Below, in pieces: positions 1-64,000 of a stretch of 64,000 nucleotides of DNA. The stretch is from Natrialba sp. SSL1 (GTDB lineage Archaea; Halobacteriota; Halobacteria; Halobacteriales; Natrialbaceae). The DNA lies in assembly GCF_001861355.1 (NCBI RefSeq), contig NZ_MASN01000030.1, forward strand, positions 124,001 to 188,000, written 5' to 3'. The translations under genes and the position numbers were made by a program. The first letter of the stretch is position 1; the number at the start of each line of letters is the position of its first letter. Below the pieces are notes generated by a model. The model made no database searches. It saw nothing but the letters and a program-made list of their open reading frames with translations, and was not told the DNA's origin.

Positions 1-1208
1 GCGACGAAGACGAGTGGACTCACGATCCCTTCGGCGGTGAACTCGTCGAGACCGAAGCGTACGGCCGAGTCATCTACGGTCGCGGGGCGATCAAAGTCAA
101 AGGCGCATTCGTGGCTTGGCTCAACGCACTCGAGGCGACCAAACACGCGCTCGGTGAGCTACCGGTGAACGTCATGTTCCTGCTGGAGGCTGAGGAGATC
201 AACGGCAGTCCGCACTACTACGAGATGCTCGATCGGTATGCCGACCGCATCCGGGACGCCGACGCCTGTCTCTGCCCGCTCGCTGGCCAGAGCGAAGACG
301 GAAACGTGACGGGATCGCTCGGCTACAAGTCCGCGCTGTATTTTACCCTGCAGGTTTCGGGCGACCGGTGGGGACGGGGGCCTGTCGGCGGCGATATCCA
401 CGCGATGAGTAACGCGACCGTCGACAGCCCTGCCTGGCGACTCGTGGACGCCCTCTCGTCGTTAACCGCTGAAAACGGAACCCAGATCGAGATCGACGGC
501 TTCTACGACCAGTACGAACCGCCGACTGAGGACGAACGCGCGGAGGTTCGCGCGTTCGTCGACCGCTTCGACACCCAGACGGAGACACCCAGGGACGAGT
601 TGTGGCAACACCTTCCAGGCCTCTCTCTAGGTGGCGGCGAAGTGACGCGGCTGAAAGCGGACCTCCAGGATAATGTTGTGGAGGCGTTCGTCCAGCACTT
701 CTACGGGCCCGAGTCGTGCAACATCCAGGGAATCAACACGGGATTTCTCGGCTCCGGAACCGGCACCAAGCCGTTCATCCTCCCGGGGGAGGGACACGCG
801 ACACTCGACCTTCGGATGCCTCGCGGGTTCGATCCGGACATCGCCCATCGCCAACTCCGTGACCACCTCGACAATCAGGGGTTTGAGGACGTTGACATCG
901 ACGTGTTCGGTAAACACACCTGGTGTAAGACCGATCCGGACTCCGACCTCGTCGTGGCCGCCAGGGAGGTGTTCGAGGATCACGGTACCAACCTGACGCT
1001 GTGGCCGTTCTCTGCAGCTGGTATTCCCTGGGCGGTGTTCGGAACGCGATTTGACATTCCCGTCCTCTATGGGATCGGACTCGGGTACGGCACCAACTCC
1101 GATGGGGCCGACGAGTTCATCGTCGTCGACGGCACTGACACCGTCGGCGGACTCGTTGACTGTGAACTGTCTCATGCTGAGATTCTGCTAGCATACGCCG
1201 ACCGTTGA
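1..1208 (+). CDS. M20-family metallopeptidase homologue, 5' truncated by the window
   Basis: The reading frame is open from the first bases and ends at 1208, so the N-terminus with the first metal-binding HxD lies outside the window. An internal GTG at 111 is not the real start. The fold is that of M20/M28-type zinc aminoacylases and carboxypeptidases: the GRGAIKVKG stretch is the usual GRGxxDxKG site, EAEEINGSPHY is the catalytic Glu-Glu segment, and GDIHAM belongs to the dimerisation domain. Two metal ligands look replaced: Lys where the bridging Asp should be, and Asp in NSDGADEF where the last His (usually SHxxDE) should be. The protein may be inactive or use another metal site. Family assignment is good; the substrate is unknown. 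Confidence 0.85.
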   Translation, partial: DEDEWTHDPFGGELVETEAYGRVIYGRGAIKVKGAFVAWLNALEATKHALGELPVNVMFLLEAEEINGSPHYYEMLDRYADRIRDADACLCPLAGQSEDGNVTGSLGYKSALYFTLQVSGDRWGRGPVGGDIHAMSNATVDSPAWRLVDALSSLTAENGTQIEIDGFYDQYEPPTEDERAEVRAFVDRFDTQTETPRDELWQHLPGLSLGGGEVTRLKADLQDNVVEAFVQHFYGPESCNIQGINTGFLGSGTGTKPFILPGEGHATLDLRMPRGFDPDIAHRQLRDHLDNQGFEDVDIDVFGKHTWCKTDPDSDLVVAAREVFEDHGTNLTLWPFSAAGIPWAVFGTRFDIPVLYGIGLGYGTNSDGADEFIVVDGTDTVGGLVDCELSHAEILLAYADR

Positions 1209-1440
1209 GTCGGCCATGACTGCGGCTGACGGACGGATTCGATGACCTGGTAACTTGGTGAATTCGATGACTCGGTTAGCGACGGAGGGCAGGCCGTGAC
1301 ACGAATGGGTAGAAACGAAGGGGTTGACTCCCCTGTTCTGACTCTCGATATCGATCGATACGGTCGCTATGTGACAGGTCTCAACTATGGGCTCTCGGTT
1401 ATCGGCGCCTGACTAGTAGAGTTCGACTAACTGGACCCGA

Positions 1441-2346
1441 CTACCGGCGGTCGTACACTCGAACCGCCCGATCGTGGCGCACCGAAATCCCGTTCGGATT
1501 CCGCTGAGCCGACCGATCACCAACTCGAGCACGAACACCGTCGACGAATCCGCGTGCGGTGTTAGTAACCACGTCGGTGCCGTCCGACACCCAACCCGTC
1601 GGCGTCGCCTCACCGGAAACGATCCGGCGGACGCCGGAAGCGCCGTCGCGAAGCGCGCTGCCGATCGTTCGGACGACGACCGTCGGTCGTGGGCCGTAGT
1701 TCTTCGCGAGCCGGTAGGAAAGCGCTCGGTACGTCGCCCCCCAGTCGTGTTCGGTCTGGCCGCCGTCGGCTCCGACCTCGGCGCGAACGGCCATCGCTTC
1801 CTGCCAGTGGACGTCGAAGCCGAGACCGGCCACCCGATGAGCACAGTCGCGCGCTCCGGCACCCTGCAGATACTCGTCGAACCCGTCGAGCGCGTCGAGC
1901 ACCGTTCGGTCGAAGGCGACGTTACTCCCGTCGAACAGCGTCAGTGACCGACGGGCGACGGTCGCCGTCCGTTCTTCGTCGACCGTCTCGAGTGCCCCCG
2001 AGCCAGTGACCGGGCCGGTAACCACGTCCGCGCCGTCCGCGACCGCGGTTTCGATGGCGTCGATCCAGCCGCTCTCGACTGCGTGCGCGCCGTCGAGGAA
2101 GGCGATCACGTCGCCCGTTGCGACGCTGCAGCCGGCGTTGCGCGAGACGTTCTCGTTTCGCTCCGAAATTTCGACGAGGACGTCGACATCGGGACGGTCG
2201 CGGACGACACCAGTCGTTCCGTCAGAGGAGGGGCCGTTGACGACGATTACCTCCGTCGACTGCGGGACGACCGCAGCGAGCGCATCGAGCGAGGACAGCA
2301 ATCGCTCCCGGTCGTTGAGCGTCGAGACGACTACCGAGAGCTCCAT
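1441..2346 (-). CDS. Family 2 glycosyltransferase
   Basis: This 301-aa protein starts MELSVVVSTLNDR, the typical opening beta strand of GT-A glycosyltransferases. VNGPSSDGTTG (about 37-47) is the nucleotide-sugar loop and RNAGCSVATGDVIAFLDG (69-86) the second conserved segment. Where most relatives have a metal-binding DxD or DDD this one has DGA, and the downstream ED pair is not obvious. It probably transfers sugars to lipid or surface glycan at the membrane. The start at 2346 is chosen because it begins the domain and a TATA-like element lies about 28 bp upstream; the open frame runs further up to 2628 but that part is not protein-like. The methyltransferase at 2477-3184 lies upstream on the same strand. 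Confidence 0.85.
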   Translation of the reverse strand: MELSVVVSTLNDRERLLSSLDALAAVVPQSTEVIVVNGPSSDGTTGVVRDRPDVDVLVEISERNENVSRNAGCSVATGDVIAFLDGAHAVESGWIDAIETAVADGADVVTGPVTGSGALETVDEERTATVARRSLTLFDGSNVAFDRTVLDALDGFDEYLQGAGARDCAHRVAGLGFDVHWQEAMAVRAEVGADGGQTEHDWGATYRALSYRLAKNYGPRPTVVVRTIGSALRDGASGVRRIVSGEATPTGWVSDGTDVVTNTARGFVDGVRARVGDRSAQRNPNGISVRHDRAVRVYDRR

Positions 2347-2370
2347 ATGCTCTGGTAGAACACCCCGGGA

Positions 2371-2380
2371 GTAAAAATAC
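2371..2380 (-). promoter_or_regulatory. TATA-like element for the glycosyltransferase
   Basis: On the minus strand the sequence reads TATTTTTAC about 28 bp before the ATG at 2346. That is the spacing of a haloarchaeal leaderless promoter. It shows that the gene can be transcribed separately from the upstream methyltransferase. Confidence 0.55.
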
Positions 2381-2398
2381 GATGGGATTGTGCCCGGT

Positions 2399-2431
2399 GT
2401 GCGGTGGTGCACTGGTGCGGTGGTGCGACTG
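2399..2431. repeat. Two-copy short tandem repeat between the glycosyltransferase and methyltransferase
   Basis: The 12-mer GTGCGGTGGTGC occurs twice in a row (2399-2410 and 2415-2426), each followed by ACTG or GACTG. It sits in the 130-bp gap between the two minus-strand genes. No coding or regulatory role can be seen. Confidence 0.6.
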
Positions 2432-2476
2432 GGCGACCGTGCAATCAAGCGACCAGACGACCAGACGAGCGGTGAG

Positions 2477-3184
2477 TCACCGAAGCCGCGTATTCCAGTA
2501 CGACACCGACGCGAAGTGGTCGGTAACTGCGTTCCCACCAATCGCGGTATCGACCGTCCGAATCGGCGAGGCGAGCCCGTTCGGAATCGACCGATAGAGG
2601 CCGTACGGTACGAGGAAGTCGTCCTCAACGTCGACCAGCGTCAGGTTCGCCTTCGCGAGCAACTCGCTGACCTCGCTCTTCGAGTACAGCCGCGAGCCCA
2701 TCGGCAGCGCCCAGTTGTAGACGCTGCGCGCGCTAAAGCGGTTGAACGTATCGAAGACGATCTGATCGCGCGAGACGCGCCGCATTTCGCGCAAGAACGC
2801 CTCCGGATCGTCCGCGAGGTGGAAAAAGCGCATCGCGATCACCGTATCGAAGTGATCGTCCGGGAACGGCAACCGCCCGGCGTCACCGCGCAGGAACTCG
2901 AGTGTCCCCGCGAGATCGGCGCGCTGTGCTTTTGTTCGTCCCTGTTGGAGCATCGCTGCAGAGATGTCGAGTCCAACGACGTCGGCGCCCTGTTCGGCGA
3001 GCATCACCGTGAATCGCCCGGTACCACAGGCGATCTCGAGGATATTCCGGTCCTCGACAGGCATGATCGCCTCGAGGACGGCTTGCTTCTCGCGGCGGTC
3101 GATCAGCTGTCCGCCCTTCGAGAAGCGTTTGTCGTCGTATTCCTCGGCGACGTCGTCGGCCTGGTACCACTCCTGTCCTTTCAC
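2477..3184 (-). CDS. Class I SAM-dependent methyltransferase
   Basis: This 235-aa protein has the SAM-binding motif I ILEIACGTGRF at residues 48-58, the acidic strand-2 end VVGLDIS at 69-75, and the post-motif LPFPDDHFDTVIAMRFFHL typical of methyltransferase domain 11 (UbiE-like). The substrate cannot be read from the sequence. An in-frame ATG at 3253 would add 23 residues. The GTG at 3184 is preferred because a TTTTATC box lies about 27-30 bp before it, giving a leaderless mRNA, and because homology-like sequence begins there. It is upstream of the glycosyltransferase on the same strand, so the two may act on the same surface molecule, but this is only inference. Confidence 0.85.
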   Translation of the reverse strand: MKGQEWYQADDVAEEYDDKRFSKGGQLIDRREKQAVLEAIMPVEDRNILEIACGTGRFTVMLAEQGADVVGLDISAAMLQQGRTKAQRADLAGTLEFLRGDAGRLPFPDDHFDTVIAMRFFHLADDPEAFLREMRRVSRDQIVFDTFNRFSARSVYNWALPMGSRLYSKSEVSELLAKANLTLVDVEDDFLVPYGLYRSIPNGLASPIRTVDTAIGGNAVTDHFASVSYWNTRLR

Positions 3185-3210
3185 ACTGGGCGGAACTACA
3201 GTAGCCGTGG

Positions 3211-3218
3211 GATAAAAC
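3211..3218 (-). promoter_or_regulatory. TATA box of the methyltransferase
   Basis: TTTTATC on the minus strand is centred about 29 bp before the GTG at 3184. The position fits a leaderless transcript and decides the start codon against the ATG at 3253, which would lie upstream of the box. Confidence 0.6.
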
Positions 3219-3430
3219 GATACTGGAGTCGGTCGGGGGAACTGACTGGTCACCAGTCAGGCTAGTCCCGAACGGGTTCGTCTGCGATCGACTCACGGCG
3301 TGGGGTCGGACAAACAGTCGATGCAATTTGGCTCCTGTATTAATATCACATGTGTACTCCTTATACAACTTGGATTATTCGTATCCACATATAGGGAAGC
3401 TTTACCAGCACCGATTCCGCTCGACATGGT

Positions 3431-3712
3431 ATGAGCACGAGTACCGCAGAGGATGGCACCGCAGCAGCCGAGGAGGTTCTCTCAGCCGACGAGTACCGCG
3501 AACGCCTTCGTGACCTCCCACCGAGCGCAAAACTGGTTGCGAAAGTTCTCGAAACCGATTCGCCGCTCTCGCAGGGACAGCTCGCCGAAGAGTCGCTGCT
3601 GCCAGACCGCACCGTTCGCTACGCACTCAACCGTCTCGAGGACGTCGGCCTCGTCGACTCCCGGTACAGCTTCCGTGACGCGCGCAAGCAAGTGTACTAC
3701 CTGAAGAACTGA
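3431..3712 (+). CDS. Small winged-helix (MarR/TrmB-like) DNA-binding protein
   Basis: This is a 93-aa protein. Residues 25-90 form a compact winged helix: PPSAKLVAKVLETDSPLSQ is helix 1-2, LAEESLLPDRTVRYALNRLE is helix 2-3 with the recognition helix, and LVDSRYSFRDARKQVYYL is the wing. It is a single-domain protein with no ligand domain, so it probably binds DNA as a dimer. Similar small proteins are common in haloarchaea. Its targets are unknown; the divergent methyltransferase and the downstream MBL hydrolase are the nearest candidates. Confidence 0.8.
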   Translation: MSTSTAEDGTAAAEEVLSADEYRERLRDLPPSAKLVAKVLETDSPLSQGQLAEESLLPDRTVRYALNRLEDVGLVDSRYSFRDARKQVYYLKN

Positions 3713-3772
3713 CCGCGATCGCAGGGGCTGTTCTGTCGATAACCACATTGTCGTCGCCCGTGATGTCGGAGT

Positions 3773-4597
3773 ATGGTCGCGTCTCCGCCCGACACCGCCG
3801 CCGTGTCTGAGTGCAGTGCTATTACTCGCTGTGTCGTTCCCGTCGAAACACGCGCACCGAGCGGTGAGACGAACGCGTACATCATCGGTGAGGAGCAAGC
3901 CGCCCTTGTCGATCCGGCGGCCAGAACCGACACACTCGACGAACTCGTCGCCAATCGCACCGTCGAACACATCGTCGTCACCCACACGCACCCGGATCAC
4001 GTCGGCGCTGTTGGTGCCTACGCCGACGACACCGACGCGACCGTTTGGGCCAGACGCGGCCGCGTCGACCGGTTTGCGGCAGCGACGGGACAGACACCCG
4101 ACCGCGAGTTCGGGCCGGACACAACAATCCAACTGGACGACACCGACCTCCGCATCCTCGATGCGCCGGGCCACGCGCCCGACCACGTCGTACTCGAGTA
4201 CGGCCGCGGCGGACCGATCATCTGCGGCGACTGTGCGGTCCGCGAGGGCAGCGTCGTCGTCGGCGCACCGGAGGGAGACATGCGTGCGTACGTGACGACA
4301 CTGCGCCGGCTCTGGGCGATGGACCCGCCGGCGCTCTACCCGGGTCACGGGCCGACCATCGACGCGCCGCGGGAGACGACCGAACGGCTGCTCGATCACC
4401 GCGCGCGCCGCGAACGGCGCGTTCTCGGGGCCGTGGAGGACGGTGCAACGACGCTCGCAGAAACCCTCGACGGCGCGTACGAGAAGGACCTGACCGGGGT
4501 TCGTGACCTTGCGCGGGCGACCGTCCGTGCACATCTGCAGAAACTCGATACCGAGGGGGTACTCGAGTGGGATGGGGAGCGCGCACGAGTGCGGTGA
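3773..4597 (+). CDS. MBL-fold metallo-hydrolase with C-terminal winged helix
   Basis: This is a 274-aa protein. The metal site HTHPDH is at residues 71-76, followed by the conserved GHAPDH, the metal-bridging CGD and a late YPGHG. All expected zinc ligands are present, so it should be an active hydrolase. The last 70 residues (RRERRVLGAVEDG to the end) look like the winged helix found in LACTB2-type proteins, which can be nucleases or thioesterase-like enzymes. The substrate cannot be decided here. It follows the small HTH gene after 60 bp on the same strand and could be co-transcribed with it. Confidence 0.85.
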   Translation: MVASPPDTAAVSECSAITRCVVPVETRAPSGETNAYIIGEEQAALVDPAARTDTLDELVANRTVEHIVVTHTHPDHVGAVGAYADDTDATVWARRGRVDRFAAATGQTPDREFGPDTTIQLDDTDLRILDAPGHAPDHVVLEYGRGGPIICGDCAVREGSVVVGAPEGDMRAYVTTLRRLWAMDPPALYPGHGPTIDAPRETTERLLDHRARRERRVLGAVEDGATTLAETLDGAYEKDLTGVRDLARATVRAHLQKLDTEGVLEWDGERARVR

Positions 4598-4640
4598 CCT
4601 GTTCTTTATCGGGCGCTCTACGCTGCCCATCGACAACTGG

Positions 4641-4904
4641 TTACTCCTGTGAACTGAACTGGAATTCGAACGTTAGCTGGTCTTCCATTTTCACTCTGAC
4701 GCCGCCGAACTCGTCCGAGATTTGCGTACGGGCGTTGGAACCCGGCTCGACAGTGAGGGTGACGCTGTTGTTGTTCGCGTTGTACTCGATCTGACTGACG
4801 GTGACGTCGAACTCGAACAGGGTGGGGACGTCCGTCCGAATTCGGTCGCGGACGTGATCGATCTCGGTCTGGACGTCGGCCATCTCTTCGTTCAACGATG
4901 TCAT
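4641..4904 (-). CDS. Small hypothetical protein with N-terminal coiled coil
   Basis: This 87-aa acidic protein begins MTSLNEEMADVQTEIDHVRD, a heptad-like helix to about residue 25, followed by alternating beta-like sequence (FEFDVTVSQIEYN, SVTLTVEPG, VRVKMEDQLTFEFQF). There is no signal peptide and no recognised motif. Its size, composition and clean position between convergent neighbours support a real gene. The function is unknown. Confidence 0.6.
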   Translation of the reverse strand: MTSLNEEMADVQTEIDHVRDRIRTDVPTLFEFDVTVSQIEYNANNNSVTLTVEPGSNARTQISDEFGGVRVKMEDQLTFEFQFSSQE

Positions 4905-5047
4905 ACAGTACCATACGGAGCGGGCGGTCGTAACGGTTTGTCCTGATCTTGGTTCGGCCGCCCGTCAGCTGAGCGGATAGGGACGACAGACACCGGCATC
5001 ACGAGCGACTCGCTTTTCCCGCTCGGCACGTATGACCAGACGTACAC

Positions 5048-5749
5048 GTGCAATCACTGGAGGCGGAACTCGAGCAAGCCCGCGCCCTGGAGGTCGACGC
5101 GCTCGCCGACGCCATCGAGTCGATCGGCTTCGAGTGTACGCGCTGTGGCGCGTGCTGTACCGGCGAGGCAGAAGACGACCACACGGCGACGGTGTTCCCG
5201 GACGAAGTGCGCGACCTTCAGGAGTCGACGGAGCGCGACTGGCGCGACGTCGCCCGACCGATGCCGTACGGGCTCGCCGACGGCGAGGACGGTCCGGAGG
5301 GCGAGACCTTCGAGTGGGCGCTCCAGACCGACGGCTGTGGTGACTGTGCCTTTTACGAGGAGGACGACGACGGTGTCGGCGCGTGTGTCGCACACGACGA
5401 CCGGCCGCTGATCTGTCGCACGTATCCCTTCAGTGTGGCACTCGCCGGCACCAGCCAGCCGATGGGAGAGGTCGTCGACAGCGTTGCGCTGGGAGCACAA
5501 CGGGACAACGGTGAAACCGACGAGGAGGGTGTCGTCCGGGCTCACGAGTGTGAAGGACTCGGTCGTGATATCTCCCGGTCGGACGCCGAGGACCTCGCCG
5601 CGGCGCTCAAGGAGCGCGCCGTACGGGAACTCGAAGAGGCAATCGGCGTTCGCGATTCGTACGACCCCACACCGGTCGAATCTGGCGAGGTCGTCGTGCA
5701 CGACTCCGAGGGGGCAAAGCAGCCGGACGGGACGCCGATCGAAGACTGA
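5048..5749 (+). CDS. YkgJ-type cysteine-cluster protein
   Basis: The 233-aa protein opens with a helix and then CTRCGACC at about residues 34-41. Further conserved cysteines follow in CGDCAFY, GACVAHDDRP and ICRTYPF. This set defines the YkgJ/CxxCxxCC zinc- or iron-binding family, whose biochemical role is unsettled. The start is a GTG at 5048; a second possible start at 5054 changes only two residues. The tail after residue 180 is acidic and poorly conserved. It lies 59 bp before GGGP synthase, which has its own promoter. Confidence 0.85.
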   Translation: MQSLEAELEQARALEVDALADAIESIGFECTRCGACCTGEAEDDHTATVFPDEVRDLQESTERDWRDVARPMPYGLADGEDGPEGETFEWALQTDGCGDCAFYEEDDDGVGACVAHDDRPLICRTYPFSVALAGTSQPMGEVVDSVALGAQRDNGETDEEGVVRAHECEGLGRDISRSDAEDLAAALKERAVRELEEAIGVRDSYDPTPVESGEVVVHDSEGAKQPDGTPIED

Positions 5750-5780
5750 GACCGGCGGACAACACGAAACCAGCGGGAAA

Positions 5781-5787
5781 TTTATAC
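5781..5787 (+). promoter_or_regulatory. TATA box of GGGP synthase
   Basis: TTTATAC is centred 24 bp before the ATG at 5808 and preceded by a purine-rich GGGAAA, a good BRE/TATA arrangement. The mRNA is predicted to be leaderless. Confidence 0.7.
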
Positions 5788-5807
5788 ACCTCGTCAAATA
5801 GCTCAGT

Positions 5808-6575
5808 ATGGACATTCCGTGGACCGACATCCGGCACGTGACGAAAGTCGACCCCGCGAAGCCGCTTCCGGACGACGCTGGCGTCATCGCGGACACCGAT
5901 CTGGTGATCGTCGGCGGGTCCGACGACGTGACGGAGTCGAACACGCTAGAGGCAATCCAGTCGATCTCGCGGCTCGCCCCTGACGTGCCAATCTTTCAGG
6001 AGCCCTACAGCGCCGAGCAGGTCTCGACCGACACGCTCGACGCAGTTGACTATCTGTCCGTGCCTGCCGTCTACAACGGGGATCGCGACAATTTCGTCGG
6101 GAAGCACCTCGATCTCTTCGCCGAAATCGCACGCAAGCCGGACGAACTCACCGGTAGCAGCGTGCCGATCGTCGGGGACCTGATCACGTCCAAGGGCGTC
6201 GACGCCGTCGAGCGACTGGCGACGAAACTGATCGGTGAGGGGTACGTCGTCCAGCACGTCGACTCGGCTGCCGCGGGCGTTTCCGGCGTCGAGACGGCGT
6301 ATACGTCCGAGCAGGTCGCCGGAGCGGCCCTCGCGACCGAGATGTTCTACGACTTCCCGATCTTTTACGTCGAGTACTCGGGCACCTACGGCGGCCCGGA
6401 AGACGTGAAAGCCGCGGCACGATACCTCGACGAGACGGTGTTGCTCTACGGCGGTGGTATCGACTCGGCCGCAAAGACGATGGAGATACTCGAGGCGGGT
6501 GCGGACGCAGTCGTCGTCGGCGACTGTTATCACGACGACTCGGCGCTGTATCAGCGAACGATTCCGGGTCGGTAG
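5808..6575 (+). CDS. Geranylgeranylglyceryl phosphate synthase
   Basis: This 255-aa TIM-barrel enzyme joins sn-glycerol-1-phosphate to geranylgeranyl diphosphate, the first committed step of archaeal ether lipid synthesis. The features are HVTKVDPAKP near the N-terminus, TDLVIVGGSDDVT (phosphate loop), VEYSGTYGGPEDV (strand 6 loop that binds glycerol phosphate) and LLYGGGIDS plus GADAVVVGD at the C-terminus. These are the hallmarks of group I GGGPS, the haloarchaeal type. HMG-CoA reductase at 50.3-51.5 kb supplies the same isoprenoid pathway. The start is fixed by the TATA box 24 bp upstream. Confidence 0.92.
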   Translation: MDIPWTDIRHVTKVDPAKPLPDDAGVIADTDLVIVGGSDDVTESNTLEAIQSISRLAPDVPIFQEPYSAEQVSTDTLDAVDYLSVPAVYNGDRDNFVGKHLDLFAEIARKPDELTGSSVPIVGDLITSKGVDAVERLATKLIGEGYVVQHVDSAAAGVSGVETAYTSEQVAGAALATEMFYDFPIFYVEYSGTYGGPEDVKAAARYLDETVLLYGGGIDSAAKTMEILEAGADAVVVGDCYHDDSALYQRTIPGR

Positions 6576-6757
6576 TTGTCTCAGAACGCGCGGCCGATTA
6601 GTCCGGTACCGATGCACCCGATTACTCCGGTACCGTCTGTCTGTCTACCTGACTCTGCAATCCGAAACGAGAGCGGTCAGAATCACAGCCGCTGGAGGGC
6701 GACACGGACTGTGTGACACGGCACGACTACAAAGACCGGACGACTCCCGAACGGGAG

Positions 6758-7195
6758 TCAGAACGTCTCTTCGATGATTTCGCCGACGGCGAAGTTCGAC
6801 TTGACTTCCGTCACTTCGATTTTGACACGTTCGCCGACGTCGGCTCCCGGGACGATAATGACGTACCCGCGTTCGACGCGAGCGATCCCATCACCCTGCT
6901 TGCCGATATCTTCGATTTCGACGTAGCGCGTTTCGCCGACATCGACCGGTGGCTGTGGCTCCGACGGAGCCGTTTGCGTCTGGGTTTGCGTCTGCGCTTG
7001 CGCCTGCGGCTGTGCCGTCGACGCATCTGCCTCACCGTCCTCACTCTCACGAGAGATGAGCGCGACGCGATAAATTTCGTCGGGATCGATGTCGCCGGTC
7101 TCGACTTCCTGACGTGGTACTTCGATGACGTATCGGTCCTCCTCTGCCGAAACCTCCGTACTGAACAGACACAGGAGTTTTTCAGATATTTCCAC
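6758..7195 (-). CDS. TRAM-domain protein
   Basis: This 145-aa protein carries a C-terminal TRAM domain (about 85-145): RYVEIEDIGKQGDGIARVE, then GYVIIVPGADVGERVKI and FAVGEI. TRAM domains bind RNA, and haloarchaeal stand-alone TRAM proteins are thought to act as RNA chaperones. The N-terminal part (EISEKLLCLFSTEV, YVIEVPRQEVETGDI) is conserved in haloarchaeal versions. A Gln/Thr-rich linker (QAQAQTQTQTQT) joins the two. The GTG at 7195 is preferred over the ATG at 7228 because GAGGG lies 7 nt before it and a TATA-like TTCTAATA sits too close to 7228 to serve that start. Confidence 0.85.
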   Translation of the reverse strand: MEISEKLLCLFSTEVSAEEDRYVIEVPRQEVETGDIDPDEIYRVALISRESEDGEADASTAQPQAQAQTQTQTQTAPSEPQPPVDVGETRYVEIEDIGKQGDGIARVERGYVIIVPGADVGERVKIEVTEVKSNFAVGEIIEETF

Positions 7196-7416
7196 AGGTA
7201 GACCCTCAATCCCACCTCTAACGCTCATCCGTATTAGAACTACCGACCATGGTCGGGAATTTTTTGCAGACCACCGGTTTCAACCGGTCGTTTCGAGGGT
7301 CCCTTTAGGACTCGTTCGACGATCGAGCGGACTGTGACACACGACTGTACCGTCAGTCCAGTAGCAGTGCACTGGCTCTCCTGTCAATCTAACAGCAACC
7401 GGGCACCGGTTCGGCG

Positions 7417-9219
7417 TCAATCCGCGGGCTCGAACGGTTGCGTCGTCACGAACTCGTCGAGATCGATGGTCGTCTCGAGTTCGGCCGCCGCCACGGAGTC
7501 GTAGGGGCGGTTGACGACGATGTCGCCCGCCGTCCGATCGCCGACGCCCGGAATCGCCGTGAGTTCGTCCATCGACGCACCGTTCAGGTCGAGCGGGTAC
7601 GGAACGCCCGTTACCGAGCGATAGCCGTGATCGACGACCGCAACGTCGATCGTGCGCCCGAGCTCTCGTTCGCCCGGGATCCCGACGAGCAGCGGGTAGG
7701 TCCCGAGCTGTCGCCCGAAGGTCCTGCCGTCCTGGTGGTACTCGAGATGGACGTCGGAGAGTACGGTTCCGGGCGGGGCGACGCGTTCGAGCATCGGGTT
7801 GTCGATCTCCTCGCGGACTTGCTGCTTGTAGCGTTTGAACAGCTTTTTGTGCTCGTTTGCGATTTCCGCCCCGGTGTCGGACATGTCGGTGCCGTCGAAG
7901 GACATGACCTGCCGAATGTTGATCCGTCGGAGCATGTAGCCCTCGTCGTAGACGCGCTGGAGGAACTCGCGGTTGTGCTGGTAGGTTTCCTCGCGCTCGC
8001 CCTTGAGTCCGTGCAGGAGGTTGATTCCGGGGAGGAGTTTCGGGAGGTGGCGGGGGGCGGTACCTGCGGTCGGTCCGCCGTCAGCCGACGAATCGGCCGT
8101 CGGATCGTCCGGTCCACCAGGTCGCCAGCCAGCCTCCTCGTTGACGATCTTGACCGCCTCGAAGCACTCCTCGGCGGTGACGTTCAGGTTGTTCTCCTCT
8201 TGGACCAGCGGATCGGCGGATTCGAGTCCGAACGCGGCCGTGTCGCCGGGCGTGTTGTGCTCGGCGATAATCCGAATCCCCTCGCGGCTCTGCTCCGGCC
8301 ACTCGACGATCGTGATCGGGTTCATGTTGTCGAGGTGGAGCGTTTCGAGATCGGGTGCGACCTCGCGGATGCCGCCGTAGAGCTGTCGGAGGGCGTCGGG
8401 ATTCGGCGCTTCGCCGTCGCCGCCGTAGGCGAGAATGTCGGCCTGCCGGCCGATCCGGAAGTGTTTCACGCCGTAGTCCGCGAGCGCATCGACCTCGCCG
8501 ACGACCGTCGGCGGCGGCCGGAACGTCGGGTTGCCGTACAGCGGCTCGGTACAGAACGAACAGCGGTAGGCACAGCCGCGGGACGTCTCGAGTTCGGCGA
8601 TCAGATAGTCGGGATGATTCGGGTGCTGTTCGACCACGAACGCGCCCTGCTGGGCCCACCGGGAGACCTCGTCCACGTCTCGCATTCGGTTGTTGAACCC
8701 TTCGAGACCGCTCTCGACCAGGTCGTGGACGGCGGCCTCGACGTCCCCCTTGGCAACGAAGTCGAAGTCGAGATCCTGGCGTTCGGTTTCGGTTGCGCCG
8801 GCGTTCTCGTCGCCGACGCCGAACTTGACGGGGCCGCCCATCAGGCTCGTGCCGTTCGCGGTCCACGCCAGTTTGCGGACTTCGTCGGGTTCGGCGGGCG
8901 TCCCGCCGACGTACTTGCCGGGGACGGTCATGCCCCCGAGGTAGATCATGAGGTCCGCTTCGTCGACGTCTCGCCAGCGGTCTGGCTCGTCGCGCAGGCC
9001 GTCGATCGTGTGGTAGGTAATCTGCTCGCGCGGAACGCCCGCGTCGACGAGCGCGCCGGCCGTGTACCGTGGATACGTCGAGATGTATGGCGGCACCCCG
9101 AAGTGGGCGGGCTCGTCGACGTAGCCATCGACGATCGTCACGGAGAGCCCCTCGCTCGCACGCTCCGTCCCGGAGGCGGGACCGGAGCCAGCGGCGGAAC
9201 CGGGGCCGGAGTCAGTCAT
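7417..9219 (-). CDS. Radical SAM protein with N-terminal B12-like region and C-terminal helix-hairpin-helix
   Basis: This 600-aa protein has the cluster motif CAYRCSFC (C216, C220, C223) in ELETSRGCAYRCSFCTEP, which binds the [4Fe-4S] that cleaves SAM. The first 190 residues (DGYVDEPAHFGVPPYIS, YLGGMTVPGKYVGG) resemble a Rossmann/B12-like lid, as in YgiQ/UPF0313 proteins. Near the C-terminus, LTAIPGVGDRTAGDIVVNRP is a helix-hairpin-helix that could touch nucleic acid. The reaction is unknown. The ATG at 9219 was chosen because the upstream extension to 9402 is not protein-like. Residues 2-25 are a low-complexity Gly/Ser stretch. Confidence 0.85.
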   Translation of the reverse strand: MTDSGPGSAAGSGPASGTERASEGLSVTIVDGYVDEPAHFGVPPYISTYPRYTAGALVDAGVPREQITYHTIDGLRDEPDRWRDVDEADLMIYLGGMTVPGKYVGGTPAEPDEVRKLAWTANGTSLMGGPVKFGVGDENAGATETERQDLDFDFVAKGDVEAAVHDLVESGLEGFNNRMRDVDEVSRWAQQGAFVVEQHPNHPDYLIAELETSRGCAYRCSFCTEPLYGNPTFRPPPTVVGEVDALADYGVKHFRIGRQADILAYGGDGEAPNPDALRQLYGGIREVAPDLETLHLDNMNPITIVEWPEQSREGIRIIAEHNTPGDTAAFGLESADPLVQEENNLNVTAEECFEAVKIVNEEAGWRPGGPDDPTADSSADGGPTAGTAPRHLPKLLPGINLLHGLKGEREETYQHNREFLQRVYDEGYMLRRINIRQVMSFDGTDMSDTGAEIANEHKKLFKRYKQQVREEIDNPMLERVAPPGTVLSDVHLEYHQDGRTFGRQLGTYPLLVGIPGERELGRTIDVAVVDHGYRSVTGVPYPLDLNGASMDELTAIPGVGDRTAGDIVVNRPYDSVAAAELETTIDLDEFVTTQPFEPAD

Positions 9220-9336
9220 ACCGTCGGATAGCGCCTGGAACGACAAAACGGTGACTAACGCGCGGGACGAGGCGAGCGGGACGCACGGACCGCCGCAACC
9301 GCCGCGTTGATGGTCCTGGTCCCGGTACTGTCGCCC

Positions 9337-9495
9337 ATGCCACCAACCGAAGAGATCGTCTGCACCGACGGCGACTGCTTCCTCGACCTGTTCGAAAATC
9401 ACTACACCTACGACGTGCCGGACGAGTTCGGCGTCTCCGAACTCTCCTGTCCCGTCTGCGGGGGGACCGACTGTCTCGAACCAGTCGAGTTGTAA
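9337..9495 (+). CDS. Small two-CxxC haloarchaeal protein (DUF7559-like)
   Basis: This 52-aa protein begins MPPTEEIVCTDGDCFLDLFE and has CPVCGG near the end, so four cysteines could hold one zinc. FENHYTYDVPDEFGVSELSC is the conserved centre I associate with a small haloarchaeal family (DUF7559, from memory). The start at 9337 is used rather than an upstream in-frame ATG at 9307. It is divergent from the radical SAM gene. The function is unknown. Confidence 0.7.
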   Translation: MPPTEEIVCTDGDCFLDLFENHYTYDVPDEFGVSELSCPVCGGTDCLEPVEL

Positions 9496-9740
9496 GTCGG
9501 TCCCAGCGACGGGGAGACAGAGCGCGCCTATAGCCGCTCGCTATACCGTTTCCCCATCACGCACAGTGACGTGTCAGACGTTAATTTACTCGGTACCAAA
9601 ATCAATATCAACGGGGATCACGTAACCGTACATCCGGCCATGCTACGCGCTCACTCCCCGCCGTCCCTTCCGTGCAGCACGCGCCGCTCGTGCCAGTATC
9701 ACTGCTCTCGCTCGCCCGGCTCTGTAACGGAGGTGTCAGC

Positions 9741-10259
9741 GTGACCGCAAACGAACTCGGCTCATCGATCAAGCACGCGCTGTACCGCCAACTCGGTCGC
9801 GCGAGCGGCCGCATCCAGAACCACCGGAACCTCGACGTCGACGTGCTCGAGGACGACACGTCGTATCTCGTCGTCTTCGACGTTCCGGGTGCAGAGACCG
9901 ACGACATTCAGGTCCGCTACATCGAGGGCAACGTCAAGATCAAGGTCGACCGCTTTCGTCCCTTCCGCGAGGAGTACTCGATGTGCTTCCCCGGCCGCGG
10001 AATGCACCTCGGCGGCGAGGCCGACCTCCCGCCCGACGCAGTCGTCGACCCGAACGCCGGCACCGCAACACTCTCCGAAACCGGCACCCTCCGCATCGAC
10101 ATTCCGAAATCGAGCGCACTCGAGAAGCGCGAGTCAGAGCGTACCGCTGCTACCGAGACGGACGCCGGACCGAGCGCGCGGCCAGCGTCACCAACGGATC
10201 ACTCGAGTGACACCACTGCGAGCGGGGACGCACCGACCGGGACGGTCGAACCCGAGTGA
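9741..10259 (+). CDS. Hsp20/alpha-crystallin-like small heat-shock protein
   Basis: This 172-aa protein has an alpha-crystallin-like core (about 28-125): LDVDVLEDDTSYLVVFDVPGAETDDIQ is the first strands and loop, VRYIEGNVKIKVDRFRPF follows, and GTLRIDIPK is the closing G-x-L strand. Small heat-shock proteins hold unfolding proteins in the cytoplasm. A Ser/Thr/Asp-rich tail of about 45 residues follows. The GTG at 9741 is preferred because GGAGGTG lies 5 nt before it, an unusually clear ribosome site for this window; an in-frame GTG at 9672 has none. The AT-rich patch at about 9580-9610 is the likely promoter, so this mRNA probably has a leader. Confidence 0.85.
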   Translation: MTANELGSSIKHALYRQLGRASGRIQNHRNLDVDVLEDDTSYLVVFDVPGAETDDIQVRYIEGNVKIKVDRFRPFREEYSMCFPGRGMHLGGEADLPPDAVVDPNAGTATLSETGTLRIDIPKSSALEKRESERTAATETDAGPSARPASPTDHSSDTTASGDAPTGTVEPE

Positions 10260-10300
10260 GTGTGTGAGTGCGTGTGTGTTGTGCACGTGTGTGGGTGTCC
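10257..10300. repeat. GT-rich simple-sequence stretch after hsp20
   Basis: The 44 bp directly after the Hsp20 stop are almost only G and T on the plus strand (GTGTGAGTGCGTGTGTGTTG and onward), an irregular dinucleotide tract. It is not coding. It could be a polymerase-slippage product or a weak terminator. Confidence 0.6.
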
Positions 10301-10730
10301 CCGGCGTAAGTCGCAGTAGGGCCATCCAACTCGAGTAGCTGGTTCGACCGAGACTGTTACTGCCCCTCCGAATCGGCTCTGAGTGTTCGACAGCCGACCG
10401 GGACCGATAGCGTGCGACTAGTGACTAGTGACTTGTATCGAGAGCGAACAGCCGCGGGTGGGAGCGATGTGGCTAGGGTTCGGTCATACACACAGTTGGG
10501 CAGCGGCGTAATTGCGCAGCCTCACCTACAACTGATCGTGAAGCGGAATTGAACGGCGTCGATTGGCGACAGTCGTCGGTGCCGAATCGAGTTGACGAGC
10601 AGTGATTCCAGCGAGATGTGTGCACTGCGTTGGGTGCACTATACACTGTGTACTGTCCGCTGGAAACACTGCACGCGGACTGCTGCAGTCGCTTGCAGTT
10701 CCGGCGTCTACAGAGTAACTCTGAACGTGT
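10301..10730. other. Gene-free stretch, 430 bp
   Basis: Open frames here are short, in all phases, and do not look like proteins. The last 150 bp contain GTGCACTATACACTGTGTAC (10634-10653), an imperfect palindrome, and CTGTACTGTCC-like words. This may be the promoter zone of the oxidoreductase at 10731. Nothing else is recognisable. Confidence 0.5.
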
Positions 10731-11801
10731 ATGGCCACCACCACCCACCAACCGACGATCGGGCTCGTCGGCCTCGGCAACATCGGCTTGCTCCACGCCG
10801 ACCGGTACGCGACCCTCGGAGCGAGCCTCGCCGGTATGGACACTACGGCCAGAGCACGGGAGCGTTTCGCCAACCGGTACGACAGTCCGGTCTTCGACGA
10901 TCACCGCAGCCTCTTCGACACCGTCGACGCCGTCGTCATCGCGGTCCCTAACGCCTACCACGACCGCTACGCCGTCGCGGCACTCGAGTCCGGTCTCGAC
11001 GTGTTCCTCGAAAAGCCGATGGCGGACAGCGGACCCAATGCGGCGCGGATCGCTGACAGTGCGGCGACTGCGGAGGGTGTGTGCATGGTCGGCTTCCACA
11101 ACCGATTTCGCCCGGTCGTCGAGCAGTTCAAACAGCTACAGGAGGCCGGCAGATTTGGATCACTGACGCACGTGCAGGCGAACTACGTGCGACAGCGGGG
11201 GGTACCCGACAGCGGTGCGGGTGGTTGGTTTACCCAACGGGCGATCGCCGGCGGCGGTGCCGTGATCGACATCGGAGTGCACGCGATCGATCTCGCACTG
11301 CATCTCGCGGGATATCCGCTGGTCGACGACGTCGTCGGGACGACGCGGCGCGCGCCCGAGCACGGGTTCGATGTCGAGGACGCGGCGAGTGCGTTTATCC
11401 GCTGTGTGGACGGACCGACGATTTCGCTGGAGGTCGCATGGCAGTCGAACGGTCCCGACAACCGGTCGTTCGTGATCGAGGGGACCGAGGGCGGGGCGAC
11501 GCTCCATCCGAGCGAAGAGCGACTCGAACTCTTCGAATCCGGCCGCAAAACGGTCGTACACGTTGATCCGGTCGACCCGTACGAACGACAGGCGCGCTCG
11601 TTTCTGCGTGCTATCGAGCGCGGAACCCCACCGAAACGGAACACGGTCACGGAGGCGCTCGCGGTACAGCGTGTGATCGACGGCATCTACCGCTCGGCAG
11701 CCGACGATGGGCCAGCCGACGATGCACCATACGGTGAGCTGACGACTGCCGACGAACCGGCGTTTGCACCTGGCGTTTCAGGAGAGCAAGTGAGTGAATG
11801 A
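10731..11801 (+). CDS. Gfo/Idh/MocA-family oxidoreductase
   Basis: This is a 356-aa protein. The N-terminal Rossmann fold has GLVGLGNIGLLHADRY (GxGxxG) at about residues 11-26 and the family signature FLEKPMADS near residue 90. The C-terminal alpha/beta domain includes GGAVIDIGVHAIDLALHLAG, with the conserved D-x-G-x-H used for catalysis. Such enzymes oxidise or reduce sugars or inositols with NAD(P). The substrate is unknown. A second, more distant member is at 57649-58761. The last 40 residues are a variable acidic tail. Confidence 0.88.
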   Translation: MATTTHQPTIGLVGLGNIGLLHADRYATLGASLAGMDTTARARERFANRYDSPVFDDHRSLFDTVDAVVIAVPNAYHDRYAVAALESGLDVFLEKPMADSGPNAARIADSAATAEGVCMVGFHNRFRPVVEQFKQLQEAGRFGSLTHVQANYVRQRGVPDSGAGGWFTQRAIAGGGAVIDIGVHAIDLALHLAGYPLVDDVVGTTRRAPEHGFDVEDAASAFIRCVDGPTISLEVAWQSNGPDNRSFVIEGTEGGATLHPSEERLELFESGRKTVVHVDPVDPYERQARSFLRAIERGTPPKRNTVTEALAVQRVIDGIYRSAADDGPADDAPYGELTTADEPAFAPGVSGEQVSE

Positions 11802-11924
11802 GGGAGTGTGAGTGGGGTTGAGTGCCGACCCCCATCATCACACCACTCACCCAGTCCGACATTCGACCCGATTCGGTCCCATCCTTCCGCGTCTCTTCAC
11901 GAGGACACCAGGTGTGGATCTACT

Positions 11925-12644
11925 ATGAGACGACGAACGCTGTTAGCGGCAGTGAGCGGAACTGCCATCCTCATCGTCGCCGGCTGTTCGACCGCAGAAA
12001 ACCCGGAAAACGAGGAAAACGAGGAAACCGAGGAAACCGAGGAAACCGACACCAGATCCGAATCGGCTGACGACGACACAGCAAACAACCAGGCAGACGA
12101 TGACAGCCTCACAGCGTTTCGTGCGACACTCGAGTCCGCCGACTTCGAGCAGGTAACGCTCGAACAGGTCGATGACGGAGCGGTACTCGAGTTGGGATAC
12201 GATGCAACGGGGGCGACCGAGGCGGACGTTGCCGCCGAGATCGAACTGGTCACGGACGGCTACACGACGACGATCGAGGAGGAACTGGTATCGACGCGGC
12301 TCGAGGCGACGGCGTATCGGCCGGACGACGGGGCGGTGCTCGATTATTTCACGGCCGAGGCGTCGTGGGTTGAGGACTATCTCTCGGGTGGACTCGAGTG
12401 GCGCGAGTTGTTGACGCGGGTGGCGGAGACGTTCGTGTCGGTAGTGTCGGAGGCGGACGATGTCGAAGCGAACGGAGATGGTGAGGAAAGCGGTGGAGGG
12501 GCTGAAAGTGGTGATGGTGGGAGTGATGAGGGTGGTGTGGGTGGTGATGATGGGAGGAATGAGGACGAGGACGAGGATACTGGTACAGATGGGAATGACG
12601 AGGGCGGCAGTGAAACGAACGGTGGTGACGAGGATGGCGGCTAG
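11925..12644 (+). CDS. Exported lipoprotein with Gly/Glu/Asp-rich tail
   Basis: This 239-aa protein starts MRRRTLLAAVSGTAILIVAGC, a twin-arginine signal with a lipobox (VAGC) at residues 18-21. An acidic repeat of E-E-T/N triplets follows, then a globular part (about 65-175) without a recognised domain, and a tail from 185 that is nearly all Gly, Asp, Glu and Asn. It should be anchored outside the membrane by a lipid on Cys21. The tail is encoded by a GGTGATGG-rich tract, unlike the normal codon use. The function is unknown. Confidence 0.75.
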   Translation: MRRRTLLAAVSGTAILIVAGCSTAENPENEENEETEETEETDTRSESADDDTANNQADDDSLTAFRATLESADFEQVTLEQVDDGAVLELGYDATGATEADVAAEIELVTDGYTTTIEEELVSTRLEATAYRPDDGAVLDYFTAEASWVEDYLSGGLEWRELLTRVAETFVSVVSEADDVEANGDGEESGGGAESGDGGSDEGGVGGDDGRNEDEDEDTGTDGNDEGGSETNGGDEDGG

Positions 12645-12780
12645 ACGGCCGACGGTGGCGAGACCGCCAGTATCGGCGCTCACGTGCCAAGAAGTTACCA
12701 CGGTTTCTCACTACAGCAAGCAGGTCGAGCGACGAGATTGGATTGCACAGTTATGTGCATACACGTGGTAACATTCGACA

Positions 12781-15450
12781 ATGAATACCGCTTCTTCACG
12801 TGTTGACGAGCGGTTCCTCGAGGAGATCGCAACGGCGAGCAGTGATGCCCTCATCGGGTTCGACGCGGAGGGAGCCATCGTCTTCGCAAATCGGGCCGCA
12901 GGGGAGTGGCTCGGCTACCCGGATGGAGCGCTCCTCGACCGGGCGATCGAGGAGTTCGTCGCGGGCGAACACGCAGCGACACTGGACCGACTCAGACAGC
13001 GCGCACGACAGACGGGCGAGGCGACCGCGTCCTGTCTGCTCCTCGACCGACGCGGGCGCGAGCACCCCGTTTCGTTGACGCTGCGATTGGCGACGGACGA
13101 TGACCAGCGGTTTATCGCGGTCGTTCACAGGCACGCAACGGCTGCCGACGAGCAGGCAGCACACGAACAACTGATTCGCCAGCGCTCTGCAGCGATCGAC
13201 GCTGCAAACGACGGCATGGCGATCACCGACGACGACGGCAGCATTGTCTACTCGAACGACGTTCACGCGACGCTGTTCGGCTACGACGAGGCGGCCGCAA
13301 TCGTCGGCCACTCCTGGAAACGGCTGTTCACCGACCACGAAGTCGAGCGATTCGAAGCCGACGTACTCCCGATCGTCGCCGAACACGGCTCCTGGCGGGG
13401 TGATGCGACCGGTTCTCGGGAAGACGGCTCGACAATTCCCATCGAACTCACGCTCTCCGCGCTCGACGACGGCATCGTCTGCGTCGTCCGTGACGCCACC
13501 GAACGGATCGCACGCCAGCGCCAACTCGAAACCCTCACCGACGGCCTTCGAGAGTTGCTCACCGCGGACGACCCCGAATCGGTCGCCCGACTCACGGCCA
13601 AGGCCGTCGAGACCGTTCTCGAGTTCGACATCGCCTGCGTCCGCCTGTTCGATTCCGACACGAACCGACTCGAGTGCACTGCGCTCACGGATGCAGCGAG
13701 CGACCTCCTCGAGACGCGAACGGCGTACAATCTCGAGGCGACGCTCGCGGGCCACGCCTTCCGAGAGGGGGAGACGGTCGTCAACCGACAGGCTGGCGTT
13801 GCGGAGGGTGAGAACGGAGCGGCCGATGTTGGAAACGAGTACGGGTACCCGAGCCTTCACGTGCCGATCGGTGGCGATGGCGTAGTGACCATCCTGGCAG
13901 AGAACGGTCCGGATCTCGACGGTCGAGTTGTCCAACTCGCCGAGATGCTCGCAGTCAACGCCAGAACGGCGATCGGTCGTGCCGAGCGCATCCGACTCCT
14001 CGAGGCGCACGAGCGAGAGTTGCGTGCACAGCGCGATCAACTCGAGACGCACAACCAGATCAACACGCTCATCCAGGAGATCGGCCGGCGGCTCATCGAG
14101 GCGTCGACACGCGAGGAACTCGAGGAGACGATCTGTGAGCGCCTGGTTGCCTCGGAGCTGTATCACAGCGCCTGGATCGGTGAGATCGAGGCGAGTACGG
14201 ACCGGCTCACGACCCGAGTCGGCTACGGCATCACGGACAGCGATCTGGAGGCGATCAACGAGATGTCGGTTGCCAGTATCGGCCACGGAACCGTCGATCG
14301 GTTACTCGAGAGCAGGGCTGTCGAGGTCGTCCGGTCTTACGAGGTGCCGAGTGAGGGGGGAGAGATAGGGACGGGGATGGAGATGGAGACAGGAATAGGA
14401 ATGGGGAAAGATAGAGGGAGACTGGAATCAGCGGATACGGACGCAGGGACGGGAACAACATCGAAATCGTCGAGATCTGACTCGGATCCAGCCCCCGAGA
14501 TCGCGACTGACGTGGTCTCGACGGCAGCCATCCCGCTTATGTACGGCGATCGGTTGCTCGGTGTGCTGGTCGTCAACGGAACGGGCGACAGGATCTTCGG
14601 CGAGGAGACCGTCACCGGCTTCGAATCGCTCGGCCGGGTCACCGGCTTCGCGATCAACGCCATCCGGAACCGGCTGTTGCTCCTGGCCGATTCGGTGGTC
14701 GAACTCGAGTTCCGCATCGCTGATCCGTCGCTGTTCCCGCTCGCCGTGGCGTCCGAACTCGACTGTGAGTGTCGGTTCGAGCGGTCGGTACCGGTCGAAG
14801 GCGGAAAGATCCTCACGTACTATACGATCACGGGAAGCGATCCGGCGGCCGTGCTGGAGGTGGCAGCGGCGGCCCCACAGATAGCGGATGCGCGCGTGAT
14901 TAGCGAGCGCCGGAGTGACGGATCCGGGACCGACACCGGAAGTCCGGACGAGGACAGAACAACCGCCAACCACACGACTGAGAGCGACACCGAACCCACT
15001 CGGCAACTCGTCGTCCAGACAGTCGCTACGAACTCCCTCGCCCACGTCGCACTCGATAGCGGCGCAGCCGTTCGCGACGCCGTCGCGAGCGCCGACGAGG
15101 CTCGCATCACCCTGGAGGCACCACAGACGGCAGACGTTCGCACGGTCGTGTCCCTGTTCGACGCCGAGTTCGATGGCGTGGAACTGACGGCAAAACGCGA
15201 ACGCGACCGGTCGGTCGAGACGGCAGCCGAGTTCCACCAGACCGTCGACGCGACACTCACCGAGAAACAGCGGGCTGCACTCGAGTCGGCGTACGCGGCG
15301 GGCTACTACGACTGGCCGCGTGCGATTACGGCGGAGGAGCTCGCGGCGTCGATGGGGATTTCGTCGTCGACGCTTCACCAGCACCTGCGGAAGGGGATCT
15401 GGAGCGTGCTGTGGGCGTTTCTCGACGGCGACGAGAGCCACGAGAACTGA
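12781..15450 (+). CDS. Bat-like regulator: PAS-PAS-GAF-GAF-bacterio-opsin activator domain-HTH_10
   Basis: This is an 889-aa soluble protein. PAS domains lie at about 15-130 and 135-250 (IVFANRAAGEWLGYP; DGSIVYSNDVHATLFGY), a GAF at 255-400, a short coiled coil (LLEAHERELRAQRDQLE), a second GAF at 430-640, the Bat domain at about 645-815 and the HTH_10 at 825-880 (LTEKQRAALESAYAAGYYDW; STLHQHLRKG). It should sense light, oxygen, redox or a ligand and regulate transcription. The second GAF is split by a purine-encoded insert (about 520-575, GTGMEMETGIGMGK). A paralogue is at 20140-22881; each is followed by a small RHH-like gene. There is no transmembrane segment. Confidence 0.88.
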   Translation: MNTASSRVDERFLEEIATASSDALIGFDAEGAIVFANRAAGEWLGYPDGALLDRAIEEFVAGEHAATLDRLRQRARQTGEATASCLLLDRRGREHPVSLTLRLATDDDQRFIAVVHRHATAADEQAAHEQLIRQRSAAIDAANDGMAITDDDGSIVYSNDVHATLFGYDEAAAIVGHSWKRLFTDHEVERFEADVLPIVAEHGSWRGDATGSREDGSTIPIELTLSALDDGIVCVVRDATERIARQRQLETLTDGLRELLTADDPESVARLTAKAVETVLEFDIACVRLFDSDTNRLECTALTDAASDLLETRTAYNLEATLAGHAFREGETVVNRQAGVAEGENGAADVGNEYGYPSLHVPIGGDGVVTILAENGPDLDGRVVQLAEMLAVNARTAIGRAERIRLLEAHERELRAQRDQLETHNQINTLIQEIGRRLIEASTREELEETICERLVASELYHSAWIGEIEASTDRLTTRVGYGITDSDLEAINEMSVASIGHGTVDRLLESRAVEVVRSYEVPSEGGEIGTGMEMETGIGMGKDRGRLESADTDAGTGTTSKSSRSDSDPAPEIATDVVSTAAIPLMYGDRLLGVLVVNGTGDRIFGEETVTGFESLGRVTGFAINAIRNRLLLLADSVVELEFRIADPSLFPLAVASELDCECRFERSVPVEGGKILTYYTITGSDPAAVLEVAAAAPQIADARVISERRSDGSGTDTGSPDEDRTTANHTTESDTEPTRQLVVQTVATNSLAHVALDSGAAVRDAVASADEARITLEAPQTADVRTVVSLFDAEFDGVELTAKRERDRSVETAAEFHQTVDATLTEKQRAALESAYAAGYYDWPRAITAEELAASMGISSSTLHQHLRKGIWSVLWAFLDGDESHEN

Positions 15451-15662
15451 ACGCGAGCCGACGTGGCTGGGTTCCCGAGAGTGGAGTGCGTCGGCGCTCG
15501 ACGGTTGATCAGTGGACGACTTTGTACACGTAGGACCGGGCGAGTTGTCGGAGGCGGAGAGACGAGTTGGAGAGCGACGGAGGGTCGGAGAGATCGTTTG
15601 GGAGACACAGAGACGCAGAGACAAAGCGGAAGCCCATCCGTCGGTCGCCCGCCCACGAAACC

Positions 15663-15836
15663 ATGCCAGCAGAGGACCGTTCAAGCGACGCACGCACCAC
15701 CGCCGAACAGCCGTCGATTCCGTCGACGATCGTCGCGGATGTCGATCACACGGGCAGTGTTACGATTTACGATGAGCGAGTAGAGCGAGCGTGGATTCGA
15801 TCCACAGTGTCGGTTTCACTCCGGCGAGCCGTCTGA
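15663..15836 (+). CDS. Small haloarchaeal protein (DUF7331-like)
   Basis: This is a 57-aa frame beginning ATG at 15663. Its second half, IVADVDHTGSVTIYDERVER and AWIRSTVSVSL, resembles a family of short haloarchaeal proteins that end in a YD...AWIQSDxxVxL pattern (DUF7331, from memory). The open frame extends upstream to 15567 but that part looks random. It lies between the Bat-like regulator and the small RHH-like gene on the same strand. The function is unknown and the call is tentative. Confidence 0.5.
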   Translation: MPAEDRSSDARTTAEQPSIPSTIVADVDHTGSVTIYDERVERAWIRSTVSVSLRRAV

Positions 15837-16295
15837 GTGCGTCATCGCCGGCGTCTCATGGCTACTGTACCGCCGGTGGTGTCTCGTCGTCGTGTCGGAG
15901 CCATCTGGTGGTGTCGTGGCCTCCGAGTAGGCGGTAGGACGAACCAAAGCGACTGGCCGAAACTGCGGCGAACCGAGACGCAGACGTGGACGGAACCGCC
16001 GGTTTTCCACGCCGGATGGGTGCCACCTTTCTCCATCGACACCACTGCTTCGACTGGGGTTTAGGTACGCCGTTCCCGTTTTTGTTTCCGTTGACGACAC
16101 GAACAGACTCGCGGCGAAGCGACCGGGATCGTGTCCAGCCGATAGCCAGCCGAGACCACCCATGCAACACAGATACCGGACACGACTCACCGACGCGCGG
16201 ACGCAGAACCGACACTGGAACGGCGACTTCACCGACACCAACGGATGCAGGAGCAGGAACGCGGCGGAGCCCAGATCGGCCCGCTGGCACAGCCT
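15837..16295. other. Gene-free stretch between small genes
   Basis: About 460 bp without a convincing gene. An AT-richer section (CCCGTTTTTGTTTCCGTTGA, about 16076-16095) could carry the promoter of the RHH-like gene, which would then have a leader near 180 nt, or could end transcription from the gene before. No start-proximal TATA was seen for the gene at 16296. Confidence 0.4.
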
Positions 16296-16466
16296 ATGAC
16301 GACACACATCAAACTCCACGGCTCGAAGGCCGAGCGGTTCGAGCAGGTCAAAGCCGAACTGAGCGAGCGAATGGGATACGAACTGAGCAATCCGGAAGTA
16401 CTCGGCCTCCTGATGGCCGGTCTCGACCTGGAGACGCTCCCGGCAGAGCGACGACCGAAGCGTTGA
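16296..16466 (+). CDS. Small ribbon-helix-helix-like protein, copy 1
   Basis: This 56-aa protein begins MTTHIKLHGSKAERFEQVKA. The layout (short strand HIKLHG, helix from about 10 to 25, SNPEVLGLLMAGL as second helix) fits a ribbon-helix-helix DNA-binding protein, but no profile was run. It is clearly paralogous to 23502-23678: HIKL-GSK, RFE, GYE-SNPEV-GL-MA are shared. Both copies lie downstream of a Bat-like regulator on the same strand. The stop codon overlaps an IS200/IS605-like end (16464-16498), which may have trimmed the C-terminus. Confidence 0.7.
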   Translation: MTTHIKLHGSKAERFEQVKAELSERMGYELSNPEVLGLLMAGLDLETLPAERRPKR

Positions 16467-16498
16467 CATCCTCCCCGCCCTGAAGGGCGAGGTTTTGC
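16464..16498. mobile_element. IS200/IS605-type terminal hairpin remnant
   Basis: TGACATCCTCCCCGCCCTGA followed by AGGGCGAGG forms a hairpin (CGCCCT/AGGGCG) and matches the terminal sequence commonly found at the ends of IS200/IS605 and IS1341-type elements in haloarchaea. The same CCCCGCCC arm occurs at the tnpA-side end of the element at 41.6-43.6 kb. No transposase gene is attached here. Its TGA is the stop codon of the small RHH-like gene; the hairpin may now serve as its terminator. Confidence 0.6.
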
Positions 16499-16543
16499 GC
16501 CTGTTCATCCCATAACCACAACACGCAGTCGCTGTACGAGTCC

Positions 16544-19264
16544 TCACTCAGCCGCGAGTTCGACCGTTTCACGCTCCTCGCTCACCTGTTCGAAGTAGTC
16601 CGTCGCCCGAATCAGCACCTCGTACGTTCCGCTCTCCTCCGCATCGTCGGCCCTGAGCGAATCCGTTCCCGACGCCTCCTCGTCTCGCGCCATCGAACTC
16701 GTCTCGTCGACGAGCGAGCCGTCGCGGCGCAACTCGAGTACGACGCCGTCGAGTTCGCTGCCCTCGTCGGAGACGGCCCAATCGACGACGGCTTCGGGAG
16801 TGCCGAGGAAATCGTCCGTCGTGACGTCGAACTGGTCGATGCTCGGTGGCGGTGAGCGCTCGTCGAGAGTGAGCTGTTCGGTCGCGTCGGTCGTGTTGCC
16901 GTCGGTGTCGGTGACGGTGATCGTGACGGCGTACGATTCGCCGGCGCCCTCGAGTCGGTCGCTGTGTCTGAGCGTGTGGATGCCGCTTTCCTCGCTCTGG
17001 TCCTCGAGTTCGGTGACGACGTGGTGGAGGGGGTCGTCGGTGGTGCTGGTGTCTCCGGTAGCGATGCTTTCGTCGGTATCGTCGTCGCTGCCGTCACCAT
17101 CGCCGTCGTCATCACTCTCCGTCGCGTACCGAAGCTCCGTCTCGACGAGTTCGAGTTCGCCGTTCGACACGCTCACACCCCAGTTGACCGCACAGCGGAC
17201 GAACTGGCTGTTGCTGTCGTCTGTGAGTTCGAAGCGGTCGATCGACGGCAGACCTGGTTCGGGATCCGTTTCGGCCGTAACGATGCCGCCTGTGGTTTCG
17301 TCGGCGTCGCTTGCATCGGTGCCGGCGTCGCTATCACCGTCACCATCGCCAGCAGCAACGACCGCCTCCACCTCGTACACCGTCTCCGGCTCGAGTCCCG
17401 AAATCGACGCCTCGTAGGAACCGATCGACTCGAGTACCTGCCCGTCAGTCGTGTCCCAGTTCTCTTCGCCCTCTGGGCGGACGCGGAACGATGCTGTGAC
17501 GGGGTCGGCGTTGGCGTCGGTGTCGGCATCACCGATTCCGTCGAGCGAGCCGGTCGCCTGGAGTGTCCGGTGGTCGCCCGCCTCGACGACGGTGGTTTCG
17601 ACGGCGAGTTCGTCGCGCCCGGTTTCGAAGGTGACGATGCTCGCGGTTGTCTCGTCGTCAGTGTCGTCAGTTCCGTCAGGTTCACCGTCACCGTCCCCGT
17701 CTCCGCCCGCACTCCCGCTCGCTCCACTATCGGCGAACATGACGGCCCGAACGTCGTACGCCGTTTCGGGCTGCAACTCGTCAAGCGCGGCGCTGAACGA
17801 GTCGCCGGGCTCGACCGACTCGGGCTCCGTTCTGGTCCACTCGTCGCCACCCTGCCGCCACTCGAAGCAACACTCCGCTGACTCTACGTCGGCGTTCGAT
17901 CGAAGCTCGCCGGTGAGCGTGGCGGTGCTGGCCCGTACGTCCGTGACCTCTCCAGTCGTCACGGGGTCGACCGACTCGAGTGCCTCGAAGGCGTTGAGGA
18001 GTCCGAACCCCTGTTCGTCGTCGGCCGCGCCGAGGTCGTCGGCGCTCTCGCGGAGGATTCCGCGGACGCCACCCGGCTCGTCGACATCGTCCGTGTCGTC
18101 GGCGTGGGTGAGCCCCTGTCCCAGTAACTGGGCCGCGATCGCGGCGACGTGCGGCGTCGACATGGAAGTCCCCTCCAGATAGACGTACTCGTCCCCTGGC
18201 TTGGTCGAGAGGACGGCCTCACCCGGTGCGACGAGCTCGATCGTGTCGCCGCGGGCCGACCAGTCCGGCACCTCGTCGTGGTCGTTCGTCGCGCCGACGG
18301 CGATACACTCGTCGTAGGCGGCCGGGTAATCGACCCCGCCAGCCGCGCCCGCGTTGCCCGCCGCGGCGACGATCAACACGTCACGATCGTAGGCGTAACG
18401 CAGGGCGTCCTCGAGTACCTGCGCTTCGTCGCTGCCACCGAGACTCAGGTTGATGACGTCGACATCGTTGTCGGCACACCACTCGATGGCGGCGGCGATG
18501 TCCGAGTCGTAGCCCGAACCGTCGCCAGCGAGCACCTTGAGCGCACAGAGTTCGACCTCGGGTGCGACGCCGACGACGCCGGTGTCGTTGTCCAGCGCGG
18601 CGACGGTGCCGGCACAGTGGGTGCCGTGACCGGTTTCGTCGTCCCAGTCGGCGGCGCAGTCGCTGCCGGCGCAGTCGGCGAACGCCCGCCCATCGGGAAC
18701 CTCGAGGCTCTCGTGTTCGGGGTCGATACCGGAGTCGAGAATCGCGACCGTCGCATCTGCCTCGCCGGTGCCGCGTTCGTGGACCTCGGCGGCACCGATT
18801 CGTTCGACGCCCCAGGGCGTTCGCTGTTCGTCGGTCAGGTCGACGGTTTCGTTGGGTTCGCCGGTGCGCTGGCGATTTGTCCCGTTGTCACTGCTTCGAA
18901 CCGCCTGTACCCGCTTGTGATCCGGTTCGACGTACCTGACGTCCGAACGGGACTCGAGTTCCTCGCGTGCGTCCTCCTCGAACGCGCCGACGACGACGCT
19001 GCCACTCGAGGCGAGTCCGAGCGAGCGGTAAACAGTCGAGGCGGTGCGGGCGACGCTTTCGGTTGCCGTGCCGGGCTCGAGGCCGACGACATATCGAGGG
19101 TGGTCGTCAGCCGACGCATCGTCTGTGCCGTCGTCCCCACTGTTCTCGGCCGTCTCGTCCGAGTCGGTCGCTGCTCCGGAGGCAACACCGAATCCAGTGA
19201 GTAGTGCGCCGGCGAGCGCGCCAAGCGAGGTGCGACGGGTGATCGGGCGACCAGCACACACCAT
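16544..19264 (-). CDS. Tat-exported subtilisin-like serine protease (halolysin type) with fibronectin-like C-terminal repeats
   Basis: This is a 906-aa protein. Residues 6-30 (RPITRRTSLGALAGALLTGF) form a twin-arginine signal. A propeptide (I9-like, YVVGLEPGT to YVEPDHKR) ends near 118. The S8 domain has Asp177 (AILDSGID), His213 (GHGTHCAG), oxyanion Asn304 (AAAGNAG) and Ser367 (GTSMSTPHVA), so it should be active outside the cell. After about 430 there are four or five beta-sandwich repeats (VRASTATLTGELRSN; YDVRAVMFADSG; YEVEAVVAAGD) separated by Asp/Gly linkers. The ATG at 19264 puts the Tat motif at the N-terminus; the frame stays open to 19597. No TATA box is evident close to 19264. Confidence 0.88.
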   Translation of the reverse strand: MVCAGRPITRRTSLGALAGALLTGFGVASGAATDSDETAENSGDDGTDDASADDHPRYVVGLEPGTATESVARTASTVYRSLGLASSGSVVVGAFEEDAREELESRSDVRYVEPDHKRVQAVRSSDNGTNRQRTGEPNETVDLTDEQRTPWGVERIGAAEVHERGTGEADATVAILDSGIDPEHESLEVPDGRAFADCAGSDCAADWDDETGHGTHCAGTVAALDNDTGVVGVAPEVELCALKVLAGDGSGYDSDIAAAIEWCADNDVDVINLSLGGSDEAQVLEDALRYAYDRDVLIVAAAGNAGAAGGVDYPAAYDECIAVGATNDHDEVPDWSARGDTIELVAPGEAVLSTKPGDEYVYLEGTSMSTPHVAAIAAQLLGQGLTHADDTDDVDEPGGVRGILRESADDLGAADDEQGFGLLNAFEALESVDPVTTGEVTDVRASTATLTGELRSNADVESAECCFEWRQGGDEWTRTEPESVEPGDSFSAALDELQPETAYDVRAVMFADSGASGSAGGDGDGDGEPDGTDDTDDETTASIVTFETGRDELAVETTVVEAGDHRTLQATGSLDGIGDADTDANADPVTASFRVRPEGEENWDTTDGQVLESIGSYEASISGLEPETVYEVEAVVAAGDGDGDSDAGTDASDADETTGGIVTAETDPEPGLPSIDRFELTDDSNSQFVRCAVNWGVSVSNGELELVETELRYATESDDDGDGDGSDDDTDESIATGDTSTTDDPLHHVVTELEDQSEESGIHTLRHSDRLEGAGESYAVTITVTDTDGNTTDATEQLTLDERSPPPSIDQFDVTTDDFLGTPEAVVDWAVSDEGSELDGVVLELRRDGSLVDETSSMARDEEASGTDSLRADDAEESGTYEVLIRATDYFEQVSEERETVELAAE

Positions 19265-20139
19265 CGCCAGCGTGACGAGGAGGCGGAGCGACGATGCGAT
19301 TTCGAGGGGACGCCAGCGCGAACGACGGAGTCGCGACAGTCGCGCTAGCCGAAAGCGACTCCGCCACGGCGGCGGAACGACTCTCGAAACCGTGTCGAAC
19401 GCCGTGGCGATCACAGCGCTGGATCGCCGTAGTCTCGGACGCACCGACGAGTCCCGATCTGCAGCGGGTGAACTCGAGTGCTCGTCGCGATCGCACCCGG
19501 TACGTGCCGTGGGCTGCTGGGAGTCGGCATCGTGAGTGTGTTGAGAGAACGGTGTCGATTCGTCGTCGGATGGGGCAGTTCCTCCCTGTCCTATCATAGA
19601 CTTCGTCGACTGGGGTTCGCGCAGACATCGACAAAACGGCTGGCGCTATCTGAATCGTGGGTCGGCGACACTCGAGTCGATATGAATAGCGACCCCGATC
19701 GCGGCAGCGAATCGTCACCGGGCCGGACTCGAGTAGGTCCGCCCGATAGCCGACAGTATCGCCGGACACGCCCGCGAGTCGCTGGCCCGACGGCCGTGTA
19801 ACGTACGTCGGCTGTGGTTGGTGACGGGCATCGGCACGGCAGTTCTCTCGCTGTAGGGAGTGCTAGTACGACACCGTCCGGTTCGTCTCGCCCTTGCAAT
19901 TAGCGCGACCGGCAGTCGGCGTAATCGCTGCCAGGGTGGCGAGTGAAAGCAACGGTCGGCTCTGGTTCACGAGTCACGGTCTGTGGTATGCGGTCCACCA
20001 TCCGCGATCCGCCGTCCACCATCCGCGGTCCACGGCCGACGGTCTACGGCCACCGCCCACACCGGACACCGCTTCGGCCCTCCTCACCTGGCGACCGGAC
20101 CCCATCTGCGTGGCCAGCGCACCCGGAGCGTGACTCCCG
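19265..20139. other. Gene-free stretch between the subtilase and the second Bat-like regulator
   Basis: About 875 bp. The minus-strand frame of the subtilase continues open to 19597 but encodes Arg/Ser-rich sequence unlike a secretion signal. A 39-codon plus-strand frame at 19682 (MNSDPDRGSESS) has no support beyond its start. A 21-bp tandem repeat lies at 19990-20031. Promoters for both divergent genes must lie here, but I could not place them. Confidence 0.5.
19990..20031. repeat. 21-bp tandem repeat, two copies
   Basis: GCGGTCCACCATCCGCGATCC is followed directly by a copy with two changes (GCCGTCCACCATCCGCGGTC plus C). Further decayed pieces (GGTCCACGGCCGACGGTCTA) continue to about 20050. 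The repeat lies 110 bp upstream of the second Bat-like gene. It is not coding. Confidence 0.75.
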
Positions 20140-22881
20140 ATGAACAGCACGACACCAACGCGACGCGCGCCCGACTCGCCCGAACCGATCCGTGTCCTCT
20201 TCGTCGACACGGACGAGCGGACTGCCCGCGCCGCAACGGCCGTGTTCGACGCCGAGTTCGGTATCCACGCACAGGTCGCTTCCTCGACTGACGACGATGC
20301 GTTCGCGGAGCGTCTCGAGGTGATCGACTGCGTCGTCACCGGCCACAGCCCGTCGACGAGTTCCGATCGGTCGCCGCTCCGGGCGGTTCGAGCGGTCGAT
20401 TCCGACCTCCCCGTCGTCGTCTTCTCGACGGTGCGTGATGAGGAGCGCATCGAGCACGCGCTGTCGGCGGGTGCGACGGATTTCGTGCGGATCGATGCGG
20501 ACGACGCCGGCTACTGGACGCTCGGAGCCCGAATCAGCGCCCTCGTCGGGAGCGAACGAGTAGACGAGGACACGGCGCGCGCGGGCCGTCCGTCCGACAC
20601 TGCCCTGGTCGGCAGCAGCGTCCTCGACGAATCGCTCACGTTCACCGCCGTCAGCGCGAGTCACGCCGCTCTCCACGACAAACGGCGAGCGTCCCTGGTC
20701 GGACACTCGTGGACCGGCGTCTTTCCCGACGACGAAACGACGGTACTCGAGTCCGTTGCCCAGCGAGCACGGACGCGCGGGTCGGCGGTCGGGTCGGTGA
20801 CTGCCCTGCGTTCCGCACAGCGATTCCCAGCGCTCGTCTCGCTCGTTCGCGTTCGGGCGGCGTTCGTCTGTACGGTTTTCGACCAGAGTTGGCGCGAGGG
20901 TGGCAGGGGGATGGGAGAGGAAAGGAGGGAGGGCGAAGAAGGAGAGGGGGATGGAGATGGAGATGGAGATAGAGTTAGAGAACAGACAGTCCGCCCCACG
21001 GACGGCGAGGTGGGAAGGACAACACACGGTATCGAGCGAGCGCTGCTCGGCATCGAATCGCTCGCAAACACGCGTGTCGGGCCGGATGAATCAGGAACGA
21101 GGGAGTTCTGTGAGACAATCGTCGACACCGTCGAGAGCGGCAGTCGGCCCGGGAGGGGGCAGTCGGTGACGGCCACGACGGCCACGACGACTGTCGCGGC
21201 AGTCTACTGCTACGACGAGGAGAGCGATGCACTCCGCCGGCAGGCAACAACGCGCGCCGGCGAGTTCGACCGAACCGTCTCACTCGTAGCGCAGACACTC
21301 CCGCTCAGTCGTGCCTTTCTCGACCGAGAACCGGTGTTCGTCGCCGGCCTCCAGCGCGGGACTCCGACGACGGTGACGGATCCGAGACGTGCGTGCGGGC
21401 TCGTCACACCGATCGGGTCACACGGCGTGCTCATTGCCGGCGTCCACGAGAGCGCAGCCCAGAGACGATCACAGTCAACGTCGGGTCCCGACGGGGATGA
21501 GACACCGCGGCTGACGGCGCTCGATCGCGCGTTCGTTCGTCTCGTCGGCGCGACTGCAGGGACAGTACTGGATCGCGTCGCTGCGAAGCGCGACCTGGAC
21601 GCCTGTGAGACGGACCTCGACGCTGCGACCGAATCGGTCGACTCGCTCACCGAGACGATCGAACTCGTGTGCGCCGTCGCCCGGGCGATCAGCACCGCCT
21701 GGACGCGTGGCGAACTCGAGACGCGCGTCTGTGACTCACTCATTGCGAGCGAGCGCTACACCGTCGCCCGAATCGCAGCCCTCGACAGCGCCGGCGAAAC
21801 GGTCACGGTTCGAGACCGCGCCTGGGCAGGTGCCCAGCAAGAACTCGAGTCCCCCGACGCGAGCGTGGACGCGCTGGTCGACGAGGGCGAGCCGATGGCG
21901 TCGACGCTCCGAACGCTCGAGCCGTGCACGCACCGACGACTGCTGTCAGATCCGGGGGCGATCGACCAACACTGGCGACAGACCGCAGTGAGCCAGGGTA
22001 TCCGCGCGGTCCTCGCCGTACCGCTCGTCTTTCGCGAGCGGTCCTACGGTGGCCTGGCGGTGTACAGCGAGCAACCGACCGCCTTCGACACGGACGAGCG
22101 CCGACTCATTGCCGACCTCGGCATGTGGGTTGCCCAGGCGAGCAACGCCATCGAAACGCGCACGGCACTGGTCGGACACAGCGAGGTCGAACTCGAGTTC
22201 CGGCTCCGCGGACCGGACATCGAGTTGCTCGAGTGGGCGCGGGAGACGGGTGGGACAGTCGAGTTCGAAACGGCCGTCTCACGGCCGGATGGCTCGATCC
22301 GGGGCTTCTTCACGGTCGAGAACGCCACCGAGGAGACGATCCTCGAACTGGCCGCACGCTCACCGTCGGTGTCGGACGCTCAACTCGTCACCACCCACGG
22401 CGACAGACAGTTGTTCGAGTGTACGCTCACCGAGGAGACGCTCGTCGCACGGCTACTCGAGTACGGCGTCGTCCCGCGGCGGATTTCGGCGGGCGAAGAG
22501 GCGAGCGAGGAGGCGGGCCGACTGGTCGTTTCGCTGCCCGCACAGACGGACGTCCGGGAGTTCGTCGAGTTCGTCAGCCGGCTCTATCCCGATTCGACGC
22601 TCGTGCGGCGACGCGAGCGAGAAGGCGACGCCAGACCCGGCTATGGGTTCCGGGCGGAACTCGAGTCGGTGCTAACGGCGCGCCAGCACGAGGCACTCGA
22701 GACGGCGTTCGTGAGCGGCTACTTCGACATTCCGCGGGAGACGAGTGGCGCGGCGGTCGCCGAGATGCTAGAGATTACGCAGCCGACGTTCAACACGCAT
22801 CTCCGCGTTGCAGAGCGGAAGCTGCTGGAGCTGGTGTTTGCTCGGGACGAGGGCAGCGACGAGGAGCGTGCTGGAAGGTGA
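20140..22881 (+). CDS. Bat-like regulator: pseudo-receiver-PAS-GAF-GAF-Bat-HTH_10
   Basis: This is a 913-aa protein. Residues 17-130 resemble a CheY-type receiver (RVLFVDTDERTA; LPVVVFSTVRDE; ALSAGATDFVRID), but where the phospho-accepting Asp should be the sequence is DCVVTGHSP, so Gly replaces Asp. A PAS-like region is at 145-250, a purine-encoded acidic/Gly insert at about 252-285, GAF-like domains at about 310-470 and 500-655, the Bat domain to 830 and HTH_10 at 845-905 (LTARQHEALETAFVSGYFDI; EITQPTFNTHLRVAE). It is a paralogue of 12781-15450 with a different N-terminus and likely works without phosphorylation. A small RHH-like gene follows at 23502. Confidence 0.87.
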   Translation: MNSTTPTRRAPDSPEPIRVLFVDTDERTARAATAVFDAEFGIHAQVASSTDDDAFAERLEVIDCVVTGHSPSTSSDRSPLRAVRAVDSDLPVVVFSTVRDEERIEHALSAGATDFVRIDADDAGYWTLGARISALVGSERVDEDTARAGRPSDTALVGSSVLDESLTFTAVSASHAALHDKRRASLVGHSWTGVFPDDETTVLESVAQRARTRGSAVGSVTALRSAQRFPALVSLVRVRAAFVCTVFDQSWREGGRGMGEERREGEEGEGDGDGDGDRVREQTVRPTDGEVGRTTHGIERALLGIESLANTRVGPDESGTREFCETIVDTVESGSRPGRGQSVTATTATTTVAAVYCYDEESDALRRQATTRAGEFDRTVSLVAQTLPLSRAFLDREPVFVAGLQRGTPTTVTDPRRACGLVTPIGSHGVLIAGVHESAAQRRSQSTSGPDGDETPRLTALDRAFVRLVGATAGTVLDRVAAKRDLDACETDLDAATESVDSLTETIELVCAVARAISTAWTRGELETRVCDSLIASERYTVARIAALDSAGETVTVRDRAWAGAQQELESPDASVDALVDEGEPMASTLRTLEPCTHRRLLSDPGAIDQHWRQTAVSQGIRAVLAVPLVFRERSYGGLAVYSEQPTAFDTDERRLIADLGMWVAQASNAIETRTALVGHSEVELEFRLRGPDIELLEWARETGGTVEFETAVSRPDGSIRGFFTVENATEETILELAARSPSVSDAQLVTTHGDRQLFECTLTEETLVARLLEYGVVPRRISAGEEASEEAGRLVVSLPAQTDVREFVEFVSRLYPDSTLVRRREREGDARPGYGFRAELESVLTARQHEALETAFVSGYFDIPRETSGAAVAEMLEITQPTFNTHLRVAERKLLELVFARDEGSDEERAGR

Positions 22882-23501
22882 AACTGGGTGATACACGTGG
22901 ATCGGTGAGATCGGATGCGAGCACTCGCGGGGCGCGAAGCGATGGAGCCGACGGATCTAGGGCCGCCAGCATCCAACCACATAGGCAGACAACTCACCCC
23001 ACAGCGTGTCGTTTGTGCACCTATAGCAGCGATCCGCCGTGGTGTGTGACGGTCCGTTGTCGTTCTGTGCCGGTTGTCGCCGCTCCATCGGCGCACTACT
23101 CGCAAAACCGCTACACCGGTCCGAATGCGTAGCTGCATACCGAGACGCGGATGCTGCTATCCCACACGATCGCGTCGTGGTGCCGGGTCCGAGGCTGTTG
23201 CGTGACTGCGTGGCGACTCCAACCGGCAGTGCCGTCGATTCCCACGTAATCGATCGCCCACGGCGAACCGAGACGGAACAGCCGGTGATGTCGGCAGCGC
23301 GGAGCGCCGAAGAACACGGTAGCAAAGCCAGTAGCAAGGAGTCATAGTCCACGTTTGCGACTGGCCGTTACCAGCGCACAAGCGCACACGAGGGATACCC
23401 ACTCACCTCGTGTTCGTCGAGTGTACTCGAGTCCACAGACCCCACTCCACCACAGACGCCCATCACACTCTGCCCAACGGAAGCCAACGGAAGCGATTCC
23501 C
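22882..23501. other. Gene-free stretch after the second Bat-like gene
   Basis: About 620 bp. The longest frame (23039-23347, plus) is Arg/Ala-rich with no recognisable pattern, and no TATA-start pair was found for it. Its position corresponds to the 845-bp stretch after the first Bat-like gene, but I see no counterpart of the small gene at 15663. Confidence 0.45.
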
Positions 23502-23678
23502 ATGACCTCACACATCAAACTCTACGGATCGAAGAGCGATCGATTCGAGGAGATCAAAGCCAGTATGGAACAGCAACTCGGATACGAGCCGTCGAACCCA
23601 GAAGTGGTCGGCCTCATCATGGCGGCCTACGAAACCGATGAAACGAACGCGCTCCGCGTCGATAACGCGCTCCTGTAG
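23502..23678 (+). CDS. Small ribbon-helix-helix-like protein, copy 2
   Basis: This 58-aa protein begins MTSHIKLYGSKSDRFEEIKA and is about 60% identical over its first 43 residues to the product of 16296-16466. The predicted strand-helix-helix order suggests a ribbon-helix-helix fold. It differs mainly in the last 15 residues (ETDETNALRVDNALL), where copy 1 was met by an IS end. Its position downstream of a Bat-like regulator repeats that of copy 1, so the two gene types probably belong together. Confidence 0.7.
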   Translation: MTSHIKLYGSKSDRFEEIKASMEQQLGYEPSNPEVVGLIMAAYETDETNALRVDNALL

Positions 23679-24139
23679 TGCTTTCGGGGAAATCCCCCAA
23701 CGCAGACCTTCGTGTTCGTCGACGAGAGCGCCGTTCAAATCAACTACTACTGTTGTGACGCGGTATTGTGTCCAGCGATGGAGACCTACTCGAGTGGTGG
23801 CTGATTTGTAATGATGATGGGCAATCAATGGCTGTCGACCGGCAATTAGCATGCGATGAACACCGATCGTGACGACTGAGGACTCGGTTACGAAAGGCCG
23901 TTCATCAAAGATTCCCTAGTTCCACAATAGCGCTTCCAATTACAAATATCGCGTTTCCATACGGTTCACTCCCTACTGGGGGAATTAGTACACGCTGTCA
24001 AAGGCATAGTTATCAGAATTTTGTAGAGAATATCTAACCCTATCACACAACAGACGTGGCTTTTAGCCGGTAAATACGCTCTTCAATATCTGTGTGTATT
24101 GCCGATAATTCTTTACAACAATACTGTCTCGTGGAAGCC
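23679..24139. other. AT-rich intergenic stretch
   Basis: From about 23880 the sequence becomes much richer in A and T than the rest of the window (for example CAAATATCGCGTTTCCATAC and TAGAGAATATCTAACCCTAT). It contains no gene-like frame. The AT-rich composition continues into the potassium channel gene, suggesting that this stretch and the gene arrived together. Confidence 0.5.
24112..24118 (+). promoter_or_regulatory. TATA box of the potassium channel gene
   Basis: TTTACAA is centred about 25 bp before the ATG at 24140. This supports that start and a leaderless mRNA, rather than an in-frame start at 24092 upstream of the box. Confidence 0.55.
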
Positions 24140-25009
24140 ATGCCGTACTTTGAGATTCGGAAACGGGTTTTCGAATTACTAGATGCAGACCAAGGAGGGC
24201 GTGCAGGCCAGGCGATCGATCTCTTCATTATGGCACTGATTATGCTCTCGGTCATCGCCATTATCCTGGAAACTGTAGACCCGATAGAACAGCAGTATGG
24301 GAGTGTATTCCGGGGTTTTGAACTGATATCTGTGACGATCTTCACGATCGAGTACTCATTGCGACTATGGTCGATCACGAGTCACGAAGGATACAGCGGT
24401 ATTAGAGGACGTCTCCGGTATGCGAGAAACCCGTACATGGTTATCGACTTCTTGGCGATCATCCCGTTCTTTTTGGGCGGCATCGTTGACCTTCGGTTCT
24501 TGCGTGTCATTCGTCTGTTCAGGGTCTTCCGGGTATTCAAACTCGCTCGCTACTCGACCTCAATTCAGACGATGGGGCATGTCTTGAGAAAGAAGAAGCC
24601 AGACCTCGTGATTAGCGTCGTCGTGACTGCGATCCTCTTAGTCTTGGCATCGAGTGGGATCTACTATGTTGAGCATGAGGCCCAGCCTGATGCGTTCAGC
24701 AGTATCCCTGCTGCGTTCTGGTGGGCAGTTGTGACCATGACTACCGTTGGATACGGCGATGTGACACCAGTCACGCAGGCGGGACAACTGTTGGGTGGAA
24801 TCGTCGCATTCCTCGGAATTGGACTATTTGCACTTCCTGCTTCAATACTGGCCAGCGGTTTCATCGAAGAAGCAACTGAAGCTGACAATGACGGTGACGA
24901 ATTTGAGTTCGATGAGGACGATATTACGCAGTACAACCACTGTCCGCACTGCGGGGAGGAACTCCCACATGAACAGACAGTCAAAACTGCTGCTATGGAT
25001 GACCACTAA
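24140..25009 (+). CDS. Voltage-gated potassium channel (six-transmembrane)
   Basis: This is a 289-aa membrane protein. S1 is at about 25-45, S2 60-78, S3 100-116. The S4 voltage sensor at 117-138 has seven basic residues at every third position (R119, R122, R125, R128, R131, K134, R137). S5 is at 156-178, the filter TVGYGD at 202-207 and S6 at 215-240. It should form a tetrameric K+ channel that opens with voltage. The cytoplasmic tail is acidic and has one CPHCGEE, possibly half of a shared zinc site. Codon use and base composition are more AT-rich than the neighbours, which suggests transfer. Confidence 0.92.
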   Translation: MPYFEIRKRVFELLDADQGGRAGQAIDLFIMALIMLSVIAIILETVDPIEQQYGSVFRGFELISVTIFTIEYSLRLWSITSHEGYSGIRGRLRYARNPYMVIDFLAIIPFFLGGIVDLRFLRVIRLFRVFRVFKLARYSTSIQTMGHVLRKKKPDLVISVVVTAILLVLASSGIYYVEHEAQPDAFSSIPAAFWWAVVTMTTVGYGDVTPVTQAGQLLGGIVAFLGIGLFALPASILASGFIEEATEADNDGDEFEFDEDDITQYNHCPHCGEELPHEQTVKTAAMDDH

Positions 25010-25147
25010 CTGAACGAAGCAGAGTAAACTGATCTGCTAGAGTAGAGACACCACACAGGGTCTGAAATCGGCGATTTGCTATCGATTCCGACTCCGATTT
25101 CCGATCCCGAAACCGGGCCATCATCCGCCGAGAACTCGAGTTGCTAT

Positions 25148-26347
25148 CTACCGTAACTGCCAACTCTCGCGTCGATCCGTCCCCCACTCGCCGAAGTCGA
25201 ACACCCAGTACAGCGCGTCGATACCGGTCTCGATCTGGTAGGTGATCGTCCCCTCGTACGTCTCGCCGGCATCGATCGTCACACCGTCGAAATCGGCGAG
25301 CGCGCGCAACACGCCGGGCGCGGCCGCCTGGCTCCATCCGAACTCGTCCGTGAGTCTGACCTGCGCTGGCGTGAGGTCGCGGTCTCGAGTACTCGTGTTT
25401 TCGACCGTCGCACTGACGGCGACGGTTTCGTGGCCCTCGTCGGACTGCATGAACCCGCCGAGGTTGTTTCCGTGCTGGAGGCCGTCGACGGTGACTGTGA
25501 GTCCGTCGTGTTCGACTGCTTCCGAGAACCCGAGCGAGTCGGGCAGCTCCTGCTCGAGGACCGTCATGTCTGACTCGTCACGCTCGGTACCGAGATCGAC
25601 GAGCGCAGACGCGCTTTCGTCGGTGTCGTCGCTGTCGTCGTCACCGTTCTCATCGCTGCCGTTACCCGAATCCGCATCGCCGTTCGGGTCCGTCACTGTA
25701 TCACCTGTCTCAACCGGCTCGAGTTCGAGCACGAGTGCGTTGGTATCCACGTCGGCGTCGACCGCGTAGCCAGCCGTCGTACGGATAACCTCTCCGGGTG
25801 CGAGTCTGGCCGCCTCGAAGGCGGGCGGTGGCGACAGTGGGGTCGCAAGCGGCTCTACAGGCTCCTCATCGGCCAGGAGTGTCATCTCGAGCACATCGCT
25901 GACGATTTCGACGGCCGTCGCTCCAGTGTCGGTGTCAGTATCTGTGTACTGTGCCGCAACATCGACAACCGCGACCGCCGCGCCGCTTCCCACTTCGAGG
26001 GCGTCGCCGTCAGCATCGACGATATCGCCCGTCACGTTGCTGTCGGCGACGACGACCGCGAGGTCACCGATCTCGAGTTGCTGGCCGCGCTCGAACTCGA
26101 GTGTGGTTGTTGTTTCGTCAGTGTCGTCGGTGTCGTCGGTATCATCCGCGTCGTCAGTAACATCGCCGTTCGTCGTGTTCTCGTCCTCGTCTCGGCCGGA
26201 CGCACCTCTCTCGGAATCGTCGGTCGCGTTCTCCGCATCGGCGTCGGCTGGGGAGGGCTCGTCCGGGCCGTCGCCGAAACAGCCGGCGATGGCAACCGCA
26301 CTGCTAGCGACCGCAGCGAGGTACGTTCGACGGTCGGGTCGCTCCAT
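25148..26347 (-). CDS. Lipoprotein with two DUF4352-like beta domains
   Basis: This 399-aa protein begins MERPDRRTYLAAVASSAVAI then AGC, a Tat-type signal with lipobox (Cys23). A Asp/Thr/Glu linker (DDTDDTDDTDE) follows. Two immunoglobulin-like beta regions (about 90-220 and 270-390) have the pattern of DUF4352 proteins, for example LTVTVDGLQHG, VAVSATVENTSTRDRDLTPA and TYEGTITYQIETG. They are joined by a second acidic linker. The protein should sit outside the membrane, lipid-anchored. The function is unknown; DUF4352 proteins often carry ligands or stabilise other surface proteins. Confidence 0.78.
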   Translation of the reverse strand: MERPDRRTYLAAVASSAVAIAGCFGDGPDEPSPADADAENATDDSERGASGRDEDENTTNGDVTDDADDTDDTDDTDETTTTLEFERGQQLEIGDLAVVVADSNVTGDIVDADGDALEVGSGAAVAVVDVAAQYTDTDTDTGATAVEIVSDVLEMTLLADEEPVEPLATPLSPPPAFEAARLAPGEVIRTTAGYAVDADVDTNALVLELEPVETGDTVTDPNGDADSGNGSDENGDDDSDDTDESASALVDLGTERDESDMTVLEQELPDSLGFSEAVEHDGLTVTVDGLQHGNNLGGFMQSDEGHETVAVSATVENTSTRDRDLTPAQVRLTDEFGWSQAAAPGVLRALADFDGVTIDAGETYEGTITYQIETGIDALYWVFDFGEWGTDRRESWQLR

Positions 26348-26407
26348 ACGAAGGAGCGGTCACGTCACAGCAAGTACGGTGGGTGAAGATCGACCGCGGA
26401 TGGGGAA

Positions 26408-26450
26408 CGGGTGGTGCCGATGAGAGGACGGAAAGCGGGTGGTGCCGATG
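26408..26450. repeat. 15-bp direct repeat
   Basis: CGGGTGGTGCCGATG occurs at 26408-26422 and 26436-26450, in the spacer between the divergent lipoprotein and the zinc-finger membrane protein. It is part of a repeat-rich gap that also holds the 24-bp array at 26504. Confidence 0.7.
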
Positions 26451-26503
26451 GTGCGACGGTTCGGTGAGTGCCAGTCGTCGACGGTCCAACAGACCACAAG
26501 CCA

Positions 26504-26575
26504 GGTGGTGAGCGAACCAGGGCGTCCGGTGGTGAGCCGACCATGATGTCCGGTGGTAAGCGGACGACGGCACCC
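26504..26575. repeat. 24-bp tandem repeat, three copies
   Basis: Three adjacent 24-bp units begin GGTGGTGAGC, GGTGGTGAGC and GGTGGTAAGC; the first ends GGGCGTCC, the second ATGATGTCC and the third GGCACCC. A fragment follows at about 26577. The array lies between divergent promoters and is not convincingly coding, although 24 bp keeps any frame open. Confidence 0.75.
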
Positions 26576-26691
26576 ACTGGTGACGAACGTCCATGGCTCG
26601 GACAGACCAAGACAGGCAGACTGTGCCACCCGATTCTTCGACCACTCTTCATGCGCCTGCGTCCCCCGACAGTCAGCAGTGAGCTGTCACG

Positions 26692-27408
26692 ATGCCAACC
26701 CAGTGTTCCTACTGTGCGGCCACCATCCCCGACGACGAGTACGAGGACCACCTCCTCCGAGCCCACGCAGACGGCCTCTCACGAATCGACCAGCGGCGCG
26801 TCGGCCTCGAGCCAACTGGGTCGGTGTCTGGCGCACGCACGAGCGCGAACGCGAACTCGAACTCGAACTCGAACTCGAACTCGAACTCGAACTCGAGTAC
26901 CCCTCGGATTCGAACGGCGGCGGTGTACGCCAGCGTCGGTCTCGTCCTGCTGCTGGTCGCGGTCGGCTACGGTTTGGTCTTTCTCGACATCGATGATCCC
27001 GCCAGCGCGGCGGCCGTCCAGCCCGATCCGACGGCGCAGATCCACGAGCACGGGCAGCTAACCGTCCAGTACGACGACACCGTCGTCGACTTCGACGAGC
27101 CGCAGTACATCGAGGCCGACGAGTGCTTCCACTTCCACGCGACTGACGACGCGACGGTCTGGCACGCCCACTGCGAGGACGTGACGATCGAGTACGCACT
27201 CGAGACGCTCGGGATGGAGGTCACCGCGGATCGGTTCGCGATCGGCGAGCAGGAGTACGCCGAAGCCGATGGCGACGCGGTCAGTGTCACCGTCGACGGC
27301 GTCGAGGTCGATCCACAGGAGTACGTCCTCGAGGGTGCCGGCCCGGTCGCTGACGCGCAGGCTGGCGCGGGTGACAACGTCGAAATCGTGGCCGAATCGG
27401 GTGGCTGA
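26692..27408 (+). CDS. Membrane protein with N-terminal C2H2 finger and external His/Cys domain
   Basis: This is a 238-aa protein. C5-x2-C8-x11-H20-x4-H25 forms a C2H2 zinc finger. A linker carries Asn-Ser repeats (about 53-69) from a hexanucleotide tract. One transmembrane helix (VYASVGLVLLLVAVGYGLVF) lies near 80-100. The C-terminal domain has an unusual cluster, ADECFHFHATDDATVWHAHC, with four His and two Cys in 18 residues, likely a metal site (copper or zinc is only a guess). One orientation puts the finger inside and this domain outside. No known family was recognised. Confidence 0.7.
   Translation: MPTQCSYCAATIPDDEYEDHLLRAHADGLSRIDQRRVGLEPTGSVSGARTSANANSNSNSNSNSNSNSSTPRIRTAAVYASVGLVLLLVAVGYGLVFLDIDDPASAAAVQPDPTAQIHEHGQLTVQYDDTVVDFDEPQYIEADECFHFHATDDATVWHAHCEDVTIEYALETLGMEVTADRFAIGEQEYAEADGDAVSVTVDGVEVDPQEYVLEGAGPVADAQAGAGDNVEIVAESGG
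26852..26893. repeat. CGAACT hexanucleotide repeat, seven copies
   Basis: Seven exact CGAACT units in a row encode the Asn-Ser linker of the zinc-finger membrane protein. Because the unit is six bases, gain or loss of copies changes linker length by two residues without a frameshift. Confidence 0.9.
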
Positions 27409-27490
27409 GTCGCAGTTTCAGGACCTGTGTTGGCGTGGGTACACCGCCGACGGGGAGCAGACGCCCGATTCACCCCTATTGTTCACCGAT

Positions 27491-27498
27491 TCTATACG
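27491..27498 (+). promoter_or_regulatory. TATA box of the small zinc-ribbon gene
   Basis: TCTATACG is centred 28-31 bp before the two ATG codons at 27523 and 27526. It fits leaderless transcription and excludes the long upstream extension of the frame. Confidence 0.6.
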
Positions 27499-27522
27499 AC
27501 CGGTGCCCGCGTCCGGACCGAT

Positions 27523-27666
27523 ATGATGAGCTATCGCTTCCATCGAACCGGCTCGCTGTGCATCGCCTGCGGGGTGACGTACGAACGCCAGCAGGAGTAC
27601 CACGGCTACTACTGCACCGACTGCCGTCCGATTCCGGCCGGCGACAACCGTGAGGGAAAGATGTAG
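27523..27666 (+). CDS. Small zinc-ribbon protein
   Basis: This 47-aa basic protein contains CIACGVTYERQQEYHGYYC and TDC, that is two CxxC pairs separated by 14 residues, as in a zinc ribbon. There are two adjacent ATG codons; either may serve. Small zinc-ribbon proteins are abundant in haloarchaea and mostly uncharacterised. It is 115 bp after the membrane zinc-finger gene and has its own promoter. Confidence 0.7.
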   Translation: MMSYRFHRTGSLCIACGVTYERQQEYHGYYCTDCRPIPAGDNREGKM

Positions 27667-27969
27667 CACGGAGCCGGAGCGCCGGCTTCCCACGCCCAAC
27701 TCGCTCGGAATGTCAGGACCGACTTGCTCGTGAGCGAACCGCCCAGCGACGGCCCGAACGAGCGGCGTTCACCCCGATCCTTCCCCACCCTTCATCGCCT
27801 CTTTTTGACCGCAAGCGGCGAAACACGTCCCGTCTAGCGATCCGTCTGCACCGTTCGGCTGGCCCCTCTCGTCTCCTCTCAGTTCAGACCCGCTCCCCCC
27901 TTTCATCTCGACCGCCGAACGGGCGCAACGCACTAGATCAGCGCACAGAATCAGGATGGGACCAAAACC
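27667..27969. other. Gene-free stretch before the repeat-protein pair
   Basis: About 300 bp. CCTCTTTTTGACC at 27795-27807 is a T-run that may end transcription of the zinc-ribbon gene or act as a promoter. Closer to the ATG at 27970 only GGATGGGACC is seen, a possible weak ribosome site. Confidence 0.4.
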
Positions 27970-29871
27970 ATGAGAGACCACGTGGGTGTCCTCGCGGTGA
28001 TCGCTTTGCTGGTGTTAGGCGGCGTTGTCGCCGCAACCGGCTCCGTCACCAACGGCGACGACCAAACCGTCGTCTACAGTCTCGACGACGAGCGATGCGA
28101 CGTGAGCGAACACCTCGACGAAACCATGGATCTCACGACCGAAACCGACGAGCGTGAGAGCCAGAGCCAGAGCGAACGCGACCGATCGAACGCCGATCAT
28201 CGCGAGAACGAACGCGAGTCCGACACAAGCGAGCGCGAGCACGACCGTGACAACTCGAGTGCACTCGACGAGCACGAGCGCGACGAAAGTGAGCGCGACA
28301 GCAGTCAGGACAGCGAGTACGACCGCGACAATAGCGAGTCGGAAGTGAACGACCGCGACGAGGAGCGCGACGCGAGCAGCGAGCGCACCGCCGAGGAGCG
28401 CGACGAAAGCGACCGCGACCGCAGCGAGCGCGAGGTCGACGACACGGACGTCGAGACCGACGAGCGCGAATCCGACGCCGAGCGCGAGACGGCCGAACGC
28501 GAGGAGAGCGAGTCGGACGCCGACAGCACGCACAGCGAGCACGACGCAGGCGAGCGCGAACGCACGGCGGACGAGAGCGACGAACGCGACGCTGAGCAAC
28601 GCAGCGACAGCGACGAGAGCGAACGGGCCGCAGACGAGCGTACGAGCGACCGCAGCGAGGCCGAGGTCGACTCCGACGATGTGGACCGTGAGGTGACCGA
28701 ACAGGTACAGCACGACACTGAAAGTGACGACCGCGAAACCGAGTCGACTGACACAGACGCTGACGAGCAGTCGACCGAAGAGCGCGAGCGCACCGACGCC
28801 GAGCGCAACACCACGGACCGCGACAGCGAACGGGACTCGAGTACGAGCGCGGATCACGTGGCGTCGACGAGTGATCGCGACGCGATCCAGTTCGATGCGG
28901 ATCGCTTCGAGCGTGGAGAGAGTGAGTCGGCAGGTGCGGACGAACAGCGCGACCGCGAGAGTGAGCGTGAGAGTGAAGACGACCACGAAGAATCGAGCGA
29001 CGAGACGGAAAGCGAACGCGAGACAGAGCGCACCGACGGCGAGCGCGCAGAAAGCGAGCAGACGGAGAGCGACGACGTCAGCAGTGAGCGCGACCGCCAC
29101 GAGTTCGACAGCGAGTTCATCCGCAGCGAGCAGTTCGATTCGAGCCTCGACAGCACCGAGCGCAGTCAGCAGGGTGCGGAGCGGACCACCGACGAGTCGG
29201 ACCGCGACGCGAGCGCAGCGGAACGCGACAGTTCCCGCAGCGAGTTCGATAGCGAATCGGTCGCGGGCGACCGCAGCGAGACCGAACGTGATCAGCACGA
29301 CCGCAGCCTCGAGACCACGGACAACGACTCAGCGCACGATCAGCGCGAGCGGACCGAGCGCGACGAAACGAGCGACCGCTCCCTGAGCGAACGCGACGGC
29401 AGCCGGTACGCCGCAGACCTCGACGAGAGCGAGCGCGACGCCAGCGAGACCACCGCGTCCGAGCGCGACACCGAACGCGAACGCGACAGCGGCAGGGACG
29501 AGTACGAGGACCGGGATACCGAACGCGAGCGCAACAGCGACCGTGAGCACGAGCGCGACGAATCCGAACGCGAGCGCAGCGAGCGTGCCGACGAATCCGA
29601 ACGCGAACACGAACGCAGCGAGCGCGAACACGAGCACGACCTCGAAACCCGCGACAGCGACCGCAGCGAGTCCGACAGCGACGCCGAGCGCGAACAAAGC
29701 GAAACCGAACGCGATCAATCCGAGCGCGAACAGACGACCGACTCCGACTGCGAGACGATCTCCGAACGGCTGATCGTCACCGGCGACAGCATCCAGGAAC
29801 TCGAGCGTAAGGGCATCATCACACCTAACGACGACGGCACCTTCGACGTCGACGTGAGTGAACTCGAGTAG
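27970..29871 (+). CDS. Exported low-complexity Glu/Arg/Asp/Ser-repeat protein, copy A
   Basis: This 633-aa protein starts with MRDHVGVLAVIALLVLGGVV, a Sec-type signal or anchor. From about 50 to 590 it consists of Ser, Glu, Arg, Asp and Thr in loose SERD/ERDES/DSER words, with almost no hydrophobic residues. It has only two cysteines, Cys43 and Cys594, one on each side of the repeat. The last 40 residues (ERLIVTGDSIQELERKGIIT and an acidic end) look like a small folded unit. A tandem paralogue follows at 30191. The protein resembles calcium-binding or spacer proteins such as Sdr or dentin phosphoproteins only in composition. The function is unknown. Confidence 0.8.
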   Translation: MRDHVGVLAVIALLVLGGVVAATGSVTNGDDQTVVYSLDDERCDVSEHLDETMDLTTETDERESQSQSERDRSNADHRENERESDTSEREHDRDNSSALDEHERDESERDSSQDSEYDRDNSESEVNDRDEERDASSERTAEERDESDRDRSEREVDDTDVETDERESDAERETAEREESESDADSTHSEHDAGERERTADESDERDAEQRSDSDESERAADERTSDRSEAEVDSDDVDREVTEQVQHDTESDDRETESTDTDADEQSTEERERTDAERNTTDRDSERDSSTSADHVASTSDRDAIQFDADRFERGESESAGADEQRDRESERESEDDHEESSDETESERETERTDGERAESEQTESDDVSSERDRHEFDSEFIRSEQFDSSLDSTERSQQGAERTTDESDRDASAAERDSSRSEFDSESVAGDRSETERDQHDRSLETTDNDSAHDQRERTERDETSDRSLSERDGSRYAADLDESERDASETTASERDTERERDSGRDEYEDRDTERERNSDREHERDESERERSERADESEREHERSEREHEHDLETRDSDRSESDSDAEREQSETERDQSEREQTTDSDCETISERLIVTGDSIQELERKGIITPNDDGTFDVDVSELE

Positions 29872-30190
29872 AGGCTGGCCACGAACCGGGTCGGTGGGTG
29901 TCCGACGCTGCAACTGTTTTTCATCGCCAAACTGGGTGACAGATGGAAGTGCAGTACGTCTGCGTACAACGCAAGACATCCGTACGAGCAACGAGGCACC
30001 TGCACGAGCACAAGCGCCCGAACGAGTACGACACAATGGCCACCCGAACACACCATCTCGGCAATCCGTTCGTCGTCAGATCGGCGTCCCCAGCCCCCAA
30101 CGCGCCCGTCCTTTCCCGGTTCTTCGTCTCCCGTTCTTAAGACCCAGTGGCGAAGACAGCAGTGGCCTACGGGATAGGTTTCGAGAGCAC
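29872..30190. other. Spacer between the two repeat-protein genes
   Basis: About 320 bp. CTGTTTTTCATC at 29912-29923 may terminate copy A. TTCTTAAGACC at 30134-30144 is a TATA-like site about 50 bp before the ATG at 30191, so copy B probably has its own promoter and a leader of about 25 nt. A 66-codon frame at 29943 is not convincing. Confidence 0.45.
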
Positions 30191-32155
30191 ATGACCCGAA
30201 AACTGACAGTCATCACGGTAGTCGGTCTCCTGCTGCTTGCCAGCGTCGTTGCCGTCAGCGGCGCCGCCGGTGCAAGCCCCGGCGCGGCCATGCAGGTTGA
30301 CGACCGCTGTGACGAAGGCGAATCCGTCGACGACAGTACGGCAACCGTCGACGAGGCAGAAGACAGCGAGAGCGACAGCAGTAGTGACCGAGAACGAACC
30401 AGTAGCGACCAGCGCGAATCGAGCACCGAAAGCGAACTGAGTGAACTCGACAGCGAGAACGACAGTTCGACCACCGTCGACGAGTCCGAGCGCGAACAGA
30501 GCGACAGCGACAGCGCGAGCGACTCGAGTACCGAGTCCGATCAGAGCAGTTCCGACGTGAGCGATCGCGACGAACAGCGCGACGCGAGCAGCGACTACGA
30601 CGTCAGCACCGTCGACGAGGAAGAGCGCTCGGAGAGCCAGAGCGAGATCGACGACGCTGATGTCGAACTCGACGAAAGCGAGAGCGACGTGGACCGCACC
30701 GTCAGCGAGCGCGAGGACAGCACGGCAGACCGCGACAGCACGCACAGCGAGGAGAACGCGAGTGCAAGCGATAGCGAGTCCGAGGAGAGCGAGTCGAGCG
30801 CGAGCGACAGCGACGTCGCCACTGACGAGAGCGACAGCGAATCCGAAGAGAGCGAACGCGACCGCAGCGAGAGCGACATCGACTACGACGACGCCGACCT
30901 CGAGGTGAGCGAGCGCGACTCCCACTCGATCGATACGAGCGAAATCGAGAGTGAACTCGAGGAAAGCGATCACGACGAGCAGACCCTCGACGCATCGGAC
31001 CGCGACTTCAGCGAGCAGTCACTCGACGAGTACGACAGCGAGTCCGAGGAGAGTGCAAGCGACGAGAGCGAACACTCTGAGAGCGACAGCGAATCCGACC
31101 ACGACGAGCGCGACGAGACCGATCGCGGCGAAAACGACCGCGATACCTTCGACCGGATCGAAAGCACCAGCGACAGCGACTCCGAGGAGTACACGCAGAG
31201 CGACAGCGAGGCAAGCGAGAGTGACAGCGAGGCAAGCGAGCACTCCACGGACGAATCCGAACGGGACGCCAGCGAGCGCGACGTCTCCCAGCAGGACGCC
31301 ACCAGCGCTGACAGCGAGCACGACCACTCCGAAGAAGGCGACCTCGAGTTCGACGCGAGTCAGACCGAGCGCCACGGTGCCGAACTCACCTTCGACGAGA
31401 GCGAGCGCGACGCCAGTGATGCCGACAGCGACCGGAGCCACAGCGAGTCCGCGAGCGACGAAAGTGACAGCACGAGCGCCGACAGTGAGCGCACGCAGGA
31501 TGAGAACAGTCTGGAGACGACGGACAACGACAACGAACAATCGAGCAGCGAGTTCGACGAAAGCGAGGTCTCGAGCGACCGGACCGTGAGCGAGCGCGAT
31601 CTGAGTACGCACAGCGACGAGAGCGACCTCACCGAAAGCAGCCTGAGTGAATCCAGCGAGTCCGAAAGCGAGACCGCCAGCGAGAGCGATACGGGCGTCG
31701 ATACGGTCGAGAACAACGATATCGAGACCGAATCCAGCAGCGACGAGGACGCTAGCAGCGACCTGAGCGAGAGCGACCGCAGCGAGAGCAGCGACGACAG
31801 CGAACGCGAGCACAGCATCGATCAGCACGACAGTGAGAGCGATGTCGACAACCGGGAAAGCACCCGCAGCGACTCCGATGCTGACTCCGAACGCACGACG
31901 CTCCAGACGGAGTCCGACGAGAGCAGCTTCGTCGAGTCCTACGACTCGAACTGCGGCCATGCCAGTTCGGACGGCGACGACGAGTCAGGCGCAGCAGCGG
32001 ATTCGGATGCAGATGACGAGGCTGACGAAGACGATGCAGACGAGGCGGATGAGGACGACAGCGACGACGATGACGACGAAAACGAGAACGCATCGAGCAT
32101 CTCCGCAGCCGTCAACTCCGCACTCGACTCGCTACAGTCGTTCGTGTTGGGGTGA
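30191..32155 (+). CDS. Exported low-complexity Ser/Asp/Glu-repeat protein, copy B
   Basis: This 654-aa protein starts with MTRKLTVITVVGLLLLASVV, a Sec-type signal. The body (about 45-580) is made of Ser, Asp and Glu in SES/DSE/SDES words, with far less Arg than copy A. Words shared with copy A in the same order (SLETTDND, DSTHSE, DDxDVExDE) show that the two are diverged tandem duplicates. Again there are two cysteines only, Cys40 and Cys588. The C-terminus after Cys588 is an Asp/Glu run and then a short hydrophobic helix (SISAAVNSALDSLQSFVLG). It is extremely acidic and must be secreted or cell-surface bound. Confidence 0.8.
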   Translation: MTRKLTVITVVGLLLLASVVAVSGAAGASPGAAMQVDDRCDEGESVDDSTATVDEAEDSESDSSSDRERTSSDQRESSTESELSELDSENDSSTTVDESEREQSDSDSASDSSTESDQSSSDVSDRDEQRDASSDYDVSTVDEEERSESQSEIDDADVELDESESDVDRTVSEREDSTADRDSTHSEENASASDSESEESESSASDSDVATDESDSESEESERDRSESDIDYDDADLEVSERDSHSIDTSEIESELEESDHDEQTLDASDRDFSEQSLDEYDSESEESASDESEHSESDSESDHDERDETDRGENDRDTFDRIESTSDSDSEEYTQSDSEASESDSEASEHSTDESERDASERDVSQQDATSADSEHDHSEEGDLEFDASQTERHGAELTFDESERDASDADSDRSHSESASDESDSTSADSERTQDENSLETTDNDNEQSSSEFDESEVSSDRTVSERDLSTHSDESDLTESSLSESSESESETASESDTGVDTVENNDIETESSSDEDASSDLSESDRSESSDDSEREHSIDQHDSESDVDNRESTRSDSDADSERTTLQTESDESSFVESYDSNCGHASSDGDDESGAAADSDADDEADEDDADEADEDDSDDDDDENENASSISAAVNSALDSLQSFVLG

Positions 32156-32222
32156 GCGGCCAGACCACAGCGAACTTCCTCTTTTTAGACAGCAGGCACT
32201 GAGACACCGATACTAGCCAGAC

Positions 32223-32630
32223 TCACTCGAATCGCCCCGAAATCGAGAGCAAGTAGCCGACGATGATGATACTCATAATGAGCCCCAGCAACGAACCCGT
32301 AAGCAGGTCGAACAGTGCACCGAAACTGTAGACCACGAGCGCGACCACAAGTGCCCAGTAGCGCAGTCCGAGCAGCCCAACGAGCACGACGGCTTCGAGT
32401 ACGGTCAGCACGAGCACTATCATGCCGAGACCGCCTGCCCCCTCGCCGATGAGTGCGAGCGAGCCGAACAGTCCGACCAGAACGCCGAGAAAGCCGATAC
32501 CGACGATAATCCACAGTCCGAGTGGAACACCGTTGTTCGACCGCGACGACGAGCGAGAGCGGGAACCCGAGTCGTCCGTCGGCCACGAGCCGTCAGATGG
32601 TGGGGAGGGCGGTGAAGATGGAGGGGACAT
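32223..32630 (-). CDS. Small four-helix membrane protein
   Basis: This is a 135-aa protein. After a Pro/Ser-rich cytoplasmic start (MSPPSSPPSPPSDGSWPTDD) come four hydrophobic helices (LGLWIIVGIGFLGVLVGLF; LGMIVLVLTVLEAVVLVGLL; WALVVALVVYSFGALFDLL; GLIMSIIIVGYLLSISG). No signature residue for transport was seen. The ATG at 32630 was chosen because the open frame further up is Arg/Trp-rich and not membrane-like. It converges on the end of repeat-protein B. The function is unknown. Confidence 0.7.
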   Translation of the reverse strand: MSPPSSPPSPPSDGSWPTDDSGSRSRSSSRSNNGVPLGLWIIVGIGFLGVLVGLFGSLALIGEGAGGLGMIVLVLTVLEAVVLVGLLGLRYWALVVALVVYSFGALFDLLTGSLLGLIMSIIIVGYLLSISGRFE

Positions 32631-32805
32631 GTGTTCCGCGTTATAATGTCGTGTAGAAATACATACCGATCTGTGCTCAGGACTGCCGTCGGTGGGGAGT
32701 TTGTGTCTCCCACATCGCAACCAAATCCACAACCACCCCATGCGCTGCACTGCAGCCAAACGGACGGCTCACCACCCACTCGGCTTCTCTCTCTCGACTC
32801 TTCAC

Positions 32806-33288
32806 TCACGCCACCGAGTCGATCGCCGCCTCAATCTCCTCCTGCGGCAACGGCGAAATCCAGTCATCCGCAACGAACGCATACTGCACTCGTCGCTCCG
32901 AATCGATTACAACCGCTGCCCGCCACGGCGTCGACACGTTCGCCATCCCGTCCCGAGACGTGCGTAACTCGAGTGCATCGCTCGCCGCGCCGTCGACATC
33001 GGCGACGAACCGAACGTCGGGGCTGCCGAGCCAGCGGAGGAACTCGTTCTGGGCGTAGGGACCGTCGCGGCTGATGCCGAGGACCGCCACGTCGTCGAAC
33101 TCCGCCCAGCCGGCGCGGACGAGGCGCGTCCACCAGTTTCGAGCGATTGCGCTGAACGCAAAGCCGGTACAGACCAGGACGCCGCCGCGTGGGCCGAGCG
33201 CCTCGGAGAGCGGGGTCGAGCGGAACGTTTCACCGTCACACAGCGGGGCCTCGAAGTTCGGGACGACATCACCCTCGGTCGGTGCCAT
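32806..33288 (-). CDS. Redoxin (AhpC/TSA-fold) protein without a typical peroxidatic cysteine
   Basis: This 160-aa thioredoxin-fold protein starts GDVVPNFEAPLCDGETFRST, the usual opening of peroxiredoxins. At the active site one expects P-x3-T-x2-C; here the sequence is VCTGFAFSAIARNWW, so the cysteine is displaced and the catalytic position is occupied by a non-Cys residue. VAVLGISRDGPYAQNEF is conserved with the family. It may bind or sense oxidants without the standard reaction. A glutaredoxin gene is divergently placed 121 bp away. Confidence 0.78.
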   Translation of the reverse strand: MAPTEGDVVPNFEAPLCDGETFRSTPLSEALGPRGGVLVCTGFAFSAIARNWWTRLVRAGWAEFDDVAVLGISRDGPYAQNEFLRWLGSPDVRFVADVDGAASDALELRTSRDGMANVSTPWRAAVVIDSERRVQYAFVADDWISPLPQEEIEAAIDSVA

Positions 33289-33380
33289 GGCCTGACGTTG
33301 GCCGCGGGTGACAAAAAGCCCTGGTCGCCCTATTCGATCACTCGCAACTGCCAGGAGACGATTGGCACCGCCACCTACGC

Positions 33381-33386
33381 TTTTAG
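33381..33386 (+). promoter_or_regulatory. TATA box of the glutaredoxin-like gene
   Basis: TTTTAG is centred 26 bp before the ATG at 33410, as for a leaderless haloarchaeal gene. It rules out the longer frame that starts at 33308. Confidence 0.6.
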
Positions 33387-33409
33387 GACAGCGCCACGAA
33401 CGCGGGCGT

Positions 33410-33646
33410 ATGGTTACACTCTACCGACTCGAGGGCTGTCCGTTCTGTGAGATCATCGTCGACGAACTCGAGGCACTCGACATCGAATTCGACAGCGTCT
33501 GGGTCGAGGGATTACACTCGAAGCGAAACGAAGTCAAGCGCGTCTCGGGCCAGCGCCAGGTTCCCGTCGTCGTCGACGACGAGTACGGGGTGACGATGGC
33601 CGAATCCGAGCGGATACTCGAGTACCTCGAGTCGACGTACGCCTGA
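33410..33646 (+). CDS. Glutaredoxin-like protein
   Basis: This 78-aa protein has the dithiol motif CPFC near residue 9 (LYRLEGCPFCEIIVDEL), the cis-proline turn VPVVVDDE near residue 50, and SERILEYLES as the last helix. These are the features of a glutaredoxin/GST N-terminal domain. It probably reduces disulfides in the cytoplasm, using the haloarchaeal thiol gamma-glutamylcysteine or a protein partner; that is inference from the organism. Confidence 0.88.
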   Translation: MVTLYRLEGCPFCEIIVDELEALDIEFDSVWVEGLHSKRNEVKRVSGQRQVPVVVDDEYGVTMAESERILEYLESTYA

Positions 33647-33697
33647 GCGCAGGTGGGTGGATACGTCCGCCGATACCGTCCGACGACGCGGTACCGA

Positions 33698-34108
33698 TCA
33701 GTCGTCAGCGTCGTCCAGTTCGTGCGGATCGAGCCCCGGGTCCTCTACCGCTGGCGCACCGATCGCGAGCACGACACCTTCCTCGTCGCCGACGTTCCGA
33801 TGGCCGTGGCCAATTTCCGGTTTCGCCACCCAGAACGTGCCCGGTCCGGCCTCGACGTACTCCTCCTCGCCGGATCGGCCGAGCTTCAGCGAGAACTCGC
33901 CCTCCAGGACGTAGTACAGCTCCTCTTGTTCCGCGTGGGCGTGGTACTGGATCTCCTCGCCGGGCTGGAAGTACCAGAGTTTGAGCTGGAGGTGGTCACT
34001 CGGCAGGAAGTCGTCGATGGCCCTGATCTGGAGATCGGGTGGCACCTCGTCGATCTCAGAGAGGTCCGTCAGCGGCACGTCGTCGGTGTGTACTACGTCG
34101 TACTCCAT
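33698..34108 (-). CDS. Cupin-domain protein
   Basis: This is a 136-aa single-domain cupin. The first motif is EIQYHAHAEQEELYYVLEGE (His, His, Glu ligands) and the second GPGTFWVAKPEIGHGHRNVG. Metal binding is therefore likely. The ATG at 34108 is preferred because CGTTTTTGC lies about 28 bp before it. Possible roles include sugar or small-acid isomerisation or sensing; none can be fixed. It runs toward the glutaredoxin gene. Confidence 0.82.
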   Translation of the reverse strand: MEYDVVHTDDVPLTDLSEIDEVPPDLQIRAIDDFLPSDHLQLKLWYFQPGEEIQYHAHAEQEELYYVLEGEFSLKLGRSGEEEYVEAGPGTFWVAKPEIGHGHRNVGDEEGVVLAIGAPAVEDPGLDPHELDDADD

Positions 34109-34171
34109 GCTATCTGTGACCACGAGACACTGGAGCAAAAACGTACGGACCACGGGACCCGTAGCGCAATC

Positions 34172-34711
34172 TCACTCGAAGACAACGGCTCGATTCGAGT
34201 CCGGAACGGTCGCCCCCTCCTGGTCGGCAAACGCCTCGTGCAGATGTGTGTACGTCTCCGCGAGCGCTTCGACGATCACCGTCGTGTCGCTGATCACCGG
34301 CATGAAGTTCGTATCGCCCTGCCAGCGCGGGACGACGTGCGTGTGGAGGTGATCCCCGATCGAGCCGCCGGCACCCTCCCCCAGGTTGAGCCCGGCGTTG
34401 AACCCGTCCGGCTGCAGGGCGGACTCGAGTGCATCGAACGTTCGCTGTTTCAGTCGGGCGTGATCGAGCAGTTCCTCGTCAGTGAGGTCGGCGTAGTCGC
34501 CGGTGTGACGGTGCGGAATCACCATGACGTGGCCTGGATTGTAGGGGTAGTTGTTCAGGAGGACGAACGCGTGTTCGCTGCGGGCGACGATGCGGTTCTC
34601 CCGGTCGTCGTCCTGCTCGGGGAACGCACAGAAGACACAGCCGTCGACATCGGGGGTTTCCTTGTCCCGTTTGATCCACTCGATTCGCCACGGGGCAAAC
34701 ACCTGTTCCAT
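34172..34711 (-). CDS. HIT-family nucleotide hydrolase/phosphorylase
   Basis: This 179-aa protein has the histidine triad HLHTHVVPRW near residue 120 and the upstream NYPYNPGHVMVIPHRH, so the active site is complete. CVFCAFPEQDDD near residue 27 matches the zinc-binding CxxC of Ap4A phosphorylase-like members. Such enzymes cleave dinucleoside polyphosphates or AMP-conjugates. An in-frame ATG at 34732 would add seven residues; 34711 fits the family N-terminus MEQVFAPWRIEW. Confidence 0.9.
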   Translation of the reverse strand: MEQVFAPWRIEWIKRDKETPDVDGCVFCAFPEQDDDRENRIVARSEHAFVLLNNYPYNPGHVMVIPHRHTGDYADLTDEELLDHARLKQRTFDALESALQPDGFNAGLNLGEGAGGSIGDHLHTHVVPRWQGDTNFMPVISDTTVIVEALAETYTHLHEAFADQEGATVPDSNRAVVFE

Positions 34712-35147
34712 GGCGGAGCTAGCGCGTGACACTCCTTACTGGTTGTGCCTCGCGAGCGCTGTTACCTGCGATAGTAACAACTGTAACTAGGTACACACTG
34801 ATCGCACGACCGCAGCGCGGTTCGGAGCGAGCGCGGTTCGGAGCGAACGAAGTGAGCGAGAACCGCGGAACAGCGAGCGGGGAGCAACGTGACCCGTGAG
34901 CGAACGAAGTGAGTGAGAACCGCGGAAGTGCGATCAGGTGTGCAGTGACTTGCAGTGGCTACTATATTTCTGTGTGCAATGGAAATCAGTAACGCTTTTA
35001 TAGATGGTTGTTGACTCTTGTCTTGGTAACGGGTAGCTCGAATTCGATTGGAGGTTGCTGGACGTCGTATAAACGGTTTCCGCTTCTCTGAGGGCGTCGT
35101 TAGATATATCAGATGTTATGACTCAGCGTTCGAAATGAGACGCGCAT
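34712..35147. other. Intergenic stretch, repeat-rich then AT-rich
   Basis: The first part is full of GCGGTTC/GAGCGAACGAAGTGAGCGAG words (see the repeat at 34841). From about 34940 it becomes AT-rich with several TATA-like words (GCTTTTATAG at 35007-35016, GTATAAACGG at 35078). No gene or tRNA was found. The AT-rich half may carry a regulated promoter or an unrecognised small RNA. Confidence 0.45.
34841..34927. repeat. 30-bp direct repeat, two copies
   Basis: GAGCGAACGAAGTGAGCGAG plus AACCGCGGAA at 34841-34870 recurs at 34898-34927 with a single change. The AACCGC ends pair with the upstream GCGGTT words, so hairpins are possible. It follows the HIT gene start region on its upstream side. Confidence 0.75.
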
Positions 35148-35154
35148 TTAAGAG
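35148..35154 (+). promoter_or_regulatory. TATA box of the L44e-like zinc-ribbon gene
   Basis: ATTTAAG is centred about 28 bp before the ATG at 35179, consistent with a leaderless transcript. Confidence 0.6.
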
Positions 35155-35178
35155 TTCACTGTAGCTACTCTTTCCTCA

Positions 35179-35379
35179 ATGGCAACGACGGACGACTCTA
35201 TAAACGGGCTTACCGAATACTGCGACGAATGCGAACTGAATACGCTTCATGAGGTTTCCGTACAGATTCGCACAGAAAGCGTCAAAAAGGAAAACGCACA
35301 GTTCTCCCGCGAACCGTACCGCGTCTGTGAGTGCCAGCGCTGTGGCAATCGGTCGAGCCAGCGGATGAACAACGCCTAA
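35179..35379 (+). CDS. Small zinc beta-ribbon protein
   Basis: This 66-aa protein has CDECELNTLHEVSVQIRTES and a second pair CQRCGNRSSQRMNN, so two CxxC knuckles about 35 residues apart as in a zinc ribbon. The first half recalls the N-terminus of ribosomal protein L44e (YCxxCxxxTxHxV), but the protein is too short for it. I associate it with the haloarchaeal DUF7835 family from memory. A role in translation or RNA binding is possible, not shown. Confidence 0.75.
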   Translation: MATTDDSINGLTEYCDECELNTLHEVSVQIRTESVKKENAQFSREPYRVCECQRCGNRSSQRMNNA

Positions 35380-35533
35380 CCTGTCGATTCGAACTCGACC
35401 GAGCGAATCGCTGCCGAAGTGCTCCCCGTCTGCGGTATGTCTCCTTCGTTGGACGTGACGACCGCACCGCTGTCCTCCCAATTCCGCCACCCGCAACCCG
35501 CCACTGACACGTACAGCAACCGGACGTGAGTGA

Positions 35534-36433
35534 CTACTCCGTCGTTACTTCACACCCGTTCTCGGTGACGATCAGGGTGTGTTCTTTCTGACTGACGAGA
35601 TGGCCCTCGTCTTCCTGCAATACCGGGTAGCCGTGGACGATGTTGTTTCGCTTGAGTCGCCGCAGCGCCATCTCAGCGCGGTCGGTCTCGAGCCAGCGGG
35701 TCGCAAACGGCAACGTTCGGAACTCCTCTGAGATCTGATCGAGCGCCTCGCGGGCCTGTCGGTTGCGGACAGTTCCCTCACGCTCGAGTGCGAAAATCTC
35801 CTCGCTCGCACCCTCGGTGACCTTGCCGCCGCCGTCGGTCGCGAACGGTTCGATCGCGACGACGTCGCCGACTTCGAGCGTCGTTCCCTGCGAAACCGCG
35901 CGGTTCGGGATGTTCGGACTGGTGTGCTGTTCCCAGTGACCAAGGCCGTGACCGGTCAGGTTGACGACCGGATTGTAGCCGTAGCCGTTGATCACGTCCT
36001 CGATCTCCGCACCGATTTCGCCGGTCTCGACGCCGGGTTCGACGACCTCGAGGGCGGCCTCGAGGGCCTGCTCTGAGGCTTCGGCCAGTTCGGGATTACC
36101 GGAGAGGTCGACAGTGATCGCAGTGTCCGCGAGCCAGCCATCGACGTGGACGCCGATGTCCAGGTTGATCATCTCCTCGCCGAACGTCGAGTCGTCGTCG
36201 ATCGAGGGCGTCGCGTGAGCTGCCTCCTCGTCGATCGAGATATTGACCGGGAACGCCGGCTTCCCACCCAGTTCGCGGATGCGGTCTTCGGCGTACTCGG
36301 CGACCTCGAGGTGGCTCGCACCAACCTCGACGCGGTCGACTGTCTCTTCGCGCACCTGGGCGAGAATGTCGCCCGCTTCGCGGTGCTTCTCGTACTGCTC
36401 GGACTGGAGATCCACGTCCTCGGATTCGGCCAT
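35534..36433 (-). CDS. map: Methionine aminopeptidase, type II
   Basis: This is a 299-aa pita-bread enzyme that removes the initiator methionine in the cytoplasm. The five metal ligands are visible: Asp in INLDIGVH, Asp in LADTAITVD, His in NLTGHGLGHW, Glu in VVAIEPFAT and Glu in HTLIVTENG. The helical insert after the His is typical of type II enzymes of archaea and eukaryotes. The ATG at 36433 is supported by a CTCTTTTTGTC box about 26 bp upstream. The length matches archaeal enzymes. Confidence 0.93.
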   Translation of the reverse strand: MAESEDVDLQSEQYEKHREAGDILAQVREETVDRVEVGASHLEVAEYAEDRIRELGGKPAFPVNISIDEEAAHATPSIDDDSTFGEEMINLDIGVHVDGWLADTAITVDLSGNPELAEASEQALEAALEVVEPGVETGEIGAEIEDVINGYGYNPVVNLTGHGLGHWEQHTSPNIPNRAVSQGTTLEVGDVVAIEPFATDGGGKVTEGASEEIFALEREGTVRNRQAREALDQISEEFRTLPFATRWLETDRAEMALRRLKRNNIVHGYPVLQEDEGHLVSQKEHTLIVTENGCEVTTE

Positions 36434-36454
36434 GCCTCCGGATTGGATCGGTCG

Positions 36455-36465
36455 ACAAAAAGAGG
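36455..36465 (-). promoter_or_regulatory. TATA-like element of map
   Basis: CTCTTTTTGTC on the minus strand is centred about 26 bp before the ATG at 36433. Confidence 0.5.
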
Positions 36466-36538
36466 TTCCGCCTCGGCTCGCCGTAGCCGTCCGGAAACAG
36501 CTACTCAGCACGCCGTGCCCGACCCGCGGTATCGACCG

Positions 36539-37495
36539 TCACCGCGTCGTCGCCCGCCCTGTCTGCATCATCGAACTGTTGAACGCCGATCCGAGCGTTC
36601 CACTCGAGTCCACTGCGATCACGCCGGCCGTCGATCCGGTGAGTTCGGCGAACTCGTCGATCGCGAGTTCGGCCGCTGCGTCGGCGTCGAGTCCGCGTTC
36701 GACGTGACGAGCGACCCGCCGAGAGAGCGTGACGCGGGCAATGTCCTCGCCGGCCCCGGTCGCGCTGACCGCAGCAGCGGGCGAGCAGTAGAAGCCGGAG
36801 CCGACCTGTGGGACGTCGCCGACCCGGCCCGCGAGCGCGAGCCAGCGTCCGCCGGTCGAGGTCGCCGCGGCGAGGTGTTCACCGTCGAACGCCACCGCAC
36901 CGACGGTGTCGTGGTCCAGATCGCCGTCGCGTGCGCCGGTCTCCGTCTGGTCTGTTCGAGTTGCGCCACCGTCTTCGCCGGCCTCCTCGTCACGCCCACC
37001 CGGATCCGTCTGTCCGTACTGATCCTGGATCCACTCGAGTTCGCTCGCCGCACCACCGGTCGGCCGATCCTGCTCGGTCTCGGCCCACTTCTCGCGCGTG
37101 CGTTCGGACCAGAGGTCGACGCCGGTCTCGATGTCGAACGCCTCGGCGAGTGTGACGGCGTGCTCGCCGGAGATGAACCCGTGGGGGGTTTCCTCCATGA
37201 CGACGCGGGCGACACTAACGGCGTGTTCGACGTTCGGCATCGAGCAGGCTGCGCCGACGGCGCGGTCGTCGGTCATGATGCCTGCATCCGTGCGGATCGC
37301 GCCGTCGCTCTGGACGGCACTGCCGACGCCGGCGTTGAACCGTGGCGAGGACTCGAGGACGTGAATCGCAGCCTCGACGGCGTCGACCGGGTCGCTCGTC
37401 GCTGCACCGGTTTCGGCCGCTTCGTCGAGGACGGCCTGTCTCGGGGCTGGTTCGTCGGGGTCGCTACCGGCTCCACCGTGAACGAGTACCTGCAT
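36539..37495 (-). CDS. Isoaspartyl peptidase/L-asparaginase (Ntn hydrolase)
   Basis: This 318-aa protein starts MQVLVHGGAGSDPDE with the family HGGAG. SSPRFNAGVGSAVQSDG and SVARVVMEETPH follow. The self-cleavage site is DHDTVGAVAFD at about residue 199: Thr becomes the new N-terminal nucleophile of the beta subunit. GRVGDVPQVGSGFYCS and SATGAGEDIAR complete the substrate pocket. It cleaves isoaspartyl dipeptides or asparagine. The linker before the cleavage site is long and acidic, as often in haloarchaea. The start is set by a TTATAA box 24 bp upstream. Confidence 0.9.
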   Translation of the reverse strand: MQVLVHGGAGSDPDEPAPRQAVLDEAAETGAATSDPVDAVEAAIHVLESSPRFNAGVGSAVQSDGAIRTDAGIMTDDRAVGAACSMPNVEHAVSVARVVMEETPHGFISGEHAVTLAEAFDIETGVDLWSERTREKWAETEQDRPTGGAASELEWIQDQYGQTDPGGRDEEAGEDGGATRTDQTETGARDGDLDHDTVGAVAFDGEHLAAATSTGGRWLALAGRVGDVPQVGSGFYCSPAAAVSATGAGEDIARVTLSRRVARHVERGLDADAAAELAIDEFAELTGSTAGVIAVDSSGTLGSAFNSSMMQTGRATTR

Positions 37496-37514
37496 AGGCG
37501 GGCTTTCACAGACG

Positions 37515-37522
37515 GATTATAA
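37515..37522 (-). promoter_or_regulatory. TATA box of the isoaspartyl peptidase
   Basis: GTTATAAT on the minus strand is centred about 24 bp before the ATG at 37495; the transcript is predicted to be leaderless. Confidence 0.65.
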
Positions 37523-37639
37523 CGACCTTTGGGTTTCAGCGATCCAGGCACGGCAGGCCGGTGACCGGTCATCACGGATCCGAATCGGATCCCCAGACCG
37601 GCCGAAACCCACACACTTACGGCCGACGCCTGAGAACGG

Positions 37640-38005
37640 ATGACGACGATGACGCCAGCCGTGTTGCTCGCCGGGTTCTGTGCGCTGCTGTCGCTTCTCG
37701 CAGCCGGGCGGCTGGCGCTCGACGACGAGGCGGACCGTGTCGACCTCGGGTCGACTGTCGTCGTCTGCGGAATTACGATTCTCGCGACGCTCTGGGCAAC
37801 GTATCGGGAAGGGTGGCTCTCGACTGAGTTTCAGTTCCTGCTCGGCATACTCGGGCTGGGAACTCTCGCCGCCGGTAGTGGACTGATCGCCCGGTACTGG
37901 CACGATACGACGCCGATTCGCGGGTCGAACAGCGGCCGATCACGTCCGGAACACGACGACAGAGACCGGGAGAGAGACAGCGGCTCCGACGATCTCCAAT
38001 CCTGA
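37640..38005 (+). CDS. Small membrane protein with three helices
   Basis: This is a 121-aa protein. Hydrophobic segments lie at about 6-25 (PAVLLAGFCALLSLLAAG), 38-55 (STVVVCGITILATLWATY) and 66-84 (FLLGILGLGTLAAGSGLIA). A charged Arg/Asp/Ser tail of about 30 residues follows and should be cytoplasmic. A second ATG at 37649 is an alternative. No family was recognised. Confidence 0.65.
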   Translation: MTTMTPAVLLAGFCALLSLLAAGRLALDDEADRVDLGSTVVVCGITILATLWATYREGWLSTEFQFLLGILGLGTLAAGSGLIARYWHDTTPIRGSNSGRSRPEHDDRDRERDSGSDDLQS

Positions 38006-38144
38006 CTGCCGAAGCGGTTCTGACACGACAGGCTGTCAGCGGTACCGACAGCTCCGATCGTACTCGAGACGACCAAGTCGGCCGACTCCCGGCAGCGGCC
38101 CGACCTGTGCAATATTTGCCGTTCTCCGATAGAAATGGTAGCCC

Positions 38145-38151
38145 TTTTACC
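38145..38151 (+). promoter_or_regulatory. TATA box of isocitrate dehydrogenase
   Basis: TTTTACC is centred about 29 bp before the ATG at 38177. It selects this start over the in-frame ATG at 38135. Confidence 0.6.
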
Positions 38152-38176
38152 CCAGTCGAAGAACCGTACAGACGAG

Positions 38177-39439
38177 ATGAGCTACGACAAGATCGAGGTC
38201 CCTGACGAGGGAGAAAAGATCACGCTGAAAGAGGGAAGCGAGACCGAACTCGAAGTCCCTGACAACCCGATTATCCCGATCATCCACGGCGACGGCGTCG
38301 GTAGCGACGTCGGCCCAGCCGCACAGCAGGTCCTCGAGGCCGCCGCCGAGGCGACCGGCCGCGAGATCAACTGGATGCGCGTCTACGCCGGCGAGTCCGC
38401 CCGCGAGATGTACGACGAGAACCTCCCGGACGAGACCGTCGAGGCGATCAAAGAACACCGCGTCGCCATCAAAGGCCCGCTCACGACGCCCGTCGGCGCC
38501 GGTTTCCGCTCGCTGAACGTCGGTCTGCGCAAACTTCTCGATCTCTACGCGAACGTTCGTCCGACCTACCACCTCGACGGCGTTCCGTCTCCTGTCTCCG
38601 AACCCGAGCAGATGGACATGGTCACCTTCCGTGAGAACACGGAAGACGTCTACGCCGGCATCGAGTGGGAAGCCGGCTCCGACGAAGTCGAGCAGGTCAA
38701 GGAGTTCGTCGAGGACGAGATGGGCGAAACCGACATCATCCACGACGGCCCCGTCGGCATCGGCGTCAAGCCGATCACGGAATTCGGAACGAAGCGCCTC
38801 GTCCGCCGTGCAATCGACTACGCTCTGGAACACGACCGTGACTCCGTTACCCTCGTCCACAAGGGTAACATCATGAAGTTCACCGAAGGCCAGTTCCGTG
38901 ACTGGGGCTACGAGGTCGCAGAAGAGGAGTACGGCGACGAAGTCATCACCGAGGACACCCTCTGGGAGGAGCAAGACGGCGAAGCCGACGACGACACGCT
39001 CGTCGTCAACGACCGCATTGCGGACAACATGCTCCAGCAGCTACTGACCCGAACGGACAACTACGACGTCATCGCCACCATGAACCTGAACGGTGACTAC
39101 ATGTCCGACGCCGCCGGCGCACAGATCGGTGGTCTCGGTATCGCACCCGGCGCCAACTTCGGCGACGGTCGCCTGCTCGCCGAACCCGTCCACGGCTCCG
39201 CACCGAAGTACGAGGGCCAGGACAAGGTCAACCCGACCGCGATGATCCTCTCGGGCCGCATGATGCTCGAGTACATGGGCTGGAACGACGCCGCAGACCT
39301 CGTCCGCGACGCCGTCGAGGAGACCATCTCCTCGGGCAAGGTCACGTACGACTTAGAGCGCCAGCTCGAGGACGCCGAGAAGCTCGCAACGAGCGAGTTC
39401 GCTGACGAAGTCGTCAGCAACATCGAAAAACTGGCATAA
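38177..39439 (+). CDS. icd: NADP-dependent isocitrate dehydrogenase
   Basis: This 420-aa protein oxidises isocitrate to 2-oxoglutarate in the citric acid cycle. IPIIHGDGVGSDVGPAAQQV is the opening Rossmann-like strand, SLNVGLRKLLDLYANVRPTY includes the serine loop that contacts isocitrate, FRENTEDVYAGIEWEAG is the family signature, and NLNGDYMSDAAGAQIGGLG carries the metal-binding Asp residues. The length equals that of characterised haloarchaeal enzymes. The gene has its own promoter and a strong palindromic terminator that overlaps the stop codon. Confidence 0.95.
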   Translation: MSYDKIEVPDEGEKITLKEGSETELEVPDNPIIPIIHGDGVGSDVGPAAQQVLEAAAEATGREINWMRVYAGESAREMYDENLPDETVEAIKEHRVAIKGPLTTPVGAGFRSLNVGLRKLLDLYANVRPTYHLDGVPSPVSEPEQMDMVTFRENTEDVYAGIEWEAGSDEVEQVKEFVEDEMGETDIIHDGPVGIGVKPITEFGTKRLVRRAIDYALEHDRDSVTLVHKGNIMKFTEGQFRDWGYEVAEEEYGDEVITEDTLWEEQDGEADDDTLVVNDRIADNMLQQLLTRTDNYDVIATMNLNGDYMSDAAGAQIGGLGIAPGANFGDGRLLAEPVHGSAPKYEGQDKVNPTAMILSGRMMLEYMGWNDAADLVRDAVEETISSGKVTYDLERQLEDAEKLATSEFADEVVSNIEKLA

Positions 39440-39450
39440 GCCAGTTTTTC
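39425..39450 (+). terminator. Palindromic terminator overlapping the icd stop codon
   Basis: GAAAAACTGGC-ATAA-GCCAGTTTTTC is a perfect 11-bp inverted repeat with a 4-base loop that contains the TAA stop and ends in a T-run. It resembles an intrinsic terminator. Confidence 0.75.
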
Positions 39451-39483
39451 GGACAGTCAGGCCGCGAAGCGGTCTGACGCTTT

Positions 39484-39536
39484 CGAGAAGCTCGCATAAG
39501 CTCGCTTCCCGGACGCTGGCGGCGAAGCCGTCAGCA
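39484..39536. repeat. Degenerate duplicate of the icd 3' end and terminator region
   Basis: The sequence encodes EKLA-stop in the same way as the icd end (GAGAAGCTCGCATAA against GAAAAACTGGCATAA) and is followed, as in the original, by TTCCCGGAC and a GGCGGCGAAGCC palindrome like the GGCCGCGAAGCGGTC after icd. The order and spacing match 39425-39481. Confidence 0.55.
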
Positions 39537-39683
39537 CATTCCAACGCTCTCGGAGAACGTCTCCACCGTTCGGAACTCGATTTTTTGTCACGTCTCTCGC
39601 TCGAGACACGCTCACGGTTGTCCCCACCAGCCAGCCACAGCGTCCCGTAACGCTCTCCACATCACAGGCGGAACAGCAACACA

Positions 39684-40214
39684 ATGGAGTCGAACACAGA
39701 CGCAGAAAGCGACGGAACACCAATTGTCCGCGTTGCTACCGCACAGACCGAACTCGAGGACGCCTTCGACGTCCGCTACGATGTCTTCGTCGACGAACAG
39801 GACGTCGACGAGGAACTCGAGTACGACGAGCACGACGAACCGGATGCGGCGGCGGTGCACTTCGTCGCGTACGCCGACAGCGATGACGAGTCCGAAGACG
39901 ACTCGAGCACAGCAACCCCCATCGGCGCTGCCCGCCTCCGCACCGTCGACCAGGCCACCGGGAAGGTCGAACGCGTCGCGGTACTCGAGTCCCACCGCGG
40001 CACGGGTGTCGGCCGTGCGCTCATGGACGCACTCGAAGCGGAAGCGCGCGAGCAGTCACTCGAGACGCTCAAATTACACGCACAGACGCACGCTGCAGGG
40101 TTCTACGAGCGACTCGGCTACGAGACGTACGGCGACGAATTCGAGGAGGCGGGGATTCCGCACGTGGCGATGGAGCGATTACTCGCGGACTCGAGTACGG
40201 GATCGGAGACGTGA
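39684..40214 (+). CDS. GNAT-family N-acetyltransferase
   Basis: This 176-aa protein carries the acetyl-CoA motif A KVERVAVLESHRGTGVGRAL and motif B LKLHAQTHAAGFYERLGYE. It begins with TELEDAFDVRYDVFVDEQDV, like ElaA-type acyltransferases. An acidic insert (DSDDESEDDSS) lies in the middle. The substrate is unknown. Its last 36 bp overlap the end of the SDR gene on the other strand. Confidence 0.88.
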   Translation: MESNTDAESDGTPIVRVATAQTELEDAFDVRYDVFVDEQDVDEELEYDEHDEPDAAAVHFVAYADSDDESEDDSSTATPIGAARLRTVDQATGKVERVAVLESHRGTGVGRALMDALEAEAREQSLETLKLHAQTHAAGFYERLGYETYGDEFEEAGIPHVAMERLLADSSTGSET

Positions 40215-41312
40215 GGTGATGCCGTCGTCCGCTTCGGCGACTTCTCCTGGCGATTCCGGGTTCGTTTCTGCCGACGTTACGCCGCGTATGGCTCTATAGA
40301 GCGCGTACCCAGCAACTGCACCCAGACCGGCGAGCGCCGAGGTCGGAACCGACCGCCGCTGGGTGAGTTTCGTGTACAGACTCGTCTCGGCGACGTGGCC
40401 CTCGTACTCGCCGCGTTCGGCGAGTTCGTCGCCCGCGGAGGCTTCCTCGAGGCCGCTGTCCGACTCGGCTTCGGTCCCCTCGCTAGCCGGTCGATCCCGT
40501 TGTTGCTGGTCGATGAACAGCGACTCCATAACGCGGTCGAGGATCCGTGGTGCGTACTGGCTCGCGACGGTGAGGGCCTTGCCACCGCCGCCGACGGTCA
40601 CCTCGCGCTGTGGCTCTTCGGCCGCGTGGAGAATCGCTCTCGCAACTGTCTCCGGCGCGTAGACGGGTGCTGGAACCGTCGCCTCCTGGTCCATGTAGTT
40701 CTTCGCGTGTTCCGGATACGGTGTGTCGATCGCGCCCGGTTTGATCAGTGTGACTGAAATCGGCGCACCCTCCTCCTCGAGTTCCATCCGCAGCGCGTCG
40801 GTGAACCCCTTGACGGCGTGTTTGGACGCCGAGTAGCTCCCCTGCATGAGAAACGCGCGCTCGGAGGCGATGCTGCCGATGTTGATGATCGCGCCGCCGC
40901 CCTCGCGGTCCCGCAGGTGTTCGGCCGCCTCGAAGGAGCCGTAGAGCAGTCCCCAGACGTTGGTGTCGAACTGTGACTTGAGGTCCTCGAGTGGAACGTC
41001 TCGCAGTTTGCCGTAGATGGAGACGGCTGCGCCGTTGATCCACGTATCGTAGCCGCCGTAGGCGTCCTGTGCAGTCTGTGAGATGGTTCGGATGTCTTCG
41101 GGTTCGCGGACGTCGGCGACGACGTATTCTACGTCGTGACCCTGCTCCGTCAGCTCCTGGTGGAGTTCCTGCAGGGCGTCTTCGCTCCGTGCCGCGAGGA
41201 CCAGTCGCGCGCCGCGGTCGGCCGCCATGCGGGCCGTCGTCAGTCCGATGCCGGACGAGGCACCGGTAATGACGATGACCTGCTCCGAGATTGGTCGTAG
41301 CTCCGGTTTCAT
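40179..41312 (-). CDS. Short-chain dehydrogenase/reductase with C-terminal membrane extension
   Basis: This is a 377-aa protein. The SDR domain (1-265) has VITGASSGIG (cofactor), NGAAVSIYG (NNAG-like) and YSASKHAVKG with catalytic Tyr and Lys. It is about 110 residues longer than a usual SDR: the tail is acidic and contains SALAGLGAVAGYALYRAIRG, a possible membrane helix. It probably reduces a membrane-associated or bulky substrate. The gene converges with the GNAT gene, overlapping by 36 bp. Confidence 0.88.
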   Translation of the reverse strand: MKPELRPISEQVIVITGASSGIGLTTARMAADRGARLVLAARSEDALQELHQELTEQGHDVEYVVADVREPEDIRTISQTAQDAYGGYDTWINGAAVSIYGKLRDVPLEDLKSQFDTNVWGLLYGSFEAAEHLRDREGGGAIINIGSIASERAFLMQGSYSASKHAVKGFTDALRMELEEEGAPISVTLIKPGAIDTPYPEHAKNYMDQEATVPAPVYAPETVARAILHAAEEPQREVTVGGGGKALTVASQYAPRILDRVMESLFIDQQQRDRPASEGTEAESDSGLEEASAGDELAERGEYEGHVAETSLYTKLTQRRSVPTSALAGLGAVAGYALYRAIRGVTSAETNPESPGEVAEADDGITSRLRSRTRVRE

Positions 41313-41647
41313 GGTGTTCCCGGTCGCGACGTATCTGTTTGGCTACCCGGTACAGTTGGCGTGGAAGGGCCACCCGGTGACGGTACCCGTAGTGTCTCGT
41401 TCCGTGATCTCTCGTTCATAGTACTCTGTGTCGGACACCGTCCGCTACGGCTGTCGCGCGTTTGCCACTGGCACCTGTATGTGCCTGCCCGCCGGACGAG
41501 CCACCTGTTACCTGTTCGTCTATTACGTCGGTCGGTACAGAGCGTACTGGGACGATATAATACTGATAGAGATACTGAAGCCCCTGATAACCCTGATTGT
41601 CGGATGTGCCTACGAGGATTCATCAGTAACGCAATTCGGTACCCCAA
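41313..41647. other. Intergenic stretch before the IS element
   Basis: About 335 bp without a convincing gene. The part from about 41550 (GATATAATACTGATAGAGAT) is AT-rich and ends at the IS200/IS605 right end. It may be the leftover of the region into which the element inserted. Confidence 0.4.
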
Positions 41648-41790
41648 GTAAACAACCTCGGGCGCGGTGGCCCGAGGCTTTTCTAGGTTCCCTCAGCCGT
41701 GCGCTAGCACTCCCTGTTCCGCGAGGAAACGGGATGAGGTTGGGCGGCTTACGCGCCCCGACCCGGACAGACGCACCACCCGCACCTGCG
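41648..41790 (-). ncRNA. Putative omega (reRNA) guide scaffold at the tnpB end
   Basis: TnpB nucleases use an RNA that overlaps the 3' end of tnpB and the right end of the element. Here the right end forms CCTCGGGC-(6 nt)-GCCCGAGG (41656-41677) just after the tnpB stop, and then GTTGTTTAC. The guide would be the next 16-20 bases on the minus strand (from about 41647 downward, starting TTGGGGTACC). The extent inside tnpB is a guess based on other TnpB systems. Confidence 0.4.
41656..41677 (-). other. Right-end hairpin of the IS200/IS605 element
   Basis: A perfect 8-bp stem (CCTCGGGC / GCCCGAGG) with a 6-base loop, 16 bp beyond the tnpB stop. TnpA recognises such hairpins in single-stranded DNA. 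Confidence 0.75.
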
Positions 41791-43051
41791 GTTGGGTTTT
41801 GTGAGTCCGGTAATTCGTCGTATTACCGTCGAGCTTCGTCTTCTCGCGCCACGCGATGTTCACCGACGCATTCCGGTCAGCGTGATCTTGCGCCAGATTA
41901 CACTTGTCGTTCGTACAGCGGAACCGCCGTCCTTGCCGATACCCACGCTCACCACAGCACGAACACGTCTTCGAGTTGTAGTAGGCATCAACCGTGTCCG
42001 TAGGAACCTCCCGCCATGTCGCCTTGTACGAGACGAACGTCTCGAACTTGTGAAACGGCAGTTTGTGCAATCGGCGGTTCATATACGCCCCGTACTTGAT
42101 TTCGTCGCGGATGCCGCTCATATCCTCGAACACGATAACCGGATTCGAGAACTGCGCTGCGAACTCCACGACAGCACGGGAAAGTCGATGCAACACCCAC
42201 TCGGTGAACCGCTCCTCCTTGTCACCGAGTCTATGGTGGATGCTCGTTTTGCCGTGTTCTTGACAGCGAGTGGTGATAGTGTGGTAGCGTTGGCGTTCCT
42301 GCTTGACTCGTCCGTAATCGAGGGCGAGTGTACCTTTCGTCTGCATCGTCTCGCGGTCAAGGGCGGTGAGTGCGACGTTGCGCTCGTTGATGTCCACGCC
42401 GATCACAGTATCGGCGGTGTCGGGTTCGGGTACGTCGAACTCGCGTGTAACCGTGACGTGTAGGTAGTACACGCCATCGCGGTATCTCGAAGTGCGGGAG
42501 CACTTCGACGACTCGTCGAAAATCTTTGATTTTCGAGACAGGAGTTCGGCCTGTCCTATATCCACCTCATTCGACGTGAGGGCGTCTCGAAGTTCGTCCA
42601 TTGCGTCCGGCTCACCGCGAAGATGGCCCTTCACCTTCTTGTAGGGTTTCGGGCTGATGCGGAACTGGACGCGGTTCGTGTTGTCGTTCACGGTGAGGCG
42701 GTAGCCTTCCGTGTGCGCCATCACAAGCGGGTAGGCACTAGATTTGTCCGTACTCGGCGGCGTCGGCTTCCCTCGGTCGGGGTCGTCTTGATTCTCCCAC
42801 CAGTCTTTGAGTGATTGGTAGGAGTCCCATGTTTGGAGGGCTTTGCCGACGACCGCGCACTTGTTGTTCCGTAGGAAGTCGTCGCGGTCAACCTCCTTCT
42901 GTATCTCGGTGCGATTGTCCCCTTGTTGTTTGAGGCGGATGGTTTGGTTGAAGATTTCGCGTGAGGCGAGGCGGGCGTCGTGAAGCCACGATCGTTCACC
43001 AGACGCTATGTGGAGCCGCGTCTGGATCGTCTTCGTGGCTTCTTCACCCAT
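41693..43051 (-). CDS. tnpB: TnpB RNA-guided nuclease (IS200/IS605 OrfB)
   Basis: This is a 452-aa protein. The split RuvC-like nuclease has Asp in VIGVDINERNVAL, Glu in VIVFEDMSGIRDE and Asp in DHADRNASVNIAW. The zinc ribbon is CSCCGERGYRQGRRFRC and NDKC. All catalytic residues are present, so it should cut DNA next to the element's target-adjacent motif under omega RNA guidance. Two palindromic stretches are built into the frame at 42488-42535. The ATG at 43051 is preferred to the upstream frame to 43120. It is divergent from tnpA. Confidence 0.92.
   Translation of the reverse strand: MGEEATKTIQTRLHIASGERSWLHDARLASREIFNQTIRLKQQGDNRTEIQKEVDRDDFLRNNKCAVVGKALQTWDSYQSLKDWWENQDDPDRGKPTPPSTDKSSAYPLVMAHTEGYRLTVNDNTNRVQFRISPKPYKKVKGHLRGEPDAMDELRDALTSNEVDIGQAELLSRKSKIFDESSKCSRTSRYRDGVYYLHVTVTREFDVPEPDTADTVIGVDINERNVALTALDRETMQTKGTLALDYGRVKQERQRYHTITTRCQEHGKTSIHHRLGDKEERFTEWVLHRLSRAVVEFAAQFSNPVIVFEDMSGIRDEIKYGAYMNRRLHKLPFHKFETFVSYKATWREVPTDTVDAYYNSKTCSCCGERGYRQGRRFRCTNDKCNLAQDHADRNASVNIAWREKTKLDGNTTNYRTHKTQPQVRVVRLSGSGRVSRPTSSRFLAEQGVLAHG
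42488..42535. repeat. Two adjacent palindromes inside tnpB
   Basis: CGAAGTGC-GGGA-GCACTTCG (42488-42507) and CGAAAATC-TTT-GATTTTCG (42517-42535) are perfect hairpins side by side within the coding sequence. They encode part of the region LSRKSKIFDESSKCSRTSRY. The second has the same core (AAATC-TTT-GATTT) as a hairpin in the element end at 43533-43549. Confidence 0.85.
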
Positions 43052-43095
43052 GCATTGACAATCGTCCCAGATTATCATAAATGTAGGGATTAGGG

Positions 43096-43503
43096 ATGGA
43101 AGAGTACCGCAGTCACGCACATTCGGTTAGTTCCTGTAAATATCATTTTGTCTGGTGTCCCAAGTACCGACACCCGGTTCTCAACGTGGTTGAAGACGAT
43201 ATACGAGAGTTGTTTGATGAGACTTCCGACCACTTCGGGCACAAAATTCTGGCGTTGGAGATTGCAGACGACCACGTACACCTGTTCGTCCAGTGCGACC
43301 CAAAACACAGTCCAGCCGACCTCGCCCGGCAGTTCAAGTCGTACTCGGGTAAGCACTTGCTGGAGCGGTATCCCGAGATTCAGGAGTCGTATTTCTGGGG
43401 TGGCGGATTTTGGAAGGTTGGGTACTATGTGGGAACGACAGGTTCGGTGTCGGAGGAAGTGGTTGAACGGTATATCGAAGAGGCGGAACACGCGCCGGAG
43501 TGA
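43096..43503 (+). CDS. tnpA: TnpA Y1 HUH transposase (IS200 type)
   Basis: This 135-aa protein has the HUH pair in DDHVHLFVQCD (His-x-His), the N-terminal KYHFVWCPKYRHPVL of the family and the nucleophile Tyr in FWKVGYYVGTTG, followed by EEVVERYIEEAE. Complete and of normal length. It cuts and joins single-stranded DNA at the hairpin ends of the element. Confidence 0.93.
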   Translation: MEEYRSHAHSVSSCKYHFVWCPKYRHPVLNVVEDDIRELFDETSDHFGHKILALEIADDHVHLFVQCDPKHSPADLARQFKSYSGKHLLERYPEIQESYFWGGGFWKVGYYVGTTGSVSEEVVERYIEEAEHAPE

Positions 43504-43513
43504 CGCGCTTCAA

Positions 43514-43585
43514 CCCCGCCCACGGTGTTGACGCAAATCAAAGATTTGCGAAAGCCGAAAACCTGCGGTTTTCGGAAGGGCGGGG
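43514..43585. other. Left-end compound hairpin of the IS200/IS605 element
   Basis: Outer arms CCCCGCCC (43514-43521) and GGGCGGGG (43578-43585) enclose two perfect hairpins: GCAAATC-AAA-GATTTGC (43533-43549) and CCGAAAACC-TGC-GGTTTTCGG (43555-43575). Together they can fold as a three-way junction. The arms alone match the simple end hairpin at 16464-16498, so the inner hairpins look like additions. Confidence 0.8.
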
Positions 43586-43745
43586 AACTCGCGCTGCTTT
43601 TCGTTTAGATATTTGCGAGAGATATCTACACAACCCCGCTCCGCTTGGCAGAGGCCGTCTGAACCGGAGGTGGCTATTGGGTACGAGTTCAGTTTCGGCC
43701 TCTAAACCAGAGTCGTTGCCGTCGGGAGAGCCGATTCGGTTTCGG

Positions 43746-44528
43746 TTAGAACTCACAGCGATCGTTCTCGACACACTGATCTACCCACGCGGGCGTCTCG
43801 ATGTCATCAATAGTGGGATCGGGGTCGTACTCGTATCGTACGTCTATCGTCGTTGTTTCGCCTAATCGAAGCAGAGATTCCCCGTACGATGACGCATTGG
43901 TCAGCTGATACCGCAGGGACGCTTCTCGTAAGACCCCTGTTTCTGTGTCGACGCTGAGTTCACCCGCCTCTGGAGTGGCATGCATCGTCTCTGTATTCAC
44001 CGTGGTCCACGTCGACGACGGCACGTAGACCGTCCGGTCGTCCTGCTCGTTGCCCTGCTCGTACTCCAGGTTCTGCAGGTGGTGACTGGTCTGTGTGCGT
44101 ACGAAAGTCATATCCGAGGAGTCTACGGTTCCGTTCTCTTCGGTTATCCGGACGACCCTGTCCTGGTGCTCTCCGAAGTGTCTCTCCTCCGCGTCGGTTG
44201 ACCCGATCGACTCTATCCAGGCCTCGTCGGTGGCGTTGGTCTCATACTTCGTGTAGATCGTTCCGTCGTCGTAGACGTGTTCGATGGTCCTGTTTCCGTA
44301 CTCAAACGTAAGGTGTGCGTCGTCGTCAGCGAGGACCGTCCCCTCGTGTGCGACTAGTACCCCATCGTTCTCCGCCGATATTTCTCCCGAGGTGATGTAC
44401 GACTCGGACTCACCAAGCTCCACCGGGCTATCTGTCGAATCAACGCTCAAAGGGAGCAAAAACATGGATGTGACCCCAATGAACGCCAGTACGATTGCCA
44501 CAGTTCCGACCAAAGCCCGACGGTTCAT
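43746..44528 (-). CDS. Exported or membrane-anchored protein of unknown function
   Basis: This 260-aa protein starts MNRRALVGTVAIVLAFIGVT, a signal or anchor. The remainder is acidic with alternating strands (VLVAHEGTVLADDDAHLTFE; TIEHVYDDGTIYTKYETNAT; YVPSSTWTTVNTETM; GELSVDTETGVLREASLRYQ), reminiscent of LolA-like beta sheets seen in several haloarchaeal surface proteins. Two cysteines near the C-terminus (DQCVENDRC) may pair. Start chosen at 44528 because TTAATAG is about 26 bp upstream; the extension to 44567 is excluded. Confidence 0.7.
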   Translation of the reverse strand: MNRRALVGTVAIVLAFIGVTSMFLLPLSVDSTDSPVELGESESYITSGEISAENDGVLVAHEGTVLADDDAHLTFEYGNRTIEHVYDDGTIYTKYETNATDEAWIESIGSTDAEERHFGEHQDRVVRITEENGTVDSSDMTFVRTQTSHHLQNLEYEQGNEQDDRTVYVPSSTWTTVNTETMHATPEAGELSVDTETGVLREASLRYQLTNASSYGESLLRLGETTTIDVRYEYDPDPTIDDIETPAWVDQCVENDRCEF

Positions 44529-44671
44529 ATCTGTGTAGTTATTATAGGATACTATTAATTTTCTCAAGAACTGTATAGTTCAGCGGCCTTGAAAAACGAG
44601 CAGGTCGTGGTGATCGAATATTGGGTACGATGTCCAGTCAAATCTATCCGACGAGCCTTTGCTTTGCCCGC

Positions 44672-45379
44672 TCACAGAGCCGTCCGTTCGTCGGGTTCTG
44701 GATCGGTCCCGTTCCCGCCTCCGCTCTGACGGCCAGGATTCGGAGTCGACTCGTCGCCGAGCAACGCTGTCGCCAACGAGCCGACGATCCGCGCAACACC
44801 GTTCGTCACGTGCAAGAAACTTAATCCCAGCACGATCCCCAGCGGCACCGCAAGCAGTGACTCGGCGAGTGTGTCGATCTCCCAGCCCAGCACGACGGTC
44901 GAACTCGAGAGCGGTGCAAACACGAGTGCGAGCGAGACGAAGCCACCGAGTATGACCAGAAAGAGGACGACGAGGGCGAGAAACGACCGCAGAACGAGAA
45001 AGCCAACCCCCTTCCAGGTAACCTCTGAGATGATAATCTCCTTCAGCGAGCCGAGAACACCGGCCTCAGTCCCGCGTATCGGTCCGCCGCCCGGCCGTTG
45101 GATCTCCGTTCCAAGCAAGCGGTTGGCGAGCAGACGCTCGAGTTCGGCGAGGTATCGCGACCCGACGATAGTACCAAGCAGGATTGGAATCCCAACGAGC
45201 ATGAACGCGAGGATGAGTCCGCCAAAGAAGCCGAGCATGAGTCCGAACTGGTAGGCAATGCCGATCGGAATCGCCAGCAGGAGGTAGGCGAGGTTGCGGT
45301 AGGTCTGACGCTCAGTGGCGACGCCGACGAACGAGCGAAGTCGGTTTGCTCCGCCCCGGTGCGGGGCGTGATTACTCAT
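44672..45379 (-). CDS. Membrane protein with putative sensor domain
   Basis: This is a 235-aa protein. After MSNHAPHRGGANRLRSFVGV come paired hydrophobic helices (NLAYLLLAIPIGIAYQFGLM; GLILAFMLVGIPILLGTIVG), a soluble loop (LERLLANRLLGTEIQRPGGG to TWKGVGFLV) and more helices (FLALVVLFLVILGGFVSLAL; LAESLLAVPLGIVLGLSF). This pattern fits the putative sensor domain (PF13796-like) that in other proteins precedes histidine kinases. Here no kinase follows, so it stands alone. The signal is unknown. Confidence 0.72.
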   Translation of the reverse strand: MSNHAPHRGGANRLRSFVGVATERQTYRNLAYLLLAIPIGIAYQFGLMLGFFGGLILAFMLVGIPILLGTIVGSRYLAELERLLANRLLGTEIQRPGGGPIRGTEAGVLGSLKEIIISEVTWKGVGFLVLRSFLALVVLFLVILGGFVSLALVFAPLSSSTVVLGWEIDTLAESLLAVPLGIVLGLSFLHVTNGVARIVGSLATALLGDESTPNPGRQSGGGNGTDPEPDERTAL

Positions 45380-45416
45380 GTGAGACGATTCGATGAACAG
45401 TCCCAAAAACGTTCGT

Positions 45417-45494
45417 CCGTTGTCCGTTTCCTGTTGCCTGCTGTCTGTTGCCAGTTGCTTGTTTCCTGTTGTCAGTTGCCTGTTGTCCGTTGGT
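45417..45494. repeat. Degenerate GTTGCC/TGTTGTC repeat tract
   Basis: The 78 bp between the NRAMP-like gene and the sensor-like gene are a pile of related words (GTTGTCCGTTTCCTGTTGCC, TGTTGCCAGTTGC, CTGTTGTCAGTTGCC, TGTTGTCCGTTGG). Period is about 10-21 bp and irregular. It is almost free of A on the plus strand. Confidence 0.7.
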
Positions 45495-46856
45495 TCAGTA
45501 CCGTTCGCGAACGTATCGGACTGCAAGACCACACATCGCAAGCCCCATTGCGACCGCGAAGGCGACGACGAACAGCGAGGACAGTTCGCCGTTCATTGCG
45601 CCAGGGAGTTCCTCTTGGACGAACTCGGCAGCGAGAACGGTCGCGATACCGAAGAGAACGATACCGCCGAGGTTCTCGAGCCACGAGTTCGTCTCCGGGA
45701 CGACATCGGGATCGTTGAGCAGGTAGAGGATCACGGCGAGTGCGAACGGCGTGCCGACGAGGCCGAACGCGAGCATGATTACGAGCAACTGGAAGAACGC
45801 GCCCTCGAGGAACACGCCGACTGCGGAGGCGAGTGCGACGACGACGATAGCGGCCCGGTAGCGTGGGTCCGCGACGGACTGCTCCCAGCCGAGTTTGTCC
45901 GCGAGGAGGTACGGCGGGACGATCGTGTTCCCGCCGAGCGTCGAGACGGCCGCACCGAGCAGTCCCAGCAGGAACACCCACATCGCGTGCTCGCCGGCGA
46001 TTGGACCGAGCGCTTCTGCGGCCTGAATTTCGTCGATCGTCGCCGGATCGAGGCCGCTCTCGGGGAGGACGCTCGCTGCGACGAGGAAAACGGCGAGGCT
46101 GAAGACACCGAACGCGACGAGCATCGAGCTCACGACGTCGAAGAGAGCGATGTCCCGATCGGCTTCCGTCCAGCCGCGAGTCCGCATCGTATAGCTCTGC
46201 ATCGTCAGTAAGGTGATGTGGACCGCACCGCCGAGAACGCCAGCAGCGACGACAGCGCCGCCGACACCGGGCAGTTCGGGGACGAGCCCGGTCGCTGCTG
46301 CGGTGGGATCGACCGGCACCACGAACAGCGAGGCGACGAACGCCAGGACGACACACGAAACGAGCACCTTGGCCCCGATTTCGGCGACGCGGTAGCCGCC
46401 GCCTGCGAGCCCGAGTGCGAGAATAATCGCCCAGAGAACGCCCCAGATCCGCGGATCAGCGAGCGCTGCAATGCCTGCGCTCGCGACCATCGTCGCGCTG
46501 ACGTCCGCGAGCGTTTTCATGATCACGAGCTGTGCGAGCCCCGCCGCGAGGACGACATCGATTACGAGTACCCAGGCCCAGAACGAGCCGAGGTGGTCTT
46601 CGACGACGGAAACGATCCCCGCCTCGGTGAGCAGCCCCAGTCGCATCGCGAGGTACTGGCCAACAGTGCCAAGAACTGCTGCGAGAACGACGACCCACAG
46701 TAGCGTGTAGCCGTAGCCCGCGCCAGCAGCCAGCAAACTGACCATCGTCGCCGGTCCGGCTGCGATCGCACCCGCGAGCCACGTCGGTCCCAACCGTCTC
46801 ACGAACGACTCGATCCGCCCGACCGCCCAGCCGGTCGACTCCGTCTCGGTTGCCAT
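45495..46856 (-). CDS. NRAMP-like transporter with altered metal motifs
   Basis: This 453-aa protein has about 11 transmembrane helices. GPTWLAGAIAAGPATMVSLL corresponds to TM1 of NRAMP metal carriers, but the metal-binding DPGN is replaced by GPAT. In TM6 the usual MPHN becomes VHIT in GGAVHITLLTMQSYT. The overall pattern, GAGYGYTLLW and the order of helices keep the family likeness. It may carry a different ion or solute. The gene is in an operon-like order with the sensor-like gene downstream. The start at 46856 fits the beginning of the family domain. Confidence 0.82.
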   Translation of the reverse strand: MATETESTGWAVGRIESFVRRLGPTWLAGAIAAGPATMVSLLAAGAGYGYTLLWVVVLAAVLGTVGQYLAMRLGLLTEAGIVSVVEDHLGSFWAWVLVIDVVLAAGLAQLVIMKTLADVSATMVASAGIAALADPRIWGVLWAIILALGLAGGGYRVAEIGAKVLVSCVVLAFVASLFVVPVDPTAAATGLVPELPGVGGAVVAAGVLGGAVHITLLTMQSYTMRTRGWTEADRDIALFDVVSSMLVAFGVFSLAVFLVAASVLPESGLDPATIDEIQAAEALGPIAGEHAMWVFLLGLLGAAVSTLGGNTIVPPYLLADKLGWEQSVADPRYRAAIVVVALASAVGVFLEGAFFQLLVIMLAFGLVGTPFALAVILYLLNDPDVVPETNSWLENLGGIVLFGIATVLAAEFVQEELPGAMNGELSSLFVVAFAVAMGLAMCGLAVRYVRERY

Positions 46857-46942
46857 CGGCCGTGCTTGCCAACTGAGGCATATAACTCCGTGGTATCGGC
46901 GTGTAAAATGGCGATTAGTTGACCATACCACTTCCGTTTCTC

Positions 46943-47284
46943 TTAGTCCGATTGCCAGTTCGGATTCTCGCGTGGCGGGCTGAAAATGTCGATCCCACGA
47001 ACAGTTTCGTCGCCGCGATTTTCGGCTGCGTGGGGCTGATCGCCCGGCAGCGCGTAGGAATCGCCGGGGCCGCAGACGATTTCCTCGTCGTCGGTCAGGA
47101 ACGTCAGTTCGCCCTCGTAGATGAAGCCCGTCTGTTCGTGTGGATGGCTGTGCTCCTCGACAGTTGCGCCGGATTCGATCTCGAAATGCTGGACGTTCAT
47201 CGACTCGGAACCGGCCATCAGTGCCAGGTGAACGCCGTCTGCGGCTTCGGACGCGTCGGTCTCCGCCAGGGATACGTGCTCCAT
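46943..47284 (-). CDS. Small cupin protein
   Basis: This 113-aa cupin has GATVEEHSHPHEQTGFIYEG (His, His, Gln/Glu cluster) and GDSYALPGDQPHAAENRGDE, so both metal motifs are present. FDIFSPPRENP closes the barrel. It may be a stand-alone metal enzyme or sensor. An inverted repeat (47291-47309) lies exactly in front of its start, suggesting its own regulation. Confidence 0.82.
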   Translation of the reverse strand: MEHVSLAETDASEAADGVHLALMAGSESMNVQHFEIESGATVEEHSHPHEQTGFIYEGELTFLTDDEEIVCGPGDSYALPGDQPHAAENRGDETVRGIDIFSPPRENPNWQSD

Positions 47285-47290
47285 ACGCCT

Positions 47291-47309
47291 TGCACTCGGT
47301 TCGAGTGCA
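47291..47309 (-). promoter_or_regulatory. Candidate operator before the cupin gene
   Basis: TGCACTCG-GTT-CGAGTGCA is a perfect 8-bp inverted repeat with a 3-base centre, 7 bp upstream of the ATG. It lies where a leaderless transcript would start, next to a weak TATA-like ATCTATGC, so a bound repressor would block initiation. Confidence 0.5.
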
Positions 47310-47417
47310 TAGATTGTGGGGTCGGTGCAAACTGTGGGACCACGGGTGTAATTGGTTCGGTCCAACGCGACGGTCGCGGCGACACCACCACTGCCACCCT
47401 GCCTAGTTGGCCTCGTT

Positions 47418-47426
47418 CCTTTTACT
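47418..47426 (+). promoter_or_regulatory. TATA box of the pseudo-receiver/GAF gene
   Basis: CCTTTTACT is centred about 27 bp before the ATG at 47450. Confidence 0.55.
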
Positions 47427-47449
47427 GATACTGTCCATCGCACTGAACC

Positions 47450-48406
47450 ATGACTCGCACAGTTCTTTGTGTCGATTCGACAGCGCGCGTCTCGTCCGTC
47501 GCGACCGCGATCGAAGCGGACGACTCGCTCACTGCCCTCGAGGCGACATCGGTTGCCGATGCAGTCGAACAGCTCGAAACCGAGCCAGTCGTTTGTGTCG
47601 TCACTGCCTACGACCTGTCCGACGGTACTGGCCTCGATATCGTCGACGCGATCCGTCAAGCGTCGCCACAGACACCGTGTGTCCTCTTCACTGACGTTTC
47701 GCCAGGCGATATCGAAACCGCGTCGTTCGAGGAACTCATCGTCGAATACCTCAACCGCGACCTGCCGGACGCAGACGACCGACTGTCGTTCATCGTGAAC
47801 GACATCATCGACCACAGCGCACAGGTCGGCTTCCTCGCACCAGACGATGAAGACCAGCGCCTCGAGACGCTCGCGCAGTACGACATCGACACGCTCCCCA
47901 TCGAGGAAAGCTTCGACCGGCTGACCGACCTCATCGCCGACCACTTCGGCGCCGCGGTCGCGTTCATCGGCCTCATCGAGGAGGACGAAGAGAACTTCCT
48001 CGCCTGTACCGGCGCTGACTGGGACTCGCTGACCCGCGAAGACACGATGTGCACCCACAGCATGCTTCAGGAAGACGTCATGGTCGTCGAGGACATCGCC
48101 GACGACAAGCGATTCAACAAGAACGAACAACTCGAGAACCTCGGTATCGTCTCCTACGCCGGCGCGAACATGACCGCCCCCAACGGACAGGTGATCGGTC
48201 AGGTCTGTGTGCTCGACCACGAACCCCGTGACTACTCCGCGAGCGAGCAGGACACGCTCGGTCAGTACGCCGAGACGGCGATGGAGATACTCGAGTTGCG
48301 CCAGTCGTTGCGGGATGAGCGCGTGAGTGAGGATGAAGTGGCCGAGACGGACGCACACCCAGAAACAAAGTCTGCAGCCGAGACCGAACTGGAGGCAGAA
48401 CAATGA
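47450..48406 (+). CDS. Pseudo-receiver plus GAF domain protein
   Basis: This is a 318-aa protein. Residues 1-115 are receiver-like (TVLCVDSTARVSSVATAIEA; PCVLFTDVSP; LIVEYLNRDLP), but the phosphorylated Asp is replaced: the site reads CVVTAYDLSDGTGLDIV where CVVTDYxL is expected. A GAF domain spans about 140-290 (GAAVAFIGLIEEDEENFLA; YAGANMTAPNGQVIGQVCVLD). It has no output domain, so the next gene, overlapping by four bases, is the likely partner. Confidence 0.85.
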   Translation: MTRTVLCVDSTARVSSVATAIEADDSLTALEATSVADAVEQLETEPVVCVVTAYDLSDGTGLDIVDAIRQASPQTPCVLFTDVSPGDIETASFEELIVEYLNRDLPDADDRLSFIVNDIIDHSAQVGFLAPDDEDQRLETLAQYDIDTLPIEESFDRLTDLIADHFGAAVAFIGLIEEDEENFLACTGADWDSLTREDTMCTHSMLQEDVMVVEDIADDKRFNKNEQLENLGIVSYAGANMTAPNGQVIGQVCVLDHEPRDYSASEQDTLGQYAETAMEILELRQSLRDERVSEDEVAETDAHPETKSAAETELEAEQ

Positions 48407-49056
48407 GCGCCACGTCGCAGCAGTTCGCCGTCGACGCGGACCCAATCAGCGACATCGAGAGCGGAACCTCGATCCTGTTGACAGGTGACGACAGTGCGAC
48501 GCTCGCGTCCGTGTTCGCTAAACTCGTTGCCGCTGGTGAGGACGAACAGAGCGTCATCCTCGAGACGGAACGCTCCGGTGGCGCGATTCGCCGGACGTTG
48601 AATCAGACGACGATGGGTGCAGGGAGTCGCTCGTCGATCCTGGCCTGTGAAGGGCGTGAAAGCGACGATGGCATTACTGTTGTCGACGACCCGGCGGATC
48701 TGACCGGGATGGGGATGCAACTCTCCAGTCTGGTCACCACGTCACAGCAGTCCGTTGAGCGCTTCCGGACGGGAATCTACCTGTGTTCGACGATCTGTGA
48801 CGAAGCCGAGGACGCCCGCTCCGTCTACCGGTTTCTCAACAGCAACTTCCTCACCGAACTCCGCCGGGGTGAGGGGATCGGTGTCTGTGCGTTCGATACG
48901 GATACGGACCTCGAGACGGACGTGAACAGCATGCTCACCGGGATGGAAACCTCGTTTACCGCACGAATCGACGTGGAGAAGACCGGGTTCAAAGAGGCAC
49001 AGCTCACGGTTTCAGGACTCTCGGCTGTCGGCGAGACGGTCGATATTTCGCTGTAG
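48403..49056 (+). CDS. KaiC/RecA-like haloarchaeal protein without a Walker A motif
   Basis: This is a 217-aa protein. GTSILLTGDDSATLASVFAK stands where a RecA/KaiC fold has its Walker A, but the GxxxxGKS/T is missing. LVAAGEDEQSVILETERSGG and the strand GIYLCSTIC follow the KaiC order. I recognise this as a haloarchaeal family (DUF7504-type, from memory) often found beside response-regulator-like genes. It overlaps the preceding gene by ATGA and is surely co-translated. It is probably a non-catalytic signalling partner. Confidence 0.7.
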   Translation: MSATSQQFAVDADPISDIESGTSILLTGDDSATLASVFAKLVAAGEDEQSVILETERSGGAIRRTLNQTTMGAGSRSSILACEGRESDDGITVVDDPADLTGMGMQLSSLVTTSQQSVERFRTGIYLCSTICDEAEDARSVYRFLNSNFLTELRRGEGIGVCAFDTDTDLETDVNSMLTGMETSFTARIDVEKTGFKEAQLTVSGLSAVGETVDISL

Positions 49057-49200
49057 CCTGCCTGCTATCTCGCTCGTTCCAGACCGCAAGCGTCACCTTG
49101 TCCCCTCATTTCGTGTCCAGGTCTGCAACGGGACTACCACCACCAGCGTCCGTCCACGTCCGAACGTTCAACTATCCACCACCCCTTCTCCCGAACACGA

Positions 49201-49725
49201 ATGTACGCCGTCGTCGGCTGTAGCGAGTGCTCGAATCTCTGGATCATCGAAGGCCGCTCCGAAACCACACAATGTCCCCGCTGTGGTGCCCGTCGCCCCT
49301 ACGAGCGCCGCAAGAAATTCGTCGAAACCGACGACGCCAACCACGCCCGCGAGGTTCGCGCCTCGATGCTCGCGAACCGTCAGGGACAGGGCGAGGCTTT
49401 CGCCGACCTCGACTCATTCGAGGCACTCGAGTCCGACGTCGCAGACGGGGTGGTCGACGACACGGAGTACCTCGAGGAGTCCGGCCTCGACGTTGACGAG
49501 GTCGAGGCGGCCGGTGACCGCGACCCACGCGGGTCCACACGCAGCGGGAGCAAGAAGGAAATCGTCGAGCGGGCGCTGGCCGAACTCGACGCGCCGACCG
49601 AGGACGAAGTCATCTCCTACGCCGGCGAGCGCGGGGTCTCGGCTGACTACGTTCGGCGGGCACTCGAGAAGCTCACGAGACAGGGAACGGTGAGCGAGAG
49701 TCGGGGAGAGTATCGGTTGCTCTGA
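49201..49725 (+). CDS. Zinc-ribbon and winged-helix protein (DUF5817-like)
   Basis: This 174-aa protein starts MYAVVGCSECSNLWIIEGRS and then CPRCGARRPYERRKKF, a CxxC-CxxC zinc ribbon. After an acidic middle, residues 115-174 form a winged helix (SKKEIVERALAELDAPTEDE; YVRRALEKLTRQGTVSE). I associate the N-terminal part with DUF5817, common in haloarchaea. It is probably a nucleic-acid-binding factor. A TATA-like CAACTATCC lies about 28 bp upstream. Confidence 0.8.
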   Translation: MYAVVGCSECSNLWIIEGRSETTQCPRCGARRPYERRKKFVETDDANHAREVRASMLANRQGQGEAFADLDSFEALESDVADGVVDDTEYLEESGLDVDEVEAAGDRDPRGSTRSGSKKEIVERALAELDAPTEDEVISYAGERGVSADYVRRALEKLTRQGTVSESRGEYRLL

Positions 49726-49816
49726 GGGCTGGCGAACGGTCTAACTGGGAGACGCTGCTTGCCAGACTGGAACGGCAAGGCTTTCGTTCGGGCGCGAAAA
49801 CGTCAGCGCAGACCCA

Positions 49817-50179
49817 ATGGCCGAAATGGTGGACGTCCAGCAGGAGACGATCGGAGTCGGAACGGTAGCCGCGCTGGTGCTCTACGGCTACGGAACGTTC
49901 GTCGACGAGACGCTGTTCGGTTACGAGGCGACGACGCTCGCGATGTGGGTTTTCGTCGGGACGTTCGCCGCGATAGCAATTTTCCACGGCGCGTACGGCC
50001 GACGAGATTTCGCCGTCGCACACGGAACCGCGGCGCTCGGACTTGCAGTCTTTTTGCTTGCTTCGGATGGTATACAGGCGCTTCTGGGGCTGTTCTTGCT
50101 TCTCGGCGGTGGTATTTACATCGCGATCACGACGATTCGTGTACGACGGGAACTGAACGAAGCGGCCGGTTCAGAGTAG
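49817..50179 (+). CDS. Small membrane protein with four helices
   Basis: This is a 120-aa protein. Hydrophobic segments at about 12-30, 42-58, 68-83 and 86-106 (TVAALVLYGYGTFV; LAMWVFVGTFAAIAIFHG; TAALGLAVFLLASDG; ALLGLFLLLGGGIYIAITTI) predict an integral membrane protein with a charged C-terminus. The ATG at 49826 is an alternative start. No family was recognised. Confidence 0.7.
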   Translation: MAEMVDVQQETIGVGTVAALVLYGYGTFVDETLFGYEATTLAMWVFVGTFAAIAIFHGAYGRRDFAVAHGTAALGLAVFLLASDGIQALLGLFLLLGGGIYIAITTIRVRRELNEAAGSE

Positions 50180-50260
50180 CCAAGACGTACGTTTTAGACT
50201 GAACGAGATAGACGGTCCTGCCTGATCTTACGATGCTGTCTCTGCGGGTTCTCGCCGATT

Positions 50261-51493
50261 CTATCGGCCGAGATCCTCGTGTGCACTCGCCAGATGACGC
50301 GAGGAGAGCGCGGCGAGCAAGGAGAGTTCTCCCGCCAGCGCGCTGACCGCGATAATTTCCGCCAGCGCGTCGGCGTTCGATCCGGCCGGGTTACCGCCGC
50401 CGCGGAGTCCGAGGACCTCGAGTGCCTCCGCTTGCGTCGGGAGCTTCGTCCCGCCGCCGACGGTGCCGACCTCGAGCGAGGCGAGCGATACGGCGGCGTA
50501 GAGGTCCGTCGTGCCGTCCTCGCGCTCGCGAGCCTCCATCGTGGTGATGGCGTTTGCGCCCTCGACGACCTGGGCTTCGTCCTGGCCAGTCGCGAGGAAC
50601 GCCGCGGCGATCACGTTCGCCGCGTGGGCGTTGAATCCAAGGCTGCCGGCCTTGGCGCTGCCGGTCAGATTCTTTCGGGTGTTGGCTTCCGCGATCGCGT
50701 CGGCGGTCGTGTGCAGGCGCTCTTCGACGAGTTCGCCCGGAATTAGCACGTCGGCGGTGACCGAGCGCCCGCGGCCCTCGACGGCGTTGATGGCGGCGGG
50801 TTTCTTGTCTGAGCAGAGGTTGCCCGAGAGCGCGACGAGCGAGGCCGGCGTCTCGGCTTCGACGAGTTCGGAGGCTTCGCGGGTGGCGATGGTGACCATG
50901 TTCATTCCCATCGCGTCCTTCGTGTCGTAGGCAAAACGGAGGAAGACCGAGTCGCCGACGACGTAGGTGTCGACGGCGAGCAGTTCGCCGTGGCTGGTGG
51001 TCGACTCGGCGGCCTCCCGCAGGGCATCGACGTTGTCGTCGACCCACTCGACGGTTTCGGCGGCCTCTGCGACGCCCTCGACCCGAAACACGGGGGCGCG
51101 TGTCATGCCGTTCTTCGTCACGCGGGCGTCTGCGCCGTCGGCCGACCGGATCACCGAGAGGCCGCGGTTGACCGAGGCCAGTAGCGCTCCTTCGGTCGTC
51201 GCCATCGGCAGGTAGTGCTCGCCGTCGGCCGCGCTGCCGGAGACGTCGACCGGGCCGACGACGCCCATCGGGATCTGGGCCGCGCCGATCATGTTCTCGA
51301 CTGCGGAGTCGGCCTGCTCGGCGGGGAAGGCGTAGTTGCCGGTGGTGCTGAGATCGGCTCCCGTCTCGCGTTCGACGAACAGGCGGCGGGCCTCGGCCGC
51401 GGTGTCGGCGTCGGTGTGCTCCTCGAGTTCGTGGATGCGGAGGTCGCCATCCTGTACGCGGTCGGCGAGGGCCTCCGGATCGGTCGTGGTCAT
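50261..51493 (-). CDS. hmgA: 3-hydroxy-3-methylglutaryl-CoA reductase, class I
   Basis: This 410-aa enzyme makes mevalonate from HMG-CoA with NADPH, feeding the isoprenoid lipids of the membrane. Visible sites: ENMIGAAQIPMGVVGP, catalytic Glu in TTEGALLASVNRG, DAMGMNMV, Lys in SDKKPAAINAVEGRGR, GTVGGGTKLP and His in SSRHLASAH. It is the target of statin-type drugs in haloarchaea. GGGP synthase at 5.8 kb acts later in the same pathway. An inverted repeat sits in front of the start codon. Confidence 0.95.
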   Translation of the reverse strand: MTTTDPEALADRVQDGDLRIHELEEHTDADTAAEARRLFVERETGADLSTTGNYAFPAEQADSAVENMIGAAQIPMGVVGPVDVSGSAADGEHYLPMATTEGALLASVNRGLSVIRSADGADARVTKNGMTRAPVFRVEGVAEAAETVEWVDDNVDALREAAESTTSHGELLAVDTYVVGDSVFLRFAYDTKDAMGMNMVTIATREASELVEAETPASLVALSGNLCSDKKPAAINAVEGRGRSVTADVLIPGELVEERLHTTADAIAEANTRKNLTGSAKAGSLGFNAHAANVIAAAFLATGQDEAQVVEGANAITTMEAREREDGTTDLYAAVSLASLEVGTVGGGTKLPTQAEALEVLGLRGGGNPAGSNADALAEIIAVSALAGELSLLAALSSRHLASAHEDLGR

Positions 51494-51501
51494 GCGTTGG
51501 T

Positions 51502-51519
51502 GGAGACAGCGGTGTCTCC
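51502..51519 (-). promoter_or_regulatory. Inverted repeat in the hmgA promoter
   Basis: GGAGACA-GCGG-TGTCTCC is a perfect 7-bp inverted repeat 9-26 bp upstream of the hmgA start, overlapping a possible TATA word CCTTAGGAG. It may be an operator. Confidence 0.45.
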
Positions 51520-51633
51520 TAAGGGTTGCTGATTCGCGCGGCTGCTTCAGTGAGGACCCACCACTGAAGGGAGCACGAATCAGTCGCGTTCCAAACCGGT
51601 TTCTCTTTGCCCCTGGTTTCCCACACCACGACC

Positions 51634-53304
51634 ATGACCGAAGCCGCCGATCTGTTGCTCACCAACGCGGAGATCCACAGCCTGACGGCACCCGACACCG
51701 TCTACGAAGCCGCTGCGATCCGCGACGGCGAACTTGTCCGCCTCGGTGATACCTACGAAATCGAGTTCCTCGAGGGCGTCGAGACCGAGGTCATCGACTG
51801 CGAGGGCCGCACCGTCCTCCCGGGATTCATCGACGCCCACACCCACCTCGACCACCTCGGCGAACACCTCGTCCACGCCGACCTCTCGACAGTCGACTCG
51901 CGGGAGGAGGCACTCGAGTCCCTCGCTGCGCGCGGAGACGAAACAGCAGGCGTGGGGGACGCAGTGGGCGTGGAAGATGAGACCGACAGCGCCGAGCATG
52001 ACTGGATCCTCGGATTCGGCTACGACGAGAGCACGTGGGGTGGCGAAGGGGGAGCAGAGTACCTCACGCGCGAGGACCTCGATCAGGTTTCCGAGACGCG
52101 CCCTATCGCCGCGATTCGGGTTGACGGCCACACGGCGTCGCTGAACTCCGTCGCGCTGGCGCAACTCGAGGACGACCTGCCAGACGAGGAGGTCCACGTC
52201 GAGGCCGGCGAGCCAACCGGCGTCATCGTCGAGGACGCAATCGGCGTCGTCAAAAACGAGGTCGCCGCTAGCCGCGCGGAGATGCGCGAGATCATTTCGG
52301 CGGCCGCGGAGCACGCGGTCGAACTCGGCGTAACGGGCGTCCACGACATGGTGCAGCGCTCGACGGCCGCTCGGGCCTACCGCGACCTGGCAGCTAACGA
52401 CGACCTGCCGCTTCGCGTGCGGATCAACTACTGGAGCGACTTCCTCGAGCACCTCACCGCAGCCGGGATGCCGACGAACGCGGGCAGCGAGCGCGTGCAG
52501 GTGGGTGCGATCAAGTCCTTCTCCGACGGCAGTTTCGGCGGTGAGACGGCAAAGGTGTACGAGCCGTACGTCGGTGCGGGCGGGGACAGAGACGGACATG
52601 GTGAGGAGGGTGCAGACACAGACGACGCAAGCACAAACGTAGACGCAGACACGGACGACGGACGCGGCCAGTGGGTCGTCAACCCCGACGAACTCGGTGA
52701 CATCGTCGACCGCGCGGACGCTGCAGAGTTCCAGCTCTCCATCCACGCCATCGGCGACGAAGCCATCGAGGAAACGCTCTCCCTACTCGAGTCCACCAAC
52801 GATCCAACCGACTCGCGCCACCGGATCGAGCACGCTGAACTCGTCGACGACGACCAGTTGGCCCGGATGGCCGACGCGGGAATCGTCGCCTCGATGCAAC
52901 CTAACTTCCACCGCTGGGCCGACGAGGGGGGCCTCTACGACCAGCGCCTTGGTGAGGAACGGCGCAAGCAAACCAACCGATTCCGCCGTGTTCTCGAGGC
53001 CGGCGTCCCGCTCGCGTTCAGTTCGGACTGCATGCCGCTCGATCCGCTGCTCGGCATCCACCACGCGGTCAACGCCGGCACGGAAGAGCAGCGTCTCTCG
53101 GTCACCGAGGCGATCCGGGCCTACACGCGTGGCGGCGCGTACGTCGGGTTCGACGAGGATCGACTGGGAACCGTCGAGGTCGGCAAGCGCGCCGATCTGG
53201 TCGTTCTCGAGGAGTCGCCGTGGGAACAGCCCGAGGCGATCGACGAGATCGACGTGGCAATGACGCTGGTTGACGGCGATGTGGTGTACGACGCCGCTGA
53301 GTGA
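51634..53304 (+). CDS. Amidohydrolase family 3 (YtcJ-like) metal-dependent hydrolase
   Basis: This is a 556-aa protein. Metal ligands are seen in DAHTHLD (HxH), IKSFSDGSFGG (Lys), FQLSIHAIGDEAI (His), RHRIEHAELV (His) and FSSDCMPLDPL (Asp). The N- and C-terminal parts form the small beta sandwich (LLLTNAEIHSLTA; ADLVVLEESPW). Two acidic inserts (about 108-122, 335-360) are haloarchaeal additions. YtcJ-type enzymes act on N-acyl or formamide groups; the substrate is unknown. An upstream ATG at 51607 would add nine residues. Confidence 0.88.
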   Translation: MTEAADLLLTNAEIHSLTAPDTVYEAAAIRDGELVRLGDTYEIEFLEGVETEVIDCEGRTVLPGFIDAHTHLDHLGEHLVHADLSTVDSREEALESLAARGDETAGVGDAVGVEDETDSAEHDWILGFGYDESTWGGEGGAEYLTREDLDQVSETRPIAAIRVDGHTASLNSVALAQLEDDLPDEEVHVEAGEPTGVIVEDAIGVVKNEVAASRAEMREIISAAAEHAVELGVTGVHDMVQRSTAARAYRDLAANDDLPLRVRINYWSDFLEHLTAAGMPTNAGSERVQVGAIKSFSDGSFGGETAKVYEPYVGAGGDRDGHGEEGADTDDASTNVDADTDDGRGQWVVNPDELGDIVDRADAAEFQLSIHAIGDEAIEETLSLLESTNDPTDSRHRIEHAELVDDDQLARMADAGIVASMQPNFHRWADEGGLYDQRLGEERRKQTNRFRRVLEAGVPLAFSSDCMPLDPLLGIHHAVNAGTEEQRLSVTEAIRAYTRGGAYVGFDEDRLGTVEVGKRADLVVLEESPWEQPEAIDEIDVAMTLVDGDVVYDAAE

Positions 53305-53480
53305 CTGTAGTGACTCAGAGTGACTGGGGATGACCTGACTTCCGTGGACCGGAGCAACCGACAGTCCAACGGACAACGTTCGCAGTCAGTACAGCGACCG
53401 TTCGATTCTCACGCCTGTTGACCGATTGAAACGACTAACTGGCTGTACGAGGTAGCGAGCGCCATGCGCTCGCGCGGGCC

Positions 53481-54719
53481 GTGGTCGACGTGAACCTACT
53501 CGAGAGCCTCCGAATTAGCTGGCGGTCGATCACCTCCCACAAGCTTCGCTCGACGCTGACGACCATCGGCGTCATCATCGGTATCGCGGCGGTGATCACC
53601 TTCATGGTGCTCGGCTCTGGCTTCTCCGAGAGCATCGTCGGCGATATCGAGGACGATCAGGAGCCGGTGATGCTCGTCCAGACCCAGACCGAACCGGAGG
53701 ACGGTTTCGGCATCATGCCGGTCGAGACGCCGATCTATACGGAGAGCGACATCGAGGCACTCGAGGAGATCGACGGCGTCGAATTCGTCGCGCCAGAGGG
53801 ATCACTCGACGTGGTCCAGACCGAAACGGACGAAGAGCAGGTGACCGGCGTCGTCGACGTACAGGCGACGACGGACGACGCGTTCGAGTTCACGCCGTTC
53901 GTCGACGGCGAGACGTTCGACGGCGACGCCGAGGACGAGGCGGTGATCAACGAACCTGCGAGCCAGGCGTTCGAGGAGAACGTGTCGGCAGGCGACGAAC
54001 TCACGCTCACCTTTGAGGACGGCGAGACGACGACCGTGACGGTAACTGGCGTCATCGAGGAAGAACTCGGCGGTCAGACGCCGCCACACGTCTACGTTCC
54101 CGCCGAGTCGTACTACACGACGACGATCGAGACGCCCGACGGCGACGACGAGCACGCGTATCCGCTCCTCCAGATCGGTGCTGAAGATTTTGAGGCGGTC
54201 GAGCCGACACAGGACGCTGTCACCGACTATCTTGAGACGGACTCCCACGCCGCCGAACTGAAACAGGACGGCGACCAGATCGAGGTCCAGACCGTCGAGG
54301 ACGCCATCGACCAGTTCATGGACCTCGTGAACCAGCTCACCGGCTTCGTCGCCGCCGTCGCCGCCATCGCGCTCGTCGTCGGCTCCATCGGCATCGCGAA
54401 CATTATGATCGTCAGCGTCACCGAACGCACCCGCGAGATCGGGATCATGAAATCCATCGGTGCAACGAAGCGAGACATCATGCAGCTGTTCCTCGTCGAA
54501 TCCATCATCCTCGGACTCGTCGGTGCCGTCTTCGGCATCGCGCTCGGCCTCGGCGTCGGCTACCTCGGCGTGCAACTCATCGGGTGGCCCATGGTCTACC
54601 CACTCGAGTGGATCGCCATCGCGGCGGCGGTTGGGATCGGCGTGGGGGTCGTTTCGGGGCTGTATCCGGCCTGGCGAGCGGCGAGGGTGGATCCGATCGA
54701 GGCGTTGCGTCACGAGTGA
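53481..54719 (+). CDS. MacB/FtsX-type ABC transporter permease
   Basis: This is a 412-aa protein. One transmembrane helix at about 20-45 (LRSTLTTIGVIIGIAAVITF), a large external domain (50-280) and three helices at the end (FVAAVAAIALVVGSIGIANI; LVESIILGLVGAVFGIALGL; WIAIAAAVGIGVGVVSGLYP). ERTREIGIMKSIGATKRDIM is the FtsX signature that couples to the ATPase. No ATPase gene is adjacent, so the partner lies elsewhere. It starts at a GTG. Confidence 0.9.
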   Translation: MVDVNLLESLRISWRSITSHKLRSTLTTIGVIIGIAAVITFMVLGSGFSESIVGDIEDDQEPVMLVQTQTEPEDGFGIMPVETPIYTESDIEALEEIDGVEFVAPEGSLDVVQTETDEEQVTGVVDVQATTDDAFEFTPFVDGETFDGDAEDEAVINEPASQAFEENVSAGDELTLTFEDGETTTVTVTGVIEEELGGQTPPHVYVPAESYYTTTIETPDGDDEHAYPLLQIGAEDFEAVEPTQDAVTDYLETDSHAAELKQDGDQIEVQTVEDAIDQFMDLVNQLTGFVAAVAAIALVVGSIGIANIMIVSVTERTREIGIMKSIGATKRDIMQLFLVESIILGLVGAVFGIALGLGVGYLGVQLIGWPMVYPLEWIAIAAAVGIGVGVVSGLYPAWRAARVDPIEALRHE

Positions 54720-54842
54720 GCCATCCGGTGTGCGTGACGGGTAAACTCTCTGGTGTAGGTGTCTGAACAGTCCCAAGCGGACGGCGGACGGCGAACGGGG
54801 CGAACCGCTACCGTTATGGTCACGAACTGAGACGTTCCGTCG

Positions 54843-55601
54843 ATGGTTGGACCCGCACTGCTCCTCCTCGGCATCGCCGGCTTCCTCTACACCGGCTACC
54901 GACTCCGCCCCGCCTACCACGTCTATCGCGGCGACACCGACGACGTGATCGCCGCCGAGCGCGCCGACGGCCCGGTCGAACTCGAGGGCACCGCGAGCGA
55001 AATCACCGGCACCGTCGAGGCTCCGCTGACCGGCACGCCCTGTCTCGTCTACGAGTACGAGGTCGAAGAGCTCCGATCGAGCGGGAAGAACTCCTCGTGG
55101 GACACCGTCGACAGCGGAATGGGCGGGCTCCCGTTCCGACTCGAGGACCGCACGGCGAGCGTCCGCATCGAACCGGTCGGTGCCGACCTCGCTCTCTCCA
55201 CGTCGGCCAGCACCAGAATCGACGGCGGCGAGCGCGAACCCGAGTCGATCCGACGGTTCCTCGAGCACGAGTCGGATCTCGAGTCCGAGAACACCTCACT
55301 CGATCTCGGGGTCGTCGAATTCGCGACGGGGAACGACCGAAAGTACCACGAACGCCGGCTCGACCCCGGCGAGGAGGCGTACGTCTTCGGCCAGTCGCGC
55401 TACGACGTAGAGGCTCGCGAGACGATGCGAGACATCAGTGCCATCGTCGGCGACGGACCGGACACGCCGGCGTTCGTCGTCGCAGACTCGTGTCAGGATG
55501 GGGCCGCCAGATTGCTCGTCAGACAGCAACTCTCGTGGCTCGCGATCAGCGCAATCGTCTTCGTCTTCGGACTCTGGATGACGGCTGCGATGGCGTTCTG
55601 A
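54843..55601 (+). CDS. GIDE-domain membrane protein
   Basis: This 252-aa protein has transmembrane helices at both ends (PALLLLGIAGFLYTGY; LAISAIVFVFGLWMTAAMAF). The middle carries PVELEGTASEITGTVEAPLT and CLVYEYEVEE, followed by LPFRLEDRTASVRIEPVGAD and RRLDPGEEAYVFGQSRYD. This is the pattern of the GIDE domain known from E3 ligases and from prokaryotic membrane proteins that lack the RING finger, as here. The role in prokaryotes is unclear, with proposals of defence or membrane roles. Confidence 0.75.
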   Translation: MVGPALLLLGIAGFLYTGYRLRPAYHVYRGDTDDVIAAERADGPVELEGTASEITGTVEAPLTGTPCLVYEYEVEELRSSGKNSSWDTVDSGMGGLPFRLEDRTASVRIEPVGADLALSTSASTRIDGGEREPESIRRFLEHESDLESENTSLDLGVVEFATGNDRKYHERRLDPGEEAYVFGQSRYDVEARETMRDISAIVGDGPDTPAFVVADSCQDGAARLLVRQQLSWLAISAIVFVFGLWMTAAMAF

Positions 55602-55725
55602 ACATCTGCGGAACTGCAGACGTACGACTTCCGTGTACGGAAGGTACCTCGCCCGTACTTTGGTGTGACCAGTCGATAGCGCCTCACTTGCCAGTCTCGC
55701 TGAACGGTCGAGTACGATGTTGTGG

Positions 55726-55766
55726 GTAATACTTATGGAGTATTACTCCCTAACACAGAGTAATAC
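55726..55766 (+). promoter_or_regulatory. Operator/promoter of the toxin-antitoxin operon
   Basis: GTAATACT-TATGG-AGTATTAC is a perfect 8-bp inverted repeat (55726-55746), and a third half site AGTAATAC lies directly before the ATG (55759-55766). TATA-like words (ACTTATGG, TATTAC) are inside it. This is the arrangement for autorepression by an AbrB/MazE-type antitoxin. Confidence 0.75.
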
Positions 55767-56060
55767 ATGCCGCGCGTCACCACCAAGGGTCAGGTCACTA
55801 TCCCGAAGGAGATTCGAGAGACGCTCGGAATCGAACCTGGCGACGAAATCGCCTTCGAGGAGGTTGAGTCCGGGTACAAGATCCAAAAGAAGGAGCCGAC
55901 GACGGCGGACGGTGAGGACCCCTTCGAGAAATACCGCGGTAGCGCTGACAGCGGTGATACCGGTGATACAATGCCCGAACGGATGCGCCGACTCCGTGGG
56001 GAGTACCCTCGCGATAGCGGCGACGAGAACGACGACGATGAGTCGGAGGCCAACGCGTGA
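55767..56060 (+). CDS. vapB: AbrB/MazE/SpoVT-type antitoxin
   Basis: This is a 97-aa protein. Residues 1-40 are the swapped-hairpin DNA-binding domain (MPRVTTKGQVTIPKEIRETL; IEPGDEIAFEEVESGYKIQK). The rest is an acidic disordered tail likely to wrap the toxin (DPFEKYRG; PERMRRLRGEYPRD). It overlaps the PIN gene by four bases (GTGA). It should bind the inverted repeats in front of its own gene and neutralise the PIN RNase. Confidence 0.88.
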   Translation: MPRVTTKGQVTIPKEIRETLGIEPGDEIAFEEVESGYKIQKKEPTTADGEDPFEKYRGSADSGDTGDTMPERMRRLRGEYPRDSGDENDDDESEANA

Positions 56061-56533
56061 CGACAGCAGTCGATACGAACGTTCTTCTGGCGCTTCTCTA
56101 CGAAGACGACTATGCGAACGCAAGCGAAGCGGAACTTCGACGAGCCTACCGTCGGGGCCGAATCGTTATTTCGTCGATCGTGTACGCCGAACTCGCAGCA
56201 GACGGTCACTTCGAGACGGCGTCCGAACTGGATCGGTTTCTAGCGGACCTCAGTATTCAGGTCGTCGAGCCGTCACGGGAGGCGTTGTTCCAGGCCGGCG
56301 AGGGGTTCCAGCGATACACTGATCGTCGACCTGATGGTCTCCAGTGCCCATCCTGCGGGACGAAACAGCGCGTTCACTGCGAGGAGTGCAGCAACGGTCT
56401 CTCACCGCGTCAGCACATCGCTGCGGACTTCGTCATCGGCGCGCACGCGACTGTAGATGGTGACGCGCTGCTCAGTTTCGATACCGCCTTCTACGAAACG
56501 TACTATCCGTCGTTGACCGTCTACCCCGAGTAG
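56057..56533 (+). CDS. vapC: PIN-domain toxin (VapC-like) with inserted zinc ribbon
   Basis: This is a 158-aa protein. PIN acidic residues are in AVDTNVLLALL, VYAELAADG, AADFVIGAHA and SFDTAFYETYYP, so the RNase site is complete. Between the third helix and AADFVIG there is an insert LQCPSCGTKQRVHCEECSNG with four cysteines (two CxxC), absent from most PIN toxins and likely holding zinc. The gene starts at a GTG inside the antitoxin stop. The target RNA is unknown. Confidence 0.88.
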   Translation: MTTAVDTNVLLALLYEDDYANASEAELRRAYRRGRIVISSIVYAELAADGHFETASELDRFLADLSIQVVEPSREALFQAGEGFQRYTDRRPDGLQCPSCGTKQRVHCEECSNGLSPRQHIAADFVIGAHATVDGDALLSFDTAFYETYYPSLTVYPE

Positions 56534-56624
56534 AGTTGCCTCATCACCTGACAGATGGGGCTGTAGTAGAGTGCCGTCTTCGCAGCAGAGCGCCACCACT
56601 CGAACGTGCAACCGGCACGGACAC

Positions 56625-56630
56625 TTTTAT
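56625..56630 (+). promoter_or_regulatory. TATA box of the luciferase-like gene
   Basis: TTTTAT is centred 27 bp before the ATG at 56654, consistent with a leaderless transcript and excluding the frame start at 56606. Confidence 0.6.
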
Positions 56631-56653
56631 CGATTCCCGCGTATCCTCCGAGC

Positions 56654-57637
56654 ATGGACGTAGGACTCATGGTCACGTCGTTCGGGGACGTCGACCAGGC
56701 GGACGTCGCCGTTCGGGCGGAAGAACGCGAGTACGACGCCGTCTGGGTCGGGGAACTCTGGGGTGCGAGCGGCGTCGTGCAGCTCACGGAGATGGCCTGC
56801 CGGACCGACGAGATCGATCTCGGGAGCGCGATTTTGAACGTCTACTCCCGGTCGCCGGCCGTGCTCGCGATGACCGCCGCCTCGCTTTCGCAGTCCTCCG
56901 ACGGGCGATTCAGACTCGGACTCGGAACGAGCACGCCGAAGGCCGTTGAAGATCTCCACGGCATGTCTTTCGATCGGCCCGTTCGGCGCGCCCACGAGAC
57001 GATCGAACTGGTTCGCGAGTACACCACAGGCGACGGCCAGCCGGTCAACTACGAGGGACAACTTCTGCAGGCCGCGGACTTCCCCTCGATCGACGCGCCG
57101 GTGCCGATCTACCACGCCGGACTCGGCCCGGCGAATCGGCGCGTCGTCGGCCGGCTCTGTGACGGCTGGATACCGCACAACATCCCGTTCTCGAACCTCG
57201 ATTCGGCCTTCGAGGAAGTCGCGGACGCTGCGCGCGAACGCGACCGAGATCCCGAGGAAATCACCATCGCGCCGTACGTTCCCTCGGTCGTCAGCGAGGA
57301 CGCCGACGAGGCCCGCGAGACGCTGCGCCAACACGTCGCTTACTACGTCGGCAGCGGCGAAGGATATCGCCGCGCGGTCTCGATGGTCTACCCCGACCGA
57401 GCGGACCGGATCGCAACAGCCTGGCGCGAGGGCGACCGTGCGGCCGCGTCCGAGGCCGTCTCCGACGAGATGCTCGGAGATCTCGGTGTTGCGGGCACGC
57501 CCGACGACGCACGCGACCAGCTCCGGACCCTGGTGTCGGAGACCGGCATCGACCACCCGATCGTCGTCGTCCCGGAGCCGGCCTCGAACGCCGTGACCGA
57601 GGCGACAATCGACGCGCTAGCGCCGACGCAGCTGTAA
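56654..57637 (+). CDS. Luciferase-like flavin/F420-dependent oxidoreductase
   Basis: This 327-aa TIM-barrel protein belongs to the LLM class: EREYDAVWVGELWGASGVVQ, LGSAILNVYSRSPAVLAMTA, GRFRLGLGTSTPKAVEDLHG and VPIYHAGLGPANRRVVGRLC are the conserved segments. Haloarchaeal members often use coenzyme F420, as in methylenetetrahydromethanopterin reductase-like proteins. The substrate is unknown. Own TATA box at 56625. Confidence 0.88.
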   Translation: MDVGLMVTSFGDVDQADVAVRAEEREYDAVWVGELWGASGVVQLTEMACRTDEIDLGSAILNVYSRSPAVLAMTAASLSQSSDGRFRLGLGTSTPKAVEDLHGMSFDRPVRRAHETIELVREYTTGDGQPVNYEGQLLQAADFPSIDAPVPIYHAGLGPANRRVVGRLCDGWIPHNIPFSNLDSAFEEVADAARERDRDPEEITIAPYVPSVVSEDADEARETLRQHVAYYVGSGEGYRRAVSMVYPDRADRIATAWREGDRAAASEAVSDEMLGDLGVAGTPDDARDQLRTLVSETGIDHPIVVVPEPASNAVTEATIDALAPTQL

Positions 57638-57648
57638 CCGGCCCTCTT

Positions 57649-58761
57649 CTACTCTAACTCCACCCGACAGTGCGTCTCCGCCGACTCGTACGCCGCCTCG
57701 ATAATCGCCAAATCCGTCACCCCATCCTCGCCGTCCGGCTCCGGGTCAGTCCCCGTCACCACGCAGTAGCCGAAGTACTCGAACTCCTCTCGGACCTCGT
57801 CCACCGACGGTCCCGTGTACTCCATTCGCACATCGCCGCTCTCGACGACCATCTCCTGGGGCACCACGCCACCGAACGGTGACGCTATCGAAATCAGCCC
57901 GTCCGTCCCGATCAACTCGAGCCAACTGCTCGCGTGCGCGTCGAAACTCGCCGTACAGGCAGCCGTCGCACCCGTCGGGAACTCGAGTTGGAACGAGACG
58001 TGTTCATCGACCGCATCGAACGGCGCGGTACTCGAGTGCGTTCGTGCGTACACGTCGTCGGGTTCGGTGGTGAGGACGAAGCGGATGGTGTTCAACGGGT
58101 AGATGCCGAGGTCGACGAGCGCGCCGCCGCCGGCGAGGTCGGGATCGAGTCGCCAGGTGTCGGGGTCGGCGTGGTCGAGCAGTGGATGGGAGAAGCCGGC
58201 GTGGGCCTGGACAACGTCGCCGATGACGTCGTCGGCGACGAGCTCCTTCGTTCGGCGGACGGTGGGTTCGACCTGGAGCCGGTAGGCGGTCATCAGCGTC
58301 ACGCCGGCATCGTCGCAGGCATCGACGATCTCCTGTGCTCGGTCCGCTGTCGTTTCGAGGGGCTTCTCACAGAGGACGTGTTTGCCGTTGTTGGCGGCGG
58401 CGATTGCGTAGCGGCCGTGGAACGCGTTCGGTGTCGCGATGTAGACGGCGTCGTAGGTGTCGATGTGGTTGCCGGCGAGATAGGCGTCGTAGGTGACGAT
58501 GTGGTCGATGCCGAACTGTTCGTGGAGGGTTCGACACTGGTCGGTCGAGCCGGTGACCAGCATGGTCGTTTCGCAGTATCGCGACTCCGCGATCGCGGGC
58601 AACGCTCGGTTGCGAGCAAAGTTGCCGACGCCGACGATGGCGAGTCGGACTGTCTCCGGTGTCTCCGGCGCTGTCGGCTGGGCGTCCTCGCTCGCCCGTT
58701 CCCACTCTGTACGCTCCCAGTCGCGATGGGTGAACTCGTCGAAGGCGTCCTCGAGTGACAT
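57649..58761 (-). CDS. Gfo/Idh/MocA oxidoreductase, D-xylose dehydrogenase-like
   Basis: This is a 370-aa protein. The Rossmann motif is VRLAIVGVGNFARNRALPAI, the family motif VLCEKPLETT, and GGGALVDLGIYPLNTIRFVL carries the catalytic D-x-G-x-Y pattern of the dimeric dihydrodiol/xylose dehydrogenase group. The N-terminus FDEFTHRDWERTEWE and CETTMLVTGSTDQ recall haloarchaeal D-xylose 1-dehydrogenase. No other pentose genes are nearby, so the substrate is uncertain. It converges on the luciferase-like gene, 11 bp apart. Confidence 0.87.
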   Translation of the reverse strand: MSLEDAFDEFTHRDWERTEWERASEDAQPTAPETPETVRLAIVGVGNFARNRALPAIAESRYCETTMLVTGSTDQCRTLHEQFGIDHIVTYDAYLAGNHIDTYDAVYIATPNAFHGRYAIAAANNGKHVLCEKPLETTADRAQEIVDACDDAGVTLMTAYRLQVEPTVRRTKELVADDVIGDVVQAHAGFSHPLLDHADPDTWRLDPDLAGGGALVDLGIYPLNTIRFVLTTEPDDVYARTHSSTAPFDAVDEHVSFQLEFPTGATAACTASFDAHASSWLELIGTDGLISIASPFGGVVPQEMVVESGDVRMEYTGPSVDEVREEFEYFGYCVVTGTDPEPDGEDGVTDLAIIEAAYESAETHCRVELE

Positions 58762-58905
58762 TGGTCTGATTCACTACGGTCTCTGGACCGAAAAGCGGCT
58801 GTTACCAACGACGGACCAGTCAGGGCCCGAACCTGTTCGGCGGCCTGATTTACGAACGCTTCCGTCCCAATAGCCGACTTGCCACTTTCGAATGTAACCG
58901 ATGTG

Positions 58906-58937
58906 CCGTATTGAAGGAAAAAGTTATTCAATACGGC
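58906..58937 (+). promoter_or_regulatory. Candidate operator of the nadABC operon
   Basis: CCGTATTGAA (58906-58915) and TTCAATACGG (58928-58937) form a perfect 10-bp inverted repeat; the half sites start 22 bp apart, two helical turns. A TATA-like GTTATTC overlaps the right half. A dimeric regulator bound here would control nadA, nadB and nadC together. Confidence 0.65.
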
Positions 58938-58971
58938 CGTGTGTTATCGATGTACCGACGGGTACCACACA

Positions 58972-60105
58972 ATGGTCACGATGGAAACTGCGGAACTGGA
59001 AACCGACCTGAGTCTGTTCAAGTACGACTCGTTAGAGCAACTCCCGGCGGCCTACCGGGAGTTAGACGAGGCAGAACGAACGGGCCGCATCGAAACGGCA
59101 CTCGCCGAGCTCGGCGACGACGTCGTTATTCTGGGACACAACTACCAGCGACGCGAGATCGTCGAGCACGCCGATTTCGTGGGTGACTCCTACCAACTCT
59201 CGAAGGAGGCTGCCGAGGCAGACGCTGAGTACGTCATCTTCGGCGGCGTGACGTTCATGGCCGAGAGCGCGGACATCATCACCGACGACGAGCAGACGGT
59301 GATCCTCCCCAGCATGGAGGCATCCTGTCCGATGGCCGGCATGGCCGAGGCACTCCAGGTCGACGCCGCGTGGGCGGAGATCACCGCCGCCGCGCCCGAC
59401 GAGAACATCATCCCGATCACGTACATGAATTCCTACGCCGACCTGAAGGCCTTCTGTGCCAGCCAGGGCGGCCTCGTTTGCACCTCCTCGAACGCACACC
59501 GAGCCTTCGAGTGGGCGTTCGACCGCGGCGACAAGGTGTTATTCCTCCCCGATAAGCACCTCGGTGAGAACACCGCCCACCGACTCGGCATGGAAGACGC
59601 CATCGCCGAGTGGGACCCCTGGGACCCCGAGGGCAAGGACGCCACGGAAGTCGCCGAGAGTGACATCATCCTCTGGGACGGCTACTGCCAGGTTCACGAG
59701 CGCTTCCGCGAGGAGCACATCGAACAGGTCCGCGCGGATGATCCGGATGCGAACGTCATCGTCCATCCCGAGTGTCGCCGCGAGGTCGTCGAAGCCGCTG
59801 ACGTAGCCGGCTCGACGGCGACTATCTGTGACACCGTCGCGAACGCCGAGCCAGGCGACACGTGGGCGATCGGCACTGAGATTCACCTCACCCGCCACCT
59901 CCAGCGCTGGCACCCTGAGGTGAACGTGCTTCCCCTCTGTGGCGACGCCTGCATGGACTGTAACGCCATGCGCCAGATCGATCCCAACTATCTGACGTGG
60001 GTCCTGGAGGAACTCGTCGCCGGCCGCGAGCGAAACGTGATCGAGGTCGCTCCCGACGAAAAAGAGCTTGCACAGGTTGCACTCGATCGCATGCTCGAGA
60101 TCTAA
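58972..60105 (+). CDS. nadA: Quinolinate synthase
   Basis: This 377-aa iron-sulfur enzyme condenses iminoaspartate with dihydroxyacetone phosphate to quinolinate. Cluster ligands are Cys in EASCPMAGMA, Cys in GGLVCTSSNAH and a Cys in CGDACMDCNAM. VVILGHNYQRREIVEHADF and LFLPDKHLGENTAHRL are the substrate-binding segments. A nearby ATG at 58981 is an alternative start; a TATA-like GTGTTATC lies about 28 bp before 58972. It is the first gene of nadA-nadB-nadC. Confidence 0.94.
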   Translation: MVTMETAELETDLSLFKYDSLEQLPAAYRELDEAERTGRIETALAELGDDVVILGHNYQRREIVEHADFVGDSYQLSKEAAEADAEYVIFGGVTFMAESADIITDDEQTVILPSMEASCPMAGMAEALQVDAAWAEITAAAPDENIIPITYMNSYADLKAFCASQGGLVCTSSNAHRAFEWAFDRGDKVLFLPDKHLGENTAHRLGMEDAIAEWDPWDPEGKDATEVAESDIILWDGYCQVHERFREEHIEQVRADDPDANVIVHPECRREVVEAADVAGSTATICDTVANAEPGDTWAIGTEIHLTRHLQRWHPEVNVLPLCGDACMDCNAMRQIDPNYLTWVLEELVAGRERNVIEVAPDEKELAQVALDRMLEI

Positions 60106-60109
60106 GACG

Positions 60110-61699
60110 ATGACCGACACACACTCCACCCCGAACGCAGCGACCGCCGAAACCGCAGCCGTGCTCGTCGTCGGTAGCGGCATCGCGGGCTGTTCGGCCG
60201 CACTCGCTGCCGCCCGCGAGGGGGCCGAGGTGCTCCTGTTGACCAAAGCAACGAAACCCGACGATGCCAGCACCGACTGGGCACAGGGCGGCATCTCGAC
60301 CACCCGCGGCGACCCCGCCGCGCTCACGGAGGATATCATCGCAGCCAGCGACGGCACTGCCGATCCCGACGCCGTCGATGTCCTCGTCGACCACGCCGAC
60401 GCGGCGGTCGAGGACGTGCTCATCGACACACTCGGTATCGAGTTCGACGAAACCGACAGCGGCGAGTTCGACTACGCCCGCGAGGCCGCCCACTCCGAGA
60501 ATCGCATTCTCCACGTCGACGCGGCAACGGGCACTCACATCCTCCGTCCGTTCCTGAACCACGTCGACGACCACGATCGGATCGAGGTCCGTCAGGATAC
60601 GGCTGCACTCGAGCTCATCACCCACGAAGGTCGAGTCTACGGCGTGGTCACGGACGAAGCACCGGCCGGCCACCCCATCTACGCCGGTACGACGATCCTC
60701 GCAACCGGCGGCATCGGCGCGCTCTACAGCCGCTCGACCAATCCGGACGACGCCACCGGCGACGGGATCGCGATGGCTGCGCTCGCCGGTGCAGATGTGG
60801 CCGATCTCGAGTACGTTCAGTTTCATCCGACGGCCTACGATTGCGAGGCGCGTAGCGCCTCGAAGCGAAGCGGCGGTGCCGCAAAGCAGGACACGTTCCT
60901 CCTCTCCGAAGCCCTCCGCGGCGAGGGCGCACTCCTCCGCAACGCCGATGGGGACCGGTTCATGCCCGACTACCACCCCGACGCCGAACTCGCGCCGCGA
61001 GACGTCGTCGCTCGTGCAGTCGAAACCGAGCGTGAGGCGACCGGCGAGGTCGTGCTCGACGTGAGCCCACTCGAGTTCGACGCCGAGTTCCCGACCATCG
61101 CCGCGAAGTGCCGCGACCGCGGCATTGAGGGCGACGAAATTCCCGTCGCACCCTGCGAGCACTTCCTCTGTGGCGGCATCGCGGTCGACAACCGTGGGCG
61201 CACGTCGCTGGATCGGCTCTACGCCGTCGGCGAGTGTGCCCGGACGGGCGTTCACGGCGCGAACCGTCTCGCGAGCACGAGCCTTCTCGAGGGACTCGTC
61301 TGGGGACTGCGGGCGGGAGAGGACGCGGCCGGGGCTGGAGCAGGCTCCGATCCCGACCCCACAGCCGTCGATGCGCCGGACCTCCTGAACCGCGATCCCG
61401 ACCTCCCCGACCGCTTCGCGGGCGAGAAATTCGCGCGGCTCCAGCGGACGATGGACGAGTATCTCGGACTCAAGCGCGACCCCGACGAAATCGCTCGCGC
61501 GGGTGCCGTCCTCCGGCGACTCAAGGGAGAGGTTGACGCCTACATCCGCACGCGGACGGCGCGGGATCTGTACGAACTCCGGAACGCGAGCGTCGTCGCG
61601 CTGCTGATCGCACGCGCTGCGAGCGAGAACCCGGAGTCGGTTGGGTGTCATCACGTCGTCGAGGATGAACAGATGCCGGAACAGACGGCGGACGACTGA
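60110..61699 (+). CDS. nadB: L-aspartate oxidase
   Basis: This is a 529-aa flavoenzyme that oxidises L-aspartate to iminoaspartate for NadA. FAD binding: VLVVGSGIAGCSAALAAARE. Active-site segments: STDWAQGGIS, EYVQFHPTAYD, and GVHGANRLASTSLLEGLVWG near residue 380. The C-terminal helical domain (FARLQRTMDEYLGLKRDPDE) is complete. It starts 4 bp after nadA stops, so the two are co-translated. The tail after DLYELRNASVVALLIARAAS is short and acidic. Confidence 0.93.
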   Translation: MTDTHSTPNAATAETAAVLVVGSGIAGCSAALAAAREGAEVLLLTKATKPDDASTDWAQGGISTTRGDPAALTEDIIAASDGTADPDAVDVLVDHADAAVEDVLIDTLGIEFDETDSGEFDYAREAAHSENRILHVDAATGTHILRPFLNHVDDHDRIEVRQDTAALELITHEGRVYGVVTDEAPAGHPIYAGTTILATGGIGALYSRSTNPDDATGDGIAMAALAGADVADLEYVQFHPTAYDCEARSASKRSGGAAKQDTFLLSEALRGEGALLRNADGDRFMPDYHPDAELAPRDVVARAVETEREATGEVVLDVSPLEFDAEFPTIAAKCRDRGIEGDEIPVAPCEHFLCGGIAVDNRGRTSLDRLYAVGECARTGVHGANRLASTSLLEGLVWGLRAGEDAAGAGAGSDPDPTAVDAPDLLNRDPDLPDRFAGEKFARLQRTMDEYLGLKRDPDEIARAGAVLRRLKGEVDAYIRTRTARDLYELRNASVVALLIARAASENPESVGCHHVVEDEQMPEQTADD

Positions 61700-61737
61700 C
61701 GACCGATGAGCACAGATCACCACACCCATCATCCACC

Positions 61738-62610
61738 ATGATCACCGACCAACAGATCGAACGCTGGCTCCGCGAAGACGTCGGCCACCACGACGTGACG
61801 AACCAGGTACCCGGCGAGACGACCGGCCGACTCGTCGCCAAAGCGGACGGCGTCGCCTCCGGAATCGAGGCTGCAGCCGCCGTCTTCGAATACCTCGGCG
61901 TAACCGTGACGGACCAACTCGAGTCGGGCGCGCGACTCAAGGCGGGTGACGAACTGCTCGCCGTCGAGGGGAGCGCCCGCGATGTCCTCCGCGGGGAGCG
62001 CGTCGCGGTCAACCTCGCGGGCCACGCCTCGGGCATCGCAACGCGGACGCGCCGGGTCGTCGACGAGGCACGCGAGGCGCGACACGCTTCGAATACGCGA
62101 GCGGCTGCAGGCTGCGAGCGAGGTGCTAATACCGACTTCGACGACATCCGAATCGCCGCAACCCGGAAAACGACACCCGGCCTGCGCGGACTCGAGAAGC
62201 GCGCCGTCGTCGCCGGCGGCGGCGACACTCACCGCCTCGACCTCTCGCACATGGTCATGGTGAAGGACAACCACATCGCGGAGATGGGGCTCGAGGGCGC
62301 AATCGAGCACTTCCGCGAGCACGCGTCGTTCGCCACGAAACTCGACGTGGAAGTGGAGTCAGTCGAGGACGCACCGCGAGCAGCGGCGGCGGGTGCGGAT
62401 ATCGTCCTGCTCGATAACATGACGCCGACGGAAACGCGCGAAGCCGTCTCGCTGCTCGCTGAATACGAAGGCGTACTGGCCGAAGCCAGCGGCGGGATCA
62501 CACTCGAGTCCGTCGCCGACTATGCGGCCACGGGTGTGGACGTGATTTCGATGGGATCACTGACCCACTCCGCGCCGTCGCTGGATTTATCGTTTCGAAC
62601 GGGGGTCTAA
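61738..62610 (+). CDS. nadC: Nicotinate-nucleotide pyrophosphorylase (quinolinate phosphoribosyltransferase)
   Basis: This 290-aa enzyme converts quinolinate and PRPP to nicotinate mononucleotide. AATRKTTPGLRGLEKRAVVA is the PRPP-binding segment, GDTHRLDLSHMVMVKDNHIA contains the catalytic Lys and Asp residues, and VLLDNMTPTETREAV, LAEASGGITLESVADYAATG and ISMGSLTHS complete the barrel. It follows nadB after 38 bp and closes the de novo NAD operon. Confidence 0.95.
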   Translation: MITDQQIERWLREDVGHHDVTNQVPGETTGRLVAKADGVASGIEAAAAVFEYLGVTVTDQLESGARLKAGDELLAVEGSARDVLRGERVAVNLAGHASGIATRTRRVVDEAREARHASNTRAAAGCERGANTDFDDIRIAATRKTTPGLRGLEKRAVVAGGGDTHRLDLSHMVMVKDNHIAEMGLEGAIEHFREHASFATKLDVEVESVEDAPRAAAAGADIVLLDNMTPTETREAVSLLAEYEGVLAEASGGITLESVADYAATGVDVISMGSLTHSAPSLDLSFRTGV

Positions 62611-62871
62611 GCCCGTGCAAGAGTGAGACCGTCGAATTCGGTACCGTCAGCGCCGGCGCGAAAGTGTGCTGACGGCGCGTCTCCCTCTCGATAACGGCAT
62701 CTCTCAGCGCTAGTCCAGTTCACTTTCACACCGGTTGGCGCGAGTTCATGACCGTGCGAGTTCTACACATAGTGAGGAGTGCGTATGACCAGCTTTTCCC
62801 ACCACAGACGGACGACAGCGGCGTGTCTCGCCCGAACTCGGCTACGGCTCGACAAGGATGGAGGCGATCGG
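62611..62871. other. Spacer between nadC and the ABC ATPase
   Basis: About 260 bp. An imperfect inverted pair (GTCAGCGCCGGCG and GTGCTGACGGCGC, 62647-62675) lies shortly after nadC and may help termination. No gene was found. Confidence 0.35.
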
Positions 62872-64000
62872 ATGACCGACCGACAGCGGGGTTCTGAAGA
62901 CTACACGAATCGCGCCCGATCAGGGGACGCCGAAACGCACGAACCGCACGTCCACGCCAGATCAGCGACGCTGGATGAGCGTCGGGGAGGGCGAGGACAG
63001 ACCAGTGAACCGACGGACGACGATCCCGCGCCGCTCGCCATTGAAATCGCGGGGCTCGTCAAGCACTTTGGCGAGACGAAAGCCGTCGATGGCATCGACC
63101 TGCAGGTCCCCGCCGGCGGGATCTACGGCCTCCTCGGACCCAACGGAGCCGGAAAGACGACCGTCATCCGCATGCTCGCGACGCTGTTACAGCCCGACGC
63201 CGGCACGGCACGGGTGTTCGGGGACGATGTTGCGACAGCGGGCGACGCGGTTCGCGAGCGAGTGAGCCTGACGGGGCAGTTCGCGTCCGTCGACGAGGAT
63301 CTCACTGGCCGCGAGAATCTCGTATTGCTGGCTCGCCTGCTCGGCTACTCGAGAGCCGGTGCTCGCGAGCGGGCGACCGAGCTTCTCGACGCCTTCGGGC
63401 TCACCGAGGCGGCGACGCGGCAGGTGAAGACCTACTCGGGCGGCATGCGCCGACGGCTCGACATCGCGGCGAGCATCGTCGTCACGCCGGAGTTGCTCTT
63501 TCTCGACGAGCCGACGACCGGGCTCGATCCGCGGAACCGAAATCAGGTCTGGGACATCATCCGCGCGCTGGTCGCGAACGGCACCACGGTCCTCTTGACT
63601 ACGCAGTACCTTGACGAAGCCGACCAGCTCGCGGACCGAATCGCGGTCATCGACGAGGGACGAATCATCGCCGAGGGAACCCCGGGCGAACTCAAAGCCT
63701 CCGTCGGTTCCGGCGTGCTGTCGGTCCGGCTGCGCGACCCGGCTCGACGGGAAGCTGCACGGGACGTACTGCAACCCGTGCTCGACGCGCCGGTCGTACG
63801 CGAGTCCGATCCGGCAGCGCTCTCGGCTCGGGTCACGGACTCCGGCCGGGTTACGCGGGCGTTCGAGGCGCTGTCGCACTCGAGTATCGAGGTGAGCGAG
63901 TTCACGCTCGGCCAGCCGAGTCTGGACGAGTTTTTCCTGACGGTGACGGATCGGTCGGGGCGTGCGGAGGCGGCGGCTGCTGACGGATCTGAGGGATCTG
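62872..64000 (+). CDS. ABC exporter ATPase (DrrA-type), 3' end outside the window
   Basis: The frame is open to the window end (376 codons seen). Walker [18 protein letters not shown] is at about residues 87-103, Q-loop [15 protein letters not shown], signature [12 protein letters not shown], Walker [14 protein letters not shown] and switch [20 protein letters not shown]. These belong to the daunorubicin-resistance DrrA group of drug or lipid exporters. The N-terminus carries about 55 extra charged residues. The ATG at 62872 has GGAGG 8 nt or so upstream. A permease gene should follow beyond 64000. Confidence 0.9.

Follow-up and report, generated by a model that had tools for sequence, protein, structure and literature searches.

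Tandem, putatively exported proteins of a haloarchaeon display antiparallel self-complementarity about a conserved cysteine pair, consistent with giant β-hairpins

Located on the forward strand of the 64,000-nucleotide stretch of Natrialba sp. SSL1 DNA analyzed here (the window) are two neighboring genes, A (27970-29871) and B (30191-32155). A previous sequence-only reading had described them as a tandem pair coding for exported proteins. The pair and its signal-like N-termini were confirmed at these positions, and export fits them well. Protein A, 633 residues in length, contains the signal-like N-terminus, Cys43 (codon 28096-28098), a first arm of 255 residues (28099-28863), a central region (28864-28983), a second, complementary arm of 255 residues (28984-29748), Cys594 (29749-29751), and a conserved 39-residue tail, ETISERLIVTGDSIQELERKGIITPNDDGTFDVDVSELE (29752-29868). 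Protein B starts at ATG 30191, the listed 765-residue reading frame from GTG 29858 representing an upstream extension. Its 654 residues comprise the signal-like N-terminus, Cys40 (30308-30310), a first arm of 272 residues (30311-31126), the sequence G-E-N at the exact midpoint (index 273-275, 31127-31135), a complementary second arm of 272 residues (31136-31951), Cys588 (31952-31954), a variable acidic tail, and a hydrophobic end. As had been reported, each protein has exactly two cysteines, spaced by 551 residues in A and 548 in B, and the region between them is dominated by Ser, Asp, Glu, Arg, and Thr (79% in A and 78% in B).

The common descent of A and B that had been proposed was upheld by both searches applied. 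A BLASTP comparison gave E=1e-13 over residues 1-190 with three gap positions, and HMMER gave 1.4e-58 spanning residues 5-596 of A. By these alignments the two genes are tandem paralogues, homologous over the full stretch. No match to either protein was found in Pfam, NCBIfam, or the PDB sequences. A search for the C-terminal unit of A, which the sequence-only reading had recommended, located the conserved tail once in its own genome; with a single occurrence, it was rejected as a mobile sorting tail.

The two genes lie in an island whose other members recur among the carriers. Close to A in all genera lies the gene for a membrane protein (26692-27408, forward strand) that carries a CxxC/HxxxxH finger at its N-terminus, has a single transmembrane segment, and displays invariant HxH, CxHxH, and HxHC motifs in its outer domain. 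Strong orthologues of this histidine- and cysteine-rich protein (E < 1e-38) were found in 16 genomes, all of which carry A or B. Also in the island are relatives of a DUF4352 protein with an RR and lipobox-like N-terminus (25148-26347, reverse strand) and, in most genera, of a Bat-type GAF-BAT-HTH_10 regulator (20140-22881, forward strand). The genes downstream of B are common to Natrialba only. A phage origin was considered and set aside, there being no phage match.

Within the family, matches were found in 18 of 125 genomes, 17 of them with intact copies (the window's own genome counted) and one (G069) with a broken remnant. The carriers fall in 7 of the 29 genera. Across the order, a search of 146 genomes at E 1e-10 gave no match beyond the window's own genome. 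Full-length relatives occur in Natronococcus and, plasmid-borne, in Natronorubrum bangense; the Natrialba species named in the search for relatives were N. hulunbeirensis and N. chahannaoensis. The named carriers belong to genera recorded from soda lakes. Some alkaliphiles of the family lack the genes. Carriers almost always possess a single A gene together with one or two B genes; in one genome (G246) B is present and A is not detectable. Altogether 15 A and 21 B sequences were analyzed, and as only these 36 related sequences were found, counts made across them are not independent.

Invariance of the two cysteines, suggested earlier as a check on homologues, was borne out: both are retained in every intact copy, that corresponding to Cys43 being present in 15 of 15 A copies. 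The companion suggestion of a conserved length holds for B, 20 of whose 21 copies have a Cys-Cys spacing of 548, but is not absolute, as the remaining B copy has 536. In the 15 A copies the spacing is 541, 544, 545, 546 (three copies), 547 (six), 549, 551, and 504, the last resulting from a deletion of 47 residues. No gap is needed to align the 20 B copies, even at identities as low as 42%, and when the most distant pairs are compared in 50-residue windows, register 0 outscores all shifts in almost every one. The B tail past the second cysteine, which varies from 26 to 77 residues, provides an internal control, showing how readily sequence of this kind can alter its length. In A, length changes almost exclusively at the center, where indels at core index 270-300 mark the putative turn (28864-28983); of 13 A copies compared, 11 showed no register break in arm 1. 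This confinement is not absolute, for the near-identical A copies of two Natronococcus genomes (G240 and G241) each show one local 30-residue flag at the inner end of arm 1, and G040 has one flagged 30-residue window in its arms.

In order to explain the fixed length, the profile of acidic residues at position i was correlated with that at position c-i. For the B alignment, a strongly negative correlation appears precisely where c equals Cys1+Cys2, and conservation is mirrored about the same point. Complementarity between residue i and residue (Cys1+Cys2)-i is present in 36 of 36 copies: the most negative offset in each single sequence coincides with the Cys pair, with values from -0.38 to -0.64, and is about -0.5 or lower in every copy free of an arm deletion. 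For the window proteins the correlations are -0.586 (B) and -0.545 (A), whereas 400 fourth-order Markov simulations per protein, each taken at the best of 501 offsets, never fell below -0.36 and -0.41, respectively. Two acids face each other in only 3 of the 274 rungs of B and 9 of the 276 rungs of A. When one arm was shuffled 100,000 times, the means were 41 and 45 and the minima 23 and 28. Pooled over all copies, 155 of 8,316 rungs are acid-acid versus 1,283 expected. Nothing comparable emerged when seven further long proteins encoded in the window were put to the same test, their best values ranging from -0.11 to -0.26. On this evidence, residue-level antiparallel complementarity about the Cys pair is very nearly certain.

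Two local features of the B core stand out. The midpoint (index 273) is occupied by Gly in 15 of 20 copies and by Asn in five, within a central pattern D-R-G-x-N-D-R, such that D271 faces R277 and R272 faces D276. In addition, the rung at index 88, formed in B by Glu128 (30572-30574) and Asp500 (index 460, 31688-31690), carries two acids in 33 of 33 sequences counted and lies within the conserved motifs NDRDEQ and SDTG. Of all rungs it is the foremost candidate for a site of cation binding.

The middle of each chain had been described as a repeat; it is not featureless, being made up of position-specific, self-complementary sequence. A fixed repeat unit was sought and rejected, only weak periods of 2.36, 7, and 14 residues being observed, and as their long-range coherence is not clearly above that of Markov nulls, no claim is built upon them. 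A palindrome or mirror repeat in the DNA was likewise rejected: base pairing about the center does not consistently exceed that in synonymous-codon shuffles, the individual z values scattering to about 3.6 in either direction at various offsets. Where Ser faces Asp its codon is mainly AGC, as it is for Ser overall.

The pairing follows a code that goes beyond acid versus non-acid. Enriched rungs are E:R (+1.6 bits), E:hydrophobic (+1.5 bits, covering V, L, I, F, and Y), and D:S (+1.3 bits), the last being the commonest; H:T is also enriched, on few cases. The acid pairs D:D (-3.5 bits), E:E (-2.9), and D:E (-2.3) are depleted, as are R:S, S:S, and R:R. Thus Asp favors Ser, and Glu favors Arg or a hydrophobic residue. 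Cross-arm coupling, estimated by logistic regression including local neighbors, is -3.3 (A) and -4.0 (B) at the facing residue, lies between -1.0 and -1.9 at ±2 in both proteins, and is zero at ±1. Coupling at 0 and ±2 without ±1 is the signature to be expected of a two-stranded antiparallel β-ladder, in which such residues would meet on the same face. Note that a positive term of +0.6 to +1.0 is present at -3 in both families. The parity of the rungs (hydrogen-bonded versus non-hydrogen-bonded pairs) was not significant, at 47 versus 8 by count and 19 versus 15 by distinct rung.

An α-helical antiparallel hairpin or coiled coil would suit the richness of A in Glu and Arg, and the 2.36 period could be the second harmonic of one near 3.5. 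That arrangement is nonetheless very improbable: apart from the lone term at -3 there is no clear coupling at ±3/4, the pairing rule is obeyed at all positions along the chain, and a hydrophobic seam is absent.

The complementarity is maintained as the sequences diverge. Among B copies less than 75% identical, changes of acids on both sides of a rung keep one acid per rung in 1502 cases and break the rule in 132 at offset 0, these being pairwise counts rather than independent events; at control offsets the two classes are mostly near-equal or reversed. Counting acid swaps between arms on a tree gave 43 for offset 0, as against 6-17 for the other offsets. Moreover, two-acid rungs per 254 rise from 3.9 within a B chain to 8.8 in cross-species B chimeras. 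The latter value bears upon an antiparallel heterodimer of A with B. The genes are tandem, similar in length, and nearly always found together, and A x B pairings give 70 and 116 two-acid rungs of 2,794, far better than random. Pairing within the chain is better still (45 of 2,794 for B and 78 for A), A x B pairs no better than the chimeras, and G246 possesses B with no detectable A, such that a heterodimer is hardly to be expected.

Three natural deletions behave as paired geometry predicts. Losses of 12 residues from arm 1 of B (G246), 7 from arm 1 of A (G031), and 47 from arm 2 of A (G004) shift the inner register to -12, -7, and +47, respectively, while the outer rungs stay at 0. Inasmuch as these three copies tolerate a deletion in one arm, not every copy requires strict register. 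The deletion lengths lie close to multiples of 2.36, a bias that recombination between repeats would likewise produce.

The core had previously been regarded as disordered, and neither the free change of length nor the absence of pairwise constraint typical of disorder was observed. That description is contradicted by the strict antiparallel complementarity, by the covariation, and by the fixed length, which together argue for an ordered, paired structure. A disordered polyanion tethered by two cysteines, its symmetry a relic without structural meaning, would account for the composition and for the outcome with AlphaFold2, which returned no structure for B (pLDDT 38, 10 sequences) or for its central 121 residues (pLDDT 56, 20 sequences). 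Such a chain would explain neither the compensatory changes between species nor a B length fixed at 548 next to tails of 26-77 residues, and we consider it scarcely credible. The AlphaFold2 result itself neither supports nor refutes a hairpin.

The model that we consider probable is an intrachain antiparallel β-hairpin closed by a terminal disulfide. The entire 550-residue middle of A, and likewise of B, would form one giant hairpin, in which the chain extends for ∼273 residues, turns at the central G-x-N (B) or at a looser loop (A), and returns with residue i opposite residue (Cys1+Cys2)-i. With few exceptions, a rung would contain no more than one carboxylate, opposed by Ser, Arg, a hydrophobic residue, or some other non-acidic one. 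The Cys pair would constitute rung 0, a single disulfide locking the open end outside the cell. The closure of the chain upon itself envisaged in the sequence-only reading fits this placement, and the end-to-end linking of chains that it also entertained is less likely. If fully extended, the two-stranded ribbon would measure ∼90 nm (274 x 0.33 nm). Counting against a β-hairpin, Ser, Asp, Glu, and Arg are poor β-formers, and lone long two-stranded ribbons are generally unstable.

An antiparallel homodimer, with two identical chains side by side over ∼180 nm and interchain Cys1-Cys2' and Cys2-Cys1' bonds, yields the identical i to c-i complementarity and also accommodates length change at the center; by sequence alone it is indistinguishable from the intrachain hairpin. 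The turn-like Gly or Asn at the exact midpoint of B with the reciprocal D:R pairs around it, and the tethering of the two arms, which would be expected to favor pairing within one chain, make the homodimer unlikely. The intrachain hairpin might be anchored via the conserved A tail or the hydrophobic B end, with the neighboring histidine-rich membrane protein possibly holding it. We tentatively propose that A and B serve as a fiber of the surface or matrix, as would befit a stiff, exported polyanion whose two ends differ.

As with an RNA stem, the putative hairpin can be read from the primary sequence, and a mirror test applied to a single sequence detects the pairing. Proteins scored as disordered or of low complexity may conceal long-range pairing that structure predictors miss. 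If real, the hairpin would provide a simple pairing code for the design of long, salt-stable polyanionic protein fibers and, for haloalkaliphilic archaea, would constitute a dedicated component of the surface or matrix.

A literature search for a counterpart found none, the charge zipper offering an analogy only. The Ser-Asp stalks of the staphylococcal Sdr/Clf proteins are likewise exported, acidic, long, and rich in Ser and Asp. They consist of SD dipeptide repeats of variable length and have no partner arm, whereas A and B are of fixed length with complementary halves, and B, at 548 in 20 of 21 copies, is position-specific and gap-free at 42% identity. The free-standing β-stalks of SasG/Aap are arrays of repeated domains; A and B, possibly also long single-layer β-fibers on the cell surface, differ in that one chain would be one hairpin, with no Pfam, NCBIfam, or PDB match. 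Acidic surface proteins of haloarchaea such as halomucin are similarly very acidic and secreted by halophiles, and to our knowledge no self-complementarity is recorded for them. Charge zippers, as in TatA and the pestivirus Erns anchor, are short amphipathic helices at membranes (PMC8002126). They share with the hairpin proposed here a ladder of complementary charged residues (PMC8002126), and facing charges are evident in A and B as well (E:R at +1.6 bits; 155 acid-acid rungs of 8,316 versus 1,283). The A and B cores show neither a hydrophobic face nor helical coupling, and differ further in their ∼270 rungs, β-like coupling, predicted export, and preference for D:S as the commonest enriched pair. 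On balance, a polar hairpin of ∼270 rungs, built from a pairing rule and one terminal disulfide into a haloarchaeal fiber of ∼90 nm, seems rather likely to represent a new architecture and would be a new way of building a long protein fiber.

Between the two cysteines of B, residue i would face residue (Cys1+Cys2)-i in the proposed antiparallel hairpin, and each such pair is referred to as a rung. The only rung with an acid on both sides in all 33 of the 33 sequences counted is that formed by Glu 128 (window 30572-30574, motif NDRDEQ) and Asp 500 (31688-31690, motif SDTG). It is a candidate cation site. Acid and rung size in the A and B cores (27970-32155) display a period of ∼2.36 residues, and the natural deletions of 7, 12, and 47 residues approximate multiples of this value; neither feature is clearly above the nulls.

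A single B copy, that of genome G246 (L073), deviates from the Cys-to-Cys spacing of 548, with a value of 536, and A is not detectable in that genome. This one case is suggestive of a relaxed constraint upon loss of A. Downstream of B in the window lies an AhpC/TSA gene with no match in N. chahannaoensis (L022, 12183-13430), where the cupin gene aligns as several pieces and is perhaps frameshifted. The long hydrophobic antisense ORFs at 28015-29298 (-) and 31019-31960 (-) are probably a by-product of GAC/GAG/AGC/CGC codon use.

The membrane protein encoded beside A (26692-27408) contains HxH, CxHxH, and HxHC motifs, all of which are invariant; searches of Pfam and NCBIfam gave nothing above cut-off. 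An (SN)n simple-sequence insertion within it (26830-26900) is missing in the other genera aligned. In G069 (L082/L044), the A remnant is broken and truncated, and the membrane protein orthologue is absent. Strong orthologues of the membrane protein are confined to genomes with A or B.
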